Assembly (NCBI RefSeq): GCF_009812035.1
Contig: NZ_VZIZ01000002.1
Location: forward strand, 1 to 64,000
Source of the DNA: Psychrobacter nivimaris
GTDB lineage: Bacteria; Pseudomonadota; Gammaproteobacteria; Pseudomonadales; Moraxellaceae
Reading direction: 5' to 3'
Length of the DNA stretch: 64,000 nt
The first letter of the stretch is position 1, and the number at the start of each line of letters is the position of its first letter. Shown piece after piece: positions 1 to 64,000 of the stretch. Made by a program: the position numbers and the translations under genes. The notes beneath the pieces were generated by a model that ran no database searches, had not been told where the DNA came from, and was given only the letters and a program-made list of their open reading frames with translations.

Positions 1-180
1 GGTAATGCTTGCTTGTGTCTTTATCTGGTTGCCACTCATTTGAATTCTATACACACCCTAGTATTGCTCATGAAAAAGATGTGAACATTGACAATCCTAT
101 CTTGCTTATTTTGAGTATTACTAGCAATAGTTTGAGGGATTTTAATTTCTTTATTCTTAATAACAATAGGTTAGAGCTAT

Positions 181-1011
181 ATGAATAAGATTGCACTACC
201 GGAGTTGTTTGCAAGCATGCAACAGCAAATGTCTGCTCAACTAAGTACTAATAGAGCTTTCATACATCATCCTGGTTCAAAAGGTGACTCTTTAGAGAAT
301 GCATGGATTGAGTGGTTAAGAAGTTACCTGCCTAACCGTTATAGCGTAGATAAAGCAATTATCATTGACTATCTAGGAAACACAAGCCATCAAATCGATG
401 TAGTTATTTATGATAATTATTTTACTCCATTTATTTTTACACAAAATGGTTTCCATTATGTCCCTGCCGAAGGTGTTTATGCAGTTTTTGAAGTAAAACC
501 AGACATTAAAGGAAGTGTTAAAGGTTCGGGAAACTATATAACTTATGCAGGCGAGAAGATAGAAAGTGTTAGACGCTTGACACGCACTTCTACCTCAATG
601 ATTAACTCAGGAACACCTGTTGCACGTAGACCACTAACTAAAATCCTAGGTGGTATTCTAGCTACTACTAATACCTACGATAACAGTAATAATAAGACAA
701 TCGAGAGGCATATTAAAAGTTTAGAAAATCTTCAAGGTATCGATTTAGGTTGCGTTGTTGATTATGGTAGCTTCTTTGTCGATTATAATGGTGAAGAAAA
801 TATCGAAGAACTTGATTTCATTAAGCGGATAAATGGATATTATGAAAACAGAGAGTTCAACGAACTGCGTTTTAGTCGACCTGAAAACTCTCTAATCACT
901 TTCTTCATGCAATTAACCCGTTACCTGCAACAGACTATTGGTACTATCCCAGCTATTGATTTACAAGCTTATCTCGATGTTATTGGTGAAGAAATTGATC
1001 AAGAACCTTAA
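181..1011 (+). CDS. DUF6602 family protein, possible PD-(D/E)XK nuclease fold
   Basis: Protein of 276 residues that fits the DUF6602 family, whose function is not established. The first half carries a pattern expected of a PD-(D/E)XK nuclease core: a glutamate in SLENAWIEWL (about residues 37-46), an aspartate in QIDVVIYD (about 72-79) and an E-x-K in FEVKP (about 103-107). The nuclease reading is my inference from this spacing. No signal peptide or membrane segment is seen, so it should be cytosolic. The ATG is preceded by AGGTTAGAG at a usable distance. It lies just upstream of a toxin-antitoxin module, which fits an accessory or defence-type island, but no partner gene (methylase, helicase) is visible. 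Confident as a gene, unsure of function. Confidence 0.8.
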   Translation: MNKIALPELFASMQQQMSAQLSTNRAFIHHPGSKGDSLENAWIEWLRSYLPNRYSVDKAIIIDYLGNTSHQIDVVIYDNYFTPFIFTQNGFHYVPAEGVYAVFEVKPDIKGSVKGSGNYITYAGEKIESVRRLTRTSTSMINSGTPVARRPLTKILGGILATTNTYDNSNNKTIERHIKSLENLQGIDLGCVVDYGSFFVDYNGEENIEELDFIKRINGYYENREFNELRFSRPENSLITFFMQLTRYLQQTIGTIPAIDLQAYLDVIGEEIDQEP

Positions 1012-1071
1012 GGTTTATCAAGAGAGACAAACAACGCCCTAACAAGACTTTTTAGCCTGAGCGAGGAAATA

Positions 1072-1123
1072 ACGAAGCACTGCTTCGTCCGAGTGCAAGA
1101 GAATTTACATTTTCGTAAATTCT
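1072..1123. repeat. Two adjacent perfect hairpins after the DUF6602 gene
   Basis: Two stem-loops lie close together: an 8-bp palindrome with a 1-nt centre at 1072-1088 (ACGAAGCA-C-TGCTTCGT) and a 9-bp stem with a 6-nt loop at 1100-1123 (AGAATTTAC/GTAAATTCT). The second is followed by TAAAACGG rather than a T-tract, so neither is a clear intrinsic terminator. They may be a REP-like element or mark the edge of the accessory module. Confidence 0.4.
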
Positions 1124-1222
1124 AAAACGGTATCCTGCCAACGCTGATGGCTAGGCAGATACAAGCGGTAGGCGTGATTAGCTACCCAAAATATTTAAAT
1201 TTAATACAATAACAAATAAGAC

Positions 1223-1244
1223 CTAATTTTCGTGCTAAAATTAG
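1223..1244. promoter_or_regulatory. Inverted repeat, candidate toxin-antitoxin operator
   Basis: Perfect 8-bp inverted repeat CTAATTTT-N6-AAAATTAG, centred about 50 bp before the antitoxin ATG. A further half-site, TAATTTTAG, lies at 1261-1269 just before the Shine-Dalgarno. Phd/YefM antitoxins usually repress their own operon by binding such palindromes, so this is a reasonable operator candidate; the binding itself is inferred. Confidence 0.45.
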
Positions 1245-1283
1245 CCCTATATTTAGAGCGTAATTTTAGTGGAGAATGAATCC

Positions 1284-1535
1284 ATGCAACCGATATTTGC
1301 GACACAGACAGCTAGCATCTCAGAGCTAAAAAACAACCCTTCGGCATTGATTAAACAGTCGGATGGTGAGTCTATTGCTATTTTAAATCACAATAAACCT
1401 GTCGCTTACTTAGTTTCCACAGATATGTATGAGCGTATGATGGAAGCGATGGACGATATGGCATTAAGCCAAACCGTTAGCGCACGATTAAATGATGGGC
1501 AGATACCGATAAAGGTAACGTTGGATGACTTATAG
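1284..1535 (+). CDS. Phd/YefM (StbD-like) family antitoxin
   Basis: Antitoxin of a type II toxin-antitoxin pair, 83 residues. The N-terminal part (about 1-55) has the Phd/YefM layout: ISELKNNPSALIKQ, then SIAILNHNKPVAYLVS, which normally forms the DNA-binding dimer. The acidic C-terminus would wrap the toxin. An in-frame GTG exists at 1269, but GGAG at 1271-1274 lies 9 nt before the ATG at 1284 and overlaps the GTG start, so the ATG is preferred. It overlaps the toxin gene by 11 bp, typical of coupled expression. It should neutralise the RelE-like product and, with it, repress the operon. Confidence 0.88.
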   Translation: MQPIFATQTASISELKNNPSALIKQSDGESIAILNHNKPVAYLVSTDMYERMMEAMDDMALSQTVSARLNDGQIPIKVTLDDL

Positions 1536-1839
1536 TCTTGAGTTTCATCCCTTAGCATTAAAAAAATGGAAAAAGTTAGCGCCCAGTATTCAGCAGCAGT
1601 TTAAGAAAAAATTACAGCAGCGCTTATTAAATCCTCGTGTTCCTGCGTCGAAACTTTCAGGACATACGGACGCCTATAAAATCAAACTACGCACCATCGG
1701 CTATCGTTTGGTATATATCGTCAAAGATGATGTCGTCGTTGTATACGTGCTAGCAGTAGGCAAAAGAGAAAATAACAAAGTATATGAGACGCGCTTGCGA
1801 CACGCCAGCCGTAATCGACACACAGACAGAATAAAATGA
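1525..1839 (+). CDS. RelE/StbE family toxin
   Basis: Toxin partner of the preceding antitoxin, 104 residues. It has the RelE/ParE superfamily pattern: LEFHPLALKKWKKL, a basic helix QFKKKLQQRL, then KLSGHTDAYKIKLRTIGYRLVYIV and VYVLAVGKRENNKVY. Family members close to StbE/RelE cleave mRNA on the ribosome; ParE relatives target gyrase, and the sequence alone does not decide firmly between them, though the layout is nearer RelE/StbE. Residues after about 92 form a short basic tail (RHASRNRHTDRIK), a little longer than usual. The start overlaps the antitoxin stop, and the toxin stop TGA overlaps a possible ATG of the next gene, so three genes are packed as one transcription unit. Confidence 0.87.
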   Translation: MTYSLEFHPLALKKWKKLAPSIQQQFKKKLQQRLLNPRVPASKLSGHTDAYKIKLRTIGYRLVYIVKDDVVVVYVLAVGKRENNKVYETRLRHASRNRHTDRIK

Positions 1840-1853
1840 CGGAGGTCATAGAC

Positions 1854-2237
1854 GTGCAATATACCGCAATCATCAAAGACGGTGGTTTGTTTATCCCTAA
1901 CGTATTTTCAGACCTAAACGATGGCGGCTCGCATATCGTACAAGTAGAAGTAGACATCGAGGAAGTTCGTCAGCAATTAAGCGAAGGCGCTGTATCAACA
2001 CTAGAAACACCAAAGAAAGACACCGCAAAAGCACCCAAAAAACCAGTAAAGAGAGCGACCAAAAAAGACGCACAGAAAGAAATACAGCAACTGTCAGATG
2101 ATGAAGGCTTGAGTGCGCTGCGCAAAAGCGCAATCGATGAATTGGAAGCATTGGATGATGTGGAGCTGAGCGAGATATTTAAAGCGTATATGAATGATGG
2201 ACAGACGTCAGAACAGATATCGTTAGAGAACTTGTAA
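1854..2237 (+). CDS. Hypothetical third gene of the toxin-antitoxin operon
   Basis: I do not recognise this 127-residue protein by name. The N-terminal 35 residues (YTAIIKDGGLFIPN...LNDGGSHIVQVEVD) resemble the short beta-rich DUF104/AF2212-like antitoxin pattern of G-x-F/L-x-P followed by an L-x-x-G turn; this is a weak, by-eye match. The middle is a Lys/Ala/Pro-rich linker (about 55-80) and the C-terminus is acidic and helical. The start is GTG at 1854 because GGAGG at 1841-1845 lies 8 nt upstream; the in-frame ATG at 1836 overlaps the toxin stop and lies upstream of this GGAGG. It ends 67 bp before nrdB. It may be an accessory subunit of the toxin-antitoxin system or an unrelated passenger. 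Confidence 0.65.
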   Translation: MQYTAIIKDGGLFIPNVFSDLNDGGSHIVQVEVDIEEVRQQLSEGAVSTLETPKKDTAKAPKKPVKRATKKDAQKEIQQLSDDEGLSALRKSAIDELEALDDVELSEIFKAYMNDGQTSEQISLENL

Positions 2238-2304
2238 TCCAATCCAAGCAAACCCAGTCAAATCCATATAAATTAATAACCGTATCACTTATAAAGGCAG
2301 TCCC

Positions 2305-3438
2305 ATGACTTATTCGATTTTTTCCCAAACACCAAATGACGCCATGAAAGAGCCGATGTTCTTTGGTCAGCCAGTCAATATTGCCCGCTACGACCAACAA
2401 AAGCACCCCATCTTTGAGCAATTAATTGAAAAGCAGCTGTCATTCTTTTGGCGTCCAGAAGAAGTCGATGTGTCAAAAGACCGTATGGACTACGGCAATC
2501 TATCCTCGCATGAGCAGCATATCTTTATCAGTAACCTAAAGTACCAGACCCTACTCGACTCTATCCAAGGTCGTAGCCCAAACGTCGTGCTACTGCCGCT
2601 GGTATCGATTCCTGAGCTGGAGACATGGATTGAGACGTGGTCATTCTCTGAGACCATTCACTCACGCAGCTATACCCATATCATTCGTAATATCGTCAAC
2701 GATCCCGGTATTGTGTTTGACGATATTATGCAAAACGAGCACATTTTAGAGCGTGCTTCAGACATCGCTCAATATTATGACGAGCTGTATCGCAATTCGC
2801 AGCTGTATAGCCTGTACGGTGCTGGTACGCACAATATCAACGGTAAAGAAATCACCGTCGACTTAAAGTCACTTAAGAAGCAAATGTATCTGTGCATTAT
2901 GGCGGTCAACGTCTTAGAAGCCATTCGCTTTTATGTGTCGTTTGCCTGCTCGTTTGCCTTTGCTGAGCGTAAGCTGATGGAAGGTAATGCCAAAATCATT
3001 AAACTCATCGCTCGTGATGAAGCGCTGCATTTGACTGGTACGCAGCATATGCTAAACCTCATGCGCAACGGTCGTGACGATCCCGAGATGGTCGAAATTG
3101 CCGCAGAGTGCTATGAGGAAAGCATCGAGATATTCCGCAAGGCGGCTGAGCAAGAAAAAGAATGGGCAGGTTATCTGTTCAAAGACGGCTCGATGATTGG
3201 TCTGAATAAAGACATTCTGTGCCAATATATCGAATACATCACCAACTTGCGTATGGAAGCGGTGGGCTTGCCATCAGCTTTCCCGAAATCAAAATCAAAT
3301 CCGATTCCTTGGATCAATACGTGGTTGTCGTCTGACAATGTACAGGTCGCACCGCAAGAAACCGAAATCAGCTCGTACTTGGTCGGTCAGATTGATTCGG
3401 ACTTATCAGACAGTGACTTTGATGATTTTGAGCTTTAG
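2305..3438 (+). CDS. nrdB: Ribonucleoside-diphosphate reductase subunit beta (class Ia)
   Basis: Small subunit of aerobic ribonucleotide reductase, 377 residues, which houses the diiron-tyrosyl radical needed by NrdA to reduce ribonucleoside diphosphates. Family motifs are intact: the radical tyrosine is Y123 in [12 protein letters not shown], with metal ligands D85 (LLDSIQ), E116 and H119, and the second helix pair EHILERASD and [12 protein letters not shown]. The C-terminal acidic tail ending DDFEL is the segment that docks onto NrdA. The ferredoxin gene yfaE follows after 37 bp and should form an operon with it. nrdA, usually directly upstream, is not in the window; the toxin-antitoxin module and DUF6602 gene occupy that place. 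Confidence 0.97.
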
Positions 3439-3475
3439 GCTTTAGTAGCTTTACGCTTTTTACATAGGATTTATC

Positions 3476-3742
3476 ATGACTTGGGTAATGACCAGTAAAA
3501 AACAATTCTATTTGCATGATAATGAGAGTCTACTCGATGGACTGTTGCGCACCGGACATGAGGTCAATTATCAGTGCAAGGAAGGCTACTGTGGTAGCTG
3601 CCGAGTCAAGCGCATTGCCAGCTCGCATACGGTCGATTACCCGTTTGCTCCGCTTGCGATGATTGAGGACGATGAGATCCTACCCTGCTGCTGCCGTGTG
3701 CAAGGGGTGATTTATATCAACCACGAACCAGTCGAGAAATAA
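3476..3742 (+). CDS. yfaE: 2Fe-2S ferredoxin YfaE, NrdB cluster maintenance
   Basis: Small plant-type 2Fe-2S ferredoxin of 88 residues. The cluster cysteines are in CKEGYCGSC (C-x4... C-x2-C) and in the later PCCCRV motif, the arrangement typical of YfaE. In E. coli this protein supplies electrons to regenerate the diferric-tyrosyl cofactor of NrdB, and its position directly after nrdB here supports the same role. The intrinsic terminator at 3772-3811 ends the unit. Confidence 0.95.
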   Translation: MTWVMTSKKQFYLHDNESLLDGLLRTGHEVNYQCKEGYCGSCRVKRIASSHTVDYPFAPLAMIEDDEILPCCCRVQGVIYINHEPVEK

Positions 3743-3771
3743 CCTCTCATTTATAAAACGTTAAGATCAAT

Positions 3772-3811
3772 AAAAAGCGCGCTATCTACATAAGATAACG
3801 CGCTTTTTTTA
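3772..3811 (+). terminator. Intrinsic terminator after nrdB-yfaE
   Basis: Stem AAGCGCGCTATCT/AGATAACGCGCTT with one G-U type mismatch, a 5-nt loop, an A-tract before and a run of T after it. The A/T symmetry means it could also stop transcripts of the convergent degS gene. Confidence 0.85.
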
Positions 3812-3860
3812 TGCTAATAATCTTTTTGAGCCCTTGCGCCAATTATTCTGACCCAAGAAA

Positions 3861-5189
3861 CTACTGAGCCACGCCATCTTGGTCAAACAGTTTTAGCAGC
3901 TCTTCACGCATACGGTCACGCTCGGCTTCTGACATCATGGGCGTCTCTTGTCCACCGTCTTGCATGTTGGGTTGACCAAGACCATTCATGGTCTCATCTT
4001 CGATAATAACAGGGCGCTCGACTGGCTCTTGCACAGGACGCTCCTCTAACAGTATCTTCACTTGCGCATTTTTACCACGGCGTAATATCTGGGCGTTTAG
4101 CTCAGTATTGGGTGGTTTGCGAGCGACATACTGAATCAGCGTGTTGGCATCGGTCATCTCAACGCCATCAATCGTCAGGATGATATCGCCAACGCGCAGA
4201 CCACTCTTGGCAGCTGGACCTTTATCGATAACATTTAGCACTTCTACACCCGTCGAGGTTTCAAGCTGCGTCGGATCCCGAAGCTGCGACTGTATCTCAA
4301 TACCTAGCCAGCCGCGACTGACCTTACCATCTTTGATCAGAGCATTCATCACTTGCTCAACTAGGGCGGTCGGGATAGCAAAACCAATGCCCATCGAGCC
4401 ACCAGAGCGTGAGTAAATAGCCGTATTAATACCAACCAATTCACCGCGCGCATCAACCAGTGCGCCGCCCGAGTTACCGGGATTGATAGCGGCATCGGTT
4501 TGGATAAAGTCTTCAAACTTATTGACCCCAAGTCCAGTACGACCCGTCGCTGAAATAATCCCTTGCGTCACTGTTTGACCGACACCGAACGGATTACCAA
4601 TCGCTAATGCAATGTCTCCCACTTTGATAGGTTCTTCACGGAAGCCTAACGGTGTCAATCCAGTCATGTCGACTCGAATCACCGCCAAATCACTGTCTGG
4701 GTCGGTACCGATAAGCTTAGCGCGACTCTTACGACCATCATTAAAGGCAACGGTAATCTCATCTGCCTTTTCGATCACGTGGGCATTGGTCACGATATAG
4801 CCATCTTCTGATACGATTACACCAGAGCCTAAATTGGTATTACCCTGCTCTTGTGATGGGCCACCATGATATTCAAAAAATCGGCGCAGTACGGGATCAT
4901 CCATATAAGGATGTTCGGTCATCGTTTGCGTCGTATAGATATTGACTACAGACTGCGACGCACGCGCCACTGCATTATGATAAGAAGAGATAGGCGCTGG
5001 CGTGTCCGACACTGGCTCTGCTGCTTGCTGCTCCGCAGGCGGGGTTCTCGGCGGCTCCCATGTGGCCTCCGACGTCGATTTCATACTCGTGAACAACCAG
5101 ATAAACGCTGCCAACACTAGCAGCAATAAGACCCAAGGTAACCATTTTAATAAAGACGCCTTGTTGTTGGTGTTCCGGGATGACGACAT
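3861..5189 (-). CDS. degS: DegS-like membrane-anchored serine protease (HtrA family)
   Basis: Periplasmic HtrA-family protease of 442 residues. It has one N-terminal membrane anchor (about 15-34), a Pro/Glu-rich linker, a trypsin-like domain with the triad H137 (TNAHVI), D167 (DSDLAVI) and S240 (GNSGGAL), and a single PDZ domain (about 290-385). One anchor plus one PDZ points to DegS/AlgW rather than DegP, which has a cleavable signal and two PDZ domains. DegS starts RseA cleavage in the sigma-E envelope stress response. A C-terminal tail of some 55 residues, rich in Glu/Met and absent from E. coli DegS (355 residues), is unusual. GAGG sits 6 nt before the ATG. It is divergent from the Nif3-like gene. 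Confidence 0.88.
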   Translation of the reverse strand: MSSSRNTNNKASLLKWLPWVLLLLVLAAFIWLFTSMKSTSEATWEPPRTPPAEQQAAEPVSDTPAPISSYHNAVARASQSVVNIYTTQTMTEHPYMDDPVLRRFFEYHGGPSQEQGNTNLGSGVIVSEDGYIVTNAHVIEKADEITVAFNDGRKSRAKLIGTDPDSDLAVIRVDMTGLTPLGFREEPIKVGDIALAIGNPFGVGQTVTQGIISATGRTGLGVNKFEDFIQTDAAINPGNSGGALVDARGELVGINTAIYSRSGGSMGIGFAIPTALVEQVMNALIKDGKVSRGWLGIEIQSQLRDPTQLETSTGVEVLNVIDKGPAAKSGLRVGDIILTIDGVEMTDANTLIQYVARKPPNTELNAQILRRGKNAQVKILLEERPVQEPVERPVIIEDETMNGLGQPNMQDGGQETPMMSEAERDRMREELLKLFDQDGVAQ

Positions 5190-5569
5190 ATAAAACCTCT
5201 ATAAATTTATTGCAAACAGACAGTGAAAAACGATGTGAGATAATGGCGACTGCTTAGCTAGTGTTGACCCATTCATCAGATGGTCAAATGCTATACAGCT
5301 AGGCAGACTCACGTATATAAATTATAACCGCAATACCAGTAAATAGTAACGTATCGTGTACCATTTCAGTTATCCAGCTTGTCTGCTTGCTTACAACGGC
5401 ATGTTAAAATAGCTTTTACGATGCTCGACACTTCAACATTTCGAGAATTGATCATCAAGCCAGAAGCTGAAAACCGAACACTACCAAGCGCGACAGATAA
5501 TACATAATTTTTGCTTAGTTAATCTACAGCACCTTACGACATACATTTTATTGATGACAGGAAAACATA
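5190..5569. promoter_or_regulatory. Divergent promoter region between degS and the Nif3-like gene
   Basis: A 380-bp gene-free stretch that must hold promoters for both divergent genes. The only structure I can point to is an imperfect palindrome at 5264-5287, TTGACC-N12-GGTCAA, with further matching bases inside (CAT/ATGG), a possible regulator site. I could not fix -35/-10 pairs with confidence. Confidence 0.35.
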
Positions 5570-6394
5570 ATGACTGCAAATCATACGACAGCTGAATCCA
5601 ATACTCAAAGCATTAGCGCTCAGGCATTGACACAGTTCTGTGACGACTACTTATCTACCAGTGCGTTTAAAGACTATGCGCCAAATGGTCTACAAATCGA
5701 TGGTGGACGCCCGATTCAACGTATCGTCACTGGTGTCACGGCTTGTGAAGCCTTGATAGATGCTGCCATCGCTGACAATGCCGATGCGATTATGGTACAT
5801 CATGGATACTTCTGGAAAGGTGAACCTGCACCGCTCACTGGGATGAAAGGTCGACGCGTGCGCAAGCTGATGCAACACGGTATTTCTATGATTGGCTATC
5901 ATCTACCGCTTGATGCACACCCAATCTCTGGCAACAACGCAAAACTTGCTGACATGCTCGGCATGACGATTACTGGTGCGCTCTATCCTACCGAATCCCA
6001 TCCTGTTGGCAATATCGCTACTTGTACACCGCAAACTGCTGACGATCTCATTGCCACCATGACTCAAGCCTTAGGTCGCGCGCCATTACATATCTCAGCT
6101 GAGTATCATGCAGACTCATCTGCTCAGACAAATGGCAGGCTGATAGAACGTGTGGGTATATGTACGGGCGGTGCGCAAGATATGATTGAGCAAGCGGCTA
6201 GCATGGGCTGTGATGCGTTTATCTCAGGAGAGATATCTGAGCGTACCACACATAGCGCGCGTGAGCTTGGGATTGATTATTTTGCTTGTGGTCATCATGC
6301 AACGGAGCGTGGCGGTATTCAGGCGTTAGGAGAGATAGTTGCTCAAAAATTTGGTCTGCCAGTTACTTTCATCGATATCGAAAATCCAGCATAA
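5570..6394 (+). CDS. Nif3-like dinuclear metal centre protein (YbgI family)
   Basis: Member of the Nif3/YbgI family, 274 residues, close to the usual length. These proteins form hexameric toroids with a dinuclear metal site; the E. coli homologue is linked to DNA damage tolerance but its reaction is unsettled, and some relatives are annotated as GTP cyclohydrolase 1 type 2. Metal-binding motifs are visible: VHHGYFW (about 83-89), YHLPLDAH (about 111-118) and FACGHHATERGG near the C-terminus. AGGA lies 7 nt before the ATG. No signal peptide. It stands alone, divergent from degS. Confidence 0.93.
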   Translation: MTANHTTAESNTQSISAQALTQFCDDYLSTSAFKDYAPNGLQIDGGRPIQRIVTGVTACEALIDAAIADNADAIMVHHGYFWKGEPAPLTGMKGRRVRKLMQHGISMIGYHLPLDAHPISGNNAKLADMLGMTITGALYPTESHPVGNIATCTPQTADDLIATMTQALGRAPLHISAEYHADSSAQTNGRLIERVGICTGGAQDMIEQAASMGCDAFISGEISERTTHSARELGIDYFACGHHATERGGIQALGEIVAQKFGLPVTFIDIENPA

Positions 6395-6486
6395 ACTAGC
6401 CACTTACAGACCAGTTGAAACGGTGGTCATTGATAGAGAAAAATTTATAGAGAAAAACTTCTAGAGAAAACGATAGTTCAAAAGCC

Positions 6487-6539
6487 AAACTAGACTTGCT
6501 AATGCTATAGTCACACCATAAGCATAAAGTCTAGTTTGA
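6487..6539. repeat. Inverted repeat after the Nif3-like gene
   Basis: CAAACTAGACTT (6487-6498) pairs with AAGTCTAGTTTG (6528-6539), with a second inner match ATGCT/AGCAT, enclosing one copy of GCTATAGTCA. There is no T-tract directly after the stem, so it is a poor intrinsic terminator; it could be a small repeat element. Confidence 0.45.
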
Positions 6540-6756
6540 CTACTATTTAAACTTTGTTATTCTATTTTTGATTATTATGTACCAAATATCTGGAAAATTA
6601 ACCGTTTATATCTCAATTGTTAAGTTTTATCGCTTTTTTCTTAACTCCACTTGAATAATGCAATTAGTAACCGCATATTACTACCCGTAAGAAAGAACGT
6701 TTTGTCATGAAACTTCCCATTATTACAGCTTCCGGTTATGGCACCAAAATAATGAT

Positions 6757-6813
6757 GGTAGTTGTTTAAAACTTTATCATGCTATATCAGCGATAAGATT
6801 TTAAACCGCTACC
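6757..6813. repeat. 57-nt interrupted hairpin
   Basis: Three successive paired blocks, GGTAG/CTACC, GTTTAAAA/TTTTAAAC and TTATC/GATAA, are separated by symmetric 2-nt internal loops around a 13-nt apical loop. This gives 18 paired bases. It has no poly-T end. A structured RNA or a decayed mobile repeat are both possible. Confidence 0.4.
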
Positions 6814-7357
6814 CATTGAAATACTATGTTTGCACTATGTATGTTAGCAGCATGGTATTTTTTTATTTTTGGTGTCGCGATGACGGTATGACATAGTCAG
6901 TTTGATAGACAGCTATAAACTATCAATTCTGGTTATTTTGCTTACCCTCATCGCTGGACAAACAACTTTAGTAGCCAGCTATTCTATTACTAGTAACTTA
7001 ATATTAGTGATTCAAAGTATAGCCAGCCATCAAAGTTAGCATAGTTAAAACAGATGAATGTATTTGCCTCATTGGCAAAACCTTACATCAATGTTTCAAG
7101 CTATGTCTTTGTCTCAATAACTTAATCATGACCTTACCTATGTTTGATATATAGTTGTTTGGCCACTAGCCATATTTAGTTATCGATGAAGGAATCATCT
7201 GATTTATATCCTTCGCGTCGTTGTGCGTTCAGTATTTTAAACCAGTACTTATAAATACGGTTTAGAACGCTTTTATGACATATCGATAGCTGGCTGACGA
7301 CAAACTATCCCACTAACTCTTAGAGAGAGTACGCTAGTGGCGCTATAGTCAAACAAG

Positions 7358-7395
7358 ATAGAGCGGCATTTATCCTATTAAAAATGCCACTCTAT
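7358..7395. repeat. 14-bp stem-loop upstream of the MltF-like gene
   Basis: ATAGAGCGGCATTT (7358-7371) pairs with AAATGCCACTCTAT (7382-7395) with one G-U type mismatch and a 10-nt loop, about 95 bp before the start codon at 7488. The following sequence is A/T-rich (TTAAAATAC) but lacks a T-run. It could be part of a 5' leader or a weak terminator for whatever precedes it. Confidence 0.4.
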
Positions 7396-7487
7396 TTAAA
7401 ATACGATATCGATATATGTCAATATTATGCACATATATTTATACGTGTTTTTGCGGTAAGAAGGATGGCTAAAATCAGGAGACATCC

Positions 7488-8696
7488 ATGCAGCGTATTA
7501 CTTATCGTGTAAAAGTATCTGCGCAAGGGGCCAAACGCCGTATTTCTTATTTACTGCGTCCATCTAAACGCCTACTGAACACCAAAAGTAACATCGTTTC
7601 ATCCGTTACCCCTATTGCGTCTAATCATTTTGCCAGAACCAAGAAGCTGGCACAAATCTCTAGCATCGCTCTACTCTCGTTGCCCGCTGAGAGTTTGACG
7701 ACCATGAACACATCGGTACCAGCTTATGACAACGTCATGCTGGAAAACACCTTGACCATTGCTGCGGTGCCTGGCGATAGCACTTACTTTGCTACCGATG
7801 GCTTCCAACATGGTTTTGGGTTTGATCTGGTGCGCACTTATGCCGACGAGCTCGGTGTCGATATCAATCTAAAAGCCTATGCCAGTGAAGAAGCGGCACT
7901 AAAAGCACTAAGAACAGGCAATGCTGACATGGCGTTGACCACGGCTAGCACCAAGCTAAAAAGCCAGTTAAATCTATCGTCTATCAATGTCAGCTGTGGT
8001 TATGATTCTAGTCTGACTAAGAACGGACTACACCCTAAGGTAAGTTGGACATTTAGCTCATCCAATGACCCACTATCAAGAAAGGCCAGTTACTTTTTGT
8101 GCGATAGCATCAAGCTACAAAACACACAAAAACTTGCCGCGTTCTACAATCAAAACTTGCTTAAAGATGCCTATAGTCAGGATCATTTCCAGAGAACGTT
8201 GACAGAAAAGTTACCGGACTATCAGTCTTCGTTTGAAGAGCAAGCACGTAATTACAATCACGATTGGGAACTGCTGGTCGCGATGGGTTATCAAGAGTCA
8301 CACCTTGATGCCAACGCTGTCTCGCCGACTGGCGTACGCGGGTTAATGATGCTGACCAATAACACTGCAAAAGCGATGGGCGTCTCAGACCGCGTTGATC
8401 CTTACCAAAGCATTGGTGGCGGTGCACGCTATCTAGAGCAAGTGAAAGCAGATTTCTCTGATGTGCCAAAAACTGACCGTATCTGGTTTGCCCTTGCAGG
8501 TTATAACATGGGTCCCAATGCGGTAAAAAGAATCCAACGTGAACTACGAGCTCAAGGTATCGATGATAAGAGCTGGGCGAATGTCTATGCTTATTTAGCA
8601 GACAATAGAGCGTCGAATAGCCGCTATGGTCAAGCCATGCACTATGTCAGTAACATCAGAAGCTATCTTGAGACTATTAAAACTCAGACTGTCTAG
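7488..8696 (+). CDS. MltF-like lytic murein transglycosylase, shortened
   Basis: Peptidoglycan lytic transglycosylase of 402 residues. The C-terminal SLT domain (about 255-395) carries the catalytic glutamate E270 in GYQESHLD, followed by GVRGLMML and AGYNMGP, all typical of family 1 transglycosylases. Before it, residues 87-225 resemble a type 3 solute-binding domain (FGFDLVRTYADELGV, then LRTGNADMAL), as in MltF, but MltF is usually 480-520 residues with a two-lobed binding domain, so this one looks reduced. The first 60 residues are basic with a hydrophobic stretch near 55-66 that may be a signal or anchor; no clean cleavage site or lipobox. Start context: an AGGA-type site (CAGGAGACATCC) precedes the ATG. 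Confidence 0.85.
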   Translation: MQRITYRVKVSAQGAKRRISYLLRPSKRLLNTKSNIVSSVTPIASNHFARTKKLAQISSIALLSLPAESLTTMNTSVPAYDNVMLENTLTIAAVPGDSTYFATDGFQHGFGFDLVRTYADELGVDINLKAYASEEAALKALRTGNADMALTTASTKLKSQLNLSSINVSCGYDSSLTKNGLHPKVSWTFSSSNDPLSRKASYFLCDSIKLQNTQKLAAFYNQNLLKDAYSQDHFQRTLTEKLPDYQSSFEEQARNYNHDWELLVAMGYQESHLDANAVSPTGVRGLMMLTNNTAKAMGVSDRVDPYQSIGGGARYLEQVKADFSDVPKTDRIWFALAGYNMGPNAVKRIQRELRAQGIDDKSWANVYAYLADNRASNSRYGQAMHYVSNIRSYLETIKTQTV

Positions 8697-8760
8697 TCTG
8701 TAAATATTACTAGGCAATTTGCAAGCTAAACTTTCACAGTTATTTATTCTTGTTAAATAA

Positions 8761-8792
8761 AAAAAGCTGCTCCTATAAAGAGCAGCTTTTTT
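8761..8792 (+). terminator. Intrinsic terminator after the MltF-like gene
   Basis: AAAAAGCTGCTC/GAGCAGCTTTTTT stem with a 7-nt loop and T-run. A-tract on the other side makes it bidirectional, serving the convergent mltD as well. Confidence 0.88.
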
Positions 8793-8860
8793 GTGCGATA
8801 CGATTAATGGTTAATATTAATGACGCCTCGTTTAAACGGTATCCATTAATATTTTATTCA

Positions 8861-11851
8861 TTAGCGATTTGGAACTGTCAGACGCTGACCACGCTGCAAC
8901 ATCGTATCCGCGGCAATATTATTCATATCAGCCAGCTCTTGCGTTGAGACACCATATTTACGTGCTAGACCAATCAAGCTGTCGCCCGAACCAACCGTGT
9001 AGCTTACTGTCGCTTTTGGTACTTTAAGTGTTTGGCCGCGTTGTAGCTGAGCATTGGTCGCTAGATCATTGGTCGCCGCCAAATCCTCTACTGAGATGCC
9101 AAACTGACGTGCCAAAGCAATTAAGCCATCGCCAGATTTAACTTTATAGCTTTCAGTGTTGCTCAGTTTTGTTCCACTGCTTGCTGAGCTACTACTGTTA
9201 CTACTAGCAGAGCTGCTGCTTTGACTGCTACTAGATGCGCTTGCCACACTACCGCTCGCAGGGATAGTGATAGTACGACCCAGTATCAGATTCGAATTGG
9301 TATTTAAGTTATTTGCTGATGCCAAATCACTTAAGCCAATATTGTAGCGTTTGGCGACACCCGTTAAGGTATCACCTGATTTTACTTTGTAGCTGACCGC
9401 TTTGTCATTCAACTGACTATCGACCAATTCTTTAGAAGCAGGAACTTTAATCGTTTGACCACGTTGCAAGCGAGCCTTTGCATCAAAGTTGCTGTTTACC
9501 GCAGCAAGTTCCGTTGCACTCACTCCGATGCTGTTCGCAATACCAATCAGCGTATCACCTGATTTTACTTTGTAATTGGTGATCGCGACCGAGCTTGAGC
9601 TGTTACTACTACTAGCACTTGTCGTACTTGTAGCATCGAAATCAACACTGGCTGGCACTTTAAGCGTCTGACCAACATATAGCGAACTTGTGCTGTTGAT
9701 ACCGTTGAGACTGGCTAAAGTATCTGTCGACACATTGAATTGACGTGCCAATGCAATTAATCCGTCCCCTGCTTTTACTTTATAGTTTTTGGTCGCAGTG
9801 CTTGATTTACTCGGCTTGGTAGAAGGCGCTGCAGGTGTCGTCGCAGGTGTAGTCACTTTACCCGGTATGAGCCATAGTTTCTGACCTCTGAGCAGATCAG
9901 CACGGCTGCTCAGGTTGTTATAGCTGGCTAGCTGAGTGACCGATAAGCCAAAACGATTAGCCGTACCGATAAGCGTATCACCGCCTTGTACGACGTAACT
10001 GTCAGGCTGACTAGCGGCGGCGTTATTAGCAGTACTCAATGGCTCGATAGTCTTGGCATTATATAGATATAACGTACTGCCAGAGAGCAAATTGGCACTG
10101 GCATCTATCTGGTTCCATTCTGCGATATCACGCCAACTAACCCCTGCTCGACTCGCAATGTTCGAGAGCGTATCGCCACGTTTGACCGTATAAGTGGTAC
10201 GAGTGCCTTGAGGTTTTGGCTTACTTACCGAGGTTTTAGCAAAGCTAAGTTTCTTCTCTGCACCACTCGCTTCTAAGATAGACTGCTGTGTTTGTACGGC
10301 TGATAGATTAATGTTGCCATCAGCATTGATAACATTGGTCTCAGAGGTATTTCTCCGGATTTGATTGGCGATGAAATCACGCTCTTCTTTGCTAAGCGGT
10401 GGCTCTTGGACAATCGTATTGTTCTGAGTAATCTGAGCTGAGGTAGTCGGTAGACTGTTACTGCTCTTAAGCTCAGCATTGATTTTGTTAGTCTCTGCTG
10501 TGGTCAGTGGTGGCTCAGTACGAGCTGAAGAATTGCCACTGTATACCGAGCTGCTAGTTGGCGTCGCAGATGGTGAGATGTAGCTGGTAGTCTGCTGAGG
10601 TACACTTGCGTTAGCGGCATAATCAGCCAATGCACTACCAGTAGACGGTAGTGATGAGGCAGTATAGGGTTTGTTATTATAGCTTGGCGTAGTCGCTGTC
10701 GTGCTTGAGCTACCTGCGTTGTTTGAGGCGAGTACATTGCCTGTACCGTTACCTCTGAGCCCACTTAATTTGGCATCAGCATTGAGGCTGACGTCGTTAG
10801 GAATGATGACACGCTGTGGACCTGAAGAATCAACGCGGCCTGATGTCAGTGCAGTGTTTAGACGCTCTAGCTCATCATAGCTGACTCCAGTTAACTGCGA
10901 TACTTCTGCCAAGCTCACACCATAGTTAACTGGTACACTACGGAAATGCTGACGGTTAGCGATAGCTGGTAGATACACACCATACTGCTCAGGCTTAGCG
11001 ACGATTTCGGCTACAGCTAAGAAACGCGGCACATAGTTCATCGTTTCGGTCGGTAATTGAAGCGACCAATAGTCTGTTGGTAGTCCGCGCGCTGCGTTGG
11101 CATCGATTGCTTTCTGTACACGGCCAGGTCCAGCGTTATAAGCAGCCAATGCTAGCTCCCAACTACCAAACTGGTTGTGCAATGCTGTCAAAAAGTCATA
11201 GGCAGCACGTGTCGATTCGATAACATCGCGACGACCATCATAAGTGCTGCTTTGATTCAAGCCATAGATACGGCCTGTACTTGGGATAAACTGCCATAAG
11301 CCCGCAGCTGCCGCACTACTCGTACCACTTGGATCGTAAGAGCTTTCGATAACTGGTAACAAGGCAAGCTCTGTTGGGATATTGCGACGCTCTGCCTCTC
11401 GTACCGTATGATAGATATAGCGACTGGCACGTGCAGTTAGACGATTTAAATAATCCTGTCTACTGGTAAACCAGCTTTTTTGACCTTCAATGCGCTGATT
11501 ATAGATTGGCTTACCACCATTCATGCGGTAGCCTGCGCGTAGACGATTCCACAAATCACCATATTGCTGAATAGCAAGCTGGTTACCTTCTACCATGGTC
11601 ATGTCAGTAGCTTCTAACAAGTCAGCCAACTCATCCAAACTCTCTGCATCCAAAAACGCAGTTGAGTAGTCTGCACTACCTGTATTAGCCCCTTGATTGG
11701 TAGGACTTTTGGTAATGACAGATGAGCTATTGGTCGCACCTTTGTTTTTTACCGCTGATGTATTGCTACACGCACTAATCAGTAAAGTGGATACCGCAAG
11801 CGTCAATGGCAACGCAATAAATGAGCGAGAGTGTGATAGCACAGTAGACAT
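8861..11851 (-). CDS. mltD: MltD-type lytic transglycosylase lipoprotein with seven LysM repeats
   Basis: Large membrane-bound lytic transglycosylase, 996 residues. A lipoprotein signal ends at the lipobox LLISAC (C28). The SLT domain (about 150-280) has the catalytic E169 in LPVIESSYDP and the AAAAGLWQF and LAAYNAGPGRV motifs. A Ser/Thr/Asn-rich linker (about 360-545) follows. Then come seven LysM peptidoglycan-binding modules of about 45 residues, each beginning Y-x-V-x-x-G-D-x-L and ending near VP, joined by Ser/Thr spacers. E. coli MltD is about 450 residues with two or three LysM modules, so this protein is roughly twice as long. It should cleave glycan strands at the outer membrane inner face. 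The LysM repeats are similar at DNA level and could recombine. Confidence 0.95.
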   Translation of the reverse strand: MSTVLSHSRSFIALPLTLAVSTLLISACSNTSAVKNKGATNSSSVITKSPTNQGANTGSADYSTAFLDAESLDELADLLEATDMTMVEGNQLAIQQYGDLWNRLRAGYRMNGGKPIYNQRIEGQKSWFTSRQDYLNRLTARASRYIYHTVREAERRNIPTELALLPVIESSYDPSGTSSAAAAGLWQFIPSTGRIYGLNQSSTYDGRRDVIESTRAAYDFLTALHNQFGSWELALAAYNAGPGRVQKAIDANAARGLPTDYWSLQLPTETMNYVPRFLAVAEIVAKPEQYGVYLPAIANRQHFRSVPVNYGVSLAEVSQLTGVSYDELERLNTALTSGRVDSSGPQRVIIPNDVSLNADAKLSGLRGNGTGNVLASNNAGSSSTTATTPSYNNKPYTASSLPSTGSALADYAANASVPQQTTSYISPSATPTSSSVYSGNSSARTEPPLTTAETNKINAELKSSNSLPTTSAQITQNNTIVQEPPLSKEERDFIANQIRRNTSETNVINADGNINLSAVQTQQSILEASGAEKKLSFAKTSVSKPKPQGTRTTYTVKRGDTLSNIASRAGVSWRDIAEWNQIDASANLLSGSTLYLYNAKTIEPLSTANNAAASQPDSYVVQGGDTLIGTANRFGLSVTQLASYNNLSSRADLLRGQKLWLIPGKVTTPATTPAAPSTKPSKSSTATKNYKVKAGDGLIALARQFNVSTDTLASLNGINSTSSLYVGQTLKVPASVDFDATSTTSASSSNSSSSVAITNYKVKSGDTLIGIANSIGVSATELAAVNSNFDAKARLQRGQTIKVPASKELVDSQLNDKAVSYKVKSGDTLTGVAKRYNIGLSDLASANNLNTNSNLILGRTITIPASGSVASASSSSQSSSSASSNSSSSASSGTKLSNTESYKVKSGDGLIALARQFGISVEDLAATNDLATNAQLQRGQTLKVPKATVSYTVGSGDSLIGLARKYGVSTQELADMNNIAADTMLQRGQRLTVPNR

Positions 11852-12096
11852 GATATTGGAGGTTTCCTAACGACAGAAATTAATAAGATAAAGTTGATGG
11901 ATAGTATAGTATGCAATGTAAAGCAAAGACTAGCCTAATATAAAAGATAATAATAGACGCTCAAGTAGCCTATAAAACTAAGTAATGACTATTGTTAGCC
12001 AGCTAAGACTTTCTATAGGTCGAAATTGCAGCTAGCTCAATCAGCTATTGTTTATGTTACCTATTATATTTTGAGTCTTGCTTGCTCGATAATGAC

Positions 12097-12591
12097 TTAA
12101 TTAATAGCCACTTGTGATACAGCGCGCAAGAGCACTGCATTACCAGTAGATAAAGTCAAGGTCACACGAGATGTGGTAACAAATGATACTTGCTGACCAT
12201 TTTTTACCCAGCTCTCATTGGTCGTCACGTTGGCTTTGGCTTGTGAACCAGTAATTACCACATTGTCTACCGAAATATCATAGCGATAATTAGACGTATC
12301 ATTCCAGCTGTTTTGAAGCAACTTTAAGTACGCATCTTTATCTAAACTGGTAGACTTTCCCTTTCTAGATAAAGAAATAAGCGCGTCGTCCGATACTAGG
12401 CGCGATACCTGATTGATGCTCTGGCTATTCGCTGATGCTTTCATTGCGGCGGCATAGTTCTGTACCAAATCTTCGGTCATAGTTGCTGCTTGTGCATTGA
12501 TACTGATGGTGCTGGCTACTGCTACGATTGCAGTGATGCTGGCGCTTTTCACCAATAGAGCTAATAGCCTATTTCCCAATAATTTTTTCAT
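12097..12591 (-). CDS. Small exported protein, NTF2-like fold suspected
   Basis: Exported protein of 164 residues, function unknown. It begins MKKLLGNRLLALLVKSASI and continues as a typical Sec signal, probably cut after AQA (about residues 34-36). The mature part starts with an EDLVQNYAAAMKASANSQSINQVSRLVSDDA helix-rich section and ends with beta strands (KANVTTNESWV, FVTTSRVTLTLS), a layout like NTF2/SnoaL-type domains; this is inference from pattern only. The start at 12591 is chosen over an in-frame ATG at 12627 because AAGGA lies 5 nt upstream of it. Transcribed alone, between mltD and the CNNM-like gene, all on the same strand. Confidence 0.75.
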   Translation of the reverse strand: MKKLLGNRLLALLVKSASITAIVAVASTISINAQAATMTEDLVQNYAAAMKASANSQSINQVSRLVSDDALISLSRKGKSTSLDKDAYLKLLQNSWNDTSNYRYDISVDNVVITGSQAKANVTTNESWVKNGQQVSFVTTSRVTLTLSTGNAVLLRAVSQVAIN

Positions 12592-12959
12592 GATAATCCT
12601 TAGCGATATTTTTTTCGTTAGTGTCATATATTGACGATTAACGCTCTTTTATCATTTATTTTGGCAGTGTATCTGTATAGATATATCTATATAAGTATAC
12701 TCATATCATATGCCGAGCCTATCATCGAATTCTCACAGCCATGTGACACCCTGTGTAATTATTGCGAATAAAAACAAAGGCTATCAAATAAAATACTCTT
12801 AAGATTTTATGCTGTAAATCCTAGCTCAAGCAGTTAAAGTCTCTGTAGCTCAGCTTTATAGTCAATCCCATAATGAATTGACTATTTTTAAACTTTTACA
12901 CCATCAACCCTTAGAACCGTTAATACTTATTAAGCTACCTAGGTTAGAGTCTGGCTTAA
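12592..12959. other. Gene-free stretch with a TATAGTCAA inverted repeat
   Basis: Holds the promoter of the exported-protein gene and nothing recognisable as coding. At 12858-12885 there is a perfect 9-bp inverted repeat ATAGTCAAT-N10-ATTGACTAT followed by TTTTA on the plus strand. It could be a terminator only for plus-strand transcription, although no plus-strand gene precedes it, and it resembles the ends of the element at 60306-60376. Confidence 0.4.
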
Positions 12960-14273
12960 TTAAGGCTTAAGCTCGTTGTTACTGTCTTCATACTGTTCAT
13001 CATCACTGAGCTTCATACCCAAACGCTCTACCCGTCTATCCATCATCTGGCGAGCCAAGGCTTGCATGTCTTCGACGCGGTCTATTTCATCAACAATCTC
13101 AAGACCTAACAATGTCTCAAATACATCTTCTAAGGTGACTAGACCTTTAACTTCACCATACTCACCAACCGTAATGGCGATATGAATACGGTTTTTTAGC
13201 ATTAACTCTAACAAGTCAAACAGCTTCATTTTAGAGAAAACAAAAGTGATGTCGCGCTGAAATTGCGTCAACGGCTTGTGCATAGCATGATTAACTTTAG
13301 CCAGTAGCATGTCGGTTTTTAGGACAAAGCCTGTAATATTGTCCAAATCACCATCATAGATTGGCAAGCGAGAAAACGTCAGCTTTGGACGATCAACCAA
13401 TAGCTCAGCGACGGTTTTGTTCTCTTCGAATGCAAGCATCACTGACCGCGGGGTCATGATATCTTCGACTTTAATCGCGCCAAACGCGAGCAAGTTACGA
13501 ATGATACGCGACTCTAGTGGGTCAATTTGACCTGACTCTTCACCGATACTAGCAAGGGCAGCAAACTCACGGCGGCTAAAGGTTTGCGGCTCTTTACCAC
13601 GTACCAATAGTTTTGTCAGACGCTCTGAGAACCAGATTAATGGGTATAGCAGCATGATGATGCCACGAACGAAATAAGCAACCAAACCACTTAGCTGACG
13701 CCAGTAAACTGTACCCAAAGTTTTTGGGATAATCTCAGACAAGAATAAGATAGCAAGCGTCATGAGGGCAGAAAACAGACCAAACCACGCACTACCAAAG
13801 ACGATCGTAGCCTGTGCACCCGCACCGATAGAGCCAAGTGTATGGGCAACCGTATTTAACGTTAAAATAGCAGCTAGTGACTGGTCAATATTGTCGACTT
13901 TAAGACTTTTAAGCATTTCTGCTTTTTTGGGACTGGTCTCTTGCACATCCGCAATAAACGATGGCGTCATGCTCAGCAAAACAGACTCTGCTAATGAACA
14001 GACGAAAGATACACCAATAGCGAGTAAAACAAAAAATATCAATAAAGAAACGCTAAGCGCAGTTGGTGCTGCCGCCTCGCTGGATGTTGATACAGCACCA
14101 GCTGCCCATACTGCCTGCGGTAGCATAAGAATTGCTAATGCAGATAGTGCTGAAAAAGAAGTATAACCAAATCGAGAACTAGTCGTCATTCTCGGGGGAG
14201 GTTCTGCAGATGCGTCTTTACGATGAGCGCGCGGACGACATAAACGAGGTACAAACATAAAAGTGGTGAACAA
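12960..14273 (-). CDS. CNNM/CorC-like membrane protein (DUF21 plus CBS pair)
   Basis: Membrane protein of up to 437 residues with a DUF21/CNNM transmembrane domain (about 75-250, four hydrophobic segments including LSVSLLIFFVLLAIGVSFVCSL) and a CBS pair (about 265-385, with KVEDIMTPRSVM and VKGLVTLEDVFETLLG). Such proteins are tied to magnesium or other divalent cation efflux. The C-terminal CorC/HlyC domain of longer relatives is missing. The start is uncertain: TTG at 14273, ATG at codon 6 and ATG at codon 29 are all open, none with a strong Shine-Dalgarno. Residues 29-57 look like a signal segment ending AVWA, which slightly favours codon 29. Confidence 0.85.
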   Translation of the reverse strand: MFTTFMFVPRLCRPRAHRKDASAEPPPRMTTSSRFGYTSFSALSALAILMLPQAVWAAGAVSTSSEAAAPTALSVSLLIFFVLLAIGVSFVCSLAESVLLSMTPSFIADVQETSPKKAEMLKSLKVDNIDQSLAAILTLNTVAHTLGSIGAGAQATIVFGSAWFGLFSALMTLAILFLSEIIPKTLGTVYWRQLSGLVAYFVRGIIMLLYPLIWFSERLTKLLVRGKEPQTFSRREFAALASIGEESGQIDPLESRIIRNLLAFGAIKVEDIMTPRSVMLAFEENKTVAELLVDRPKLTFSRLPIYDGDLDNITGFVLKTDMLLAKVNHAMHKPLTQFQRDITFVFSKMKLFDLLELMLKNRIHIAITVGEYGEVKGLVTLEDVFETLLGLEIVDEIDRVEDMQALARQMMDRRVERLGMKLSDDEQYEDSNNELKP

Positions 14274-14805
14274 GTTAGGTAACCTAAAAAGAGTAAAAGG
14301 AAGATAATGTCATGAGCAATTTATATTGATTTTCAGATTATCTTTAACAAAGTAATAAAAGATATCTGTCTATCGTATAAATAGTTACTCAAAGCTGATT
14401 TAATCGCTATTTCAAAGCCATACTATGCTTTAAAAATCCGTAATATGGTTCAATATATAGCATACTAAATACAGGCAATCATTGCCATTTGATAGTAGCA
14501 TTGATGATACCATTTCACAATAAGTCACCATTTTTAAGTTTTTGTTTTTTGATGACTTTTATTGCCCTACTATTAACGGTTGTATGACGACATCTTTACT
14601 AGCCAATTCATGACAGCTATTTAGCCTGACGCTTTATATAGGTTATCTGAATGTAGTAAAAACATTGTTGTCCTATCCGTTGGCTGATAGTATGCCTTAC
14701 GCTAAGAAAAACACGCTCAGCCTATGATTAACAGTTACCAAGTCTGGGATTTTTTGTTACTATGCGTCTAATTTTATTATTGTCTATGACTTACTGAGAG
14801 ATATT
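14274..14805. other. Gene-free divergent region upstream of yajC
   Basis: A 530-bp stretch between the divergent CNNM-like gene and yajC. No reading frame or RNA gene recognised. It is A/T-rich and holds the candidate yajC promoter listed separately. Confidence 0.5.
14735..14763 (+). promoter_or_regulatory. Candidate sigma-70 promoter of yajC
   Basis: TTACCA (14735-14740) and TACTAT (14758-14763) are separated by 17 bp, which would start transcription about 36 nt before the yajC ATG. Four and five of six bases match the consensus hexamers. Found by eye only. Confidence 0.4.
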
Positions 14806-15135
14806 ATGAGCTTATTTATTCAAGCTGCCCATGCTGCACCAGAGACTGCAGGTGCTGCAGGTCTATTCGGTCAGATTTTACTGCCTGTTGCGTTTTTTGC
14901 GATTTTTTACTTCTTGGTCATTCGCCCGCAGTCTAAGCGTACCAAAGAGCACCGTGCCATGGTTAACGCATTGACCGTTGGTAGTGAAATCATTTTTGCT
15001 GGTGGCTTAATGGGTCGTATCAAAGCAATCGAAGGCGATTATGCCGTTGTGAGCCTAAACAACAATACTGACGTGAAAGTACAACGTGCTTCTGTTATTT
15101 CAGTATTGCCTGCTGGCACGATCGAAAGCGTCTAA
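14806..15135 (+). CDS. yajC: Preprotein translocase subunit YajC
   Basis: Single-span inner-membrane protein of 109 residues that associates with SecDF and supports Sec export. After a short N-terminal tail it has one membrane helix (about 20-42, LLPVAFFAIFYFLVI), the conserved RPQSKRTKEHRAMV segment, then the beta-rich GSEIIFAGGLMGRI domain. It precedes secD as in most proteobacteria, but tgt and queA are not immediately upstream, and a strong terminator lies between yajC and secD. Confidence 0.95.
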   Translation: MSLFIQAAHAAPETAGAAGLFGQILLPVAFFAIFYFLVIRPQSKRTKEHRAMVNALTVGSEIIFAGGLMGRIKAIEGDYAVVSLNNNTDVKVQRASVISVLPAGTIESV

Positions 15136-15138
15136 TGA

Positions 15139-15184
15139 GAATGTTCACTAGCTTTTATTAGTGAAAATTTATTAGTGAACATTC
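15139..15184. repeat. 12-bp inverted repeat just after yajC
   Basis: GAATGTTCACTA (15139-15150) and TAGTGAACATTC (15173-15184) are perfect complements 22 bp apart, beginning 3 nt after the yajC stop. No T-run follows; it may protect the 3' end of the transcript or assist termination at the next hairpin. Confidence 0.5.
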
Positions 15185-15215
15185 GATAGTCGTCACATTA
15201 ATGAATGTAATGACT

Positions 15216-15249
15216 AAAAAATGACCGTATATGATTTACGGTCATTTTT
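15216..15249 (+). terminator. Strong intrinsic terminator between yajC and secD
   Basis: AAAAATGACCGTA/TACGGTCATTTTT, a perfect stem with a 7-nt loop and five T's. This would separate yajC from secDF transcription, so secD should have its own promoter in 15250-15527, where I could not pick one out. Confidence 0.85.
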
Positions 15250-15527
15250 CGCTATTAACACAGTAAGGTAAAATTGCTATATAAATTAGGCTTACTGTTT
15301 AGATGTCCTATCTTTATCCAAGTCAGCCATATGATTTTTGGTGACCAGATAAACAGACATCTGTATTATTTGCTTTACTGTTTTATGCGTTACTATCATC
15401 GCGGATGATCGCAATGGTGCATGATGACGGCTGCTGAACATAGCACTCGACCGTTGCTATCGCTAACTTCCCATCTGCTAACTTGTGGCCTACGTCGCCA
15501 GTCGTTTATCAACTTAAAGAAGTGATT

Positions 15528-17405
15528 ATGCAATATCCCGCTTGGAAATACTTACTAATTGCCGTCGTGCTACTCGTTGCCGGTCTATATGCTGCCCCCA
15601 ACCTTTATCCTGACGAACCTGCTGTGCAGATTACGAGCGCAGCCGCAGGAACTCAGCTATCTGAAGGCATCTTAACCGAGTCTCAAAGCTTACTCGAAGA
15701 GGCAGGTCTAGATAACCACGATGGTACGTTTGAGGGAAACAGCGCGCTGGTACGCCTCAACAATCCAGTCGATCAGCTAAAAGCGCAAGAAGTGCTACGT
15801 CAAAACTTAGGCGAAGACTATGTCGTTGCCCTTAACCTAGCACAGACTACCCCGCAGTGGCTACGCGATATCGGTGCAAGACCGATGAAGCTTGGTCTCG
15901 ATTTGCGTGGTGGTGTACGCTTTGTACTCGAAGTCGATATGGACAAGGCGCTTGAACAGCGTTTGACCAGTGCCAGTCGTGATATGCGACGTGAGCTACG
16001 TGCTGAGCGAGTAGCAATTAAAGGTATCAAGACCGAAGATCGCGGCGTGGTATTGCATTTTGCTGATACTGATACTCGTAACCGTGCCCAAAACGTATTA
16101 CAAGGCTCAATGAGCAATACGTTTAACTTGCAGTCTTCTATTGATGATCAAGGTCCTGCATTGGTTTTATCGTATAACGATGCGACACTTGACGAAATCA
16201 ATAGCTACGCGGTCAACCAGAACTTAACGACTTTACGTAACCGTATTGCTGAGTTGGGTGTTACCGAAGCTTTGGTACAGTCGCAAGGTGCTAGCCGTAT
16301 CGTCGTTGAGCTACCTGGTGTACAAGATACTGCTGAAGCAAAACGTGTGCTTGGTCGTACTGCAAACCTTGAGTTCCGTATGGTGGCAGAAGACGCCGAT
16401 ACCTATACTGGCGGCATACCTCCAGCAGGTACAGAGGCATTCCCATTCGAAACACTCGATGGTCCTCCTGTATTGTTAGATCGTCAAGCGATTGTCACCG
16501 GGGACAAAGTAACCAACGCGCAAACTGGCTTGGATGAAAGCGGTCTACCTGAAGTAAGTATTACCTTGGACAGTGCTGGCGGTAAGCTTATGCAGAACGC
16601 TACACGTACAGCTGTTGGCCAACAGATGGCTGTATTGTTCATAGAAAACAAACAAAGAATCACTTACGAAGAAGATCCAGCGACTGGTGAGACGACTGAA
16701 GTACGCACACCTTATGCTGAAACCAAAGTCATCAACCGCGCCAACATTCAAGCGGTATTGGGTTCATCATTCCGTATTACTGGTCTAGATAGTAGTGCTG
16801 AAGCAGCTGAGCTTGCCCTATTGCTACGTTCAGGCGCACTTGCTGCACCGATGTACTTCGTAGAAGAGCGCACTATTGGTCCATCACTCGGTCAAGAAAA
16901 CATTGATAAAGGATTGTTCTCTACGCAGGTCGGCTATCTATTAGTCTTCGCGTTTATGATTATCTTCTATCGCCTGTTTGGGGTGATTGCCAACGTTGCG
17001 CTAGCCGTTAACGTTATTATTATCATTGCGATTATGTCAATTTTGGGTTCATCACTTACCCTACCGGGTATCGCAGGTATCGTTTTGACCATCGGTATGG
17101 CGGTTGATGCCAACGTACTGATCTTTGAGCGAATACGAGAAGAGATTGCCAATGGTGTCCGGCCAAAATCAGCCATCGTGGCAGGTTTTGATCGCGCATT
17201 TAGCAGTATTTTTGATGCCAACATTACAACCTTATTGGTCGCGTTTATCCTATTTGCGATTGGTACTGGTCCGATTAAAGGCTTTGCGATTACGCTAGCT
17301 ATTGGTATTGTCAGTTCGCTATTCACCGCTATTTTGGTGACACGTGCACTGGTACAAATTGCTTATGGTAAGCGTAAATCCATCAAAAGTCTGAGCATCG
17401 GTTAG
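15528..17405 (+). CDS. secD: Protein translocase subunit SecD
   Basis: Proton-motive-force-driven Sec accessory subunit, 625 residues from ATG 15528. A TTG at 15483 would add 15 residues, but the membrane helix begins only after MQYPAWKYLLIAVVLL, the usual SecD start, so the ATG is preferred. Visible features: one N-terminal helix (about 5-25), the periplasmic P1 domain with LDLRGGVRFVLEVDMD, a second conserved block GLDSSAEAAELALLLRSGALAAPM, and five C-terminal membrane helices from about 455, including GIVLTIGMAVDANVLIFERIREE. secF follows after 9 bp, so the two are co-transcribed and should act as one complex pulling substrates into the periplasm. Confidence 0.96.
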   Translation: MQYPAWKYLLIAVVLLVAGLYAAPNLYPDEPAVQITSAAAGTQLSEGILTESQSLLEEAGLDNHDGTFEGNSALVRLNNPVDQLKAQEVLRQNLGEDYVVALNLAQTTPQWLRDIGARPMKLGLDLRGGVRFVLEVDMDKALEQRLTSASRDMRRELRAERVAIKGIKTEDRGVVLHFADTDTRNRAQNVLQGSMSNTFNLQSSIDDQGPALVLSYNDATLDEINSYAVNQNLTTLRNRIAELGVTEALVQSQGASRIVVELPGVQDTAEAKRVLGRTANLEFRMVAEDADTYTGGIPPAGTEAFPFETLDGPPVLLDRQAIVTGDKVTNAQTGLDESGLPEVSITLDSAGGKLMQNATRTAVGQQMAVLFIENKQRITYEEDPATGETTEVRTPYAETKVINRANIQAVLGSSFRITGLDSSAEAAELALLLRSGALAAPMYFVEERTIGPSLGQENIDKGLFSTQVGYLLVFAFMIIFYRLFGVIANVALAVNVIIIIAIMSILGSSLTLPGIAGIVLTIGMAVDANVLIFERIREEIANGVRPKSAIVAGFDRAFSSIFDANITTLLVAFILFAIGTGPIKGFAITLAIGIVSSLFTAILVTRALVQIAYGKRKSIKSLSIG

Positions 17406-17414
17406 GAGAATATT

Positions 17415-18677
17415 ATGGCGATCGATAATAACAACCCTTTAGAACAGCAGAATAATCCTGATCGAAATGGCTCAAACGGTGAGACGACCAATGCAAGTAC
17501 GCGTCGCCGTAACAAACCGCGTCGTGATGGTAAAGGTAGCAATACCAAGACCAACAATCCTACTACCGCAAAGTCAGGCAAAAGCTCTAGTCGTCGCGGT
17601 GGTAAAGGTCAAAACGCCAAAGACAGTCAAGCACTGTCTACCGCTGTTGATTCTGACGTAATATCAGGTGACGCCGCTGATGATGCCGCAGCTGTTGCTG
17701 AAGGTGGCATCAAAGCGGTTGGCAACCAGCGTATCATTCCATTTATGAAGATAGAAAAGCCGATGGCACTACTATCTTTATTTATGGTGATCGGTAGTAT
17801 CATTGCTATCGCAGTAAACGGTCTGAACTTAGGACTCGACTTTACTGGTGGTGTCTCAGCAGACGTGCGTTATGAGCAGCCTGTTGAGCAAGTTGCTGTT
17901 GTACAAGCATTGGCAGACAATGGCTTCGATGATGCAGTTGTACAGTATCTAGGTACTCGTGAAGAGCTATTGGTACGTTTGCCTCCTCAGTCTGATAACG
18001 TCGATGGGCTAAGCGCAAATCTGACGCAAGCATTGGCCCTACCTAGCAACACCGCTACGATTAGCAACGTTAATATCATCGGTAGCCAAGTTGGTAATGA
18101 GGTTTATCTAAACTCAGTCATGGCATTGGTATTGGCACTGGTATGCATGCTTGGCTATGTTGCCCTACGCTTCCAGTTCAAACTGTCTCTAGGTGCCGTA
18201 CTGTCACTATTTCATGATGCTGTCGTAACCATCGGTGTATTTGCATTGTTTGGCTTCCCATTTGACCTGACGGTATTGGCTGCGGTATTGGCATTGATTG
18301 GTTATTCATTGAACGATACGATTGTTGTCTATGACCGTATTCGTGAAAACTTCCGCCGTGTTCGCGGAATTACGCCAGAACAGACGATTGATTTGTCATT
18401 GACCGAGACGCTACGCCGTACGATTATGACCATCTCAACTGTTCTATTGGTCGTACTAGCTATGCTCTTCTTGGGCGGTGATGGACTATACTGGTTCTCA
18501 GTAGCTCTGTTTATTGGTTTGCTTGCGGGTACTTACTCATCGACTTATATCGCCAGTTCGATTCCGCTGCGCATGGGTCTGTCGCGTGATGACTTTATCG
18601 TAAAAGTAAAACCAGAGTTTGAAGAAGAAATCGTTACTTTTAACGATCCAAAAATGTTTGAGCAAGACAACGTTTAG
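17415..18677 (+). CDS. secF: Protein translocase subunit SecF with long basic N-terminal extension
   Basis: Partner of SecD, 420 residues. The SecF core begins near residue 108 (IPFMKIEKPMALLSL) with first helix to about 137, then GLDFTGGVSADVRYE, a periplasmic domain, and five C-terminal helices with YSLNDTIVVYDRIRENFRR. Before the core lies an extension of about 105 residues that is hydrophilic and low in complexity: an Asn/Gln/Asp start, then RRRNKPRR and repeated KSSSRRGGKGQ-type basic patches (about 30-70), then an acidic Ala-rich stretch. Usual SecF is about 300-320 residues. TAGGAG 6 nt before the ATG makes this start firm, so the extension is translated. It would face the cytoplasm and could touch ribosome or RNA; that role is inference. 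Confidence 0.95.
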   Translation: MAIDNNNPLEQQNNPDRNGSNGETTNASTRRRNKPRRDGKGSNTKTNNPTTAKSGKSSSRRGGKGQNAKDSQALSTAVDSDVISGDAADDAAAVAEGGIKAVGNQRIIPFMKIEKPMALLSLFMVIGSIIAIAVNGLNLGLDFTGGVSADVRYEQPVEQVAVVQALADNGFDDAVVQYLGTREELLVRLPPQSDNVDGLSANLTQALALPSNTATISNVNIIGSQVGNEVYLNSVMALVLALVCMLGYVALRFQFKLSLGAVLSLFHDAVVTIGVFALFGFPFDLTVLAAVLALIGYSLNDTIVVYDRIRENFRRVRGITPEQTIDLSLTETLRRTIMTISTVLLVVLAMLFLGGDGLYWFSVALFIGLLAGTYSSTYIASSIPLRMGLSRDDFIVKVKPEFEEEIVTFNDPKMFEQDNV

Positions 18678-18767
18678 TAAGGTATATTAGATGGATTGAT
18701 ACGTTGAACTAGCGTGTCATCACATTCTATATAATTACTAAGTGCACAGCTACAATGTTTAAATAAG

Positions 18768-18805
18768 AGCACCTGACTCATGAATAATGAGTCTAGGTGC
18801 TTTTG
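18768..18805 (+). terminator. Intrinsic terminator after secF
   Basis: AGCACCT-G-ACTCAT, 5-nt loop, ATGAGT-CT-AGGTGCT then TTTT. It lies about 90 bp after secF and before the MATE gene, and overlaps the 5' end of the open frame upstream of 18909, which argues against the longer MATE start. Confidence 0.78.
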
Positions 18806-18908
18806 TCTTTATAGCTATTTTGTCTCTTATATTAAATGTACTGCCTTACGAACTTATTATCATTTAACGAATACATCTCTTTATCGTTCACGTATAAACG
18901 AGTCACCC

Positions 18909-20312
18909 ATGTCAGCTAAATCCGAACCTTCTCACGCGATGCCACCTATTGACACAAGCTATAAACGTATTGTCGCGATTGCGCTGCCTGTACTGCTAGC
19001 CAATTTGGCCATGCCATTGCAAAGCGTGATTGATACGGCCATTGTAGGCAATATGAATGACACGGCGAAACTTGCTGGTATGGGTCTAGCCATACAACTG
19101 CTGTCGCTATTGCTTGTTAGCTTTAACTTTTTGCAGTATGCATCATCTGGGCTTGCTGCGCAGGCATTGGGACAACTGGCTAATAATAGCAATACATCAG
19201 CCGTATCAGCGCCTACGCCTTTGCTGTCTATCCTACAGCGCGCGTTACTATTGGCGTTTGTTATTGGAGCAATATTACTACTCGCAAAGCCATGGCTGAT
19301 TGATTTTGGCTTACAAGCTCTATCAGCCAATCCTGAGAGTGGACGCGCAGCGAAAACCTATTTAGACGTACGCTTTTGGGGTGTGATCGCAGAGCTGATG
19401 AATTTTGCATTTATTGGTTGGTTTGCAGGACAAGGCAAGACCCGTTATATGCTTTACCAGCAGGGTTTTATTGCCGTACTTAATATCGTACTGACTCTGT
19501 TTTTTGTATTTGCAATGCAGATGGGATTAGCTGGTGTCGCACTAGGAACCACTATCGCATTTTGGTTCGGAATACTGATGGCATTATGGTTGAGCCGCCA
19601 ACATTTAAAAATATCATGGACTGTATTATTCAAAGCGGATCGACAGTATTTTACGAAAGAAAAAATGCTTAGGCTATTTTCTTTAAACAAAGATATCTTT
19701 GTACGCACCCTCATCTTAACGCTAAGCTTTGCTTGGATTACTCGACTGTCTGCTCAAAGCGGTGATGTCATACTGGCTGCTAACGCTATCTTATTGCAAG
19801 TACTAAGCATATCTGCCTTCGCTTTAGATGGCGTCGCTGTCTCTGCTGAAACATTGAGTGGACAAGCTGCAGGACGTCGCGATTGGCCACGTTTTCGTAT
19901 TATTGTGAAGCGTACAGGCGTGGTTAGTTATGGCCTTGCTATCATGTTGAGCGCCATTTGGTGGCTTGCAATGCCTACGTATTTGGGATTTATGACTAAT
20001 ATTGATTCGGTATTTGCCCTTGCCTATGACTACCATTTATATGCCGTATTATTGCCTCTTGTCGGCGTTGGAGCCTATTGGTTGGATGGGATATTTTTTG
20101 GTTTAACGGCTGGTAGCGTGATCCGTAATGCGGCGCTGATACTGGCTACTATTTTCTTCCCATTGAGCTGGTTGCTCTATCAACAATGGGATATGACTGG
20201 TATTTGGCTTAGCGTGTGGTGTCTATTATTATTGAGACTAGTCATTCTAGGTGGGTTTTTGTACCGTGCCAATCAGACTGGCAGTTATGAAAAACTACAA
20301 CCTGAAGCTTAG
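18909..20312 (+). CDS. MATE family efflux transporter (DinF/NorM-like)
   Basis: Multidrug and toxin extrusion family transporter, 467 residues from ATG 18909, close to the family norm. About twelve hydrophobic segments are seen, beginning with the MATE-typical IVAIALPVLLANLAMPLQSVIDTAIVG and later WITRLSAQSGDVILAANAILLQ. Upstream in-frame starts (from 18780) lie inside the secF terminator and would add a Cys/Tyr-rich, unlike-MATE stretch, so they are rejected. The closer resemblance is to DinF-type members; substrate unknown. No regulator gene adjacent. Confidence 0.9.
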   Translation: MSAKSEPSHAMPPIDTSYKRIVAIALPVLLANLAMPLQSVIDTAIVGNMNDTAKLAGMGLAIQLLSLLLVSFNFLQYASSGLAAQALGQLANNSNTSAVSAPTPLLSILQRALLLAFVIGAILLLAKPWLIDFGLQALSANPESGRAAKTYLDVRFWGVIAELMNFAFIGWFAGQGKTRYMLYQQGFIAVLNIVLTLFFVFAMQMGLAGVALGTTIAFWFGILMALWLSRQHLKISWTVLFKADRQYFTKEKMLRLFSLNKDIFVRTLILTLSFAWITRLSAQSGDVILAANAILLQVLSISAFALDGVAVSAETLSGQAAGRRDWPRFRIIVKRTGVVSYGLAIMLSAIWWLAMPTYLGFMTNIDSVFALAYDYHLYAVLLPLVGVGAYWLDGIFFGLTAGSVIRNAALILATIFFPLSWLLYQQWDMTGIWLSVWCLLLLRLVILGGFLYRANQTGSYEKLQPEA

Positions 20313-20467
20313 TTAATTTTATATTATGTTTGCTCTATCAATTTTCGATAAATCATTTTTATTAAGCTCGTTTTTTGCTTTTTAATTTTGCAGCAATACC
20401 GTTTGAATCAATAATTTTTATATCGATAGATTTATAAAAATATCATAAGAAAAATTTAGGATGTCAT

Positions 20468-21199
20468 GTGAATACTCATTCAAATGAATTAAGCCATCAA
20501 CATGAAAACCGCTACCACTGGGCTGAGGGCTTTAAAAAAAGCTTGCCAGTTGCTATGGGATATCTGCCTGCCGGTATTGCCTTTGGTGTACTCGCACAGG
20601 TAGCAGGTATCCCGATATGGGCAACGATTATGCTCAGTATCGTTCTCTATGCTGGTGCAGCTCAATACGCTTGTCTGCCAATGCTGAGCGCTGGCCTACC
20701 GATTGGCAATATCGCCACCAATATTGCGGCGATTAATCTACGTCATGTATTCTATGGTATGCCGTTATTACAGTATTTACCGAAAAATAAGCTGGCCAAG
20801 ACGTATTGTCTGTTTGCGTTGACCGACGAGACTTTTTCGATCATGACCAGCTTACCAAATGAGTCGCGACGAGCGCTCATACTTCCTATCAGCCTCTTTA
20901 ACCAAAGCTGGTGGGTACTGGCGAGTACGGTTGGTGTAATGATTGGTAGTACGCTCAGTGACTTGGTGCCAAATTTAGATTTTGCTTTGGTTTGTCTGTT
21001 TGCAATTCTCGCTTATGAGCAATTTCAAAGTATCAAACGCTACTTCCCAATTGGTATTGCCGTGCTTGGCTTAATCATTGCTTCGCTATTTACCAGTGAC
21101 TGGTTGCTACTAGTAGCCATCACTATCTGTATGTTGATGATTTTGGTACGTGGGTTTTGGATAGAGCGTCAAAAGACGGGAGACTCTTATGACCAGTAG
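20468..21199 (+). CDS. azlC: AzlC family branched-chain amino acid exporter, large subunit
   Basis: Membrane protein of 243 residues matching AzlC/YgaZ, which with the small AzlD/YgaH partner exports branched-chain amino acids such as valine. The family start FKKSLPVAMGYLPAGIAFGVLA (about 20-41) and the NLRHVFYGM motif (about 90-98) are present, with some six to eight helices. The start codon is GTG, with AGGA 6 nt upstream (TTAGGATGTCATGTG). azlD overlaps its end by 11 bp. Confidence 0.92.
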   Translation: MNTHSNELSHQHENRYHWAEGFKKSLPVAMGYLPAGIAFGVLAQVAGIPIWATIMLSIVLYAGAAQYACLPMLSAGLPIGNIATNIAAINLRHVFYGMPLLQYLPKNKLAKTYCLFALTDETFSIMTSLPNESRRALILPISLFNQSWWVLASTVGVMIGSTLSDLVPNLDFALVCLFAILAYEQFQSIKRYFPIGIAVLGLIIASLFTSDWLLLVAITICMLMILVRGFWIERQKTGDSYDQ

Positions 21200-21548
21200 T
21201 TATCTTATTTTTGCTACGCTTGCCATGGCAGCAGTGACCTTTATCACTCGTGCGCTACCCGCACTGATACCTAGAAAGCTGCTCGATACACCTTGGCTAC
21301 ATCGATTAAATGAGAGTTTGCCATTATCAGTGATGGTGCTGCTTATTTTGACTAGCCTCTCCTATCAAGACATATCGACGACTGTTGCTTTCAGCGATAC
21401 CGAATTACATCTATTAATGGCACAAGTCGGTGCACTTATTTTGGTATTGTTTATCTATCATATCAGCCGTCAGCTTTTGGTCAGTATGGTTGTCGGTATA
21501 GCAGCAATCAATGGTCTGTTTTGGCTATTTAGCAGTTTCTTAGGCTAA
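21189..21548 (+). CDS. azlD: AzlD family branched-chain amino acid exporter, small subunit
   Basis: Small membrane protein of 119 residues with the AzlD hallmark FITRALPALIPRKL near the N-terminus and four hydrophobic helices. It is translationally coupled to azlC through the 11-bp overlap, which supports a two-component exporter. A bidirectional terminator follows at 21601. Confidence 0.92.
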   Translation: MTSSYLIFATLAMAAVTFITRALPALIPRKLLDTPWLHRLNESLPLSVMVLLILTSLSYQDISTTVAFSDTELHLLMAQVGALILVLFIYHISRQLLVSMVVGIAAINGLFWLFSSFLG

Positions 21549-21600
21549 AAATTCCGCCCATTTATATAAACGCCAGCACCCTTAGCTATACTTTAAACAT

Positions 21601-21635
21601 AAAAAAGCTAGATTCTAAATAGAATCTAGCTTTTT
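21601..21635. terminator. Bidirectional terminator between azlD and purF
   Basis: Perfect stem AAAAAGCTAGATTCT/AGAATCTAGCTTTTT with a 4-nt loop, A-tract one side and T-tract the other, between convergent genes. Confidence 0.88.
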
Positions 21636-21665
21636 GTTATCTGAAAATAATGACTTCAATACGAC

Positions 21666-23201
21666 TTAAAGTTCTTCCACACCCATCATGTCAACTGGGG
21701 TATCAGCCACTATTTGTACGCCTTTTTTACCCGTTTTGGCAGTATCGTTACGCTGCTCTTGCAGGTGATCGAGATACGCTTCATTGATCTGACCAGTGAT
21801 GTAGCAGCCGTTAAATACCGCACAATCAAAACCTTCCACTCGGCTGTGTTTGGTGTCTTTTACTGCGTCAATCAAATCATCCAAATCTTGGAAAATCAAA
21901 CGATCTGCGCCGATGATATCACGTACTTCTTCAACGCTATTGCCTGAGGCAATAAGCTCGCTACGTACGGGCATATCAATGCCGTATACGTTTGGAAATT
22001 TCACTGGTGGCGCAGCACTGGCAAAAAACACCTTGTTAGCACCAGCATCTCGTGCCATTTGAATGATTTCATGACAGGTCGTACCACGAACGATAGAATC
22101 ATCAACCAACAGCACGTTTTTGCCTTTGAACTCTAGCGGCACAGCACTTAGTTTCTGGCGAACTGATTTTTTGCGTTGCTGCTGACCTGGCATAATAAAC
22201 GTACGACCGATGTAGCGGTTTTTCATAAACCCTTCACGGTACTTGACGTTCATTTTTAGCGCCAGCTCCATCGCTGAAGTACGCGACGTGTCTGGAATTG
22301 GAATGACCACGTCGATATCATGATCCTCACCCCATTCAGCAAGGATTTTATCTGCCAGTTTTTCACCCATACGTAGGCGTGATTTATAAACTGAGATATT
22401 GTCCATAATCGAATCTGGACGAGCAAAATAAACATATTCAAAGATACAAGGCGTGTATTCTTTTTGCTCGACGCACTGATGCGTATGCAGCTTATGGTTT
22501 AAATCGATAAAGATTGCTTCGCCTGGTTTTACATCACGAACGATAGTAAAGCCAGAACCTGTCAATGCAACTGATTCAGAGGCAACCATATACTCAGTGC
22601 CGCCATTCGGTGCCATACGCTTACCAAAGATAAGTGGACGGATACCATTTGGATCGCGGAACGCCAGTAAGCCATGACCCGTGATTAAAGCGACAACGCC
22701 ATAAGCACCTTCACAGCGTTTATAGACGGCTTTTACTGCTTCAAAAATATCATCAGCCGTTGGATGTGTTTTGCCTAGATTCTGCATCTCATGTGCCAGT
22801 ACGTTTAACAGTACTTCAGAATCTGAGTCAGTATTAAGGTGGCGACGATCTTCGATGTACAAAGATTTGGCCAAACTCTCAGCATTGGTCAAGTTACCAT
22901 TATGCGCAAGGGTAATACCATACGGTGAGTTGACATAAAATGGCTGAGCTTCAGCGCTGCTAGAAGTACCAGCTGTCGGGTAACGAACGTGACCGATACC
23001 AAACTTACCAACCAGTTTCATCATATGACGATTCATAAATACGTCACGTACCATGCCATTTTCTTTACGTAGATAGAGTCGCCCATCTTGCAAAGTGACA
23101 ATACCTGCTGCATCTTGCCCGCGATGCTGTAGCATCGTCAAACCGTCATAAAGAATCTGATTGACTGGTTCGTGAGCTGCAACTCCAATGACTCCACACA
23201 T
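21666..23201 (-). CDS. purF: Amidophosphoribosyltransferase
   Basis: First committed enzyme of purine synthesis, transferring glutamine amide nitrogen to PRPP; 511 residues, standard length. The N-terminal MCGVIGV puts the nucleophile at Cys1 after Met removal, with the glutaminase motifs GHVRYPTAG and AHNGNLTN. The PRPP loop is [13 protein letters not shown] (about 368-380). The protein is cytosolic. cvpA lies upstream on the same strand, the same order as in E. coli, but with a 236-bp gap that could hold a separate promoter. Confidence 0.97.
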
Positions 23202-23437
23202 AATAGCTATATCCTATTTTGACTCATACATTAGTACGACAATAACGGCAAACTTAACGACAGTATATTGCTAAAATCATTCACTGTCGCACGCCGCTAA
23301 CCTGATGATATTGTAAGAAACTTAACGAGATTTTTCGATAATCTATGTTTGATTATCAGTGACACGTGCAAACATTTAGAAGTATAAAAAGAAGTAAAAT
23401 AATAGACAATTAGATAAAATAATAGGCAATTCAACAA

Positions 23438-23935
23438 TTACGACTGATTGACCTGATCCCAAGCCATGCCTAATACATCTGATACCAACGCCTTGCCCAT
23501 CGGTGCATATGGCATTAGCTCTGGCGCTAGTACGGAGGTTTGCCACTGCGGCATCTGCACTAGCAATGGCGCACTGACGCTCAGTACAACCAAGACCATT
23601 AGTACGTTTTTAGCAGCACCCAGTACCCCGCCTGCCATTTTGTCCAAGACGCCCAAACGTAAGGTTTTGAGCACGCCTGAGAATACAAACGCCATCAGAT
23701 GCATGATTGCCAATATGGCAATCACTACCAATAAAAAGGCCATAGCCATCTGTAAAACTGGGTTTTGCACGATACCCGTTAATTGGGGCGACACCACTCC
23801 TGCCAGTCTAGTAGCAGCGATAAGGGCGATAAACCAACCTACCAAGCCTATTGCTGTTTTAATCAGTCCTACTTGAAAGCCGCGCCATAAGCCAATCAAG
23901 ACAACGATAGCAATCACAATATCTAAACCACTCAT
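23438..23935 (-). CDS. cvpA: CvpA family inner-membrane protein
   Basis: Membrane protein of 165 residues starting MSGLDIVIAIVVLIGLWRGFQVGLIK, the characteristic CvpA start, with four hydrophobic segments. CvpA is named for colicin V production and is linked to envelope homeostasis; its reaction is unknown. It sits 30 bp after pyrD and upstream of purF, so a pyrD-cvpA transcript, perhaps reaching purF, is likely. Confidence 0.92.
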   Translation of the reverse strand: MSGLDIVIAIVVLIGLWRGFQVGLIKTAIGLVGWFIALIAATRLAGVVSPQLTGIVQNPVLQMAMAFLLVVIAILAIMHLMAFVFSGVLKTLRLGVLDKMAGGVLGAAKNVLMVLVVLSVSAPLLVQMPQWQTSVLAPELMPYAPMGKALVSDVLGMAWDQVNQS

Positions 23936-23965
23936 GCTTTACGCCTTATTACCTTATTTATTGGA

Positions 23966-25000
23966 TTAGCTTTCCATGGCATCGTAATAGCCACCGATTG
24001 CCTGAATGCAAGACTGCACCAGCCCAGGACCACGATAAATAAGCCCCGTATAGAGCTGTACCATGTCTGCGCCTGCTTCGATTTTTTTGACGGCTTTGGC
24101 ACCACTATCGATACCACCCACGCCTATCAAAGCGACTTTACCATCTAACTGATCAGAGAACTGTTGCAAAATCTGAGTACTAATATGACTCACAGGACGA
24201 CCAGATAAGCCGCCCATTTGGTCGCCATCACGCAAGTCTTCGACACCTACACGGCTTAGTGTTGTATTGGTCGCAATCAAACCATCAATTTCAAAGTCTA
24301 TTAATTGCTGCGAGATATAGTCAACTTGTAATGGCTCTAAATCTGGAGCAACTTTAAGCACTAATGGGACATAAAAACCATATTCAGTAGCCAGCTGACT
24401 ATGACGATTTTTAATCGTATCCATTAACTGAGTCAGTGCTTCACCACTTTGCAAATCACGTAAGTTTTTAGTGTTTGGCGATGAGATGTTGACCGTAATG
24501 TATGAGGCATGCGGATACACACGCTCTAAGCAATACACATAATCATCAGCGGCTTGCTCTACTGGCGTATCGGCATTTTTACCAATATTAATACCAATAT
24601 TGCCTTTATATTTACAGCGTTTGACATTGTCGATCAGATAATCAACGCCTTCATTGTTAAAGCCCATACGATTGATAATCGCATCTGCTTGCTTGATTCT
24701 AAATAGTCTTGGCTTGTCATTGCCTACTTGCGGTCTTGGCGTGACGGTTCCTACTTCTATAAAACCAAATCCTAACTCAGCCAGCGCATCAATATAATCG
24801 CCGTTTTTGTCCAAGCCTGCTGCCAGACCAACTGGGTTAGAGAACTGTAAACCCATACAGTCTGTTGGTTGCATTGACTGACCATACGCCAAGCCTAAAA
24901 CACGCGCTTTATGCGCTTTATCCAATAAAGATAGTGTCATCTCATGGGCGTGTTCGGGATCCATATTAAACAAAAAAGGACGAAGTAAGGCATAAGACAT
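23966..25000 (-). CDS. pyrD: Dihydroorotate dehydrogenase (quinone), class 2
   Basis: Oxidises dihydroorotate to orotate in pyrimidine synthesis and passes electrons to membrane quinone; 344 residues, usual for class 2. Motifs: N-terminal membrane-associating helix ([20 protein letters not shown]), [40 protein letters not shown] with the catalytic serine region, and [11 protein letters not shown] with FMN-phosphate binding near the C-terminus. First gene of the pyrD-cvpA pair. Confidence 0.97.
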
Positions 25001-25214
25001 AGTGATGGCAGACCCTGCTTGGAAGAAATAGTGAATAAAAAATGCGAATGAAATCGGGCGCAGCGATTATATCAGCTTAACAGAAATAAGAGCAAAGTTT
25101 CAGTCGCTAAATTTCTACATTTAAGCAGTAACCAATACTGATGAATCTCTACTAAATAACGATGAATTGTCGTTTTCTAAGCTAAAGACATAGCACAAAG
25201 GTACTCTTAAACAT

Positions 25215-25616
25215 CTACGGTACTGGACGTCCATCAGTCAACGCAATCCAACCACGTATAATGCGATATAAATGCCAGATAAAGGTAAAGGTCATAATCA
25301 GCAAACCAAGCCCAGCCAATAATATTGAGCCAATAGCGATATTGCCACTATCCGCCAATACGCTAACGCCAAAGCCGCCTAATGCAAAGGTAATCAAAAT
25401 AATGCCAATGACGAACCAAACGATACTGTACCAGAAGGTCTTAATTTGCCAGTCAAAATGCGTGGCCAACCATGACCCACTAGCATCATGGCGCTTAGCA
25501 TAGTTCATGACAATCGGCACAATCCATAACAGACCTGCAGTAAAGTAGCTGATCACATATAAAAAATAAGTGATGTGGTTATAAGTAATTAAAGAACGGC
25601 GCTTATCGTTGCTCAT
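25215..25616 (-). CDS. Small membrane protein, DUF4870-like
   Basis: Membrane protein of 133 residues with three hydrophobic segments (about 14-36, 57-80 and 88-112) and a short C-terminal region YRIIRGWIALTDGRPVP. The YFTAGLLWIVPIVM and FDWQIKTFWYSIVWF patterns and the RGWIAL tail resemble DUF4870 proteins; function unknown. ATG 25616 is preferred over the in-frame ATG at 25628 because GGGA lies just upstream. It stands between gspM and pyrD on the same strand. Confidence 0.75.
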   Translation of the reverse strand: MSNDKRRSLITYNHITYFLYVISYFTAGLLWIVPIVMNYAKRHDASGSWLATHFDWQIKTFWYSIVWFVIGIILITFALGGFGVSVLADSGNIAIGSILLAGLGLLIMTFTFIWHLYRIIRGWIALTDGRPVP

Positions 25617-25818
25617 ACTGTCCCGCATTATGTGAGGTTTTCCTTACTGGTAATATTTTTATTCAATAGTCATATGATTAACTATTTAATGGAGCCAGAT
25701 AAATGACTTTTCAATGATACCAACGATAAAGCAGTATTCTGCGGTCGAGGATTGAGTGTCGAGTACTAGACACACAGTAATATAAGTATCTAAAATATTT
25801 ATCACAAAATGATGCGTT

Positions 25819-26388
25819 TTAAGAAGTGACCGTTGCTTGTACCTGAATAGATTTATTGGTCAGATCTTGCTGCATAGATAGCTGTGTAAATTGCCAACCT
25901 TGCTGTTCAAGCTTACCTAGTGCAGTGCTAACGACCGCTTGACTAGGATGCGTAAAGCTCAGCTGCACTGCATCACCAGTCGCAACCACCTGAGCACCTG
26001 CTATACCTGAGTTATTGAGCAGCGCATTGATACGACTAGCGGGCGGCATATCAGCCTCTCCAGTAGCGTTGTTACCAGTATTCAATGCACTACTATCAAT
26101 ATTACCTGCTTGCGCACGCAACCAAAAATAATCCGCCACTTGTTCCTGATAGTCACTCTTACTATCGCTCGCTGCTTGATGAACGCTATAGCCACCATAG
26201 CCGCCAATAAACAACAGTAGAAATACGGACAATATAGCTAATGCTAGCTGATCACGGGGAGGTAATGCTTGCCAGCGCGTCGTGAGTACATTTTGATAAT
26301 TATTCATACGCTCTGACAATACATGAGCCTTAGTACTGGTTGCAGAGACCGCTGCATGACGTTTGGTACGGCGTTGTAATCGTTTCAT
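25819..26388 (-). CDS. gspM: Type II secretion system protein GspM
   Basis: Inner-membrane bitopic component of the type II secretion platform, 189 residues. It has a basic cytosolic start, one membrane helix (about 48-66, LALAILSVFLLLFIGGYGG) preceded by the typical RWQALPPRDQ motif, and a periplasmic ferredoxin-like part with TALGKLEQQGWQFTQLSM. It should pair with GspL encoded just upstream. The other gsp genes are not in the window; dispersed gsp genes are usual in Moraxellaceae. Confidence 0.87.
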   Translation of the reverse strand: MKRLQRRTKRHAAVSATSTKAHVLSERMNNYQNVLTTRWQALPPRDQLALAILSVFLLLFIGGYGGYSVHQAASDSKSDYQEQVADYFWLRAQAGNIDSSALNTGNNATGEADMPPASRINALLNNSGIAGAQVVATGDAVQLSFTHPSQAVVSTALGKLEQQGWQFTQLSMQQDLTNKSIQVQATVTS

Positions 26389-26420
26389 GTTTTGACCTTT
26401 ATTACCAATACCTTGATGAG

Positions 26421-27692
26421 TTACGACGCTGCCGCATTGTTTGCCATGTCGCTGTTTTCTGCAATATTATTTTCTATCACATTGACAGTGACTTGACCAC
26501 TAAACTGACCTTGCTCATTACTATTCACTTGCGCAAGTTTGGCATTTAAGCCTTGTGCTACCAGTGTGCTTGTGAATTTATCAAGACTACCGCGATCTGG
26601 AGCAATCAAGGTAAAGCTGAGCGCTGATGGCTGCATTACCAATGACTGTGCATGCAATGAAGACTGTTTAATTAATGGTGATATGCGTGACAGTGCGGCC
26701 ATATGTGATGCAGGCGCTTGGCTATCGCTACGCAGTTTTGGTTGCAGCTGTACTTGCAGTTTGGTGCGCGTACTCAGTGGCTCATCGGCGAACCAAGACT
26801 GATACTGTGCCGCAATTGCAGCATTGGTTGCTGCGGTTGCTTCATTATACTTGTACCACTGCACACCATCGGTTGCCATTTGCAGCACTAACGCTGATAG
26901 CGCAACCATCATCGCCACTCGCAAATATGGTGATAGTTGTGAGTCAGTAGATTTCATAAAGAAATTAAGCGCGTGACGTTCAGGACTGTCAATTGGCTTA
27001 GGTACTGTAGGCAGGGTCGTCAGCAATAGCTGATGATCAGCGATCAACGTTTTAGTTTGCGCCACTAACTCTAGCGTCGATGAGGAATCTAGCGAGTCAA
27101 GCGATACGTCAATAGCTGCCTCAATAGAAGGCAACACCATTACCTCACTTAAATGCGGGAAACGCTCAAACATTAGTGGTAAATAGCTGACGGCCATACC
27201 TTGACGCAATGATTGGCGCAGCAGCATAGTCTGCGAATCTTGATAAAGAGTCACTTGCTGACCTGCGCCCTCTTCTGGCGGTGGCAACAATAAAAAATCT
27301 GGCAGTAACGCTACTATATTCATACCGGCTAGCTGCACACTTTGCTGCCATGCCTCAATATCGTTTTGTGCCAGTGCATACAATTGCGTCGTATCAGCAT
27401 GGCTCAATTGGCGGATGTTTAATTGCTCAATAGGTGTTAATGAAGTTTCTTCAAATAAGTATTGCTTGCCGCCATTACCCAGCTGTTTAAGCTGAGCAGC
27501 ATTAAGTGCCGTGTCTACTTGCAACGCATGACTTGAGGGAAAATATAGACAAAGCGCCTTTTGGCTATTGGACTTATAGTTACCATAGATTGTCTGTAGC
27601 TGTTGCCAACCATCAACCATTTGCCATTGCTGTATATCTTCGTGCCAGACAGCTAGCGGGCTATGCTGCGCTCGTAACCAAACATGTAACAC
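26421..27692 (-). CDS. gspL: Type II secretion system protein GspL
   Basis: GspL anchors the secretion ATPase GspE to the inner membrane; 423 residues. It has an actin-like cytosolic part (1-240), one membrane helix (about 255-275, YLRVAMMVALSALVLQMA) and a periplasmic ferredoxin-like C-terminus. The start is GTG at 27692: GAGG at 27702-27705 lies 9 nt upstream, whereas a TTG at 27707 has no such site and overlaps it. The protein then begins VLHVWLRAQHSPLAVWHED. gspM follows after 32 bp. The pair is isolated from the rest of the secretion genes. Confidence 0.87.
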   Translation of the reverse strand: MLHVWLRAQHSPLAVWHEDIQQWQMVDGWQQLQTIYGNYKSNSQKALCLYFPSSHALQVDTALNAAQLKQLGNGGKQYLFEETSLTPIEQLNIRQLSHADTTQLYALAQNDIEAWQQSVQLAGMNIVALLPDFLLLPPPEEGAGQQVTLYQDSQTMLLRQSLRQGMAVSYLPLMFERFPHLSEVMVLPSIEAAIDVSLDSLDSSSTLELVAQTKTLIADHQLLLTTLPTVPKPIDSPERHALNFFMKSTDSQLSPYLRVAMMVALSALVLQMATDGVQWYKYNEATAATNAAIAAQYQSWFADEPLSTRTKLQVQLQPKLRSDSQAPASHMAALSRISPLIKQSSLHAQSLVMQPSALSFTLIAPDRGSLDKFTSTLVAQGLNAKLAQVNSNEQGQFSGQVTVNVIENNIAENSDMANNAAAS

Positions 27693-27880
27693 TAAACCTG
27701 TCCTCAATTATTGCTGCGGTTATCAAAATATTGTTAAGGTTGATACGGTTTTTAAAATAACTGAATGACTTTATACGATTAATAGCTGGCATGCTTCTCG
27801 CCAATACCATTTTAAATCCGTCATATCTAATCAATTCTGCTCTAGCAAATCGTTTCTAAGCAAAATATTAGAAATCTAGT

Positions 27881-28339
27881 CTAATAAGGCTGATCAGGAA
27901 CAAAACGATCAACTTCCGTTGCCATGCCAGTCATCACAAACTCCATGTCAAACACTCTGGCTTCTGCTAAAGAGAACGATTCTGGATAATCTCCTGTCAG
28001 CAATCCCGCGATATAAGCGACGATAGACATATGACAAACAACGACCAAACACTCAGTTTCAACATTGGCAATATCTATCAGAGCTTGGCGAGCATCATCT
28101 GATGGCGTGACATTGTCCTGCACAGATAAGGCGACTTGCGGCGCTCGCGACTGGAACGCAGATAAAGTTTGCTGTGCTCTCGTATAAGGGCTGACCACAA
28201 AACGATCTGGGCTATAGTGAGTGGTCACATATTCTGCCGTTTGTGCTGCCTGCTGCTGACCAAAGTCCGTCAGCTGACGCGCGCTATCTGGACGTGTTTC
28301 GTCTTCTGCTTGACCATGACGTACTAATATAATTTTCAT
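27881..28339 (-). CDS. sixA: Phosphohistidine phosphatase SixA
   Basis: Histidine phosphatase superfamily protein of 152 residues. The catalytic RHG motif is at residues 7-9 (MKIILVRHGQAE), with SPYTRAQQT and VVCHMSIVAYIAGLL supplying the second arginine and histidine. SixA removes phosphate from histidine phosphocarriers such as NPr of the nitrogen PTS. It lies 57 bp after gpsA on the same strand and is probably co-transcribed. Confidence 0.92.
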   Translation of the reverse strand: MKIILVRHGQAEDETRPDSARQLTDFGQQQAAQTAEYVTTHYSPDRFVVSPYTRAQQTLSAFQSRAPQVALSVQDNVTPSDDARQALIDIANVETECLVVVCHMSIVAYIAGLLTGDYPESFSLAEARVFDMEFVMTGMATEVDRFVPDQPY

Positions 28340-28396
28340 AACCTTCCTTGGAGCGCTAAGTTCGACTCTCTTGATATTGTCTTCTAGTAATATATC

Positions 28397-29689
28397 TTAC
28401 TTATCAGCATCGCTGTCTTTGCTTTTGGTATTACTGCCCGAGGTTTTCAGATGAGCGGTAAGTGCTGCATTGCTATGATCATGCGCCATGACAAACTCAA
28501 CATCGCTACGGAATCCAGCTTCCATCAGATGTAGCGCAACGCCTAGAGCGGCCTTGTCTTCATAAATAACTGCATAGAGTGCATGGGTAATTGGCATATA
28601 GATACCCGCTTTGGTCGCCTTTTCATGAACTTGCTGAATGGTATTTACCCCTTCAGCAGTTTGGCCAAGCTTTTTGACCGCGGCATCAATACTCATACCA
28701 CGACCGAGCATATTACCGATACGATAGTTACGACTTAGCTCTGAGCTACAAGTAGCATATAAATCGCCTACGCCAGATAAGCCCAAGAAAGTGAGCGGAT
28801 TGGCGCCTTCCTCAACACCAAAACGACTCATTTCTGCCAAGGCACGAGTAAGAATCATCGCTTTAGTATTCTCACCTACTTCATAAGCTGCCGCCATACC
28901 CATGGCAATTGCGTAGATGTTTTTTAGCGCGCCGCCAAGCTCGACGCCGCGTATATCATCACTGGCAAATACTCTAAAGAAGGCACTGTGTAATGCTGCT
29001 TGCACGGCATGACGTAATGGTTCCGACTCACTTGCGATAACCGTAGCAGACGGCATATTTTTCATGATTTCGATAGCGAGGTTCGGCCCTGACATGACGC
29101 CGAAATTCACTTCTGGCAACACTTCTTTGATGATATCGCTCATCATCGCAAAGGTGTCTTTTTCCATGCCTTTAGTCAACGATACAATGGACTGACCACC
29201 GATAAAAGGCGCGATGTTTTTTAGCGTTTCGCGAAAGGCTAAACCTGGTACAGCAATAAAAATAATGTCTTTATCTTTGACGCTTGCCGCCAAATCATGG
29301 CTATATTTCAGTCGATCATCAAGCTTATAGCCTGGTAGATACTTTTTATTGGTCTGTGTTTTGGCCATTGCTTTTACGGTACGCTTATTACGTACCCACA
29401 GCGTGGTATCACAGCCATTACGTGCGGCTAAATTTGCCATTGCCGTACCAAAGCTACCACCACCTAAAAACGCCAAACGTAGCTTGGTAGGATTGCTATG
29501 AATGTCGGCCATATCTTTTGCCACAGCTGATTCAACAGGGCTAGGGTTTGATTTTTTACGGCCTAGGCCTGATTTGGTTGCTCGCTCAAAAATACCTGCA
29601 AGCATACCGTTCTGCTTTTCAGACGACTCTTTGTCCGTTTCATTATTAGCACTGCTGTTGTTTTTATTACTATTGTTAGGGCTTGTCAT
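28397..29689 (-). CDS. gpsA: Glycerol-3-phosphate dehydrogenase [NAD(P)+] with N-terminal extension
   Basis: Makes sn-glycerol 3-phosphate from dihydroxyacetone phosphate for phospholipid synthesis. The Rossmann fold starts at about residue 72 (LRLAFLGGGSFGTAMANLAAR); later blocks are VSLTKGMEKDTFAMMSDII, SGPNLAIEIM and GALKNIYAIAMGMAAAYEVG with the catalytic lysine. GpsA is normally about 335-345 residues; this frame has 430, with a Ser/Asn/Lys-rich N-terminal tail of about 60 residues (NNSNKNNSSANNETDKESSEK). None of the in-frame ATGs (codons 1, 29, 57) has a strong Shine-Dalgarno, so the true start is open; codon 57 would give an almost normal protein. A short tail of some 25 residues also extends the C-terminus. 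Confidence 0.93.
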   Translation of the reverse strand: MTSPNNSNKNNSSANNETDKESSEKQNGMLAGIFERATKSGLGRKKSNPSPVESAVAKDMADIHSNPTKLRLAFLGGGSFGTAMANLAARNGCDTTLWVRNKRTVKAMAKTQTNKKYLPGYKLDDRLKYSHDLAASVKDKDIIFIAVPGLAFRETLKNIAPFIGGQSIVSLTKGMEKDTFAMMSDIIKEVLPEVNFGVMSGPNLAIEIMKNMPSATVIASESEPLRHAVQAALHSAFFRVFASDDIRGVELGGALKNIYAIAMGMAAAYEVGENTKAMILTRALAEMSRFGVEEGANPLTFLGLSGVGDLYATCSSELSRNYRIGNMLGRGMSIDAAVKKLGQTAEGVNTIQQVHEKATKAGIYMPITHALYAVIYEDKAALGVALHLMEAGFRSDVEFVMAHDHSNAALTAHLKTSGSNTKSKDSDADK

Positions 29690-29815
29690 GTTCTTTTATC
29701 CGTGTTGACTGACGTATTATCAATAGAATCTATCGTGCTCAGCTACTGGCCTTATTATCTTTGAATTATAACTTTGTGAAATTATAATCTTATAAATAGA
29801 CAGTAATGAGCTACA

Positions 29816-30484
29816 TTACGACTCGAAGCGAACTAGCGGTTCGATATCGATAGGTTTGCGTTTGGACTCATCCTTGGGACTTGTGCCAGTATAAACAAAA
29901 GCGGTCACATAATCATCTGCGCCTACGCCAAAATACGCTTTTATTGCAGGCTCATTACATAGCAGCCCTGTGCGCCAAACCGTACTAAAACCTTGAGCTT
30001 TTAATGCCAAAATTAGATTTTGTACAGCAGCACCCGCACTGAGCATCTGCTCAAAAGGCGGTACTTTTTTGTGTTCTTGCATTTGAGTCACAGCCGTTAT
30101 GATTAGCGGCGCTCGCAGCGGCATATTTTTAGTTTTAGTGATGGTTTTTTCAGACAACTCTTCGCCATCTTGTAGCGCTTTTGCTTGGGCAGCTTCGAGC
30201 AAGGCACGGCCTAACTCATGGCGCGCCTCACCCTGCGTCACGATGAAGCGCCAAGGACGCAATTTTTTATGATCTGGCGCAGTTGCCGCACATTCAATGG
30301 CAGACTCAATCTGCGCACGCGTCGGTGCTGGCTCATCTAGATTGCCCATACTGCGTCTTGAATTTATCCAACCTATCAGCTCGTCACTGGTAGATGAGAT
30401 ATCATTCGCTGCTACGTTCTTCACAGACAGTTTTTTGTCTTCTATTTCTTGGCTTTCATTATCAACATTGTCAGTTGTAGTCAT
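29816..30484 (-). CDS. Nitroreductase family protein (YdjA-like)
   Basis: FMN-dependent nitroreductase family, 222 residues. Family blocks are present: INSRRSMGNLDEPAP (about 39-53), ECAATAPDHKKLRPWRFI (about 67-84), a central GAAVQNLILALKAQGFSTVWRTG and a C-terminal FVYTGTSPKDE. The short length and the DHKKLRPWRF motif point to the YdjA-like subgroup. A hydrophilic N-terminal stretch of some 30 residues precedes the domain. Substrate unknown. Downstream of zapE on the same strand. Confidence 0.88.
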   Translation of the reverse strand: MTTTDNVDNESQEIEDKKLSVKNVAANDISSTSDELIGWINSRRSMGNLDEPAPTRAQIESAIECAATAPDHKKLRPWRFIVTQGEARHELGRALLEAAQAKALQDGEELSEKTITKTKNMPLRAPLIITAVTQMQEHKKVPPFEQMLSAGAAVQNLILALKAQGFSTVWRTGLLCNEPAIKAYFGVGADDYVTAFVYTGTSPKDESKRKPIDIEPLVRFES

Positions 30485-30606
30485 TGTTTTATCCTTAATT
30501 TATTATTATCTGTCACTACTTATTATTTATAATATCATTTTCTTATTTTTTAACAGCTATAGAGCAGTTGAGAGCTACACATAGGCAGTCTCAACTCAGC
30601 GATAAA

Positions 30607-31719
30607 CTACGCAACATCTTCGACTCGATGATCCATGCGTAGATAGTCCTCCGACTGCATTTCAAGCAGACGTGAACGAGTACGTTCAATCTCAAACGCC
30701 AACTTCTCTCCTTGATATAAGTCTAGAATCGGCTGCTCTGCCCGTACCAATAGCTTTACACGGCGATCATAAAATTCATCGACGAGATAAATGAAACGGC
30801 GCGTTGGATCACGCAAGTCGTCATCTAGTGCTGGCACGGAGTCAACTAAAACGGTGCTAAAGCGTTTGGCAAGCTCAATAAAATCAGCGGCTGAACGCGG
30901 TGCCATACAGAGATGACGGAAGTCACAGAATAAGATATCTTCGGTACAAGCGTTGATTTTTACTTCTCGTCCATTGATAGTAATGGGCTCTTTACTGATT
31001 TTCTGATTATTCGACAAGCTCGCAAAACGGTTGGCTAACCAATGGTAGTTCGCCTTAGTAAGCGGCGCTTCGTATAGCTCAGCTTGTTGCAATACGCGCA
31101 GACGATAATCAATTCCAGAGTCGATATTCATTACCGTCGTATGACTTTCAACTTCCGCAATGGCAGGCATAAAACGGTCACGATGTAAGCCATCTTTATA
31201 CAAACCAGCTGGCTCAATGTTTGAGGTCGCAACCAAAGTAATACCGCGATTGAACAGCATAGTGAACAAATCGCCCAATATCATGGCATCAGAGACATTA
31301 GAAACAAAAAACTCATCAAAACAGATGATAACCGCTTCTTTATAAATAATATCAGCGACTTTTTCGAGTGGATCGCTCTCACCTTGTAGTTTGTTAAGCT
31401 CTCTATGGACACGCTGCATAAAATGATGGAAATGCAGACGCATCTTGCGCTCGATGGTCAATGAGTCATAAAACATGTCCATCATCCACGTTTTACCGCG
31501 GCCGACACCGCCCCACATATAAAGACCCGTTGGCGCGACAGGCTTAGATTTTAAAAAGCCAAAAAAACCTTTCTTTTGCGGTGCGCTATTGATGAGCTGA
31601 TGGTATATCTCATCAAGATAGCTCATGGCCTGAAATTGCTGCTCATCCCGAGTAAACTCATCTGTACTGACGGCTTTCTCGTAACGTTGCAATGGAGATA
31701 AACTCATAATACGACTCAT
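30607..31719 (-). CDS. zapE: Cell division protein ZapE (AFG1-like ATPase)
   Basis: P-loop ATPase of 370 residues that modulates Z-ring behaviour in E. coli. Walker A is GGVGRGKTWMMD (about 71-82) and Walker B is ICFDEFFV (about 131-138), followed by the sensor region TLVATSNIEPAGLY. The MYMWGG-type entry (LYMWGGVGRG) and FHHFMQRVH are signature ZapE segments. Start taken at 31719; the ATG four codons later (31707) is an alternative, and neither has a strong ribosome site. Confidence 0.94.
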   Translation of the reverse strand: MSRIMSLSPLQRYEKAVSTDEFTRDEQQFQAMSYLDEIYHQLINSAPQKKGFFGFLKSKPVAPTGLYMWGGVGRGKTWMMDMFYDSLTIERKMRLHFHHFMQRVHRELNKLQGESDPLEKVADIIYKEAVIICFDEFFVSNVSDAMILGDLFTMLFNRGITLVATSNIEPAGLYKDGLHRDRFMPAIAEVESHTTVMNIDSGIDYRLRVLQQAELYEAPLTKANYHWLANRFASLSNNQKISKEPITINGREVKINACTEDILFCDFRHLCMAPRSAADFIELAKRFSTVLVDSVPALDDDLRDPTRRFIYLVDEFYDRRVKLLVRAEQPILDLYQGEKLAFEIERTRSRLLEMQSEDYLRMDHRVEDVA

Positions 31720-31849
31720 CGTTGAATTAAATAAATATCAAAATAGTAGGGTAATTTAGCACGGTACTGGTGCTGCCAAGCAAGCCATGCTAAACCATAT
31801 CAAAGCAGAAGCTATCAAGCTGAGCTAGGTAGCAAATAAATTAGCTATC

Positions 31850-32500
31850 CTACCCAAAGCTATGCTTGTCTAATAAGCCTTTGAGCTCTGATAAGCGACC
31901 ATGGAAGAAATGACCCGCGCCATCAACCACGCTGACTTCAATGCCTAATCGGTCTGCAAATGCCTGCATATTATCAGGTTCAATCACTTCATCCGCATTA
32001 CCATAAACCTCAAAAGTTCTATCCGCAGGCAAACTAATATCAGTACTGTCGTTTTTTTCGACTGATGGTGCGATCAGGGCAATTTTCGTTACTTCAAAGT
32101 CACCCAGTCCCCATATATGCGCGGCTTCAAGCACTTGCTCAGCAACGCGTGCCGTGACATAACCACCAAAAGAAAAACCACCCAGCCATAGCTTTCGAGC
32201 ATTGGTTTGTTCAGCAATCCATTGTAGCACGGTCATTGCATCGACCACTTCACCTTCCGCATAATCGTGCTCGCCTGTCGATTGACCAACGCCGCGAAAG
32301 TTAAAGCGCACCACATGCATACCATTATCACGGGCAAAGCGATACATGGTGGTGACCACTTTGTTATTCATCGTACCATCAAACAACGGATTGGGATGAC
32401 ACAGCATCGCCACAATGTCTGTATTTGGATCATTAGGATTGTCATTTTGCCACAGTGCGTCAACCTCGAGCACGCCAGCAGGAGCAGGAATCAATTGCAT
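31850..32500 (-). CDS. Alpha/beta hydrolase, dienelactone-hydrolase-like
   Basis: Soluble alpha/beta hydrolase of 216 residues. The nucleophile serine is in GGFSFGGYV (G-x-S-x-G), preceded by the CHPNPLFDGTMNNKVV and FNFRGVGQS segments that mark the YpfH/YcjY-like group often called alpha/beta family hydrolases of the dienelactone type. The aspartate (NADEVIEPDN) and histidine (GAGHFFHGRL) complete the triad. Substrate unknown. It is the first gene of the long minus-strand block. Confidence 0.9.
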   Translation of the reverse strand: MQLIPAPAGVLEVDALWQNDNPNDPNTDIVAMLCHPNPLFDGTMNNKVVTTMYRFARDNGMHVVRFNFRGVGQSTGEHDYAEGEVVDAMTVLQWIAEQTNARKLWLGGFSFGGYVTARVAEQVLEAAHIWGLGDFEVTKIALIAPSVEKNDSTDISLPADRTFEVYGNADEVIEPDNMQAFADRLGIEVSVVDGAGHFFHGRLSELKGLLDKHSFG

Positions 32501-32802
32501 AGTATTACTTATTAATAAAAAATGAATGGCTCAATTATCCTAGATACAATTTATATTTCAAGTGATTTGCTGTGTACGAATGCGACTTGTTTTATTTTTG
32601 GTCAATAATGGTTATCTGCCGTTTTGAAATATTGCTGTTCTTAAGGTTTTAAACTGGTTTATATCTAAGGCAAGGTTCATCGGCAATATACCGGTAATAC
32701 AGCACACAATAACTGTCTAGACAGGTAATATCTAGATAAGCTACATTCATAAAGCTTTGCCTATAGCTAAGACGTTCTGCTTATATAAATCAGGAATTAT
32801 TT
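32501..32802. promoter_or_regulatory. Divergent intergenic region with tandem CTAG-centred palindromes
   Basis: Two perfect palindromes lie 15 bp centre to centre: CTGTCTAGACAG at 32713-32724 and TATCTAGATA at 32729-32738, upstream of the lipoprotein gene. They could be operator sites; no regulator is encoded nearby. Nothing else recognised. Confidence 0.35.
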
Positions 32803-33171
32803 ATGAATACTTTTAATAAAACTGCCAGTTTGACGGCAACGTTAGCGGCTGCACTTGCTTTGAGCGCCTGTCAAAGTACACCTTCCTCACCAGTGATTCA
32901 GCGTGCCAACTCTATCTATGAGACAACCGGTATCGCTGATACCAAGGTCAAGGCACAACAAAATGCGATCGATAGTGCTCAAAAAACTTGCCGAAGTAAG
33001 CAAGTAATTATCATGGATGATAATGTAAAATATAATGGCATCTTAAACGAGCGTACTGGTCGTATGGTTGGTCAAGTAGGTGCTGTCGTTGGCTCGATAT
33101 TTGGCACAGGTACACCAGATTTGTCACGTAGCGATGATTATGAATACACCATTAACTTCCGTTGCCAATAA
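32803..33171 (+). CDS. Small lipoprotein of unknown function
   Basis: Putative lipoprotein of 122 residues. The signal ends at the lipobox ALSAC (C23), so the mature protein should carry a lipid on its cysteine. The body has an alanine/lysine helix (TKVKAQQNAIDSAQKTC) and then a Gly-rich hydrophobic segment MVGQVGAVVGSIFGTGTPDLS near the C-terminus, with two further cysteines (C65 region and the final FRCQ) that could form a disulfide. AGGA lies 7 nt before the ATG. I recognise no family. A terminator follows at 33395-33452. Confidence 0.8.
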   Translation: MNTFNKTASLTATLAAALALSACQSTPSSPVIQRANSIYETTGIADTKVKAQQNAIDSAQKTCRSKQVIIMDDNVKYNGILNERTGRMVGQVGAVVGSIFGTGTPDLSRSDDYEYTINFRCQ

Positions 33172-33394
33172 ATATCGTCAATACCATATAAATCAGATAC
33201 AGTGTCAGGCTCACTCAGTCTACTATTTGTAGCACTTTTACTTGCCTTCCTTGTATCTAAATTATCTCGAACCGACTATATCTAGCTAAAAATATATATC
33301 TACTTTTCTCTACACGACAATCTCTTTTAGACGCAAACAGGTTTACGATCTAACCGCTAACATGAAGTGACATACAATCGTTCTCTGATTAAAC

Positions 33395-33452
33395 AGCCAA
33401 CAAACTGCGATATAGATAATATATCAATCAAAGCTTGTTGGCTTCGCTTTTT
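33395..33452 (+). terminator. Long-loop intrinsic terminator before xseA
   Basis: AGCCAACAA/TTGTTGGCT stem with an internal GATATA/TATATC helix in its loop, then TCGCTTTTT. Positioned about 225 bp after the lipoprotein gene. The 370-bp gap 33172-33541 otherwise shows no feature. Confidence 0.65.
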
Positions 33453-33541
33453 GTGCTCTCCTTTTTAAGTTAAACTATCCGCTATCGTATTCAGCACATC
33501 CTCGTCAGTCTTTATATTTTCATTATCTTTGGTCTAATATT

Positions 33542-35083
33542 ATGCGCAAACCCAATCTTTCAAATATTAAACAGGCCAAAGTATTAGCACCTGCCAAAGA
33601 TTTGGCCACTCTAGAGGCGGAACTCGCTGAGCAGGAAGATCATTTAGAGGATACGGTCCTACGCCTGAGTGATTACTTATCAGCGGTTGAAATGGTCATC
33701 AAACAAACTTTTGACCACCGTGTCTGGGTAAAAGCTGAAATTCGTAATCTGTCGAGTAAAGGTGGTCATTACTACTTTGAACTAGCAGAAAAAGATAACG
33801 ATGGCAAAGTGGTCGCCAGCTGCCGTGGCAATCTCTGGCGCTTTAAAGCTGCTCGTGTATTAGCTAAGTTTGAACGTGCGACTGGCATGCCGCTTGAGCG
33901 TGATTTGACCGTACTCCTTAAAGTATCAGCAGGGTTTCATGCCCAGTACGGCTTTTCAATCACCATTGAAGATATCGACCCCAGTTATACCCTAGGCGAC
34001 TTGGCACGGCAATATGCAGAAATGGTCGACCGCCTAACAGGTGAAGGGCTATTACATCTTAATCAACAGCTACCTGCCCCTTTTGATATCGAGCATGTAC
34101 TGGTCATCGCTCCTGAAAAGGCGGCTGGATTGGGTGATTTTCAAGCAGATGCCGATCGCTTAGCCAGTGCAGGTGCGTGTCAGTTCCACTATCATAATGC
34201 GACTTTTCAAGGTAATCATGCGCCCGCTGAAATCCGTCAAGCCATCGTTAGCGCCCAGCAGCAGTTTTACGATACTTATCAGCGTCTACCAGACTTGTTG
34301 GTCATTATTCGCGGTGGCGGTGCGGTTGGTGATTTGGCTTATCTCAATGATTATGAGCTAGCAGCTTTGGTTGCCGAACAGCCTATTCCTGTCTGGGTAG
34401 GTATCGGTCATGAGCGTGACAAAGTCATCTTAGATGAAGTGGCGCATATCAGCTTTGACACACCCTCAAAGGTGATTGCTGCCATCCATAGCCATTTAGC
34501 CCAGCTCGTCACTCAGACGCTACAATATCAAGCGCAAATCAAGCAAGCGGCTCAGCGTCAATTGAATATTGCTGAGCAACAAACCGCACGCCAGTTAAGC
34601 CAAATACAGTCGCAAACGATTGGGCAGCTCACCGCTCTACGAAAAGACAGTGACTATGCATGGCGCAGTATTCAACAAAGTGCCCAGCGCCAAGTAAAGC
34701 AAGCAGTCAGGCTGACGGCTGAGCGATACACACAAACGCAAACCTTGGCGCGTCAACAGCTCGCAAAAGCCGCTACCAATAGCAAAAGTCATCAAGAGAC
34801 AATCATGCAGAACGCGCAGCAGCAAATTGTGCAAGCACAGCGCGATAGCGAACATCTACGTGACATCGTGCTATTACATCGCCCCTCTCGCGTGCTCAAG
34901 CAGGGCTATACCATGCTCACGGATGCTCAAAACAAGCAAATACTCACTAGTAGTACCCAACTGTATCCTGAGCAAACTGTCAATATCATTTTAAAAGATG
35001 GCAACGCAAAAGCGCAGATTATCGATATCACTATGGATAAGAAAGCGACGAAAGCAACGGAAACCTCAGGCGCTCTAACTTAA
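33542..35083 (+). CDS. xseA: Exodeoxyribonuclease VII large subunit
   Basis: Catalytic subunit of exonuclease VII, which degrades single-stranded DNA; 513 residues against about 450 usual. It has an N-terminal OB-fold (about 40-145, with VWVKAEIRNLSSKGGHYYFEL), the catalytic domain with IIRGGGAVGDLAYLNDYELA and GIGHERDKVILDEVA, a Gln-rich coiled-coil region (about 320-440), and the C-terminal GYTMLTD strand. About 35 residues before the OB-fold are extra. xseB follows after 58 bp, so both subunits are made together. Confidence 0.95.
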   Translation: MRKPNLSNIKQAKVLAPAKDLATLEAELAEQEDHLEDTVLRLSDYLSAVEMVIKQTFDHRVWVKAEIRNLSSKGGHYYFELAEKDNDGKVVASCRGNLWRFKAARVLAKFERATGMPLERDLTVLLKVSAGFHAQYGFSITIEDIDPSYTLGDLARQYAEMVDRLTGEGLLHLNQQLPAPFDIEHVLVIAPEKAAGLGDFQADADRLASAGACQFHYHNATFQGNHAPAEIRQAIVSAQQQFYDTYQRLPDLLVIIRGGGAVGDLAYLNDYELAALVAEQPIPVWVGIGHERDKVILDEVAHISFDTPSKVIAAIHSHLAQLVTQTLQYQAQIKQAAQRQLNIAEQQTARQLSQIQSQTIGQLTALRKDSDYAWRSIQQSAQRQVKQAVRLTAERYTQTQTLARQQLAKAATNSKSHQETIMQNAQQQIVQAQRDSEHLRDIVLLHRPSRVLKQGYTMLTDAQNKQILTSSTQLYPEQTVNIILKDGNAKAQIIDITMDKKATKATETSGALT

Positions 35084-35141
35084 CCACATAATAATATCTA
35101 CAGATTACTCACCGACTTACCTTTAAAAATTAGGAAATTTT

Positions 35142-35387
35142 ATGACAACCCCTACTCGCCGACGCAAAAAAGCCGCCCCAAAAACCTTTAAGGCGGCTTA
35201 CGATATCTTAAAAACCAATGCGGCTGAACTACAGCAACAGGATGAGCCTGATATTGATAATCTAATGACAACGGTCGAAGAATCTATTGCCGCTTATCGT
35301 GTTTGCGAGACTCGTATCAATGCTGTACAGCAAGCATTGGATGCCGCCTTTGATGAAGAAAAATCTACCAGCAGTGTTGATAGTTGA
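35142..35387 (+). CDS. xseB: Exodeoxyribonuclease VII small subunit
   Basis: Small helical subunit, 81 residues, with the XseB pattern FKAAYDILKTNAAELQQ then MTTVEESIAAYRVCETRINAVQQAL. It binds the XseA coiled coil. AGGA 6 nt before the ATG. A weak 7-bp hairpin (AAACAGC/GCTGTTT) follows near 35393. Confidence 0.92.
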   Translation: MTTPTRRRKKAAPKTFKAAYDILKTNAAELQQQDEPDIDNLMTTVEESIAAYRVCETRINAVQQALDAAFDEEKSTSSVDS

Positions 35388-35481
35388 ACGAAAAACAGCC
35401 ACTAGATAGCAGCTGTTTGGCCAAGCCAAGCGCATCAATCTCATTTGGCACATTTGGCAACGCAACCGTTTGATATTCTGT

Positions 35482-36708
35482 TTACTCTGGTTCATCAACC
35501 TCAAAGACTTGGCGCAGATAGGCAAGATACGTGTCATTATTGATCATGGTCTTGCCTGGGCTATCGGATAGCTTAGCAACTGGCTGACCATTGCACTCTA
35601 CCAATTTAAGCACGATATTAATCGGTGTAATACCCATATCATTGGTCAGATTGGTGCCGATGCCGAAACTCGTTCTAATGCGACCTTTAAAGTATTGATG
35701 CAGCTCCCACGCCTTCTCTAAATTTAACCCATCGCTAAAAGTTAGAATTTTAGTTTTTGGGTCTATTTTTAGCTTCTCATAATGGGCAATCGCCTTATCG
35801 CCCCAAATATAGGGGTCACCGCTATCATGACGTAACCCATCAAACAGCTTAGCAAAATACAAGTCGAAATCACGTAAGAACGCATCCATGCCGACTACAT
35901 CTGTCAATGCAATACCTAAATCACCACGGTACTCATGCACCCATGCTTCAAGCGCGGCTTTTTGTGAGTCACGCAGACGCACATCTAATGCCTGAAACGC
36001 CTGCATAAACTCATGCGCCATGGTGCCTATTGGCGTCATTCCTAGTTGCTTGGCCAAATATACGTTAGATGTACCACCGACTATCTTTGGCTCAGCTTTA
36101 TGTAGTGTCTCTACGACATGTGCTTGCCAGCGTCGACTAAAGCGTCTACGCGTGCCAAAATCAGCGACTATAAATGGCGGCGTATCTTGACCGTACTGGG
36201 TTTGCGCTTCGGCATACTGATGTAATAGCGCCACTTTTGCATCGAGGCGACGTTGTCCTTCTTCAATCACGCTGTCATTAGATAGCGCATTAAAATACAG
36301 CTCATTGACAATAGCCAGTACAAATACTTCAAAGAACATCGCTTGAATCATCGGCCCTTCGATATCGATAAACAGGCGACCTTTATCGTCTGTACTTACC
36401 GTAATAAAACGACGCTTTAGCTTAAACAATTCTAGATAGTCAACGAAATCTGAGCGAATAAAGCGTAAGCTACGCAAGTACTCGAGCTCATCTGGCAAAA
36501 AGCGCAATTCGCATAAGCTGTCTAGTTGCTGCTCTAGATCTTTTTGGATATCAGCCAATGGATAGGCGGCATCTTTGTTATTACGGCAGCGAAAGCGATA
36601 AACACCATGGGTTTGCGGGAACTGATGCAGCATGGCTTGTAACATCGTAAATTTGTACAAATCATTATCAAGCAATGAAGTAATAATAGGTGCATAAGAA
36701 ACGGTCAT
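35482..36708 (-). CDS. pncB: Nicotinate phosphoribosyltransferase
   Basis: Salvages nicotinate to nicotinate mononucleotide in NAD synthesis; 408 residues, standard. Motifs: [21 protein letters not shown] at the N-terminus, [34 protein letters not shown], and [16 protein letters not shown], which includes the active-site region around the phosphorylated histidine described for the family. AAGG 7 nt before the ATG. It converges with xseAB. Confidence 0.96.
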
Positions 36709-36974
36709 GCTATGGCCTTAAAAGTGCAAAATAAGAAACAAACGTCATTTGATAGACAAAGCGACATCATATGTGGACGATAAACAATACACGCTCATTC
36801 ATTATGAGCCATCGATAAACCGTTCAGTATAACGAAGTTTGGTATTTATTTCAGAGTTCACTTTTGATTACCGTAAAATGACAGTGAAATTCCAATAAAA
36901 CAATTACTCAGACCATTCATAAAAGCATCGTATAAGTCTATCCTGAAAATCTATTCATAGATGGTTAGCACAAC

Positions 36975-37886
36975 CTATGATTTTGCACTCATAAACTGCT
37001 CGACGTAGTCATCAGCAGGATTATGCCGCAACTCGCTTGGTGTCCCCGTTTGTATGAGTCGACCACCATTTAGCATACTGATACGCTGACCTACTTTGAC
37101 AGCTTCATCGATGTCATGGGTAATAAATACAATGGTCTTGTTCAATCGATCTTGTAATTCGAGTAGTTGGTCTTGCAACTGAGCGCGAATGAGCGGATCA
37201 AGTGCAGAGAACGCTTCATCCATTAGCAAAATTGGATTATCCGTCGCTAAGGCACGAGCCAAACCAACGCGCTGCTGCATTCCCCCTGAGAGCTCATCAG
37301 GGTAGCTGTTTTCCAAATTGGATAGACCTACTTCATTTAGCCAATACCGTGCAATTTCGTGGCGATCTTTGGTACTCATTTTTCGCACGCGTAGACCATA
37401 AGCGACGTTTTGCATAACTGTCATGTGTGGCACGAGGCCAAAGTGCTGAAAGACCATACTGACGGTCTGCTGACGATAATGCTGCAACTGCTTATCGTTG
37501 AGCGCTAAAATATTAATAGCGGTAGCAGAACGCTCTTCTACTACCGTACTTGTATTATCTGTCGCTGATTGCCTATCAGCCATCTTGTGGGTAGCATGGT
37601 CTCTATTCAAAGCAGTATCTACCCATATCTCGCCACTGGTTGGATCTATCAAGCGGTTAATATGACGTATCAGCGTTGACTTGCCAGAGCCTGACAGTCC
37701 CATGATGCAATGCAACTCGCCTGCCTTGATATCTAGATTGATATCATAAAGACCAACTGAATAGCCCGTTTGCTCTTTTACTTTGATGCTATCCATACCC
37801 TCAGCCAGCAATGCCAATGCAGACTGTGCTTGCGTACTACTGGCATTATAAATCTTACTGATATTTTTCAATTGGATATGATTCAT
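36975..37886 (-). CDS. Quaternary-amine ABC transporter ATP-binding protein (ProV/OpuA-like)
   Basis: ABC ATPase of 303 residues for an osmoprotectant importer. Walker A is GLSGSGKSTLIRHINRL, Q-loop VFQHFGLVPH, signature LSGGMQQRVGLARALA and Walker B LLMDEAFSALDP, all in the ProV subgroup style. It lacks the C-terminal CBS pair of ProV (about 400 residues) and carries an insertion of about 30 residues (around 95-125) between GEIWVD and the helix INILALNDKQLQHYR. ATG 37886 is chosen because GAGAG lies 5 nt upstream; a GTG at 37898 is also open. It lies 85 bp after the fused binding-protein/permease gene, forming one transporter operon. Confidence 0.9.
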   Translation of the reverse strand: MNHIQLKNISKIYNASSTQAQSALALLAEGMDSIKVKEQTGYSVGLYDINLDIKAGELHCIMGLSGSGKSTLIRHINRLIDPTSGEIWVDTALNRDHATHKMADRQSATDNTSTVVEERSATAINILALNDKQLQHYRQQTVSMVFQHFGLVPHMTVMQNVAYGLRVRKMSTKDRHEIARYWLNEVGLSNLENSYPDELSGGMQQRVGLARALATDNPILLMDEAFSALDPLIRAQLQDQLLELQDRLNKTIVFITHDIDEAVKVGQRISMLNGGRLIQTGTPSELRHNPADDYVEQFMSAKS

Positions 37887-37971
37887 CGGTGCTCTCACTA
37901 TTCACGTGGTTTTTATCATTAGGGCTTCGGTCAATTACCATGGATTCAGTCGTATGCCACTAGACAACTTT

Positions 37972-39900
37972 CTATCCAATCGGACGTCTGCCTGCTTCGA
38001 TGGTTTTTTGACGGGTACGCTTACCTTGACCAAATGCTTGCGTAATACGGTCAATGATAATAGCAACGATAACGATGGCCGTACCTGCTTGTAGGCCCTG
38101 ACCGATATTGAGCGTTTGGATAGACTGCAATACATCTTCACCAAGCCCCGGAGCACCAATCATTGAAGCCAATACCACCATGGCAAGTGACATCATCACA
38201 GCCTGATTGATACCTGCCATAATACTGGGCAATGCTTGTGGCAATTTAATCCAGAGAAGTAGCTGTAAATGCGTACTACCAAAGGATCGTCCTGCTTCGA
38301 CCATTTCATGATTGACTTGTGTAATCCCTAACGTCGTCAGACGAATCAAGGGCGGCAGTGCATAAATCACAGTCGCAAATAACGCAGGCACTTTACCAAT
38401 ACCAAACAACATCAGCACTGGTATGAGATATACAAAACTCGGCATGGTCTGCATGATATCTAGCACTGGCGTCACTATCTTGCGTAGCAGTTTGCTACCT
38501 GACATAGCGATACCAATAGGAATACCAATCACTACCGTGACCAGTACCGATACGATAAGCAGCGCTAAAGTATCAATCAGTGCGCCCCATAAACCAAAAG
38601 CGCCAATCAAAAACAGCCCTGCACCACATGCCAGCGCGAACCAAATCTTGCGGACACCAAACCAGCCAAGCACAGTCACAAATGCAATAATCAGCCAAGG
38701 CGGGATAACCGTTAATAATCTCTCAATAGGTAGTAGCAAATAAGTAAGCGCCATCGTGCTAATAGTACGAAATACATCACCATAGTTTTGGACGACGTTT
38801 GCTAAAGCATTATTAAGCGGGGTCTCAAGCGACCATGAAGGAAAGCTTGAGGCGAGCGCTGACGCATTGATACTAGATGCAGTTGCTTTTGTAGAGATAG
38901 CATCCGTTGAGCTAAGGCCTAACTTAGTAGCAAGATTGGTAGCGGCTTCATCGGATAACCATGCTTGCCAAACCTCTGGGTTGTCACGCAAAAACACCAT
39001 GGCTTGCTCATCGCCAGTACGTTTGCTTTCGCTCATCTCCAAGATAGCACCGTTGAGCTCATCAGAGGTAAATTGCACCTTTTCAAAGACAGCTGCTAGT
39101 TCGGGATTGGATTCGACAAACGGGGTAGAAACAGCAATACCTAACGGTGATACTGGGAATCCTGACACGCAATCCATCTTACCATCAGCGAGCAGCAGAT
39201 TTTGCCAACAAGCATCCTCATAAGCTGGAAACTCTAATGGCGCAAGGTCATATTTTGCCATTAGCCCAGTGGGTTGCCAGTAGTAAAACAACAGTGGCTT
39301 ATGCTGTTCAAAAGCGGAGGCAATTTCGGCATCGAGAGCAGCACCTGTACCAGGGTGTGCGTTGTTAAAAAGACTGTCTAGACCGGTGGTTTTTAGCAAA
39401 CGTGTGTTAAAAATCTCACACGTCCAACCAGAGGGGCAGTTCATAAAGCGAGATTTACCAGGATCTTCAGGGTCTTTAAATAGCTCAGTATATTTAGGCA
39501 AATCTTGATAGCTGCGAAGTCCTGGATTCTCTTCCAAGACGTATCGCGGGACGTACCAGCCTTGAGTTGCACCGCCTTTGAGCGTATCGCCGATAATGGC
39601 TACTTTATTTTGCTCAATGGATTTTTCCATGATTGGCGAGCGACCAACCCACTGCTCCCCGATGACCTGAATGTCATTCTGTGAGAGCGCTGTATCAAGT
39701 GCAGGCCCTGCTCCTGGCACTTCTTCTACCGTACAACCGTATCCATCTTCTACGATATGTCTGAGTACGCCAGAGGTAAACTGCCCACTCTCCCAGGTTA
39801 GCGCCCCAAATTTGATCGGTGATTCACACGCCGCTGACGCCGATACAGGCAGTAGTAACGCGCTCATCCAAAGTAAGCTTAATGCAATCCATTGGCGCAT
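37972..39900 (-). CDS. Fused substrate-binding protein and permease of a betaine-type ABC importer
   Basis: One polypeptide of 642 residues joins a periplasmic binding domain to its permease. Signal peptide at 1-23 (cut near SASA), then an OpuAC/ProX-like domain (about 25-330) with GALTWESGQFTSGVLRHI and GEQWVGRSPIMEKS. From about 375 follow membrane helices and the permease core (LLIVSVLVTVVIGIPIGIAMS, MQTMPSFVYLIPVLMLFGIG, EAGRSFGSTHLQLL, the EAA-loop). In many Gram-positive fusions the permease comes first; here the binding domain is N-terminal with its own signal, so its C-terminus must enter the membrane from the periplasm. ATG 39900 has AGGA 6 nt upstream and is preferred to the longer frame. 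Confidence 0.9.
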   Translation of the reverse strand: MRQWIALSLLWMSALLLPVSASAACESPIKFGALTWESGQFTSGVLRHIVEDGYGCTVEEVPGAGPALDTALSQNDIQVIGEQWVGRSPIMEKSIEQNKVAIIGDTLKGGATQGWYVPRYVLEENPGLRSYQDLPKYTELFKDPEDPGKSRFMNCPSGWTCEIFNTRLLKTTGLDSLFNNAHPGTGAALDAEIASAFEQHKPLLFYYWQPTGLMAKYDLAPLEFPAYEDACWQNLLLADGKMDCVSGFPVSPLGIAVSTPFVESNPELAAVFEKVQFTSDELNGAILEMSESKRTGDEQAMVFLRDNPEVWQAWLSDEAATNLATKLGLSSTDAISTKATASSINASALASSFPSWSLETPLNNALANVVQNYGDVFRTISTMALTYLLLPIERLLTVIPPWLIIAFVTVLGWFGVRKIWFALACGAGLFLIGAFGLWGALIDTLALLIVSVLVTVVIGIPIGIAMSGSKLLRKIVTPVLDIMQTMPSFVYLIPVLMLFGIGKVPALFATVIYALPPLIRLTTLGITQVNHEMVEAGRSFGSTHLQLLLWIKLPQALPSIMAGINQAVMMSLAMVVLASMIGAPGLGEDVLQSIQTLNIGQGLQAGTAIVIVAIIIDRITQAFGQGKRTRQKTIEAGRRPIG

Positions 39901-40324
39901 ACTCTTTCCTATTATTATGTTGTATCGGCATGAAGTCACTATCAAAACAATAGAACTAAAAAATAGCTGAACGTCGCTATATCAAGTTTACCAATGCTAG
40001 CTCTAGACCATTCAGCCACTATCTACTGTTGTTTAGACTTACTACAAAGTGTAGCGATTTATAGAAGTGATGACAAACGCTTATTTGTCGATTAACGCAT
40101 TAGATAAATTTACGATAATTTTGATAAAGCTCTTATGACACGTCGCTCTTAATTTGAGAAATCTATGTTTGTAAATTCATATTTTAGACAAAAAAATAGC
40201 ACCTATCTGGATAGGTGCTATTGGTTATGATATCGACTAAAAAAGGTCACTATTAATTTCTATAGCTACTATAAAATGTCTAATTCAAGAATTGTTATTT
40301 TAAAGACTGTTATTTCAAGAACAG
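39901..40324. promoter_or_regulatory. Intergenic region: betaine transporter promoter and ALDH terminator
   Basis: A 424-bp stretch without genes. The part near 39901-40190 should carry the transporter promoter; I cannot place hexamers confidently. The terminator at 40191-40221 is listed separately. Confidence 0.4.
40191..40221 (-). terminator. Intrinsic terminator after the aldehyde dehydrogenase
   Basis: Perfect 12-bp stem ATAGCACCTATC/GATAGGTGCTAT with a 2-nt centre (4-nt loop in practice) and, read on the minus strand, a run of six T. Lies about 100 bp after the gene end. Confidence 0.85.
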
Positions 40325-41809
40325 TTATTTCAAAAAAAGCGCCATCGCCTTTTTAAACAGTCCACCATAAGGCGGCAATAATAAATTCAGGCCATTGAGC
40401 TTGGTTTGGACAAAAATCGGCTTCATATGGCTGAGGCGTTCAAAGCCGGCCTTACCATGGTATGCGCCAGTACCAGAGTCACCCACACCACCAAACGGCA
40501 AATCATGCTGAGCCACATGTATCAAAACTTCGTTGATACATAAGCCACCTGAGACCGTATTATTACGAACGTTTTCGATACTGCTGTAGTTGTCACTAAA
40601 CACATATAGCGCCAATGGCCGTGGACGCGAATTTACAAAGTAAATGGCATCATCAAGCGTCTCATAATGCATCAGCGGCAATATCGGAGCAAAAATCTCG
40701 TTTTGCATAAGGTCGCTATCAGGCGCAGGCTCGCTGACGATGACTGGCGGCATCAGACGGGTTTCTATATTGGGTTCGGCGCCAGTTAACGCATGTACCT
40801 CGCCACCTGTTAGCGCATCTAGATAGCCATTTACCCGTTTGAACTGCTCACCATTAATAATGCGAGAGTAATCTGGGTTTTCTTCAATATTAGGATAATG
40901 CTTGGTCATCCACTCTTTTGCGAGTTGGATAAACTGGTCATGGTATTGGCGCTGAATCAAGACATAATCTGGCGCAATACACGTCTGCCCAGCATTTAGT
41001 GTCTTACCCATCATCACTCGATTGACGACAGACTCTAGATTGGCATCATCTAGTACGATCACTGGTGATTTACCACCAAGCTCAAGCGTCACTGGCGTTA
41101 AATTAGGCGCAGCCGCAGCCATGACTTTTTTGCCCACCGCAGTCGATCCGGTATATAGCAGATGGTCAAATGGTAGCTCACTAAAGGCGGCGGCAATCTC
41201 AACTTCACCGAGCACCACACAGATCATATCTGGCGAAAAATAACGAGCAATGGCATCAGCAAACGTCTGAGCAAATTGCGGTGCGGCTTCACTCATCTTG
41301 ACCATAATGCGATTGCCTGCGGTGATTGCATCAATCATCGGGCCAATTGCTAAAAATAATGGATAGTTCCAAGGCACCATGATACCGACCACACCCAATG
41401 GCTGCGGCTGAATTTCATTATGGGCTGGCATATATAGCGCTGAAATAGGCGCACGATGTGCTTTCATCCACTTTTTGCCGTGTTTCTTGGCGTGACTGAT
41501 ACCGGTAAAGCTAGGAAACAACTCAGCAAACTGCGTCTCTGACTGGCTACGATAGCCAAAGTCTGCACTAATCGCCTTTGCAAAACTCTCTTGGTTATCG
41601 CTAAGCATCACTTCTAGATTGTCTAGCTGCGTCGTACGTGTGCCCCAATCATTGATTGGCTGGGTACGGCTTAACATTTGCAAGCGTGCAAATTGCGCTT
41701 TCATCTCATCGATAGTCTTCGCCGTACTTAGGGCTTCAGGCACACGCTGCAGCGCAAAACCGGTCTCGGTCACTGGCTGCTCATGGGCGCTTTGGTTGCT
41801 ATCTGTCAT
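40325..41809 (-). CDS. Coniferyl aldehyde dehydrogenase family protein
   Basis: NAD(P)-dependent aldehyde dehydrogenase, 494 residues. Catalytic cysteine is in NAGQTCIAPDYVLI and the general-base glutamate in TLELGGKSPVIVLDDAN; the cofactor motif is YTGSTAVGKKVM. HNEIQPQPLGVVGIMVPWNYPLFLAIGP and the C-terminal HVAQHDLPFGGVGDSGTGAYHG, plus a hydrophobic C-terminal tail (NLLLPPYGGLFKKAMALFLK), match the coniferyl-aldehyde/fatty-aldehyde dehydrogenase group, which oxidises long-chain or aromatic aldehydes. With the Acr1-like reductase in this window, fatty aldehyde oxidation is a plausible role; true substrate not shown. Confidence 0.9.
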   Translation of the reverse strand: MTDSNQSAHEQPVTETGFALQRVPEALSTAKTIDEMKAQFARLQMLSRTQPINDWGTRTTQLDNLEVMLSDNQESFAKAISADFGYRSQSETQFAELFPSFTGISHAKKHGKKWMKAHRAPISALYMPAHNEIQPQPLGVVGIMVPWNYPLFLAIGPMIDAITAGNRIMVKMSEAAPQFAQTFADAIARYFSPDMICVVLGEVEIAAAFSELPFDHLLYTGSTAVGKKVMAAAAPNLTPVTLELGGKSPVIVLDDANLESVVNRVMMGKTLNAGQTCIAPDYVLIQRQYHDQFIQLAKEWMTKHYPNIEENPDYSRIINGEQFKRVNGYLDALTGGEVHALTGAEPNIETRLMPPVIVSEPAPDSDLMQNEIFAPILPLMHYETLDDAIYFVNSRPRPLALYVFSDNYSSIENVRNNTVSGGLCINEVLIHVAQHDLPFGGVGDSGTGAYHGKAGFERLSHMKPIFVQTKLNGLNLLLPPYGGLFKKAMALFLK

Positions 41810-42171
41810 TTGTCTTCCTTGTCATAATCATAATAATAGTCATAAGGTTTGTAATCACTATACTATATTGGGTTAGAGGCTCTATCTTTCTTTCTAGTCA
41901 GGTGCACTCTTTGATAACCTACTCTGACTATAAACTTCATCAGATTCCATTCATCACACTTTAATGTAGCGCATCGACTGAGCAATGAACAGCACCTTTG
42001 GTTGACTACTGCGTCTGTACTAGCAGTACCTTTATAAGCGACTTACCACTGTTCTATACCTATTATTTCATCATCAATTGCTAGCTGTTTTCTATTAGCA
42101 TTTACGCCATTTACAGACATTGCGCCAGTATATATCTTTGGGCGATAGTCGCCAAAACTGCTACACTACCG
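41810..42171. other. Gene-free divergent region between ALDH and lipB
   Basis: A 362-bp stretch in which I see no gene, RNA or clear repeat. It must hold promoters for both divergent genes. Confidence 0.4.
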
Positions 42172-43059
42172 ATGAGCATTATTTATTTTAAACTTGATAA
42201 TAATAAGACAGATACTCTCATGCAAAATGACACACAACCCCTTAATGATACGCTTGTCAGCAAATCTCTCTCAGCGGCCGATTATGTCCCTACTCTCGAT
42301 GCGATGCTGGCACGCACCCTCGAACGTATCGATCTAAAAAAACAACAAGGGCTGCGTACGCCTGATGAATTGTGGATTGTCGATCATAACGATGTCTACA
42401 CGCTTGGACAGGCAGGTAAAGAAGAGCACATATTACAGCGTACTGATACACCTATCATCAAGACCGATCGCGGTGGTCAGGTGACATGGCACGGGCATGG
42501 ACAGCTGGTTATCTATTGGTTGTTTGACTTGGACAGCCTCAAATGGAGTGTGCGCAATCTTGTCTCCCATGCTGAGCAAGCGATAGAAGACGTCATCAAT
42601 GACTGTTTGCGTAGCTCACCGTCTAATAGTGACAATATCAGTGCTCATGCGCGCCGCGATGCCCCAGGTGTCTACCTATATGCAGATACTGCTGCAACAG
42701 ATGACAGCACCGCTACAGATGACAGTTCTCTTGATAATAAAATTATGCTGGGCAAAATGGCCTCGCTAGGCTTTAAGATTAAGCATGGCTTCAGCTACCA
42801 TGGTATTGCGATTAATTTAAATTGTGACCTATCTTCATTTAACGCTATCAATCCTTGTGGCTATGCTGGCATGCAAATGTTGCGACTGTCTGACTTTGTA
42901 GCCATGCAGACAGATTCAGAGCAAACAGAGCTAGAGGCGCAGACCGAACAGCAAATGAGCGATTCATTCAGCTATGAGACAGTCACTCAAAAACTTATCG
43001 ATAACATCGCCAAGCGCCATGCTGGACTGATTGAGTTGCGAGCTATCGCACCCAAGTAA
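42172..43059 (+). CDS. lipB: Octanoyltransferase LipB
   Basis: Transfers octanoyl groups from acyl carrier protein to lipoyl domains. The core motif RGGQVTWHGHGQLVIY (about 102-117) is intact; the catalytic cysteine is in INPCGYAGM and the conserved lysine in GKMASLGFKIKHG. At 295 residues it exceeds the usual 210-240: there is an extra N-terminal stretch, a Thr/Asp-rich insertion (AATDDSTATDDSS, about 179-191, encoded by a short tandem repeat) just before the catalytic lysine, and a Gln/Glu-rich insertion near residues 242-262. The ATG at 42172 and the one at 42220 are both possible starts; neither has a clear ribosome site. Confidence 0.93.
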   Translation: MSIIYFKLDNNKTDTLMQNDTQPLNDTLVSKSLSAADYVPTLDAMLARTLERIDLKKQQGLRTPDELWIVDHNDVYTLGQAGKEEHILQRTDTPIIKTDRGGQVTWHGHGQLVIYWLFDLDSLKWSVRNLVSHAEQAIEDVINDCLRSSPSNSDNISAHARRDAPGVYLYADTAATDDSTATDDSSLDNKIMLGKMASLGFKIKHGFSYHGIAINLNCDLSSFNAINPCGYAGMQMLRLSDFVAMQTDSEQTELEAQTEQQMSDSFSYETVTQKLIDNIAKRHAGLIELRAIAPK

Positions 43060-43253
43060 GTTTTGAGCCCATTTTTGCATAATCTTTTTTTGCATAATAT
43101 CTTGCACGCTTAGACTTAAATATTAAGAGAAAATTCAGTACAAACTTGCTATAATCGCATGCAGTACAAATTGGACGCAGCAATTATCCTTGCTGTATCC
43201 CTAGCTCAACCCCTTATTCAAACATCTAAAACAAAAGCAAATTGGAGCATTTT

Positions 43254-43784
43254 ATGGCAGATTTTAACAAAATTTTGGACGCAGGCGACGTAGACGGCGG
43301 CATCATCAATGTAGTAGTAGAGATCCCAGCTGGTAGCAGCCATAAAATTGAGTGGAATCGCGAATTAGCAGTATTTGAGCTTGACCGTATTGACCCACAG
43401 ATTTTTGCCAAACCTTGTAACTATGGCTTCATCCCACAAACACTTGACGAAGACGGTGATGAGCTTGACGTATTGCTATTGACTGAACAGCCACTACCGA
43501 CTGGTATTTTCTTAAAAGCCAAAGTTATCGGTGTCATGAAGTTTGTTGATGATGGCGAAGTAGATGACAAAATCGTTGTCGTACCTGCTGATGACCGTGA
43601 TACAGGCAATGCTTACAACAGCTTAGAAGACCTACCAAAGCAGTTAATCAACCAGTTAGAGTTCCATTTCAGCCATTACAAAGACCTGAAAAAAGCTGGT
43701 ACGACGGTTGTTGAATCTTGGGGCGATGTCGCAGAAGCGAAAGAAGTTATCAAAGAGTCTATCCAACGTTGGAAAGATCTATAA
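43254..43784 (+). CDS. ppa: Inorganic pyrophosphatase
   Basis: Soluble family I pyrophosphatase of 176 residues, hydrolysing pyrophosphate released by biosynthesis. Motifs: VVVEIPAGSSHKIEWNRE, YGFIPQTLDEDGDELDVLLL with the metal-binding aspartates, VVPADDRDT and HYKDLKK. ATG 43254 is the start, with GGAG 8 nt upstream; the in-frame TTG at 43242 overlaps that site. A terminator follows. Confidence 0.97.
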   Translation: MADFNKILDAGDVDGGIINVVVEIPAGSSHKIEWNRELAVFELDRIDPQIFAKPCNYGFIPQTLDEDGDELDVLLLTEQPLPTGIFLKAKVIGVMKFVDDGEVDDKIVVVPADDRDTGNAYNSLEDLPKQLINQLEFHFSHYKDLKKAGTTVVESWGDVAEAKEVIKESIQRWKDL

Positions 43785-43825
43785 TTATCAAATATTGGCA
43801 AAACTGCCAATAACGATAAATAATA

Positions 43826-43865
43826 AAATACCGCAGTCACCATAGTGGCCGCGGTATTTTTTTTG
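43826..43865 (+). terminator. Intrinsic terminator after ppa
   Basis: AAATACCGC/GCGGTATTT stem with a 16-nt loop that itself can pair partly, then eight T's. Confidence 0.83.
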
Positions 43866-43942
43866 CTTGAACATTGCTTATCTAACATGGTTATAATGAG
43901 CATATAACTCATTCGCACTTATACGCCGTAATAAGGACAGTC

Positions 43943-44407
43943 ATGTTTAACCCCGACCCTAGCGCAAAACCGGTCAATACCAAGTTGCCAAAAGACGTCA
44001 TTATGATGGTCGAAAAAAACAACCTAGTAATGGCCATCAAAACTTTGGCGGCAGACGAAAACATCAGTATGGATGAAGCCAAAAGTAGAATTGATGCTTA
44101 TGAGACCCAGCTGAAAGTAAAGCAACAACAGAAGCTCAATACTATCGCTAGTAAACAAGGCATTCCAAATCAAGCCATCAGCTTTGATAGAGAGCAAGAG
44201 GAAGAAGAGCCTGGACCATTGGTAAAAAATCGTGTTAAAACCACCAAACAGAGTCAAGGGTTTAAGGGGCTGCAAGATGGTGTCGATAGTCAGTTGAATG
44301 ACTTAGGCTATAAGAAACCCCTACTACCTTATTGGCTAAAACGATTGCTCGTGATCGCTGTCTTGATGATAGGAATATTTTGGATATTATGGCGAGTATT
44401 TGGTTAA
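43943..44407 (+). CDS. C-terminally anchored small protein with L7/L12-like helix motif
   Basis: Unnamed protein of 154 residues. Residues about 25-55 (VMAIKTLAADENISMDEAKSRIDAYE) resemble the helical signature of the ribosomal L7/L12 C-terminal domain (V-x-x-I-K-x-L...G/S-x-x-E-A-K). A basic and acidic linker follows (EEEEPGPLVKNRVKTTKQ), then one membrane helix at the very C-terminus (about 131-152, LLVIAVLMIGIFWILWRVF), so the bulk should be cytosolic and tail-anchored. AAGGA 5 nt before the ATG. It is transcribed after ppa but separated by a terminator. Function not known. Confidence 0.75.
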   Translation: MFNPDPSAKPVNTKLPKDVIMMVEKNNLVMAIKTLAADENISMDEAKSRIDAYETQLKVKQQQKLNTIASKQGIPNQAISFDREQEEEEPGPLVKNRVKTTKQSQGFKGLQDGVDSQLNDLGYKKPLLPYWLKRLLVIAVLMIGIFWILWRVFG

Positions 44408-44455
44408 GTGATTTAGCTAAATAAAGGACTGAATCAACATACCTTCTATAAAACT

Positions 44456-44500
44456 GCATACCGACTAGCTACAATTTAAGAATGTAGCTAGTCGGTATGC
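44456..44500. repeat. Perfect 18-bp inverted repeat between convergent genes
   Basis: GCATACCGACTAGCTACA pairs fully with its copy after a 9-nt loop. There is no T-run on either side, so it is a stable hairpin rather than a standard intrinsic terminator. It lies between the tail-anchored protein gene and the TauE/SafE gene and may still end or protect both transcripts. Confidence 0.6.
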
Positions 44501-44553
44501 TAATTGAAAACCTACCCTTGAATCCTTTCAAGCGTCCATTAATCTCAAATTAC

Positions 44554-45369
44554 TCAGAGCAACCCTTTATATAAGAAGTAACAGCCTACGACAGTCAACA
44601 GTACCGCAAAGCATTTTTTCAGCAACTGTGGCGATAATGCGTGAGCGACTTTTGCGCCTATCTTGGCGGTGAAAAAGCTCATGATGCTAATGCCTAAAAA
44701 AGCATAGATATGGACAAAGCCAATCGTATTGGGCACGTCGACTTGCGCTTGCATGCCAAAGAACATAAATCCTAGCGCACCTGCAATGGCGATAGGTAAA
44801 CCACAAGCGGCTGAGGTTCCAACGGCTTTTTGCATCACCACACCGTAACGTGTGAGATAAGGTACGGTTAAGCTACCACCGCCAATCCCAAAAATAGCAG
44901 AAGCAATACCGATACCCGCCCCTGCTGCTAATTGCTTAGGCTTTGAAGGCAAAGCTATATGAACATTACCAGCATCGCTATTTGCTTTCTTTTTACCACC
45001 CATAAACATTTTATAAGCGACCCAAAGCAAAAACACACCAACAATCAACTGCAGATATAAACCAGATATCTGTCCTGCGATCCCTGCTCCTAAAAAGCAG
45101 CCTATTGCTAAGCCTGGCGTCAGATTTTTAAAGACAGGCCACATGACTGCGCCTTTCTTATTATGCGCCATGAGCGAGCTTATGGACGTGACAATAATGG
45201 TTGCCAGTGAAGTACCCAAGGCCAAGTGCATAATACTGTCAGGACTGTAACCCATTTGCGTAAAGACAATAAATAGCAGTGGTACGATAATAGTCCCACC
45301 GCCCACTCCAAATAGCCCCGCAGCAAATCCTGCTAGCGCCCCTATTACTAAAAAAGTTATTAATTCCAC
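44554..45369 (-). CDS. TauE/SafE family sulfite/anion exporter
   Basis: Membrane protein of 271 residues with the TauE/SafE twin-repeat layout: GALAGFAAGLFGVGGGTIIVPLL near the N-terminus and GIGIASAIFGIGGGSLTVPYL in the second half, about eight helices in total. The family moves sulfite, sulfoacetate and related organosulfur anions. The start codon is GTG. It is the last of four same-strand genes after DUF1852, the core methionine synthase and the flavin reductase (113-bp gap), so a sulfur-metabolic role is likely, but its substrate is not shown. Confidence 0.9.
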   Translation of the reverse strand: MELITFLVIGALAGFAAGLFGVGGGTIIVPLLFIVFTQMGYSPDSIMHLALGTSLATIIVTSISSLMAHNKKGAVMWPVFKNLTPGLAIGCFLGAGIAGQISGLYLQLIVGVFLLWVAYKMFMGGKKKANSDAGNVHIALPSKPKQLAAGAGIGIASAIFGIGGGSLTVPYLTRYGVVMQKAVGTSAACGLPIAIAGALGFMFFGMQAQVDVPNTIGFVHIYAFLGISIMSFFTAKIGAKVAHALSPQLLKKCFAVLLTVVGCYFLYKGLL

Positions 45370-45482
45370 AGGATAGTTACTTCTTATTTAGATTTAATGA
45401 GATGATAATTATAGTTAAACGACTGCTTAATGTTGAACGAGCAATAGCCCATAGGCTCAGGTGTTGGACTATAAATACTGGA

Positions 45483-45998
45483 TTAAATAAGTTCCACTTG
45501 CCCCACTCTAGAGTAGGCACGGTTAAAGTAAACCAACCCTTCATCAGTGCCGCCTTGTGGCTCAGCCTGATTGATGGCGACAATGCGGCACATAAAGACG
45601 CTATGCGTGCCGACTTCTTGAATTTGTTCAATCTCACAATCAAAGCTGACCAAGGCATCCTCCAGTACAGGAGCGCCTGTTTGTAATTGTGTCCAAGAAC
45701 CATATTCAAACCGTTCTTCTGAACACAATTTAGAGGCAAAAGCATTGGACAGCTGCTCATGTTGCGCGCCTAACACATTGACACTTAAAATCTTGTTTTC
45801 CAGAAAGTAGCCATGTGACCGAGACGTTTGATTCATACAGACAAGCAAGGTCGGCGGTGTGTCTGTGACACTACATACTGCCGATGCTGTAAACCCATGC
45901 ATGCCCGTCGCACCTGCTGTGGTCACCACATTGACCGCAGTCGTTAGCAAAGACATGGCATCTCTAAAGTCGGTCGCGTCAATCCTATCTTTAATCAT
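45483..45998 (-). CDS. Flavin reductase family protein (FMN-dependent)
   Basis: Flavin reductase of the HpaC/RutF type, 171 residues, expected to make reduced FMN or FAD from NAD(P)H. Family blocks: FRDAMSLLTTAVNVVTTAG (about 11-29), HGFTASAVCSVTDTPPTLLVCMN with the flavin-binding T/S-A-S motif, ILSVNVLGAQHEQLSNAFAS and the C-terminal GTHSVFMCRIVAI and YFNRAYSRVG. Such enzymes usually supply a partner monooxygenase. The direct neighbours are the core methionine synthase and DUF1852, which makes DUF1852 the obvious candidate partner; no other oxygenase is encoded in this cluster. The gap to mesD is 104 bp and holds a 9-bp hairpin (46066-46089) without T-run. Confidence 0.92.
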   Translation of the reverse strand: MIKDRIDATDFRDAMSLLTTAVNVVTTAGATGMHGFTASAVCSVTDTPPTLLVCMNQTSRSHGYFLENKILSVNVLGAQHEQLSNAFASKLCSEERFEYGSWTQLQTGAPVLEDALVSFDCEIEQIQEVGTHSVFMCRIVAINQAEPQGGTDEGLVYFNRAYSRVGQVELI

Positions 45999-46103
45999 TG
46001 CTTCAATCCCGAGAAACGTTAAAAAATAACGTTAAAAAATTGTGCTTCAATTTTAGTTTTGCAAGGGAAATTCTTTAAATAGAATTTCCTAAACGGCTCA
46101 ACT

Positions 46104-47132
46104 CTAAGCAGTCAGTTCTTGACGAACGATTTGAGCACCAGCGCTTAAGGCCGCGAGCTTACCACGTGCGACTTGGCGAGACAAAGGTGCCATGCCGCAG
46201 TTAGTGGCAGGATACAGCTTGTCAGCATCGACAAATTGTAGCGCTTTGCGTAGCGTATCTGCTACCTCTTCTGGTGTCTCGATAGTGTTGGTTGCCACAT
46301 CAATGGCACCGACCATCACTTTTTTACCACGAATCAATTCAATCAGATCCATAGGTACACGTGAGTTTTGACACTCAAGTGAGACAATATCGATTTTCGA
46401 CTGTTGCAATTTAGGGAACGCTTTTTCGTATTCGCGCCACTCTGAACCCAGTGTCTTTTTCCAATCGGTATTGGCTTTGATGCCATAGCCGTAGCAAATA
46501 TGGACAGCTGTCTCACATTTTAGGCCTTCAATGGCGCGCTCTAAAGTTGCAATACCCCAGTCGTTCACATCATCAAAGAATACATTAAATGCTGGCTCAT
46601 CAAACTGGATAATATCGACGCCAGCCGCTTCTAATTCTTTTGCCTCTTGGTTCAGGATTTTAGCAAATTCCCAAGCCAATTTTTCACGGCTTTTATAATG
46701 ACCGTCATATAACGTATCAATCATCGTCATCGGCCCTGGCAACGCCCATTTGATTGGCTGATCAGTTTGCTGGCGTAAAAACTTGGCATCATCAACAAAC
46801 ACGGACTTCGGACGGCTCACCGCACCAACGACTGATGGCACGCTCGCATCATAGCGATTACGAATTTTGACCGTCTCACGCTTCTCAAAGTCGACACCAT
46901 CAAGGTGTTCGATGAACGTAGTCACAAAATGCTGACGGGTCTGCTCGCCATCACTGACAATATCAATCCCTGCATGCTGCTGCTCTTGCAATGATACACG
47001 CAGCGCATCTCGCTTGGCTTCAAGCAACTGCTCGCCCTCTAATGCCCAAGGTGACCAAATTTTCTCGGGTTCTGCTAGCCAAGAAGGTTTTGGTAAGCTG
47101 CCAGCGGTAGACGTCGGTAATAGTAGTTTCAT
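46104..47132 (-). CDS. mesD: Core (folate-independent) methionine synthase, MesD-like
   Basis: Protein of 342 residues equal to only the catalytic barrel of MetE; the N-terminal folate-binding half is absent. Zinc ligands expected of MetE are visible as H211 and C213 (HICYGYG), E253 (SLECQNSR) and C312 (TNCGMAPLSR), and homocysteine-binding motifs STAGSLPKP (about 8-16), SDGEQTRQHF (60-69) and QFDEPAF (176-182) are conserved. It should transfer a methyl group to homocysteine in the cytosol. Its neighbour is DUF1852, the published partner of the MesD family, which needs oxygen and neither methyl-folate nor cobalamin in genetic tests. That pairing, more than sequence, is why I call it MesD. DUF1852 lies 54 bp upstream and the flavin reductase just downstream. 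Confidence 0.9.
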   Translation of the reverse strand: MKLLLPTSTAGSLPKPSWLAEPEKIWSPWALEGEQLLEAKRDALRVSLQEQQHAGIDIVSDGEQTRQHFVTTFIEHLDGVDFEKRETVKIRNRYDASVPSVVGAVSRPKSVFVDDAKFLRQQTDQPIKWALPGPMTMIDTLYDGHYKSREKLAWEFAKILNQEAKELEAAGVDIIQFDEPAFNVFFDDVNDWGIATLERAIEGLKCETAVHICYGYGIKANTDWKKTLGSEWREYEKAFPKLQQSKIDIVSLECQNSRVPMDLIELIRGKKVMVGAIDVATNTIETPEEVADTLRKALQFVDADKLYPATNCGMAPLSRQVARGKLAALSAGAQIVRQELTA

Positions 47133-47186
47133 ACGATTTATCTTCTAATTAATTTATTTTTTATTATGTTGATGAGTGATGCTCAG

Positions 47187-48224
47187 TTAAGCGGCTTGCT
47201 TCCTAGACGTTTCTTTATCAGCAGCTTCTTTTTGAGCAGTATCGCCCGTTACATCATAGCTTGCAGCCCATTCCTCAAGGATTGTTTGATACGGCTTAAT
47301 AAAATGCGTCTCAGTAAATCTGCCTTGGGTCACTGCCATCTGACTGCGTTCGGCACGGTCATAGACCACTTGAGTCAATGAATAGTCTTGGTAGTTCAGG
47401 CTAGGTTGATATACTTGACCAGCGCTTGAATTGGCGTTGTAAATCTCAGGACGGTAGATCTTCTGAAAGGTCTCCATAGTACTGATTGCACTAATCAGCT
47501 CAAGATCGGTGTAATCACTGAGCAAGTCCCCTGCAAAATAAAATGCTAGCGGCGCGGCACTACCTTCAGGCTTAAAATAACGTACTGTTAATCCCATTTT
47601 ATGAAAATAGTCGTCGGTCAACGAGTATTCATCTTGCTTGTATTCAATGCCCAATACAGGATGTTGATTAACAGTACGATAGTAAGTCTTGCTGGTTGAC
47701 ACGCTCAGGCAAATCACAGGTTTTTTTTGAAAATGAGCGTTGTAAGCTTCTGAATTCAATAAGTATTGAAATAATTTTCCATGCAACTCACCAAAATTAT
47801 CTGGCGTTATGGATGCTAGGTTTTTGTCGCGATGCTCTGGTAACACAATACTAAAGTCATAATCACGCACATAAGAGGAGAAGCTGTTGCCAACCATACC
47901 GTCGATACGCTTGTTTTCTTTATGATCCACAATCGTGGTTTTTAGCGTTTCGATAATAGGAAACGTCTGACCATTGCCTTTAACATCTAGATCGACAGAG
48001 ATAATATCAACTTCAACAGAATAACGATCTGCTGTCAGATTGTCCCAATGCGCCAATGCATTGAATCGATTATTAATCATGGTTAACGTTTTGCGTAAGT
48101 TCTCTTGACGGTGCTCGCCGCGTGCCAAATTTGCAAAGTTAGTCGTCAAACGCGTGCTATCTGCAGGCTGATAGTTTTCGTCAAAACGAATGTGCTTAAT
48201 TGAACAATTGAATTCTTTACTCAT
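47187..48224 (-). CDS. DUF1852 family protein, MesD partner
   Basis: Protein of 345 residues of the DUF1852 family, no signal peptide or membrane segment. It begins FNCSIKHIRFDENY and has conserved-looking blocks NFANLARGEHRQENLRKTL (about 28-46), MVGNSFSSYVRDYDFSIVLPEH and a C-terminal RAERSQMAVTQGRFTETHFI. Published genetics in other aerobes show DUF1852 is required for MesD methionine synthase activity; its chemistry is unknown. I see no obvious cofactor motif (no Rossmann glycine loop, no CxxC). The next two genes encode MesD and a flavin reductase, so a reduced-flavin and O2-dependent reaction that yields the methyl donor is a fair hypothesis. The first gene of the unit, with a MetR-like box about 100 bp upstream. 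Confidence 0.9.
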   Translation of the reverse strand: MSKEFNCSIKHIRFDENYQPADSTRLTTNFANLARGEHRQENLRKTLTMINNRFNALAHWDNLTADRYSVEVDIISVDLDVKGNGQTFPIIETLKTTIVDHKENKRIDGMVGNSFSSYVRDYDFSIVLPEHRDKNLASITPDNFGELHGKLFQYLLNSEAYNAHFQKKPVICLSVSTSKTYYRTVNQHPVLGIEYKQDEYSLTDDYFHKMGLTVRYFKPEGSAAPLAFYFAGDLLSDYTDLELISAISTMETFQKIYRPEIYNANSSAGQVYQPSLNYQDYSLTQVVYDRAERSQMAVTQGRFTETHFIKPYQTILEEWAASYDVTGDTAQKEAADKETSRKQAA

Positions 48225-48278
48225 GGTGATCCGCTACCTTATTTATCTGAGATAAAACCAAATCTGTGTATGAGGTGA

Positions 48279-48306
48279 ATCATACCGAAATCTAAACATG
48301 AATAAA
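48279..48306 (-). promoter_or_regulatory. Candidate promoter of the DUF1852-mesD unit
   Basis: Read on the minus strand: TTTATT (48306-48301), 16-bp spacer, TATGAT (48284-48279). The -10 is good and the -35 poor, which would suit an activator-dependent promoter with the MetR-like palindrome 20 bp further upstream. Confidence 0.35.
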
Positions 48307-48325
48307 AACGATACAATTTAAACAT

Positions 48326-48346
48326 AAGATGAATTTTATTCATCTT
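48326..48346. promoter_or_regulatory. MetR-type palindrome upstream of DUF1852
   Basis: Perfect palindrome AAGATGAAT-TTT-ATTCATCTT with 9-bp arms. Its core at 48330-48342 is TGAATTTTATTCA, an exact match to the MetR consensus TGAA-NN-(T/A)-NN-TTCA. It lies 102-122 bp upstream of the DUF1852 start. MetR activates methionine synthase genes with homocysteine as coinducer in enterobacteria; use here is inferred. Confidence 0.6.
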
Positions 48347-48475
48347 CCTGAAACTTAGATATATAAAGGAAATTTAACAGCGGAATTTTTAAGGATTTAT
48401 TTAACGTACAACTAAGCCCTTCACACAATGGCAGCGAAGAGGCTTTTATACTGCTTAAGCATATTTTTAAGGCAT

Positions 48476-48508
48476 AAAAAAAGGATACCATCGTATCCTT
48501 TTTTTTGT
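48476..48508. terminator. Bidirectional terminator after the Acr1-like gene
   Basis: AAAAAAAGGATAC-CATC-GTATCCTTTTTTTT, with A- and T-tracts on both sides. It ends the acyl-CoA reductase transcript and so isolates the DUF1852 unit. Confidence 0.88.
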
Positions 48509-48536
48509 TTTCGTAATAATTGAGAATAAACCTATC

Positions 48537-49424
48537 TTAGTGATGCTCACCAGGGAGAATTCTGGCAAAGGCACGCTGAGCAAAGTTAGGCTTACTATCA
48601 GTCGTTTGCGCTGCCGTCGAACTTGGGAAGATACGATAACCAATTGATTGAATACCGACGTTAAAGGCTGGCACCAACGAGTACGTCGCTGAGGCGAATT
48701 TGCCCATATTACTGGCGATACTGTTTGGCTTATGGACAATCGCTTTTGCGACCATTAATGCGGCTTCATCAGGCATCAAAGCTGGCATATAACGGTATAG
48801 TTTGGTTGGGGCAATCATAGGGGTACGTACCAAGGGCATAAAGATATTGGTGACCTTGATATTATCGCCTTTGACTTCCGCGGCTAAGCAACGACTAAAC
48901 GCATCTAACGCAGATTTTGACGCCACATACGCAGCAAAACGAGGGCTGTTGGCCAATACCCCAATCGAAGAGATATTGACAACTTGACCCGTTTGGCGGT
49001 TAATCATCGTCGGCAAGAAACCAAGAATAATTTTGACCGCGCCAAAATAATTGATCTCCATGGTGCGCTCAAAGTCATGAAAACGGTTGACCGACTCATG
49101 TACCGAACGGCGAATCGAACGACCAGCATTATTGACCAATACATCCACATGTTTAAAATCAGCAAGAATTTGTTCGCTGATTTTTTCAATCTCATCCATA
49201 TTGGTGAGGTCACATGGATAGTAGCTAGCCGCGCCGCCAAGTGTTTCAATATTTTCCTTGACCATTTTTAGCTTATCTTCAGTACGGGCCAGCAAAATAA
49301 CATGCGCGCCGCATTCACTGAGCAAAAAAGCCGTACGCTCGCCGATACCACTTGAAGCGCCTGTGATGATAATATTCTTGCCTTTGACGGCTTTGGTGAT
49401 TGCTTTTTTCGAGAGATTGGCCAT
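48537..49424 (-). CDS. Acr1-like fatty acyl-CoA reductase (short-chain dehydrogenase)
   Basis: Short-chain dehydrogenase of 295 residues. The cofactor loop is TGASSGIG (21-28), and the catalytic serine, tyrosine and lysine are in NISSIGVLANSPRFAAYVASKSA. Long stretches match my recollection of Acinetobacter Acr1 (NNAGRSIRR, RFHDFERTM, MPLVRTPMIAPTK, RIFPSSTAA and the end PGEHH versus PGEHW, same total length of 295), so fatty acyl-CoA reduction to aldehyde for wax ester synthesis is the likely role. AAAGGA 6 nt before the ATG. It stands alone; the wax ester synthase is not in the window. Confidence 0.88.
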   Translation of the reverse strand: MANLSKKAITKAVKGKNIIITGASSGIGERTAFLLSECGAHVILLARTEDKLKMVKENIETLGGAASYYPCDLTNMDEIEKISEQILADFKHVDVLVNNAGRSIRRSVHESVNRFHDFERTMEINYFGAVKIILGFLPTMINRQTGQVVNISSIGVLANSPRFAAYVASKSALDAFSRCLAAEVKGDNIKVTNIFMPLVRTPMIAPTKLYRYMPALMPDEAALMVAKAIVHKPNSIASNMGKFASATYSLVPAFNVGIQSIGYRIFPSSTAAQTTDSKPNFAQRAFARILPGEHH

Positions 49425-49583
49425 AAAAAGTCCTTTTCGTTTATTCTATAGTTATTGGTATTCGGTTATAGCATAGCAAAAAAATGTTGTATGGAGTGAA
49501 CAAAACCATAGTGGGCATTAGCTGACGGGATCTTTACAAATTTCGTCGTCAACATAAATATTTATAAATACATTTTTAGCTTA

Positions 49584-49667
49584 TTGTTAATTACTAATTA
49601 CTAATTACTAATTACTAATTACTAATTACTAAGTGCTAAGTGCTAAGTACCAAGTGTTAAGTGCTAA
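49584..49667. repeat. Heptanucleotide tandem repeat upstream of the DUF1622 gene
   Basis: Twelve units of 7 bp: one TTGTTAA, six identical TTACTAA, then GTGCTAA, GTGCTAA, GTACCAA, GTGTTAA, GTGCTAA. It ends 34 bp before the start codon of the DUF1622 gene, so changes in copy number could shift promoter spacing. The array is not coding, because TAA occurs in each unit. Confidence 0.9.
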
Positions 49668-49701
49668 GCTTTTTTTTGATCAATTATGAGGAGTATCTGC
49701 T

Positions 49702-50103
49702 TTGATAGAAACACTAACTCACTATATCGACTTAATTGCCAAAATGATCGAAGTCATTGGCGTCCTCATTATGTTTTTTGGGCTATTTCTTGCCTTGTAT
49801 AAAGCTTTTCGAGCGTCGGGGCATTTCAATAATGATACTTATGTTGAAATCAGGCAGACCGTAGGCAAGTCTATATTGTTAGGATTAGAGGTGCTAATCG
49901 CCGCTGATATCGTGGCTACTGTCGTCACCGAGCCATCGCTACGCAGCGTACTGGTGCTAGGTTTTATCGTACTGATTCGAACCTTTTTAAGCTTATCGTT
50001 ACAGGTTGAATTAGAAGGACGGTTCCCTTGGCAAAATAGAAAGCCTGCGCCTGATAAACAGTCTGATACTGACAATCATACTGTGCCAATTGATAAAACA
50101 TAG
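49702..50103 (+). CDS. DUF1622 family membrane protein
   Basis: Membrane protein of 133 residues with the DUF1622 pattern: a first helix (about 15-35, VIGVLIMFFGLFLALYKAF), then VEIRQTVGKSILLGLEVLIAADIVATV and SVLVLGFIVLIRTFLSLSLQVELEGRFPW, and a hydrophilic tail. Function unknown. The start codon is TTG, supported by GAGGAG 8 nt upstream. The heptamer repeat array directly upstream may affect its expression. Confidence 0.87.
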   Translation: MIETLTHYIDLIAKMIEVIGVLIMFFGLFLALYKAFRASGHFNNDTYVEIRQTVGKSILLGLEVLIAADIVATVVTEPSLRSVLVLGFIVLIRTFLSLSLQVELEGRFPWQNRKPAPDKQSDTDNHTVPIDKT

Positions 50104-50182
50104 CTGTTGGACAAAAATGCCATCAAAAAGCGATGCATAGACATGATTAGCACGAGTTTATAAAACAAGATTTAAGCGTTTG

Positions 50183-51214
50183 CTATTCGTGCGCCTGCAA
50201 AAAAGTCTCGACCACTTTAAATTGCCCAGCCGTGCTCTCTTCGCCATACATCGCCTGTCTAAAGGCGTTGGAGTTTGGAATACCTGTCGTATACCATGCA
50301 ATATGTTTGCGAGCGATACGGCAGCCTGAGTACTCCCCATAAAAATCATAGAGCTCTTGCAAATGGGCCAGTACGATCTCTTTTATCTCACTGACGCTTG
50401 GTGCCTCTAGGCGCTCGCCAGTACGCAAAAAGTGCTCAATATCGCGAAATATCCATGGTTGCCCTTGTGCAGCACGCCCAATCATCACCGCATCACAGCC
50501 TGTCATCTCATAGACGTGTTGGGCTTTTTGCGCGCTATCTATATCACCGTTAGCAATAACAGGAATACTGATACTTTCTTTGACTTCGCGTATTAGCTCA
50601 TAGCGTGCATTGCCTGTATACATGTCTTCACGCGTACGGCCATGAATAGCAACCGCTGCAATGCCTGCCTGCTCAGCACGCTTGGCGACTCGTAAGATAT
50701 TTTCACGACCGTTTTCAAAGCCTAGACGTGTCTTTAGCGTGACAGGTGCATCAACGGCATTGACCGTTGCATCTAGTAAACGCGCGACCAAATCTTCGTC
50801 TTGCAACAATGCAGAGCCTGCCAGCTTACGACAGACTTTTTTGGCAGGACAGCCCATATTGATATCGATAATCTGCGCGCCATTATCGATTTGATAACGA
50901 GCCGCTTCAGCCAATTTGTCTGGCTCTGCGCCTGCTATCTGTGCAGAAATAGGCGCAATCTCATTGTCGAAATTGGCACGATATAGGGATTTTTTGCGTG
51001 CATAAAGTGCCGTATCAGCGATGATCATCTCGCTGACCGCATGACCTGCGCCAAATGATTTGCACAATCGGCGAAAAGGATTGTCCGTCACGCCCGCCAT
51101 CGGCGCAACCATCAAACGGTTTTCAATCGTCAGGCCACCGATATTTAATGGCTGTAATAGCGGATGATCAGACAAAGTCGAGGACGAAGGTAAAATGAGA
51201 GAATCAATAGACAT
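50183..51214 (-). CDS. dusB: tRNA-dihydrouridine synthase B
   Basis: Flavoenzyme reducing uridines in the tRNA D-loop, 343 residues from ATG 51214. Motifs: LMVAPMAGVTDNPFRRLC, QIAGAEPDKLAEAA, DINMGCPAKKVCRKLAGSALL with the catalytic cysteine, AIHGRTREDMYTG and VIANGDIDSAQKA. In many gammaproteobacteria fis follows dusB, but the next gene here is DUF1622 on the other strand, so that pair is broken. The start codon has no Shine-Dalgarno: a terminator-like hairpin with T-run ends exactly at the ATG. A TTG at 51244 is inside that hairpin. Confidence 0.94.
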   Translation of the reverse strand: MSIDSLILPSSSTLSDHPLLQPLNIGGLTIENRLMVAPMAGVTDNPFRRLCKSFGAGHAVSEMIIADTALYARKKSLYRANFDNEIAPISAQIAGAEPDKLAEAARYQIDNGAQIIDINMGCPAKKVCRKLAGSALLQDEDLVARLLDATVNAVDAPVTLKTRLGFENGRENILRVAKRAEQAGIAAVAIHGRTREDMYTGNARYELIREVKESISIPVIANGDIDSAQKAQHVYEMTGCDAVMIGRAAQGQPWIFRDIEHFLRTGERLEAPSVSEIKEIVLAHLQELYDFYGEYSGCRIARKHIAWYTTGIPNSNAFRQAMYGEESTAGQFKVVETFLQAHE

Positions 51215-51218
51215 AAAA

Positions 51219-51250
51219 AACGGCTTGATTTGTAAAGAAAACAAGCCGTT
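51219..51250 (-). terminator. Terminator-like hairpin ending at the dusB start codon
   Basis: On the minus strand: AACGGCTTG, 14-nt loop, CAAGCCGTT, then TTTT and the dusB ATG. It lies about 85 bp after betT, whose terminator it probably is. Because its T-run abuts the dusB ATG, read-through transcripts would have the ribosome site buried, and dusB may depend on a leaderless or attenuated transcript. Confidence 0.7.
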
Positions 51251-51334
51251 ATTCTAAGGATTCGTGCACATAATGCAAGCGATTAACGTGAATAGCTTGC
51301 ATAAGCATTACTCGTTTTTAATAAATCCCATGCA

Positions 51335-53380
51335 TTATTTATCAAGCACACTGCCCTGCTCTAGCGTGATGTCATCATCATGCTCTTGCATGCGCCACGG
51401 TAGACTATCAGGCGATACATTGAGGAAATGTAAATACTTCTCAAACTGATCAATGATGTCATTAATCACTGATTCAGATTTGTAGCCGTATAAATCATAG
51501 GTCTGACCACCACGGCGTAGATACACCTCAGCGCGATGATGGTGCTCTTGTGGCAAAGTATCTGCGCTGTCTTCAGTATAATAATCAGGCGCATCATGCT
51601 CAGATAAGCGTACCTCATACCAAAACTCGACATCGTCACCGCGCTGTAGCTCTAATACGGCTCGGTTATTGACCGCATCATAGTTGACCTCAGTCGTCCA
51701 GCCAGTTTCTGCAAATTTAGACGACACCTCCATCATCGAAGGCATAACCACTTCTTTAATATAGCTAAGAACCTTTTCACGCGTTGGCTTATCGGTCATA
51801 TAATCAATACGCTCGCGCCATGCAGACGGTTTGAGTAAATGCGGCGGCAGTCTGTTGTCATTACCAAGGCTCTGATTACGATGTCCTTCGATACGTAACG
51901 CACGCCACATACCAAACATAGAAATCAGAATAATAATCGCAAAAGGTAACGCACTAACGATAGCCGCTGTCTGTAGGGCTTCTAAACCACCTGCAAGTAG
52001 CAATACTGCTGCGACAGCACCTTCAGTCACTACCCAAAAGCTACGCTGCCACCATGGTGTATCACTGCGACCACCTGCCGCTAGCGAGTCGATTACCAAT
52101 GAGCCAGAATCCGATGACGTCACAAAAAACGTAATAATCAACAAAATAGTCAATGACGACACAAATTCGGTAAACGGTAGATTCTCTAACAGTTTAAACA
52201 AAGCTATCGCTTGGTTGTTTTGTACTTCACTGATTAATGAGGTATAACCATCGACCATAATCATATGTAGCGCGGTATCACCAAACACAGAAAACCAGAA
52301 GAACGTAAAGAACGTTGGCACCAACATCACACCGAGTACAAACTCACGGATGGTACGACCACGGCTAATCTTGGCAATAAACAGACCGACAAAGGGGGCC
52401 CATGCAATCGTCCATGCAAAGATAAATAAGGTCCAGCTACCGATCCAATCGCTATTCTCATACGCTTGTAAGCTAAAGGTACGCTCAACGATATTACCCA
52501 AATAGCTGCCTGTATTTTCCATAAAGGCATTCAAGATAAAAATGGTCGGCCCGACGACAAATACGAACAGCATCAACGCAGTTGCCAATAGCATATTTAA
52601 AATAGATAAGCGTTTTACACCCTTATCCATCCCTGCCAATACCGATACCAATGCCGCGGCTGTCACCAATGCAATGGCAATCACCTGTACGGTCGTATTC
52701 ACTGGAATGATATCTGGCAATAGATAATTGAGTCCCGCATTGATTTGCGACACCGACAAGCCAAGACTGGTCGCAATACCAAACATCGTACCTAATATCG
52801 CAAACACATCGACTGTATGACCGATAGGGCCATGAATCCTGTCACCAATAATCGGATATAGCGTCGAGCGTATTGACAGTGGTAAACCATGACGAAACGC
52901 AAAATAAGCCAGTGATAAACCAACGACACCATAAATCGCCCAAATATGAAAACCCCAATGAAAATACGCAATTTGCATCGCCTCTTTTGCCGCAGCAATA
53001 GTCTGCGGATCCGACATTGGCGGACTAGAAAAGTGCATCACTGGTTCCGCTACCCCATAAAACAGTAGCGCAATCCCGTAACCTGCCGAAAACAGCATGG
53101 CAAACCATTCAAGGAATCCATACTCCGCCTCAGCATGATCAGGGCCCAGCTTGATACTGCCATAAGACGAAAACGCCAGTACAATAATGAACATCAAAAA
53201 CAGTGCCACTGCCAGCATATAAAACCAGCCGAATGTCTCAGTCGTAAAACTAAGCACATCACTAAACAGAGCACCCGCTGCTTCAGGATTAATAGCCGTA
53301 CCAATGACCAATAGCAGCATAATAATGGCTGCAGGTACAAAGACTGGTAATAAAATAGTCGAACGAGGTAATTTACTCAT
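51335..53380 (-). CDS. betT: BCCT family transporter, BetT-like (choline/betaine)
   Basis: Sodium- or proton-coupled uptake carrier for quaternary amines, 681 residues. Twelve membrane segments are seen between about 14 and 515; the family signature WTIAWAPFVGLFIAKISRGRTIREFV is near residue 340. A cytosolic C-terminal domain of about 160 residues with ELQRGDDVEFWYEVRL and HHHRAEVYLRRGGQTYDLYGY is typical of BetT-type osmoregulated members. ATG 53380 is preferred to a TTG six codons earlier, which overlaps the GAGG that would serve as ribosome site. With the ABC importer at 37-40 kb it makes a second osmoprotectant route. No betIBA genes are nearby. Confidence 0.9.
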   Translation of the reverse strand: MSKLPRSTILLPVFVPAAIIMLLLVIGTAINPEAAGALFSDVLSFTTETFGWFYMLAVALFLMFIIVLAFSSYGSIKLGPDHAEAEYGFLEWFAMLFSAGYGIALLFYGVAEPVMHFSSPPMSDPQTIAAAKEAMQIAYFHWGFHIWAIYGVVGLSLAYFAFRHGLPLSIRSTLYPIIGDRIHGPIGHTVDVFAILGTMFGIATSLGLSVSQINAGLNYLLPDIIPVNTTVQVIAIALVTAAALVSVLAGMDKGVKRLSILNMLLATALMLFVFVVGPTIFILNAFMENTGSYLGNIVERTFSLQAYENSDWIGSWTLFIFAWTIAWAPFVGLFIAKISRGRTIREFVLGVMLVPTFFTFFWFSVFGDTALHMIMVDGYTSLISEVQNNQAIALFKLLENLPFTEFVSSLTILLIITFFVTSSDSGSLVIDSLAAGGRSDTPWWQRSFWVVTEGAVAAVLLLAGGLEALQTAAIVSALPFAIIILISMFGMWRALRIEGHRNQSLGNDNRLPPHLLKPSAWRERIDYMTDKPTREKVLSYIKEVVMPSMMEVSSKFAETGWTTEVNYDAVNNRAVLELQRGDDVEFWYEVRLSEHDAPDYYTEDSADTLPQEHHHRAEVYLRRGGQTYDLYGYKSESVINDIIDQFEKYLHFLNVSPDSLPWRMQEHDDDITLEQGSVLDK

Positions 53381-53563
53381 GAAAGATAATATCCTCAAAA
53401 GTTGACGATGCCTTTTTATGAAAATTTTTAATTAAGGCAAAGATTAGAAAATGTGTGTGAATGGTTATAATAATTATCACACTCTTTTCCAAAACCCTAG
53501 ACAAGCGTTCAACTCGTAACATGACTTTAACGAATGTTACATGACTATTACCAAGAAAATAAA

Positions 53564-53590
53564 AAAGGCAGCTTGCTAGCTGCCTTTGGA
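53564..53590 (-). terminator. Intrinsic terminator after the HIT protein gene
   Basis: AAAGGCAGC/GCTGCCTTT stem with a 6-nt loop; on the minus strand six T's follow. It lies about 100 bp beyond the HIT gene end. The rest of 53381-53692 shows no gene; the betT promoter should be near 53400-53550. Confidence 0.83.
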
Positions 53591-53692
53591 TTGTATATGT
53601 ACTCTACTTTGGTAATTTATAATCTATAAATGCTCGCTAATTCATAAATACCAGTATTTGTTGTACCTAAACAGAAGCAATCTGTTTCCTAA

Positions 53693-54133
53693 CTAAGCAT
53701 CAATCACTGCCGCCAACTTCTGCGCAATATTTGCCAAATCATTATTATCAGCTTGGGTTACTGCATGACGACCCAATTCATGGATACTTGATGGAATGAG
53801 ATGTACATGATAATGAAAGACTGTTTGACCTGCTTGTGAGCCATTCAACTGCATTTGGATAACGCCTTCACGCTCAAATACTTGGCGCTGAGCTTGCATG
53901 ACTTTCTTAGACGTCATTAGCACCGCAGCAGCATATTCAGGCTCAAGATCCGCCAAATCAACGGCTTTCTGTTTTGGTATGACCAATACATGGCCTTCTG
54001 CTTGTGGCATGATATCCATAAAGGCGAGCGTTTTATCATCTTCATATACTTTGTGATATGGAATATCACCATCTAACATTTTGGCAAAAATGTTATTGTC
54101 ATCATAAGCAGTTTGTGGATTTACTTCAGTCAT
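53693..54133 (-). CDS. HIT family protein
   Basis: Histidine triad nucleotide-binding protein of 146 residues. The triad HYHVHLIP (His-phi-His-phi-His-phi type) is near residue 109, and the N-terminal NIFAKMLDGDIPYHKVYEDD with HVLVIPK fits the Hint-like group that hydrolyses adenosine phosphoramidates or dinucleotides. AAGGAAG lies 5 nt before the ATG. Stand-alone gene; upstream is a short 8-mer repeat. Confidence 0.92.
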   Translation of the reverse strand: MTEVNPQTAYDDNNIFAKMLDGDIPYHKVYEDDKTLAFMDIMPQAEGHVLVIPKQKAVDLADLEPEYAAAVLMTSKKVMQAQRQVFEREGVIQMQLNGSQAGQTVFHYHVHLIPSSIHELGRHAVTQADNNDLANIAQKLAAVIDA

Positions 54134-54168
54134 TATTTCTTCCTTTAAGAGTTTTATTATTAGTTAAT

Positions 54169-54192
54169 TAATAGCTTAATAGCTTAATAGCT
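54169..54192. repeat. Three tandem copies of TAATAGCT
   Basis: Exact 8-bp unit three times in a row, about 36 bp upstream of the HIT gene start. Too short to say more than that it could vary in copy number. Confidence 0.75.
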
Positions 54193-54374
54193 ATCAAAAA
54201 TAGATAAAAGTGTCTGTCATATAGTGGACGAAATATAGTTTTAGTACAAGTCAGTATGACAATCGAATTTGAAAAATATCAAGCCATATTCCAACCATGC
54301 TAGCTCACTAATTTATTGGCGGGCCATGCCCTTAAAATGTTATATTAACCCTCTATTTTAATAACGCTATATTT

Positions 54375-55130
54375 ATGGATTTGCCTACTTTGCCAACTCA
54401 AACAAATATGGATAACACTACCGCAACCCTTGATAATCAGGAAGAACACTCTGATATTGAGAGGGAAAGTGGTACTCAAACTATCGATCCAAACGCTATC
54501 ATATTAGCAGAAGCATTGACTGATAAAGCCATCAGCTGGCAGATACACAATTGTAAAATTATAAAGAAGACTGTCACGCAAGATTTGCCACTGCCTTTTT
54601 TGTATCACTATGACAGTTTGGATGATGCAATCAAACAAACGCACCCACTCACTCCTGAGTTACTGCTTCAATTTAATACACCCATGTCGGCTCATGAAGC
54701 TGCCAAATTAATCGGCATTGACGAGGAGCTGCTGACCAGCCCTTGGCATGTGAAAATTATCGGCTCGTTGGTGGTATTTAGTGAGGCATTGCAATTGGCT
54801 GTACGCCTACATTGGACCAATACGGGTAAAGAGACGCAGCAGGTATATACCAAGGATGCTGCAGATGCAATTACGACGGCGTTCAAAGACTGGCAGTTTT
54901 TTGGTCGTGTAGACGTCCTGTATAAAAACACTAAGCAAATATTAATTAGTATTGACGAGCAAAACCCCAATACGCAAGCACTACCTGCCGAATCATTGCT
55001 GACGATTGAAGCTAGTAGTGATTATCAACAGCTACTGGCTACTCATGCGCTTGCAACTATTGTGAAATTAGAAGCAGACAAAGCCGATCTTCCTTGGTTT
55101 GACAAAGCCATATTAGAACGTATTGAATAG
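54375..55130 (+). CDS. Hypothetical protein, no recognised family
   Basis: Protein of 251 residues, acidic, no signal peptide or membrane segment. The first 40 residues are Thr/Asn/Glu-rich and disordered-looking; the rest appears folded, with helices around STPELLLQFNTP-like and AHEAAKLIGIDEELL segments and strands WHVKIIGSLVVFSEALQLAVRLHW. I recognise no family. The start is uncertain: the ATG at 54375 has no ribosome site and the ATG at codon 12 is equally weak. It stands alone between the HIT gene and ilvD, and repeats flank it on both sides. Confidence 0.7.
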   Translation: MDLPTLPTQTNMDNTTATLDNQEEHSDIERESGTQTIDPNAIILAEALTDKAISWQIHNCKIIKKTVTQDLPLPFLYHYDSLDDAIKQTHPLTPELLLQFNTPMSAHEAAKLIGIDEELLTSPWHVKIIGSLVVFSEALQLAVRLHWTNTGKETQQVYTKDAADAITTAFKDWQFFGRVDVLYKNTKQILISIDEQNPNTQALPAESLLTIEASSDYQQLLATHALATIVKLEADKADLPWFDKAILERIE

Positions 55131-55169
55131 ATATTTTAAATAACTGTTTTTTTTGCTCATCGCTTGTGG

Positions 55170-55209
55170 TTATTAATTCGTTATTATTAATTCGTTATTA
55201 TTAATTCAC
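55170..55209. repeat. Tandem TTATTATTAATTCG repeat
   Basis: A 14-bp unit, TTATTATTAATTCG, in about 2.8 copies (a first partial copy, then two complete ones, the last ending A). It lies in the gap before ilvD. Confidence 0.7.
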
Positions 55210-55365
55210 TGTTATTAGCATATTGTTTTTAGTTATTCATATCTAATGGTATGGTAACGAATTAGTATTATTCACTAGTACTCACTCTCTATAAAAAGCA
55301 CACTATCCCTATTAAAACTGAGGGTGCACATTTTAACAACCCCGCCTATTTGTAAGGAATATCAC

Positions 55366-57252
55366 ATGGATTATCGCTCAAAAACCTCTACCGGCGGTCG
55401 TAATATGGCAGGCGCGCGCGCATTATGGCGTGCAACCGGCATGACAGACGGCGACTTTGGCAAGCCAATCATTGCGATTGCTAACTCTTTTACCCAGTTT
55501 GTACCCGGCCATGTGCATCTAAAAGACCTTGGACAACTGGTCGCCCGTGAGATTGAGCAAGCAGGCGGCGTTGCAAAAGAGTTCAATACCATTGCGGTCG
55601 ATGATGGTATTGCGATGGGCCATAGCGGTATGTTGTACTCGCTACCAAGTCGTGATTTGATCGCTGATTCTGTCGAATATATGGTCAATGCTCACTGTGC
55701 AGATGCGCTAGTTTGTATTTCTAACTGTGACAAAATCACTCCGGGTATGCTGATGGCCGCCATGCGCCTTAACATTCCAGTGGTGTTTATCTCAGGTGGT
55801 CCAATGGAAGCGGGCAAAATCTTAGCCAGTACCGTTGGTAAGAGCCATAATACCGATAGTAGTGACAGCAGTGCTGTTCGCAAGCTTGACCTTGTCGATG
55901 CGATGATGGACGCTGCTGATGATAGCATCAGTGATGAAGACGTCGCCGCTATCGAAGCTTCAGCCTGCCCTACTTGTGGTTCGTGCTCTGGTATGTTTAC
56001 CGCCAACTCGATGAACTGCTTGACCGAAGCTTTAGGTCTAGCTTTACCAGGTAACGGCTCACTACTAGCTACTCATTCATTGCGCCGCGAGCTATTTTTA
56101 GAAGCGGGTCGTACCATTGTGTCATTAGCCAAGCGTCGCTACGAGCAAGATGATGACTCTGTGCTACCACGCTCTATCGCTACCAAAGCCGCCTTCGAAA
56201 ATGCCATGAGCTTAGATATCGCCATGGGCGGTTCGACCAATACCATCTTGCATTTACTTGCTGCGGCCAATGAAGCAGAGATCGACTTTAAGATGGCTGA
56301 TATTGACCGTTTGAGTCGCGGTGTGCCTTGTCTGGCAAAAGTAGCCCCTGCCTCACAGAAATACCATATGGAAGACGTGCATCGTGCTGGCGGTGTCTTT
56401 GCATTACTTGCTGAACTTGATCGCGCTGAGTTACTAAAAACTGATGTACCAACTATCCATAGCGCAACGATGAAAGAAGCGATCGATAAGTGGGACATCA
56501 TGAACCCTGACAACCATGAAGCTCGAGCACGCTTCCTTGCAGCACCTGGTGGCGTACGTACTACGGAAGCATTCTCACAATCAAAAGAGTGGTCAAACCT
56601 CGACGTCAACCGTGAGTCAGGTTGTATCCGTAGTGCCAAACACGCCTACTCTACAGATGGCGGCTTAGCCGTACTATATGGCAATATCGCCGAGCGGGGC
56701 TGTGTGGTCAAAACCGCAGGCGTCGACGAAAGTATCTTGACCTTTACTGGTCGCGCGCGTCTATTTGAATCACAAGATGATGCGGTTGCTGCGGTATTGG
56801 CTGATCAAATCGTTGCAGGCGATGTCGTTATCATTCGCTACGAAGGCCCTAAAGGCGGCCCTGGTATGCAAGAGATGCTGTACCCAACGACTTATCTGAA
56901 GTCAAAAGGATTGGGTAAAGAATGCGCCCTACTCACCGATGGTCGTTTCTCTGGTGGTACATCAGGTCTATCAATTGGTCATGCTAGCCCAGAAGCTGCT
57001 GAAGGCGGGGCGATTGGTTTGGTCGAAGAAGGCGATAGTATTCATATCGATATCCCAAATCGTACTATCAACATGCAAGTCAGTGATGCAGACCTAGCTG
57101 CTCGCCGAGAAGCCATGGAAGCACGTGGACGTGATGCATGGAAACCTGTCAACCGTGATCGTCATGTCTCGCCAGCATTACGTGCTTATGCGGCTATGAC
57201 CACCAGTGCTGATACTGGCGCCGTACGTGACGTGAGCCAAGTCGAGCGCTAG
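55366..57252 (+). CDS. ilvD: Dihydroxy-acid dehydratase
   Basis: Third common enzyme of isoleucine and valine synthesis; 628 residues, the long bacterial form. Iron-sulfur cysteines are in [13 protein letters not shown] and [19 protein letters not shown], with [10 protein letters not shown] and [19 protein letters not shown] near the C-terminus. ATG 55366 has AAGGA upstream; a GTG 14 codons earlier is rejected. Cluster type (4Fe-4S or 2Fe-2S) cannot be fixed from motif alone, though the length and [11 protein letters not shown] pattern fit the E. coli 4Fe-4S form. A terminator follows. Confidence 0.97.
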
Positions 57253-57296
57253 TCTGTAAGCTATCAACGCTCTAGACATACTGATAAAAATGTATT

Positions 57297-57323
57297 AAGC
57301 CTGCGCAATGCAGGCTTTTTTTT
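57297..57323 (+). terminator. Intrinsic terminator after ilvD
   Basis: AAGCCTGC/GCAGGCTT stem with a 5-nt loop and eight T's. Confidence 0.88.
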
Positions 57324-57502
57324 CACCAAAAAACAACGTAGCTGTCGTTTTGATAACTATTTTTTGCGGTAATTATTTTATTTTGACGTCATGATAAAGG
57401 GTATCAGTGACTGACTATCAACTATTGCTGTGAATTGTCATCAATATCTAAAATTATCCTCATAAAATCGACCCTTAAAATATAACGACGTGCGTAAACC
57501 TT

Positions 57503-58744
57503 ATGATTGAAAAATATAACTTATTCTTATTAATCTGCGGGATTGCCTTTTTACTCGGGGCCTTGTTTCCTGTTATTTTTAAGCGCACCTCTATCTCTTT
57601 ACCGATGCTCCAAGTCAGCTTCGGTCTGATGATGGGCTACTGGTGGACGTCTTTATCCTTTTTAGACCCACTTGATAACGGCTTACTCATCGAGAAACTG
57701 ACTGAAATTGTTGTATTGGTCTCATTGGTTGGTGCTGGTATTAAAATCGATACAGAGTTGTCTTGGCGATTGTGGCGACCAACAGTAAGACTGCTACTCA
57801 TTACCATGCCTATTGGTATTTTTGCGATGGCAGTCTTGGGGTATTACGCGTTTGGTTTGAGCCTTGGTGCAGCTATTTTGTTAGGTGCAGTGTTAGCGCC
57901 TACTGATCCAGTGTTAGCTTCGAGCATTCAGGTGGGACCTCCCAATACAGGAGGAGAAGACACACCACGCTTTACTTTAACGTCAGAGGCAGGATTGAAC
58001 GATGGTCTGGCTTTTCCGTTTGTGTATCTAGCGATTAAAATTGCGGAAGCATTCAGTGAAGGCAAAGCCTTTACTTACGAGATGCTGTGGTCGTGGTTTA
58101 CTCATGACGTCTTGTGGAAGATTGGCGCAGGTGTAGTGGTAGGTGTATTGGTTGGTAAAGTATTGGCTAAAGTCGTGTTTTCTAAACATACCCGTGAGAC
58201 TACCATCTCGCAAGGCTATGTGGTTATTGCATTGACGCTACTAGCCTATGGACTTGCAGAGTATGTACACAGTTATGGCTTTATCGCTGTATTCGTGGCC
58301 GCATTTGCGTTTCGTCGCTCAGAGTGTGAGCATACTTATCATCAAAAACTGCATGATTTCGCTGAGCAATCAGAAGGCTTACTGATGTCATTGGTGCTCG
58401 TTATCTTCGGTATGTTCCTTGGTCAAGGGTTGCAGGCAGGTGTCGAGTTGACATGGCGCGTCTATATCGTCAGCTTTACCTTCTTACTACTTATACGTCC
58501 GATTGGTGGATTTATTGCCTTATCAGGATTGAACTTACCTCATACCGAAAAATATGCGATATCGGCTTTGGGTATTCGCGGTATCGGTACCCTATATTAT
58601 CTTTCCTATGCGCTCAATCAAGGTTTCTTCGCGGATGAAGATGCGCTTAAATTGTGGATTGTTTGTTCGATTGTTATTTTGACTTCTATCTTTATCCATG
58701 GTCTTAGCGCATCAAGATTGCTTAAAATGACACCAAAAAAGTAG
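57503..58744 (+). CDS. CPA family cation:proton antiporter
   Basis: Membrane antiporter of 413 residues with about twelve hydrophobic segments. The ion-binding region is seen as LGAVLAPTDPVLASSIQVG (TDP motif) and SEAGLNDGLAFPFVYLAIKI (ND motif), the CPA1 arrangement used by Na+(K+)/H+ antiporters of the NhaP kind. It lacks the long C-terminal cytosolic regulatory tail of some relatives. Ion choice is not predictable here. Expected to help pH and salt balance, in keeping with the osmoprotectant systems in the window. An 8-bp hairpin without T-run covers its stop codon (58743-58760). Confidence 0.9.
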   Translation: MIEKYNLFLLICGIAFLLGALFPVIFKRTSISLPMLQVSFGLMMGYWWTSLSFLDPLDNGLLIEKLTEIVVLVSLVGAGIKIDTELSWRLWRPTVRLLLITMPIGIFAMAVLGYYAFGLSLGAAILLGAVLAPTDPVLASSIQVGPPNTGGEDTPRFTLTSEAGLNDGLAFPFVYLAIKIAEAFSEGKAFTYEMLWSWFTHDVLWKIGAGVVVGVLVGKVLAKVVFSKHTRETTISQGYVVIALTLLAYGLAEYVHSYGFIAVFVAAFAFRRSECEHTYHQKLHDFAEQSEGLLMSLVLVIFGMFLGQGLQAGVELTWRVYIVSFTFLLLIRPIGGFIALSGLNLPHTEKYAISALGIRGIGTLYYLSYALNQGFFADEDALKLWIVCSIVILTSIFIHGLSASRLLKMTPKK

Positions 58745-58805
58745 CATTAAAATTAATGCTGCTTATGTTTGAAACAGAATCAATTCGCGATTGAAGTTGG
58801 CGTTA

Positions 58806-60242
58806 TTAAAGTATCTCTTCTACCCAGCTCAAGACGGCTTCTGTCAGCGCAAACTGACGAACGTCATTGAGCATAGTGGTATCAAAATTATGAATAAAAG
58901 CAAATGACAGTTGGCGCTCAGGGTCGCACCAAGCAACCGATCCGTTATATCCCATATGCCCAAATCCTGATAAATCAGAACTCATTCTCTTATCCGTATC
59001 ATCGTTGTTAGCATACAAGCTAAATAATCTATGGTAGCCCAATCGCCATTTCATAGCCGCTGGCATAACCGCATCTAAACCCTCAACCTGCGGAGTAGAT
59101 AACTGCTCAAAAGTAGCACTATCGATCAGTGTTTTCCCTTGCCATACACCGCCATTAGCAAGCATTGCATAAATCGTTGCCAGTGCTTTAGCGGAAGCGA
59201 CACCATTTGCCGCTGGAATGACAGCTTGTAGCGTCTGGCGCTTATGATAATCAAGGGCATGTTTGCCAGCAGGTATCAGCGCCGCCTTATAGTTCTTTAG
59301 ATTAAGCTGACTGGTATTGAAATATAAGCTATTAATACGCGCAGTATTCAAGATAGATTGCACGCTGTCAGTATCAGGGCTATTTAGATTTTCATCAAGG
59401 CTGTTATCAAAGCTACTTTGCGTCTCAGCTGCACGCTTGTCACTTAGCATTTTCTGTTGCCAGTAATGATAACTAGGTAAGCTTGCATAAGTACGTAAAG
59501 TTTCTTGAGAGTCTACTTTTAAGGTTGGTTTTTGGCGTCTCGATTTTAAATGGGAGTTTGTATCCTCTGTTTCTTCAAAATCTTTGGCCAATTTTGCCAC
59601 CTGATCTACTTTGCTATCTGGCACACCAAAATAGCAGCTGTCGGCGATACCTAGAGGCTCTGTTAGATACTGGCGCAGTGCTTCAGAGAACGATAGATTC
59701 GTGACCGCCTCTACTACGCCGCCCAATACCCAACCGTAGACCAATGCACTATAAGCGCTGTCATACTTAGTAGCATCTTCGGGAGAGGTAATAGGCATCG
59801 CTGCAATGTGGCGCAGCATCGTATCCCAATCAAGTACCGTCTCGCTATCGACATCAATACTTTGAATCGAAAACAAATCGGCTTGATGTGACATGACTTG
59901 TCGCAACGTAATTTGGTCTTTGCCGTTTGCAGCAAATTCTGGCCAGTAATGGGCAATAGGTTTGTCATATTCGATCAGTTGCTGCGAAACCAGCACATGA
60001 ACCAATGTTGCCAGTACCCCTTTACCGGTAGAAAAATTAATAGCCAACGTATCAGGCTGCCACGACATATCAGAGCGTGCCATACCTGTACTGGCTTGTG
60101 CTATACACTGACCTGCTTGATACACGGCTACAGCCCCGCCAGCAGGTGCATCACCAAGCTGTAAATCTGTCAGTAATTGCTGTAATTTTTTTTGAAAGTC
60201 AGCGTTTATGGGTGTATTAGAATTTTCTGTATTATGATCCAT
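58806..60242 (-). CDS. Serine hydrolase of the beta-lactamase/EstB-like family
   Basis: Class C beta-lactamase-related hydrolase, 478 residues. The S-x-x-K motif is S71-T-G-K74 (NFSTGKGV), the tyrosine motif is within DSAYSALVYG, and a late GHMGYNGS takes the place of the KTG box. No signal peptide, so it should act in the cytosol as an esterase or lactonase (EstB-like) rather than as a resistance enzyme. The middle (about 215-290) holds a polar insertion (TEDTNSHLKSRRQKP and NSLDENLNSPDTD), making it longer than the 390-residue EstB. AAGG 9 nt before the ATG. Confidence 0.87.
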   Translation of the reverse strand: MDHNTENSNTPINADFQKKLQQLLTDLQLGDAPAGGAVAVYQAGQCIAQASTGMARSDMSWQPDTLAINFSTGKGVLATLVHVLVSQQLIEYDKPIAHYWPEFAANGKDQITLRQVMSHQADLFSIQSIDVDSETVLDWDTMLRHIAAMPITSPEDATKYDSAYSALVYGWVLGGVVEAVTNLSFSEALRQYLTEPLGIADSCYFGVPDSKVDQVAKLAKDFEETEDTNSHLKSRRQKPTLKVDSQETLRTYASLPSYHYWQQKMLSDKRAAETQSSFDNSLDENLNSPDTDSVQSILNTARINSLYFNTSQLNLKNYKAALIPAGKHALDYHKRQTLQAVIPAANGVASAKALATIYAMLANGGVWQGKTLIDSATFEQLSTPQVEGLDAVMPAAMKWRLGYHRLFSLYANNDDTDKRMSSDLSGFGHMGYNGSVAWCDPERQLSFAFIHNFDTTMLNDVRQFALTEAVLSWVEEIL

Positions 60243-60305
60243 TATTATTACCTTGCTCCAGTGATATAAATTATTCTAGTTTTAAGATGATAGTAATACA
60301 TAAGC

Positions 60306-60376
60306 TATAGTCAAAGAAGTCTAAAACGCATACAAGGTAGCCGATTACAGATTGCACAAGTATTTCTTTGACTATA
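60306..60376. mobile_element. 71-bp miniature inverted-repeat element candidate
   Basis: Perfect 13-bp terminal inverted repeats, TATAGTCAAAGAA (60306-60318) and TTCTTTGACTATA (60364-60376), bound a 45-bp core. The outer sequence GCTATAGTCA also occurs exactly at 6505 and 7342, and a related pair TAGTCAAT/ATTGACTA occurs at 12858-12885. No coding capacity. It may be a MITE or REP-like repeat of this genus. Confidence 0.6.
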
Positions 60377-60415
60377 TAAAATATTTGAACCAGTATAAAT
60401 GAATTGTGAGCCAAT

Positions 60416-60445
60416 AAAAAAGGCCACCTATTGGTCGCCTTTTTT
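60416..60445 (-). terminator. Intrinsic terminator after the DUF442 gene
   Basis: AAAAAGGCcACC/GGTcGCCTTTTT with one internal mismatch and a 4-nt loop; T-run on both strands. Lies about 75 bp after the gene end. Confidence 0.75.
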
Positions 60446-60520
60446 ATTATTTATTTCGATGTTATTTTTAGAGTTTACCAACGTCTAAGACAGCACTAAT
60501 ATTCAACGCCACAAATCTAG

Positions 60521-61093
60521 TTAACGCGGTACTAGCAAACGATTATGAACTTCTTGTTCAAGCTTGGTCAAACCATGACTGCGACCACGTTCCATCGCTG
60601 TATCCATCTTACGTCCACGCAACCATCCTGCCCGCAGCGCTATTGCAGCTCCTACTCTATTACCCGACCCACAGTGCATAGCGATTTTTTTGCCATGGTG
60701 CTGGCGTAGCACATTATCAAACGCCAATATCTTAAGCTGCTTTAGCTCTTTAGCACCGCTGATAGGTAGCTGTTCGTAGTGCATACCTGCTTGCTCAACT
60801 GCTGATGCCTCATCAAAGCTTAACTCGTCATCAAGCTGCAAGTTGATGACCAGCTCGACGCCCGCTTTCGCTAAAGCCGCAACTTTTTCGTCATCTAATG
60901 CACCGCACACGATAGTGTTTGCATCTGGACGAAAATAAGGCTCAAAGATATCGGCCAAATCAACGCCATTATCGGCACTAACATGAATGTTAGCGCCGCT
61001 ATCGTTAGCAGCGGCCGTATCGGTTGCTATCGAGCTATTTGATTGATCTACGTCTATCGCGTTTTCTTCTGAAGGCATGTTTTGTGAAGTCAT
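60521..61093 (-). CDS. DUF442/BLH-like phosphatase-fold protein
   Basis: Protein of 190 residues. After a disordered acidic N-terminus of about 45 residues it shows the DUF442 (beta-lactamase-hydrolase-like) fold, a tyrosine-phosphatase relative: AALAKAGVELVINLQLDDE and the active-site loop MHCGSGNRVGAAIAL. The loop has C-x4-R spacing, as in DUF442 CRSGTRS loops, rather than the C-x5-R of classical phosphatases. Reaction unknown; relatives are linked with sulfide or biofilm control in other bacteria. Upstream is the MaoC-like gene on the same strand (57-bp gap), so they may share a transcript. Confidence 0.8.
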   Translation of the reverse strand: MTSQNMPSEENAIDVDQSNSSIATDTAAANDSGANIHVSADNGVDLADIFEPYFRPDANTIVCGALDDEKVAALAKAGVELVINLQLDDELSFDEASAVEQAGMHYEQLPISGAKELKQLKILAFDNVLRQHHGKKIAMHCGSGNRVGAAIALRAGWLRGRKMDTAMERGRSHGLTKLEQEVHNRLLVPR

Positions 61094-61150
61094 AATAATA
61101 AATATGTACGTTAAATATGGCTGTAAAATAGAAGCTTTATGATGTTTATA

Positions 61151-62065
61151 TTACTTGCTGTCGCTCTTTAAGGTTACAACACCCGCCAAATGCGGTTTAT
61201 TGTTTTTAGAGCTATATAATCCAAACTCACAAGTATCATCTACGTTTGTAAGTTGGGCTACTGGCTCAGCAATCAGCTCTACTTCAGCTGGCAAAAAGAT
61301 AGGCAGCTTAAATGAGACGTCAATTGTGTAAGCATCAGGCAAGTCACCCATCAGAGCAAGGCACTTAGCCTTTGACCACATACCGTGCGCAATCGCTTTA
61401 GGGAAACCAAACGCACGTGCTGATAGTGGATGCAAATGAATCAAGTTAAAATCGCCTGAGACAAAAGCATAACGACGACCGATATCTTCTGGCACTTCAA
61501 AAATGCTATGAACACCCTCTTCGTTTACTTCAGGCTTGACCATGACCGGACGCGGCGCGCTCTTCTTATCTTTACTGCTAGGTTTTTTGCTACGTGATAA
61601 ATAAGTCGATGTACCTTCCCAGATGACTTCCTCTTCTGACTTTACGATAGTCACGAAGTCAAACTGCTGACCTTGGGCGTGATCGCGCAGGTTATCAAAA
61701 GTGACCGACATTGCTACCGTTTCACGCTCTCCAATCGGACGATACTGGGTAACACTATTATCAACGTGAACAAGACCTAGCATGGCAAATGGGAATGGCT
61801 CTTTGACCATCATGTTCATCTGCAGCGTCTGTGACAATACCGAGAAGTAAGTCGCTGGCACTTTACCATCATCAGCAAAACCGCAAATTTTGCGATAGTC
61901 GTCTAGGTTTTCTTGATCGATATGCAAGTCATCTACATAGTAAGTAGATTGTGGCAACTGGTCTCTACTGACCTTGCCACCATTACCGATAGGCAATAAG
62001 CTTTTGACAATATTGGCGTAAGTGGTGTGCGCTTTTGGCAACGCATCATAATGTTTGTCTGACAT
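61151..62065 (-). CDS. MaoC-like double hot-dog acyl dehydratase
   Basis: Protein of 304 residues with a MaoC hydratase/dehydratase domain. The catalytic motif is SGDFNLIHLHP (about 214-224) with the Asp/His pair and FGFPKAIAHGMWSKA following; the N-terminal half is a second, degenerate hot-dog fold. Such enzymes hydrate enoyl-CoA or enoyl-ACP. The FabG-like reductase encoded just upstream would act next on the beta-carbon, so the pair fits fatty acid or polyhydroxyalkanoate-type interconversion. AGGA 7 nt before the ATG. A terminator lies between the two genes. Confidence 0.88.
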   Translation of the reverse strand: MSDKHYDALPKAHTTYANIVKSLLPIGNGGKVSRDQLPQSTYYVDDLHIDQENLDDYRKICGFADDGKVPATYFSVLSQTLQMNMMVKEPFPFAMLGLVHVDNSVTQYRPIGERETVAMSVTFDNLRDHAQGQQFDFVTIVKSEEEVIWEGTSTYLSRSKKPSSKDKKSAPRPVMVKPEVNEEGVHSIFEVPEDIGRRYAFVSGDFNLIHLHPLSARAFGFPKAIAHGMWSKAKCLALMGDLPDAYTIDVSFKLPIFLPAEVELIAEPVAQLTNVDDTCEFGLYSSKNNKPHLAGVVTLKSDSK

Positions 62066-62238
62066 AAGTACATCCTAAGTGTGGCTTGAACAAGTTCTTT
62101 AACGTTTATAAAGACAATCTGCAGTCATTGACTAAAGCCTACTATTAAATCATCTAATAAGCATTAAATTTAATCAACCTCATGAGTATCTTTAATAGCA
62201 AAAAATAGTTTGGCTATTGGTTCTTGTGTTTTTATCAT

Positions 62239-62263
62239 AAAAAAGCCACCCTTGGGCAGCTTT
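62239..62263 (-). terminator. Terminator candidate between fabG-like and maoC-like genes
   Basis: AAAGC-CA-CCC-TT-GGG-CA-GCTTT palindrome with T's following on the minus strand. It would end the FabG transcript before the MaoC gene. The 324-bp gap has no gene. Confidence 0.55.
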
Positions 62264-62389
62264 ATTACACTTTATCAGAGATTATTTCGTAAGCATATGT
62301 GATACAAACGAGGAATAATAGCTCATATGATACAACTACTGTCTCTATCTGTACCTTGTTTCTCACATATACCTATCAATTAATCAACA

Positions 62390-63790
62390 TTATGCACCAA
62401 GTAAGCTTTGACCACAGACGCGAACCGTGTTGCCATTTAGACCGCCAGACGCAGGTGACGCGAACCATGCGATAGTCTCAGCCACATCTACTGGCAGGCC
62501 GCCTTGGCTCATTGAATTCATGCGGCGACCAGCTTCACGAATAGCAAATGGAATGGCTTCTGTCATTTGGGTTTCGATGAAACCAGGAGCGACTGCATTG
62601 ATCGTCATGCCTTTAGCATTGTCTTCTAATTGCTTAGCAGTTGCGTTAACCAAACCAATTACCCCAGCTTTAGAAGTGGCATAGTTGGTCTGACCCATGT
62701 TGCCCGCGATACCTGAAATTGACGACACACATACGATACGTGCGTTTTCTTTCAGTACGTCATTGTCCAACAAGTAGCGGTTCAATCTAGCGATACTGCC
62801 TAAGTTGATATCAATGACCATGTTCCATTTTTTCTCATCCATCTTAGCCAACGTCTTATCACGAGTCACGCCAGCATTATGGATGATTGAATCTAGACCA
62901 CCACGTTTTTGAGCAGCGTCAGCGATTTCTGCACCAGCGTCTTCACTAGTGATATCTACTGTCAAAGCAGAACCACTGATTTCGCTAGCAACTTTTTGTA
63001 GGTCAGCTTGCTGCTGCGGTACATCTAGACAGATAACATGCGCCCCTTCACGAGCCAACACGCGAGCGATAGCTTCGCCAATACCGCGACTTGCACCAGT
63101 CACTAGCATCGTCTTGCCGCCCAAAGGCTGATTCCAGTCAACATCGACTGAGCTGCCTTTACTGACACGTACTACTTGTCCTGATACATAAGCTGAACGA
63201 GCTGAGGTAAAAAAGCGTAAGGTTGAATCTAGGTTTTCCTCTGCGCCTTCTTCAACATAAATCAGCTGCGCTGTGATACCGCGCTTAAACTCTTTACCCA
63301 CTGATTTCACAAAACCCTCAAGCGAGCGTTGAGCCATTGCAGATTCAATATCAGTGATGTTCTCTGGCGTACGACCAACCACAACCACACGGCCTGATTT
63401 TTCTACGCGGCGTGCAACTGTATGGAAAAACTCATAAAGCTCTTTTAGCTGTTCAGCATTGCTGATATTACTGGCATCAAAAAGCAGTACTTTGAATTGA
63501 TCATCGCCGCCCGTGTTGGCCTTTGCCTCAACGCCTGCATCAGCAAGTGCGTCTTTGATGTCATCGCTGCTATTTACATATACTTCGGCATGGACGTCTG
63601 ACAGGATACGGGCAACAGACTCACTGACGCTCTTGTCATCACCAGTAGCACGGCCAACCAATACGCTACCACGCACTAGACGCTCGCCACTTTCGAAACG
63701 ATCAAGCGTCGTTGGCATTGGCAAACCTAAGTTTTTTGCTACTTTTTTGCCAATAGAAGATTGAACAAAATCACCGTAACGGTCTGACAT
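62390..63790 (-). CDS. High-molecular-weight FabG-type 3-oxoacyl reductase
   Basis: Two-domain short-chain dehydrogenase, 466 residues, the FabG4-like architecture. Residues 1-200 form a degenerate N-terminal domain (DRFESGERLVRGSVLVG, VARRVEKSGRVVVVGRTPENI). The active SDR domain (about 220-466) has TGASRGIGEAIARVLAREG, HNAGVTRDKTLAKM and VSSISGIAGNMGQTNYATSKAG with the catalytic S, Y and K. It should reduce 3-oxoacyl-CoA or -ACP with NAD(P)H. AAGGA 7 nt before ATG 63790 fixes the start; the longer frame upstream is rejected. The 210 bp beyond it to the window end show no gene. Confidence 0.92.
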   Translation of the reverse strand: MSDRYGDFVQSSIGKKVAKNLGLPMPTTLDRFESGERLVRGSVLVGRATGDDKSVSESVARILSDVHAEVYVNSSDDIKDALADAGVEAKANTGGDDQFKVLLFDASNISNAEQLKELYEFFHTVARRVEKSGRVVVVGRTPENITDIESAMAQRSLEGFVKSVGKEFKRGITAQLIYVEEGAEENLDSTLRFFTSARSAYVSGQVVRVSKGSSVDVDWNQPLGGKTMLVTGASRGIGEAIARVLAREGAHVICLDVPQQQADLQKVASEISGSALTVDITSEDAGAEIADAAQKRGGLDSIIHNAGVTRDKTLAKMDEKKWNMVIDINLGSIARLNRYLLDNDVLKENARIVCVSSISGIAGNMGQTNYATSKAGVIGLVNATAKQLEDNAKGMTINAVAPGFIETQMTEAIPFAIREAGRRMNSMSQGGLPVDVAETIAWFASPASGGLNGNTVRVCGQSLLGA

Positions 63791-64000
63791 AATATAATCC
63801 TTATAATTAATGATTCGTATAATAATAAAAAATGCAATGAATCTATTATATAGAGACATTGACATCGTAATTATTTAAATTTAGTAAATCGCCTCAAAAC
63901 TAGCCTAACTATACACTTCCCTTATAAACAAGTCCAAAAACAGATAATGTCTACAACAATCTGTAAACAAGTCAGTATACAAGCCAGTCGTTTTTAGCAG

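Follow-up and report, generated by a model that had tools for sequence, protein, structure and literature searches.

The window analysed here, a stretch of 64,000 nucleotides from the genome of Psychrobacter nivimaris (3.28 Mb in 52 contigs), carries mesX, mesD and a PF01613 flavin reductase gene on a single strand, the minus strand, at 45483-48224. The mesX gene (47187..48224, 345 aa) encodes a DUF1852 protein matching PF08908, "Putative oxygenase MesX", with 577.3 bits in Pfam, and is separated by 54 bp from mesD (46104..47132, 342 aa), which encodes a core methionine synthase consisting of the MetE catalytic domain only. A gap of 105 bp then precedes the gene for a RutF-like flavin reductase of 171 aa (45483..45998; PF01613 Flavin_Reduct, 129.7 bits), whose best NCBIfam model is RutF at 201 bits, below the cut-off of 255. 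The open reading frames and Pfam matches thus bear out the gene order proposed in a first-pass annotation of this DNA. A tauE-family exporter gene lies on the same strand 113 bp past the reductase (44554..45369; PF01925, 178 bits) and likely shares an operon with the other three genes. In profile searches of the host genome, the cluster reductase was the only PF01613 protein, and a single PF01717 gene was found, so the genome has no MetE; it encodes one MetH above the cut-off and one MetF, and no match to CobS was obtained.

By its sequence, the protein encoded by mesD has the makeup of the MesD core synthases: a PF01717 Meth_synt_2 domain (132.5 bits, residues 5-329) without a folate domain, the zinc ligands, and an adjoining mesX. 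Against the folate-domain family PF08267 there is only a partial match of 20.7 bits, below the cut-off of 27, whereas the NCBIfam methionine synthase model NF006589 is matched with 702 bits (cut-off 392). The four zinc ligands that had been claimed for this protein are all present as H211, C213, E253 and C312, and both these and the homocysteine-site residues S12, E63 and D178 are kept throughout the alignment of MesD proteins (127/127, that of the window among them). Its nearest solved structure is 3RPD (663.7 bits), to which Price et al. 2021 (PMC7857596) refer as a structure of MesD. The pairing with mesX is nearly constant, as mesD was found near mesX in 78/80 nearest-relative loci (the best 80 of 595 confirmed) and in all 43 loci of an even phylum sample besides that of the window.

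The region upstream of mesX points to control by MetR. A palindromic MetR-type operator, ATGAATAAAATTCAT, is located at 48329..48343 on the minus strand and fits exactly the consensus ATGAA-N5-TTCAT that Leyn et al. 2014 (PMC4239095) gave for a MetR regulon that includes PF08908-metE2. An alignment of 14 upstream regions reveals two further conserved blocks on the same strand, ATCGTTTTTATTCATG at 48297..48312, which may be a second MetR site, and TATGAT at 48279..48284, which likely acts as the -10 element for mesX and was not among the elements given by a consensus promoter scan. The core TGAA-N5-TTCA occurs at -112 to -143 in 20/25 Psychrobacter loci, and MetR-type cores were found in 55/162 upstream regions against 1.6 expected, although these regions represent the same locus repeated, with many near relatives, and the expectation derives from plain base shuffling. 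Genome-wide, the operator motif has 7 sites versus 5 for a reversed control pattern; the motif alone is therefore little proof, and it is its conservation that makes the argument. A candidate regulator is encoded at G000:C49:30437-31315, with 211.7 bits to a MetR-like query (47.8 for the next LysR protein) and with MetR as its best NCBIfam model (284.1 bits, below the cut-off of 382; next model 90.8). The earlier description of the cluster as methionine-controlled fits with this operator and its conservation in relatives. Control by a riboswitch was considered and rejected, as no Rfam family reached its gathering score within the window. A SAM-II match at 48446-48506 (19.1 of the 44 bits needed) was set aside; it overlaps a terminator-like stem of 13 pairs (48476..48505, unstranded and listed on the plus strand), which separates an SDR gene from the region of the mesX promoter.

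Much of the framework for interpreting this locus has been published. Price et al. 2021 (PMC7857596) reported that MesD requires MesX and O2, while neither MetF nor B12 is needed, and the claim that synthases of this family depend upon DUF1852 and oxygen rather than methyl-folate or cobalamin agrees with their work on homologues. The same study remarked upon a nearby flavin reductase, predicted a flavin cofactor, rescued E. coli with MesD and MesX and no co-cloned reductase, and named no reductase among the S. koreensis genes needed for methionine. It left the methyl source of MesD open, and we found no later answer in the literature searched. In A. baumannii, B12 lowers mesX and the reductase alike. 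The idea of a reductase feeding MesX, with O2 used to make the methyl group for MesD, is thus in substance already contained in the 2021 study. New here are the counts of reductase neighbours across phyla, the variety of these reductases, a MesX model without PDB match, the Psychrobacter operator and MetR-like protein, and the recurrence of TauE and MTHFR-like genes.

Whether the reductase is a conserved neighbour depends strongly upon where one looks. Among the 50 Moraxellaceae (assigned by record title) within the best 80 of 595 confirmed loci, 48 have a reductase near mesX. PF01613 neighbours as a whole (62/62) are on the same strand downstream of mesD at a median gap of 104.5 bp. In the even phylum sample, by comparison, mesX was present in 44/398 genomes, and all 43 loci besides that of the window were examined, of which L118, L145, L154 and L160 end at contig ends. 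Here PF01613 was near mesX in only 3/44 loci; therefore, what had been named in advance as speaking against the proposed link, namely a majority of mesXD pairs without a flavin reductase nearby, is, as it was worded, what was found. Either PF01613 or the MsuE family was near 7/44 loci and neither near 37/44, a figure that includes loci cut by contig ends and counts these two reductase kinds only. Outside the Moraxellaceae (77 loci, same strand, at most 250 bp), PF01613 occurs in 11 loci and MsuE in 6, and these were the only neighbour families present in at least 3 loci. Profiles built from the neighbours themselves detected no reductase in 801 kb of outer flanks. A quick MesX tree of 100 rows, in which every third row of L032-L073 was kept and L095 dropped, has 13 changes of reductase label, these being changes rather than gains. 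The neighbour counts include 5 plasmid loci, out of 209 plasmid records that matched, and leave out a sixth, fragmentary one (L117). They also exclude three further samples: the window's class (mesX in 7/369 genomes, six already known and one a sub-threshold fragment), the class of G277 (3/385, two already known) and the family (107/149).

The reductases adjoining mesXD comprise three PF01613 types, A (to which that of the window belongs), B and C, whose identity to the window reductase outside Psychrobacter is 67-70%, 41-44% and 24-28%, respectively, as well as the unrelated MsuE family; one reductase is positioned between mesX and mesD. At the same 16 loci, MesD is nonetheless 86-90% and MesX 67-78% identical. 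The NCBIfam models that fit these reductases best (RutF, HsaB and MsuE) include some that are named as the reductase component of a monooxygenase, a typing available for 2 of type A, 1/3 of type B and 3/8 of type C, all below cut-offs, and for 2/6 MsuE proteins, both above. Because three divergent PF01613 types and an unrelated family adjoin a near-constant mesXD pair, these comparisons favour reduced flavin as a probable co-substrate of MesX. The local reductase, however, is evidently not obligatory, since MesD and MesX rescue E. coli without it. The original proposal that the reductase feeds MesX is therefore retained in part: the association of a single conserved gene pair with four reductase types, drawn from two unrelated families, speaks for it, while the PF01613 count and the E. 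coli rescue speak against a fixed partnership.

The MesX sequence, whose conserved segments include residues 109-125 and 253-265, yielded nothing significant against the PDB (E 0.68 at best), and neither Pfam nor NCBIfam linked it to a named oxygenase component. A model of residues 1-325 from 79 sequences (pLDDT 87.9, pTM 0.88) matched nothing in the PDB or BFVD at E 0.001, its best VIA hit having Z 3.9 and rmsd 4.8 over 124 aligned residues, with acetyltransferases among the top rows; such a negative excludes no family, nor does the absence of a family from the matches listed. A first model from 17 sequences gave weak matches, many to acetyltransferases and the best (Z 4.3) to a peptidase, and was not trusted due to its poor quality (pLDDT 70.7). 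The predicted MesX fold thus appears to have no detectable kinship to the oxygenases of known two-component flavin monooxygenases.

Taken together, we lean slightly toward a scenario in which a MetR-controlled mesX-mesD-flavin reductase-tauE operon makes methionine independently of both B12 and methyl-folate, with MesX using reduced flavin and O2. In homologues, MesX and MesD together have been shown by others to permit homocysteine methylation only with O2. MesX would be the oxygen-activating partner, supplied with reduced FMN or FAD diffusing from a reductase, in the manner of the oxygenase component in two-component flavin monooxygenases. A small central metabolite might then be cut by oxidation to leave a methyl group on MesX or on a small carrier, from which the zinc-bound homocysteine of MesD would take it. 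Any cellular source of reduced flavin could presumably serve, making the local reductase a convenience rather than a fixed subunit, although it may matter more in this host, where it is the sole PF01613 protein. MetR would switch the operon on as homocysteine accumulates, for instance when MetH is short of B12. The comparisons of genes strengthen the published suspicion that the methyl-making step may run on reduced flavin. More tentatively, and with the odds somewhat against it, MesX could represent a new structural class of reduced-flavin oxygenase with interchangeable reductases, cutting a central metabolite with O2 to provide the methyl group for MesD. If this is true, it would constitute an oxidative source of biological methyl groups, and methyl synthesis by oxygen chemistry would lie outside both folate and cobalamin.

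Other explanations can account for parts of these data. MesX might instead be a metal-dependent oxygenase of the non-heme iron type, with the reductase, where present, only giving electrons to the metal. H148 and H188 are exactly the two histidines conserved in at least 98% of 129 MesX sequences, which along with many conserved Asp and Glu positions would suit a two-His-one-carboxylate site, and the better MesX model has no flavoprotein match; however, neither the PDB sequence search nor the fold search returned a metal enzyme, and we consider this explanation unlikely. Somewhat less likely still is that the reductase is a bystander, placed near mesXD by a shared regulator, sulfur metabolism or the like, with MesX needing no flavin. 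Its absence near most loci of the even sample and the E. coli rescue would be expected in this case, and tauE, which has no known role in the mechanism, recurs similarly (34/50 Moraxellaceae loci among the best 80 of 595 confirmed). Against this, reductases of four types, one of them from an unrelated family, have been recruited repeatedly, and one lies between mesX and mesD.

ThyX and TrmFO use 5,10-methylene-folate as the donor of a methylene group, which they transfer and reduce with reduced flavin. MesX could conceivably do likewise, with O2 needed for something else, since the genetics exclude 5-methyl-folate, whereas 5,10-methylene-folate should still be present in a metF mutant. MTHFR-like genes, which lack the N-terminal part of PF02219, do occur by mesXD in 13/128 loci (one just beyond the inner flanks), and Paracoccus aminovorans has formate-THF ligase and folD genes after mesD. 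A. baylyi ADP1 likewise has an MTHFR-like gene, ACIAD1783. Such a route nevertheless leaves the strict O2 need unexplained, the ground upon which Price et al. (PMC7857596) argued against it; moreover, an MTHFR-like neighbour is missing at most loci, and the E. coli rescue was achieved without co-cloning such a gene. We therefore regard it as improbable. The recurrence of TauE and MTHFR-like genes beside mesXD is new here and provides further clues to the substrate or by-product.

When compared with known systems, MesD resembles the cobalamin-independent synthase MetE in its catalytic domain and zinc ligands, but differs in having no N-terminal folate domain match above the cut-off and, in homologues, in requiring MesX and O2 (Price et al., PMC7857596). 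The two-component flavin-dependent monooxygenases served by RutF, HpaC, HsaB and MsuE reductases similarly have a small separate reductase encoded beside an O2-dependent enzyme; unlike in these, no named oxygenase component is matched by MesX in Pfam or NCBIfam, nor at a significant level in the PDB, and the fold search stayed empty at E 0.001. With the MetR regulon of Leyn et al. 2014 (PMC4239095) the window shares ATGAA-N5-TTCAT upstream of mesX, yet that survey reported MetR absent from the Moraxellaceae (4 genomes in its table), whereas Psychrobacter has both the operator and a MetR-like protein. The closest known systems are the B12-free MesD/MesX pairs that Price et al. 2021 (PMC7857596) described from Sphingomonas koreensis and Acinetobacter baylyi (ACIAD3523/3524 with reductase ACIAD3522), which have the same two proteins in the same order and a reductase nearby; in A. 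baylyi (locus L068), MesX and the reductase are 69% and 70% identical to those of the window. Relative to the loci of Price et al., the cluster described here does not differ in kind; what it contributes is an example from Psychrobacter that carries tauE together with an operator of the MetR type.

The mesX (DUF1852, PF08908; 47187-48224), mesD (46104-47132) and PF01613 flavin reductase (45483-45998) genes lie consecutively and in this order of transcription on the minus strand of the window, which is part of contig 12, as the first-pass annotation had it. A tauE gene (44554-45369) follows on the same strand. The successive gaps are 54, 105 and 113 bp, and a terminator scan of the window found no minus-strand terminator-like sites in the mesX, mesD and reductase gaps. 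By alignment, the zinc and homocysteine residues of MesD, which consists of the MetE catalytic domain only, are intact. The genome encodes one MetH above its cut-off, one MetF and one PF01613 protein, without a match to CobS. It contains no PF01717 gene besides mesD, and thus MesD is the sole B12-independent methionine synthase found there. Among the best 80 of 595 relatives, the closest to the window MesX are from Psychrobacter (98-99% identity).

The reductase is a conserved neighbor of mesX in certain lineages only. In the nearest relatives (best 80 of 595), 48 of the 50 Moraxellaceae loci have a PF01613 gene in the neighborhood of mesX, the two misses being L043, where the contig ends, and L079, where mesX lacks mesD. 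Among the 30 other loci, 12 have a nearby PF01613 gene and MsuE, an unrelated reductase, adds 2. The pattern that the first-pass annotation named as counting against its proposal, most pairs lacking a nearby flavin reductase, is what the even phylum sample shows: PF01613 is near mesX in 2/43 loci (3/44 including the window), PF01613 or MsuE in 6/43 (7/44), and PF01613 in none of five plasmid loci. In Acinetobacter sp. S54, a second mesX (L079:7995-8972) has neither mesD nor a reductase beside it, while its other mesX (L073) has both.

It is now evident that the neighboring reductases are not one inherited gene. Compared with the window's proteins, those of 16 loci from outside the close Psychrobacter show 86-90% identity for MesD and 67-78% for MesX. 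Type A PF01613 reductases (Moraxellaceae, Wohlfahrtiimonas) share 67-70% identity with the window reductase, type B (Rhizobium, Pseudochrobactrum, locus L084) 41-44%, and type C (Burkholderiales, Nitrosomonas, Pseudomonas, a MAG and family f23) 24-28%. The closest NCBIfam model is RutF for types A and B and HsaB for type C, while the closest solved chains are 2r0x for type A and 3nfw for type C, with the reciprocal comparisons each reaching only ~50 bits. MsuE (PF03358, flavodoxin-like, without a PF01613 match) constitutes a fourth kind and adjoins mesX in 6 loci, once sitting between mesX and mesD. All 62 PF01613 neighbors across the loci compared (relatives being the best 80 of 595) are downstream on the mesD strand, at a median gap of 104.5 bp. 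At 77 loci outside Moraxellaceae (relatives being the best 80 of 595), same-strand neighbors within 250 bp include PF01613 in 11 and MsuE in 6, and, mesD apart, these are the only such families in at least 3 loci. Neither was found in 801 kb of outer flank (inner sequence searched, 1025 kb) with profiles built from these neighbors themselves. Placing the reductase labels on a quick MesX tree takes 13 changes, with well-supported branches forcing at least 3 for MsuE. In the same tree, MesX of three Moraxellaceae loci (L105, L063, L075) groups near that of type C loci, yet their reductase is type A, and so the host appears to be a better predictor of reductase type than MesX clade is.

We read this pattern as probable repeated recruitment of reduced-flavin suppliers. 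Interchangeable reductases would be consistent with diffusing reduced flavin, and with the finding that mesX and mesD alone suffice in E. coli (Price et al. 2021, PMC7857596), where the window's reductase gene is lacking. MesX itself belongs to a narrow family (60-99% identity to the window protein in 78 relatives from the best 80 of 595), with two histidines, H148 and H188, conserved in at least 98% of 129 sequences. Its predicted structure is good (pLDDT 87.9, pTM 0.88) and its fold has no PDB or viral-model match at E 0.001 (best VIA-align Z, 3.9). Fold and structure comparison detected no kinship to known flavin monooxygenases; MesX, if it is one, would represent a new class. It could also be a metal enzyme. 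That MesX runs on reduced flavin, as the first-pass proposal has it, is the reading toward which the comparative evidence leans, if modestly; the same evidence shows the window's own reductase to be neither universal nor obligatory.

Two further kinds of recurrent neighbor, TauE-family and MTHFR-like genes, offer leads rather than an explanation. TauE-family genes are near mesX in 34/50 Moraxellaceae and 2/30 other relatives (best 80 of 595), and in 10/43 even-sample loci; besides the window's, examples occur in L123, L125, L128, L132, L139, L147, L149, L150, L154, L107 and L085. Their sub-groups share ~31-49% identity and their arrangements are co-directional downstream (34), divergent upstream (6) or convergent downstream (5), as if these exporters were recruited beside mesXD more than once. 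The main text of Price et al. (PMC7857596) does not contain "TauE". MTHFR-like proteins are found near mesX in 13/128 loci, the relatives among these being the best 80 of 595; examples are L065:6097-7500, L085:3012-4469, L122:3216-4694, L092:5437-6333 and L102:11071-11925, the last under the Pfam cut-off. Their match to PF02219 sets in only at about position 44-73, the N-terminal part being missing, and one group, having PF12225, resembles by matched range ACIAD1783, which Price et al. treat as a caveat (PMC7857596). Two Alcaligenes loci have, immediately upstream of mesX-mesD and in the same orientation, an ORF of 763-764 aa that resembles MesD/MetE and is as long as a complete MetE (L074:5468-7759, L082:5442-7736). 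Two IMG/VR contigs carry mesX-mesD pairs adjoining phage-like genes (L168:6001-8033, L169:6001-8037), which may be prophage host flank or phage cargo. One genome has a broken second mesX in fragments (G082:C1:2175963-2176446) and an intact copy elsewhere.

Upstream of mesX, ATGAATAAAATTCAT (48329-48343) fully matches the published MetR consensus, and the core TGAA-N5-TTCA occurs at -112 to -143 in 20/25 Psychrobacter loci. In an alignment of 14 upstream regions, 48297-48312 stands out as a second conserved block, and TATGAT (48279-48284) as a likely -10 element. In Leyn et al. 2014 (PMC4239095), PF08908-metE2 is assigned to the MetR regulon and MetR responds to homocysteine, for which reason "homocysteine-controlled" is a better guess than the first-pass "methionine-controlled", a label that the operator otherwise fits. 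That survey reports MetR absent from Moraxellaceae, whereas this Psychrobacter genome encodes a MetR-like LysR protein (G000:C49:30437-31315), far above its other LysRs and under the strict model cut-off; its 3.9 kb locus (L170) has no TGAA-N5-TTCA box. Across many loci, 34 LysR genes are near mesX, 17 of them divergent upstream; the single one scanned (L081) has MetR as its best model, under its cut-off.

The system, its reductase neighbor and the flavin hypothesis are already published. Price et al. 2021 (PMC7857596) show that MesD requires MesX and O2 but neither B12 nor MetF, note that a gene for a putative flavin reductase frequently lies close by, and predict that MesX uses flavin with an input from central metabolism; Pfam names PF08908 "Putative oxygenase MesX". 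A search of open-access literature yielded no later biochemistry on DUF1852, MesX, MesD, PF08908 or the A. baylyi tags. Other papers report that B12 lowers expression of the DUF1852 gene (log2 -8.3) and flavin reductase (-2.5) in A. baumannii (2026, PMC12892962), that an ACIAD3523 mutant is B12-dependent (2008 A. baylyi model paper, PMC2606687), and that two rhizosphere strains appear to escape N2O via MesD homologues (PMC13059711). The window's mesXD is a case of this published system.
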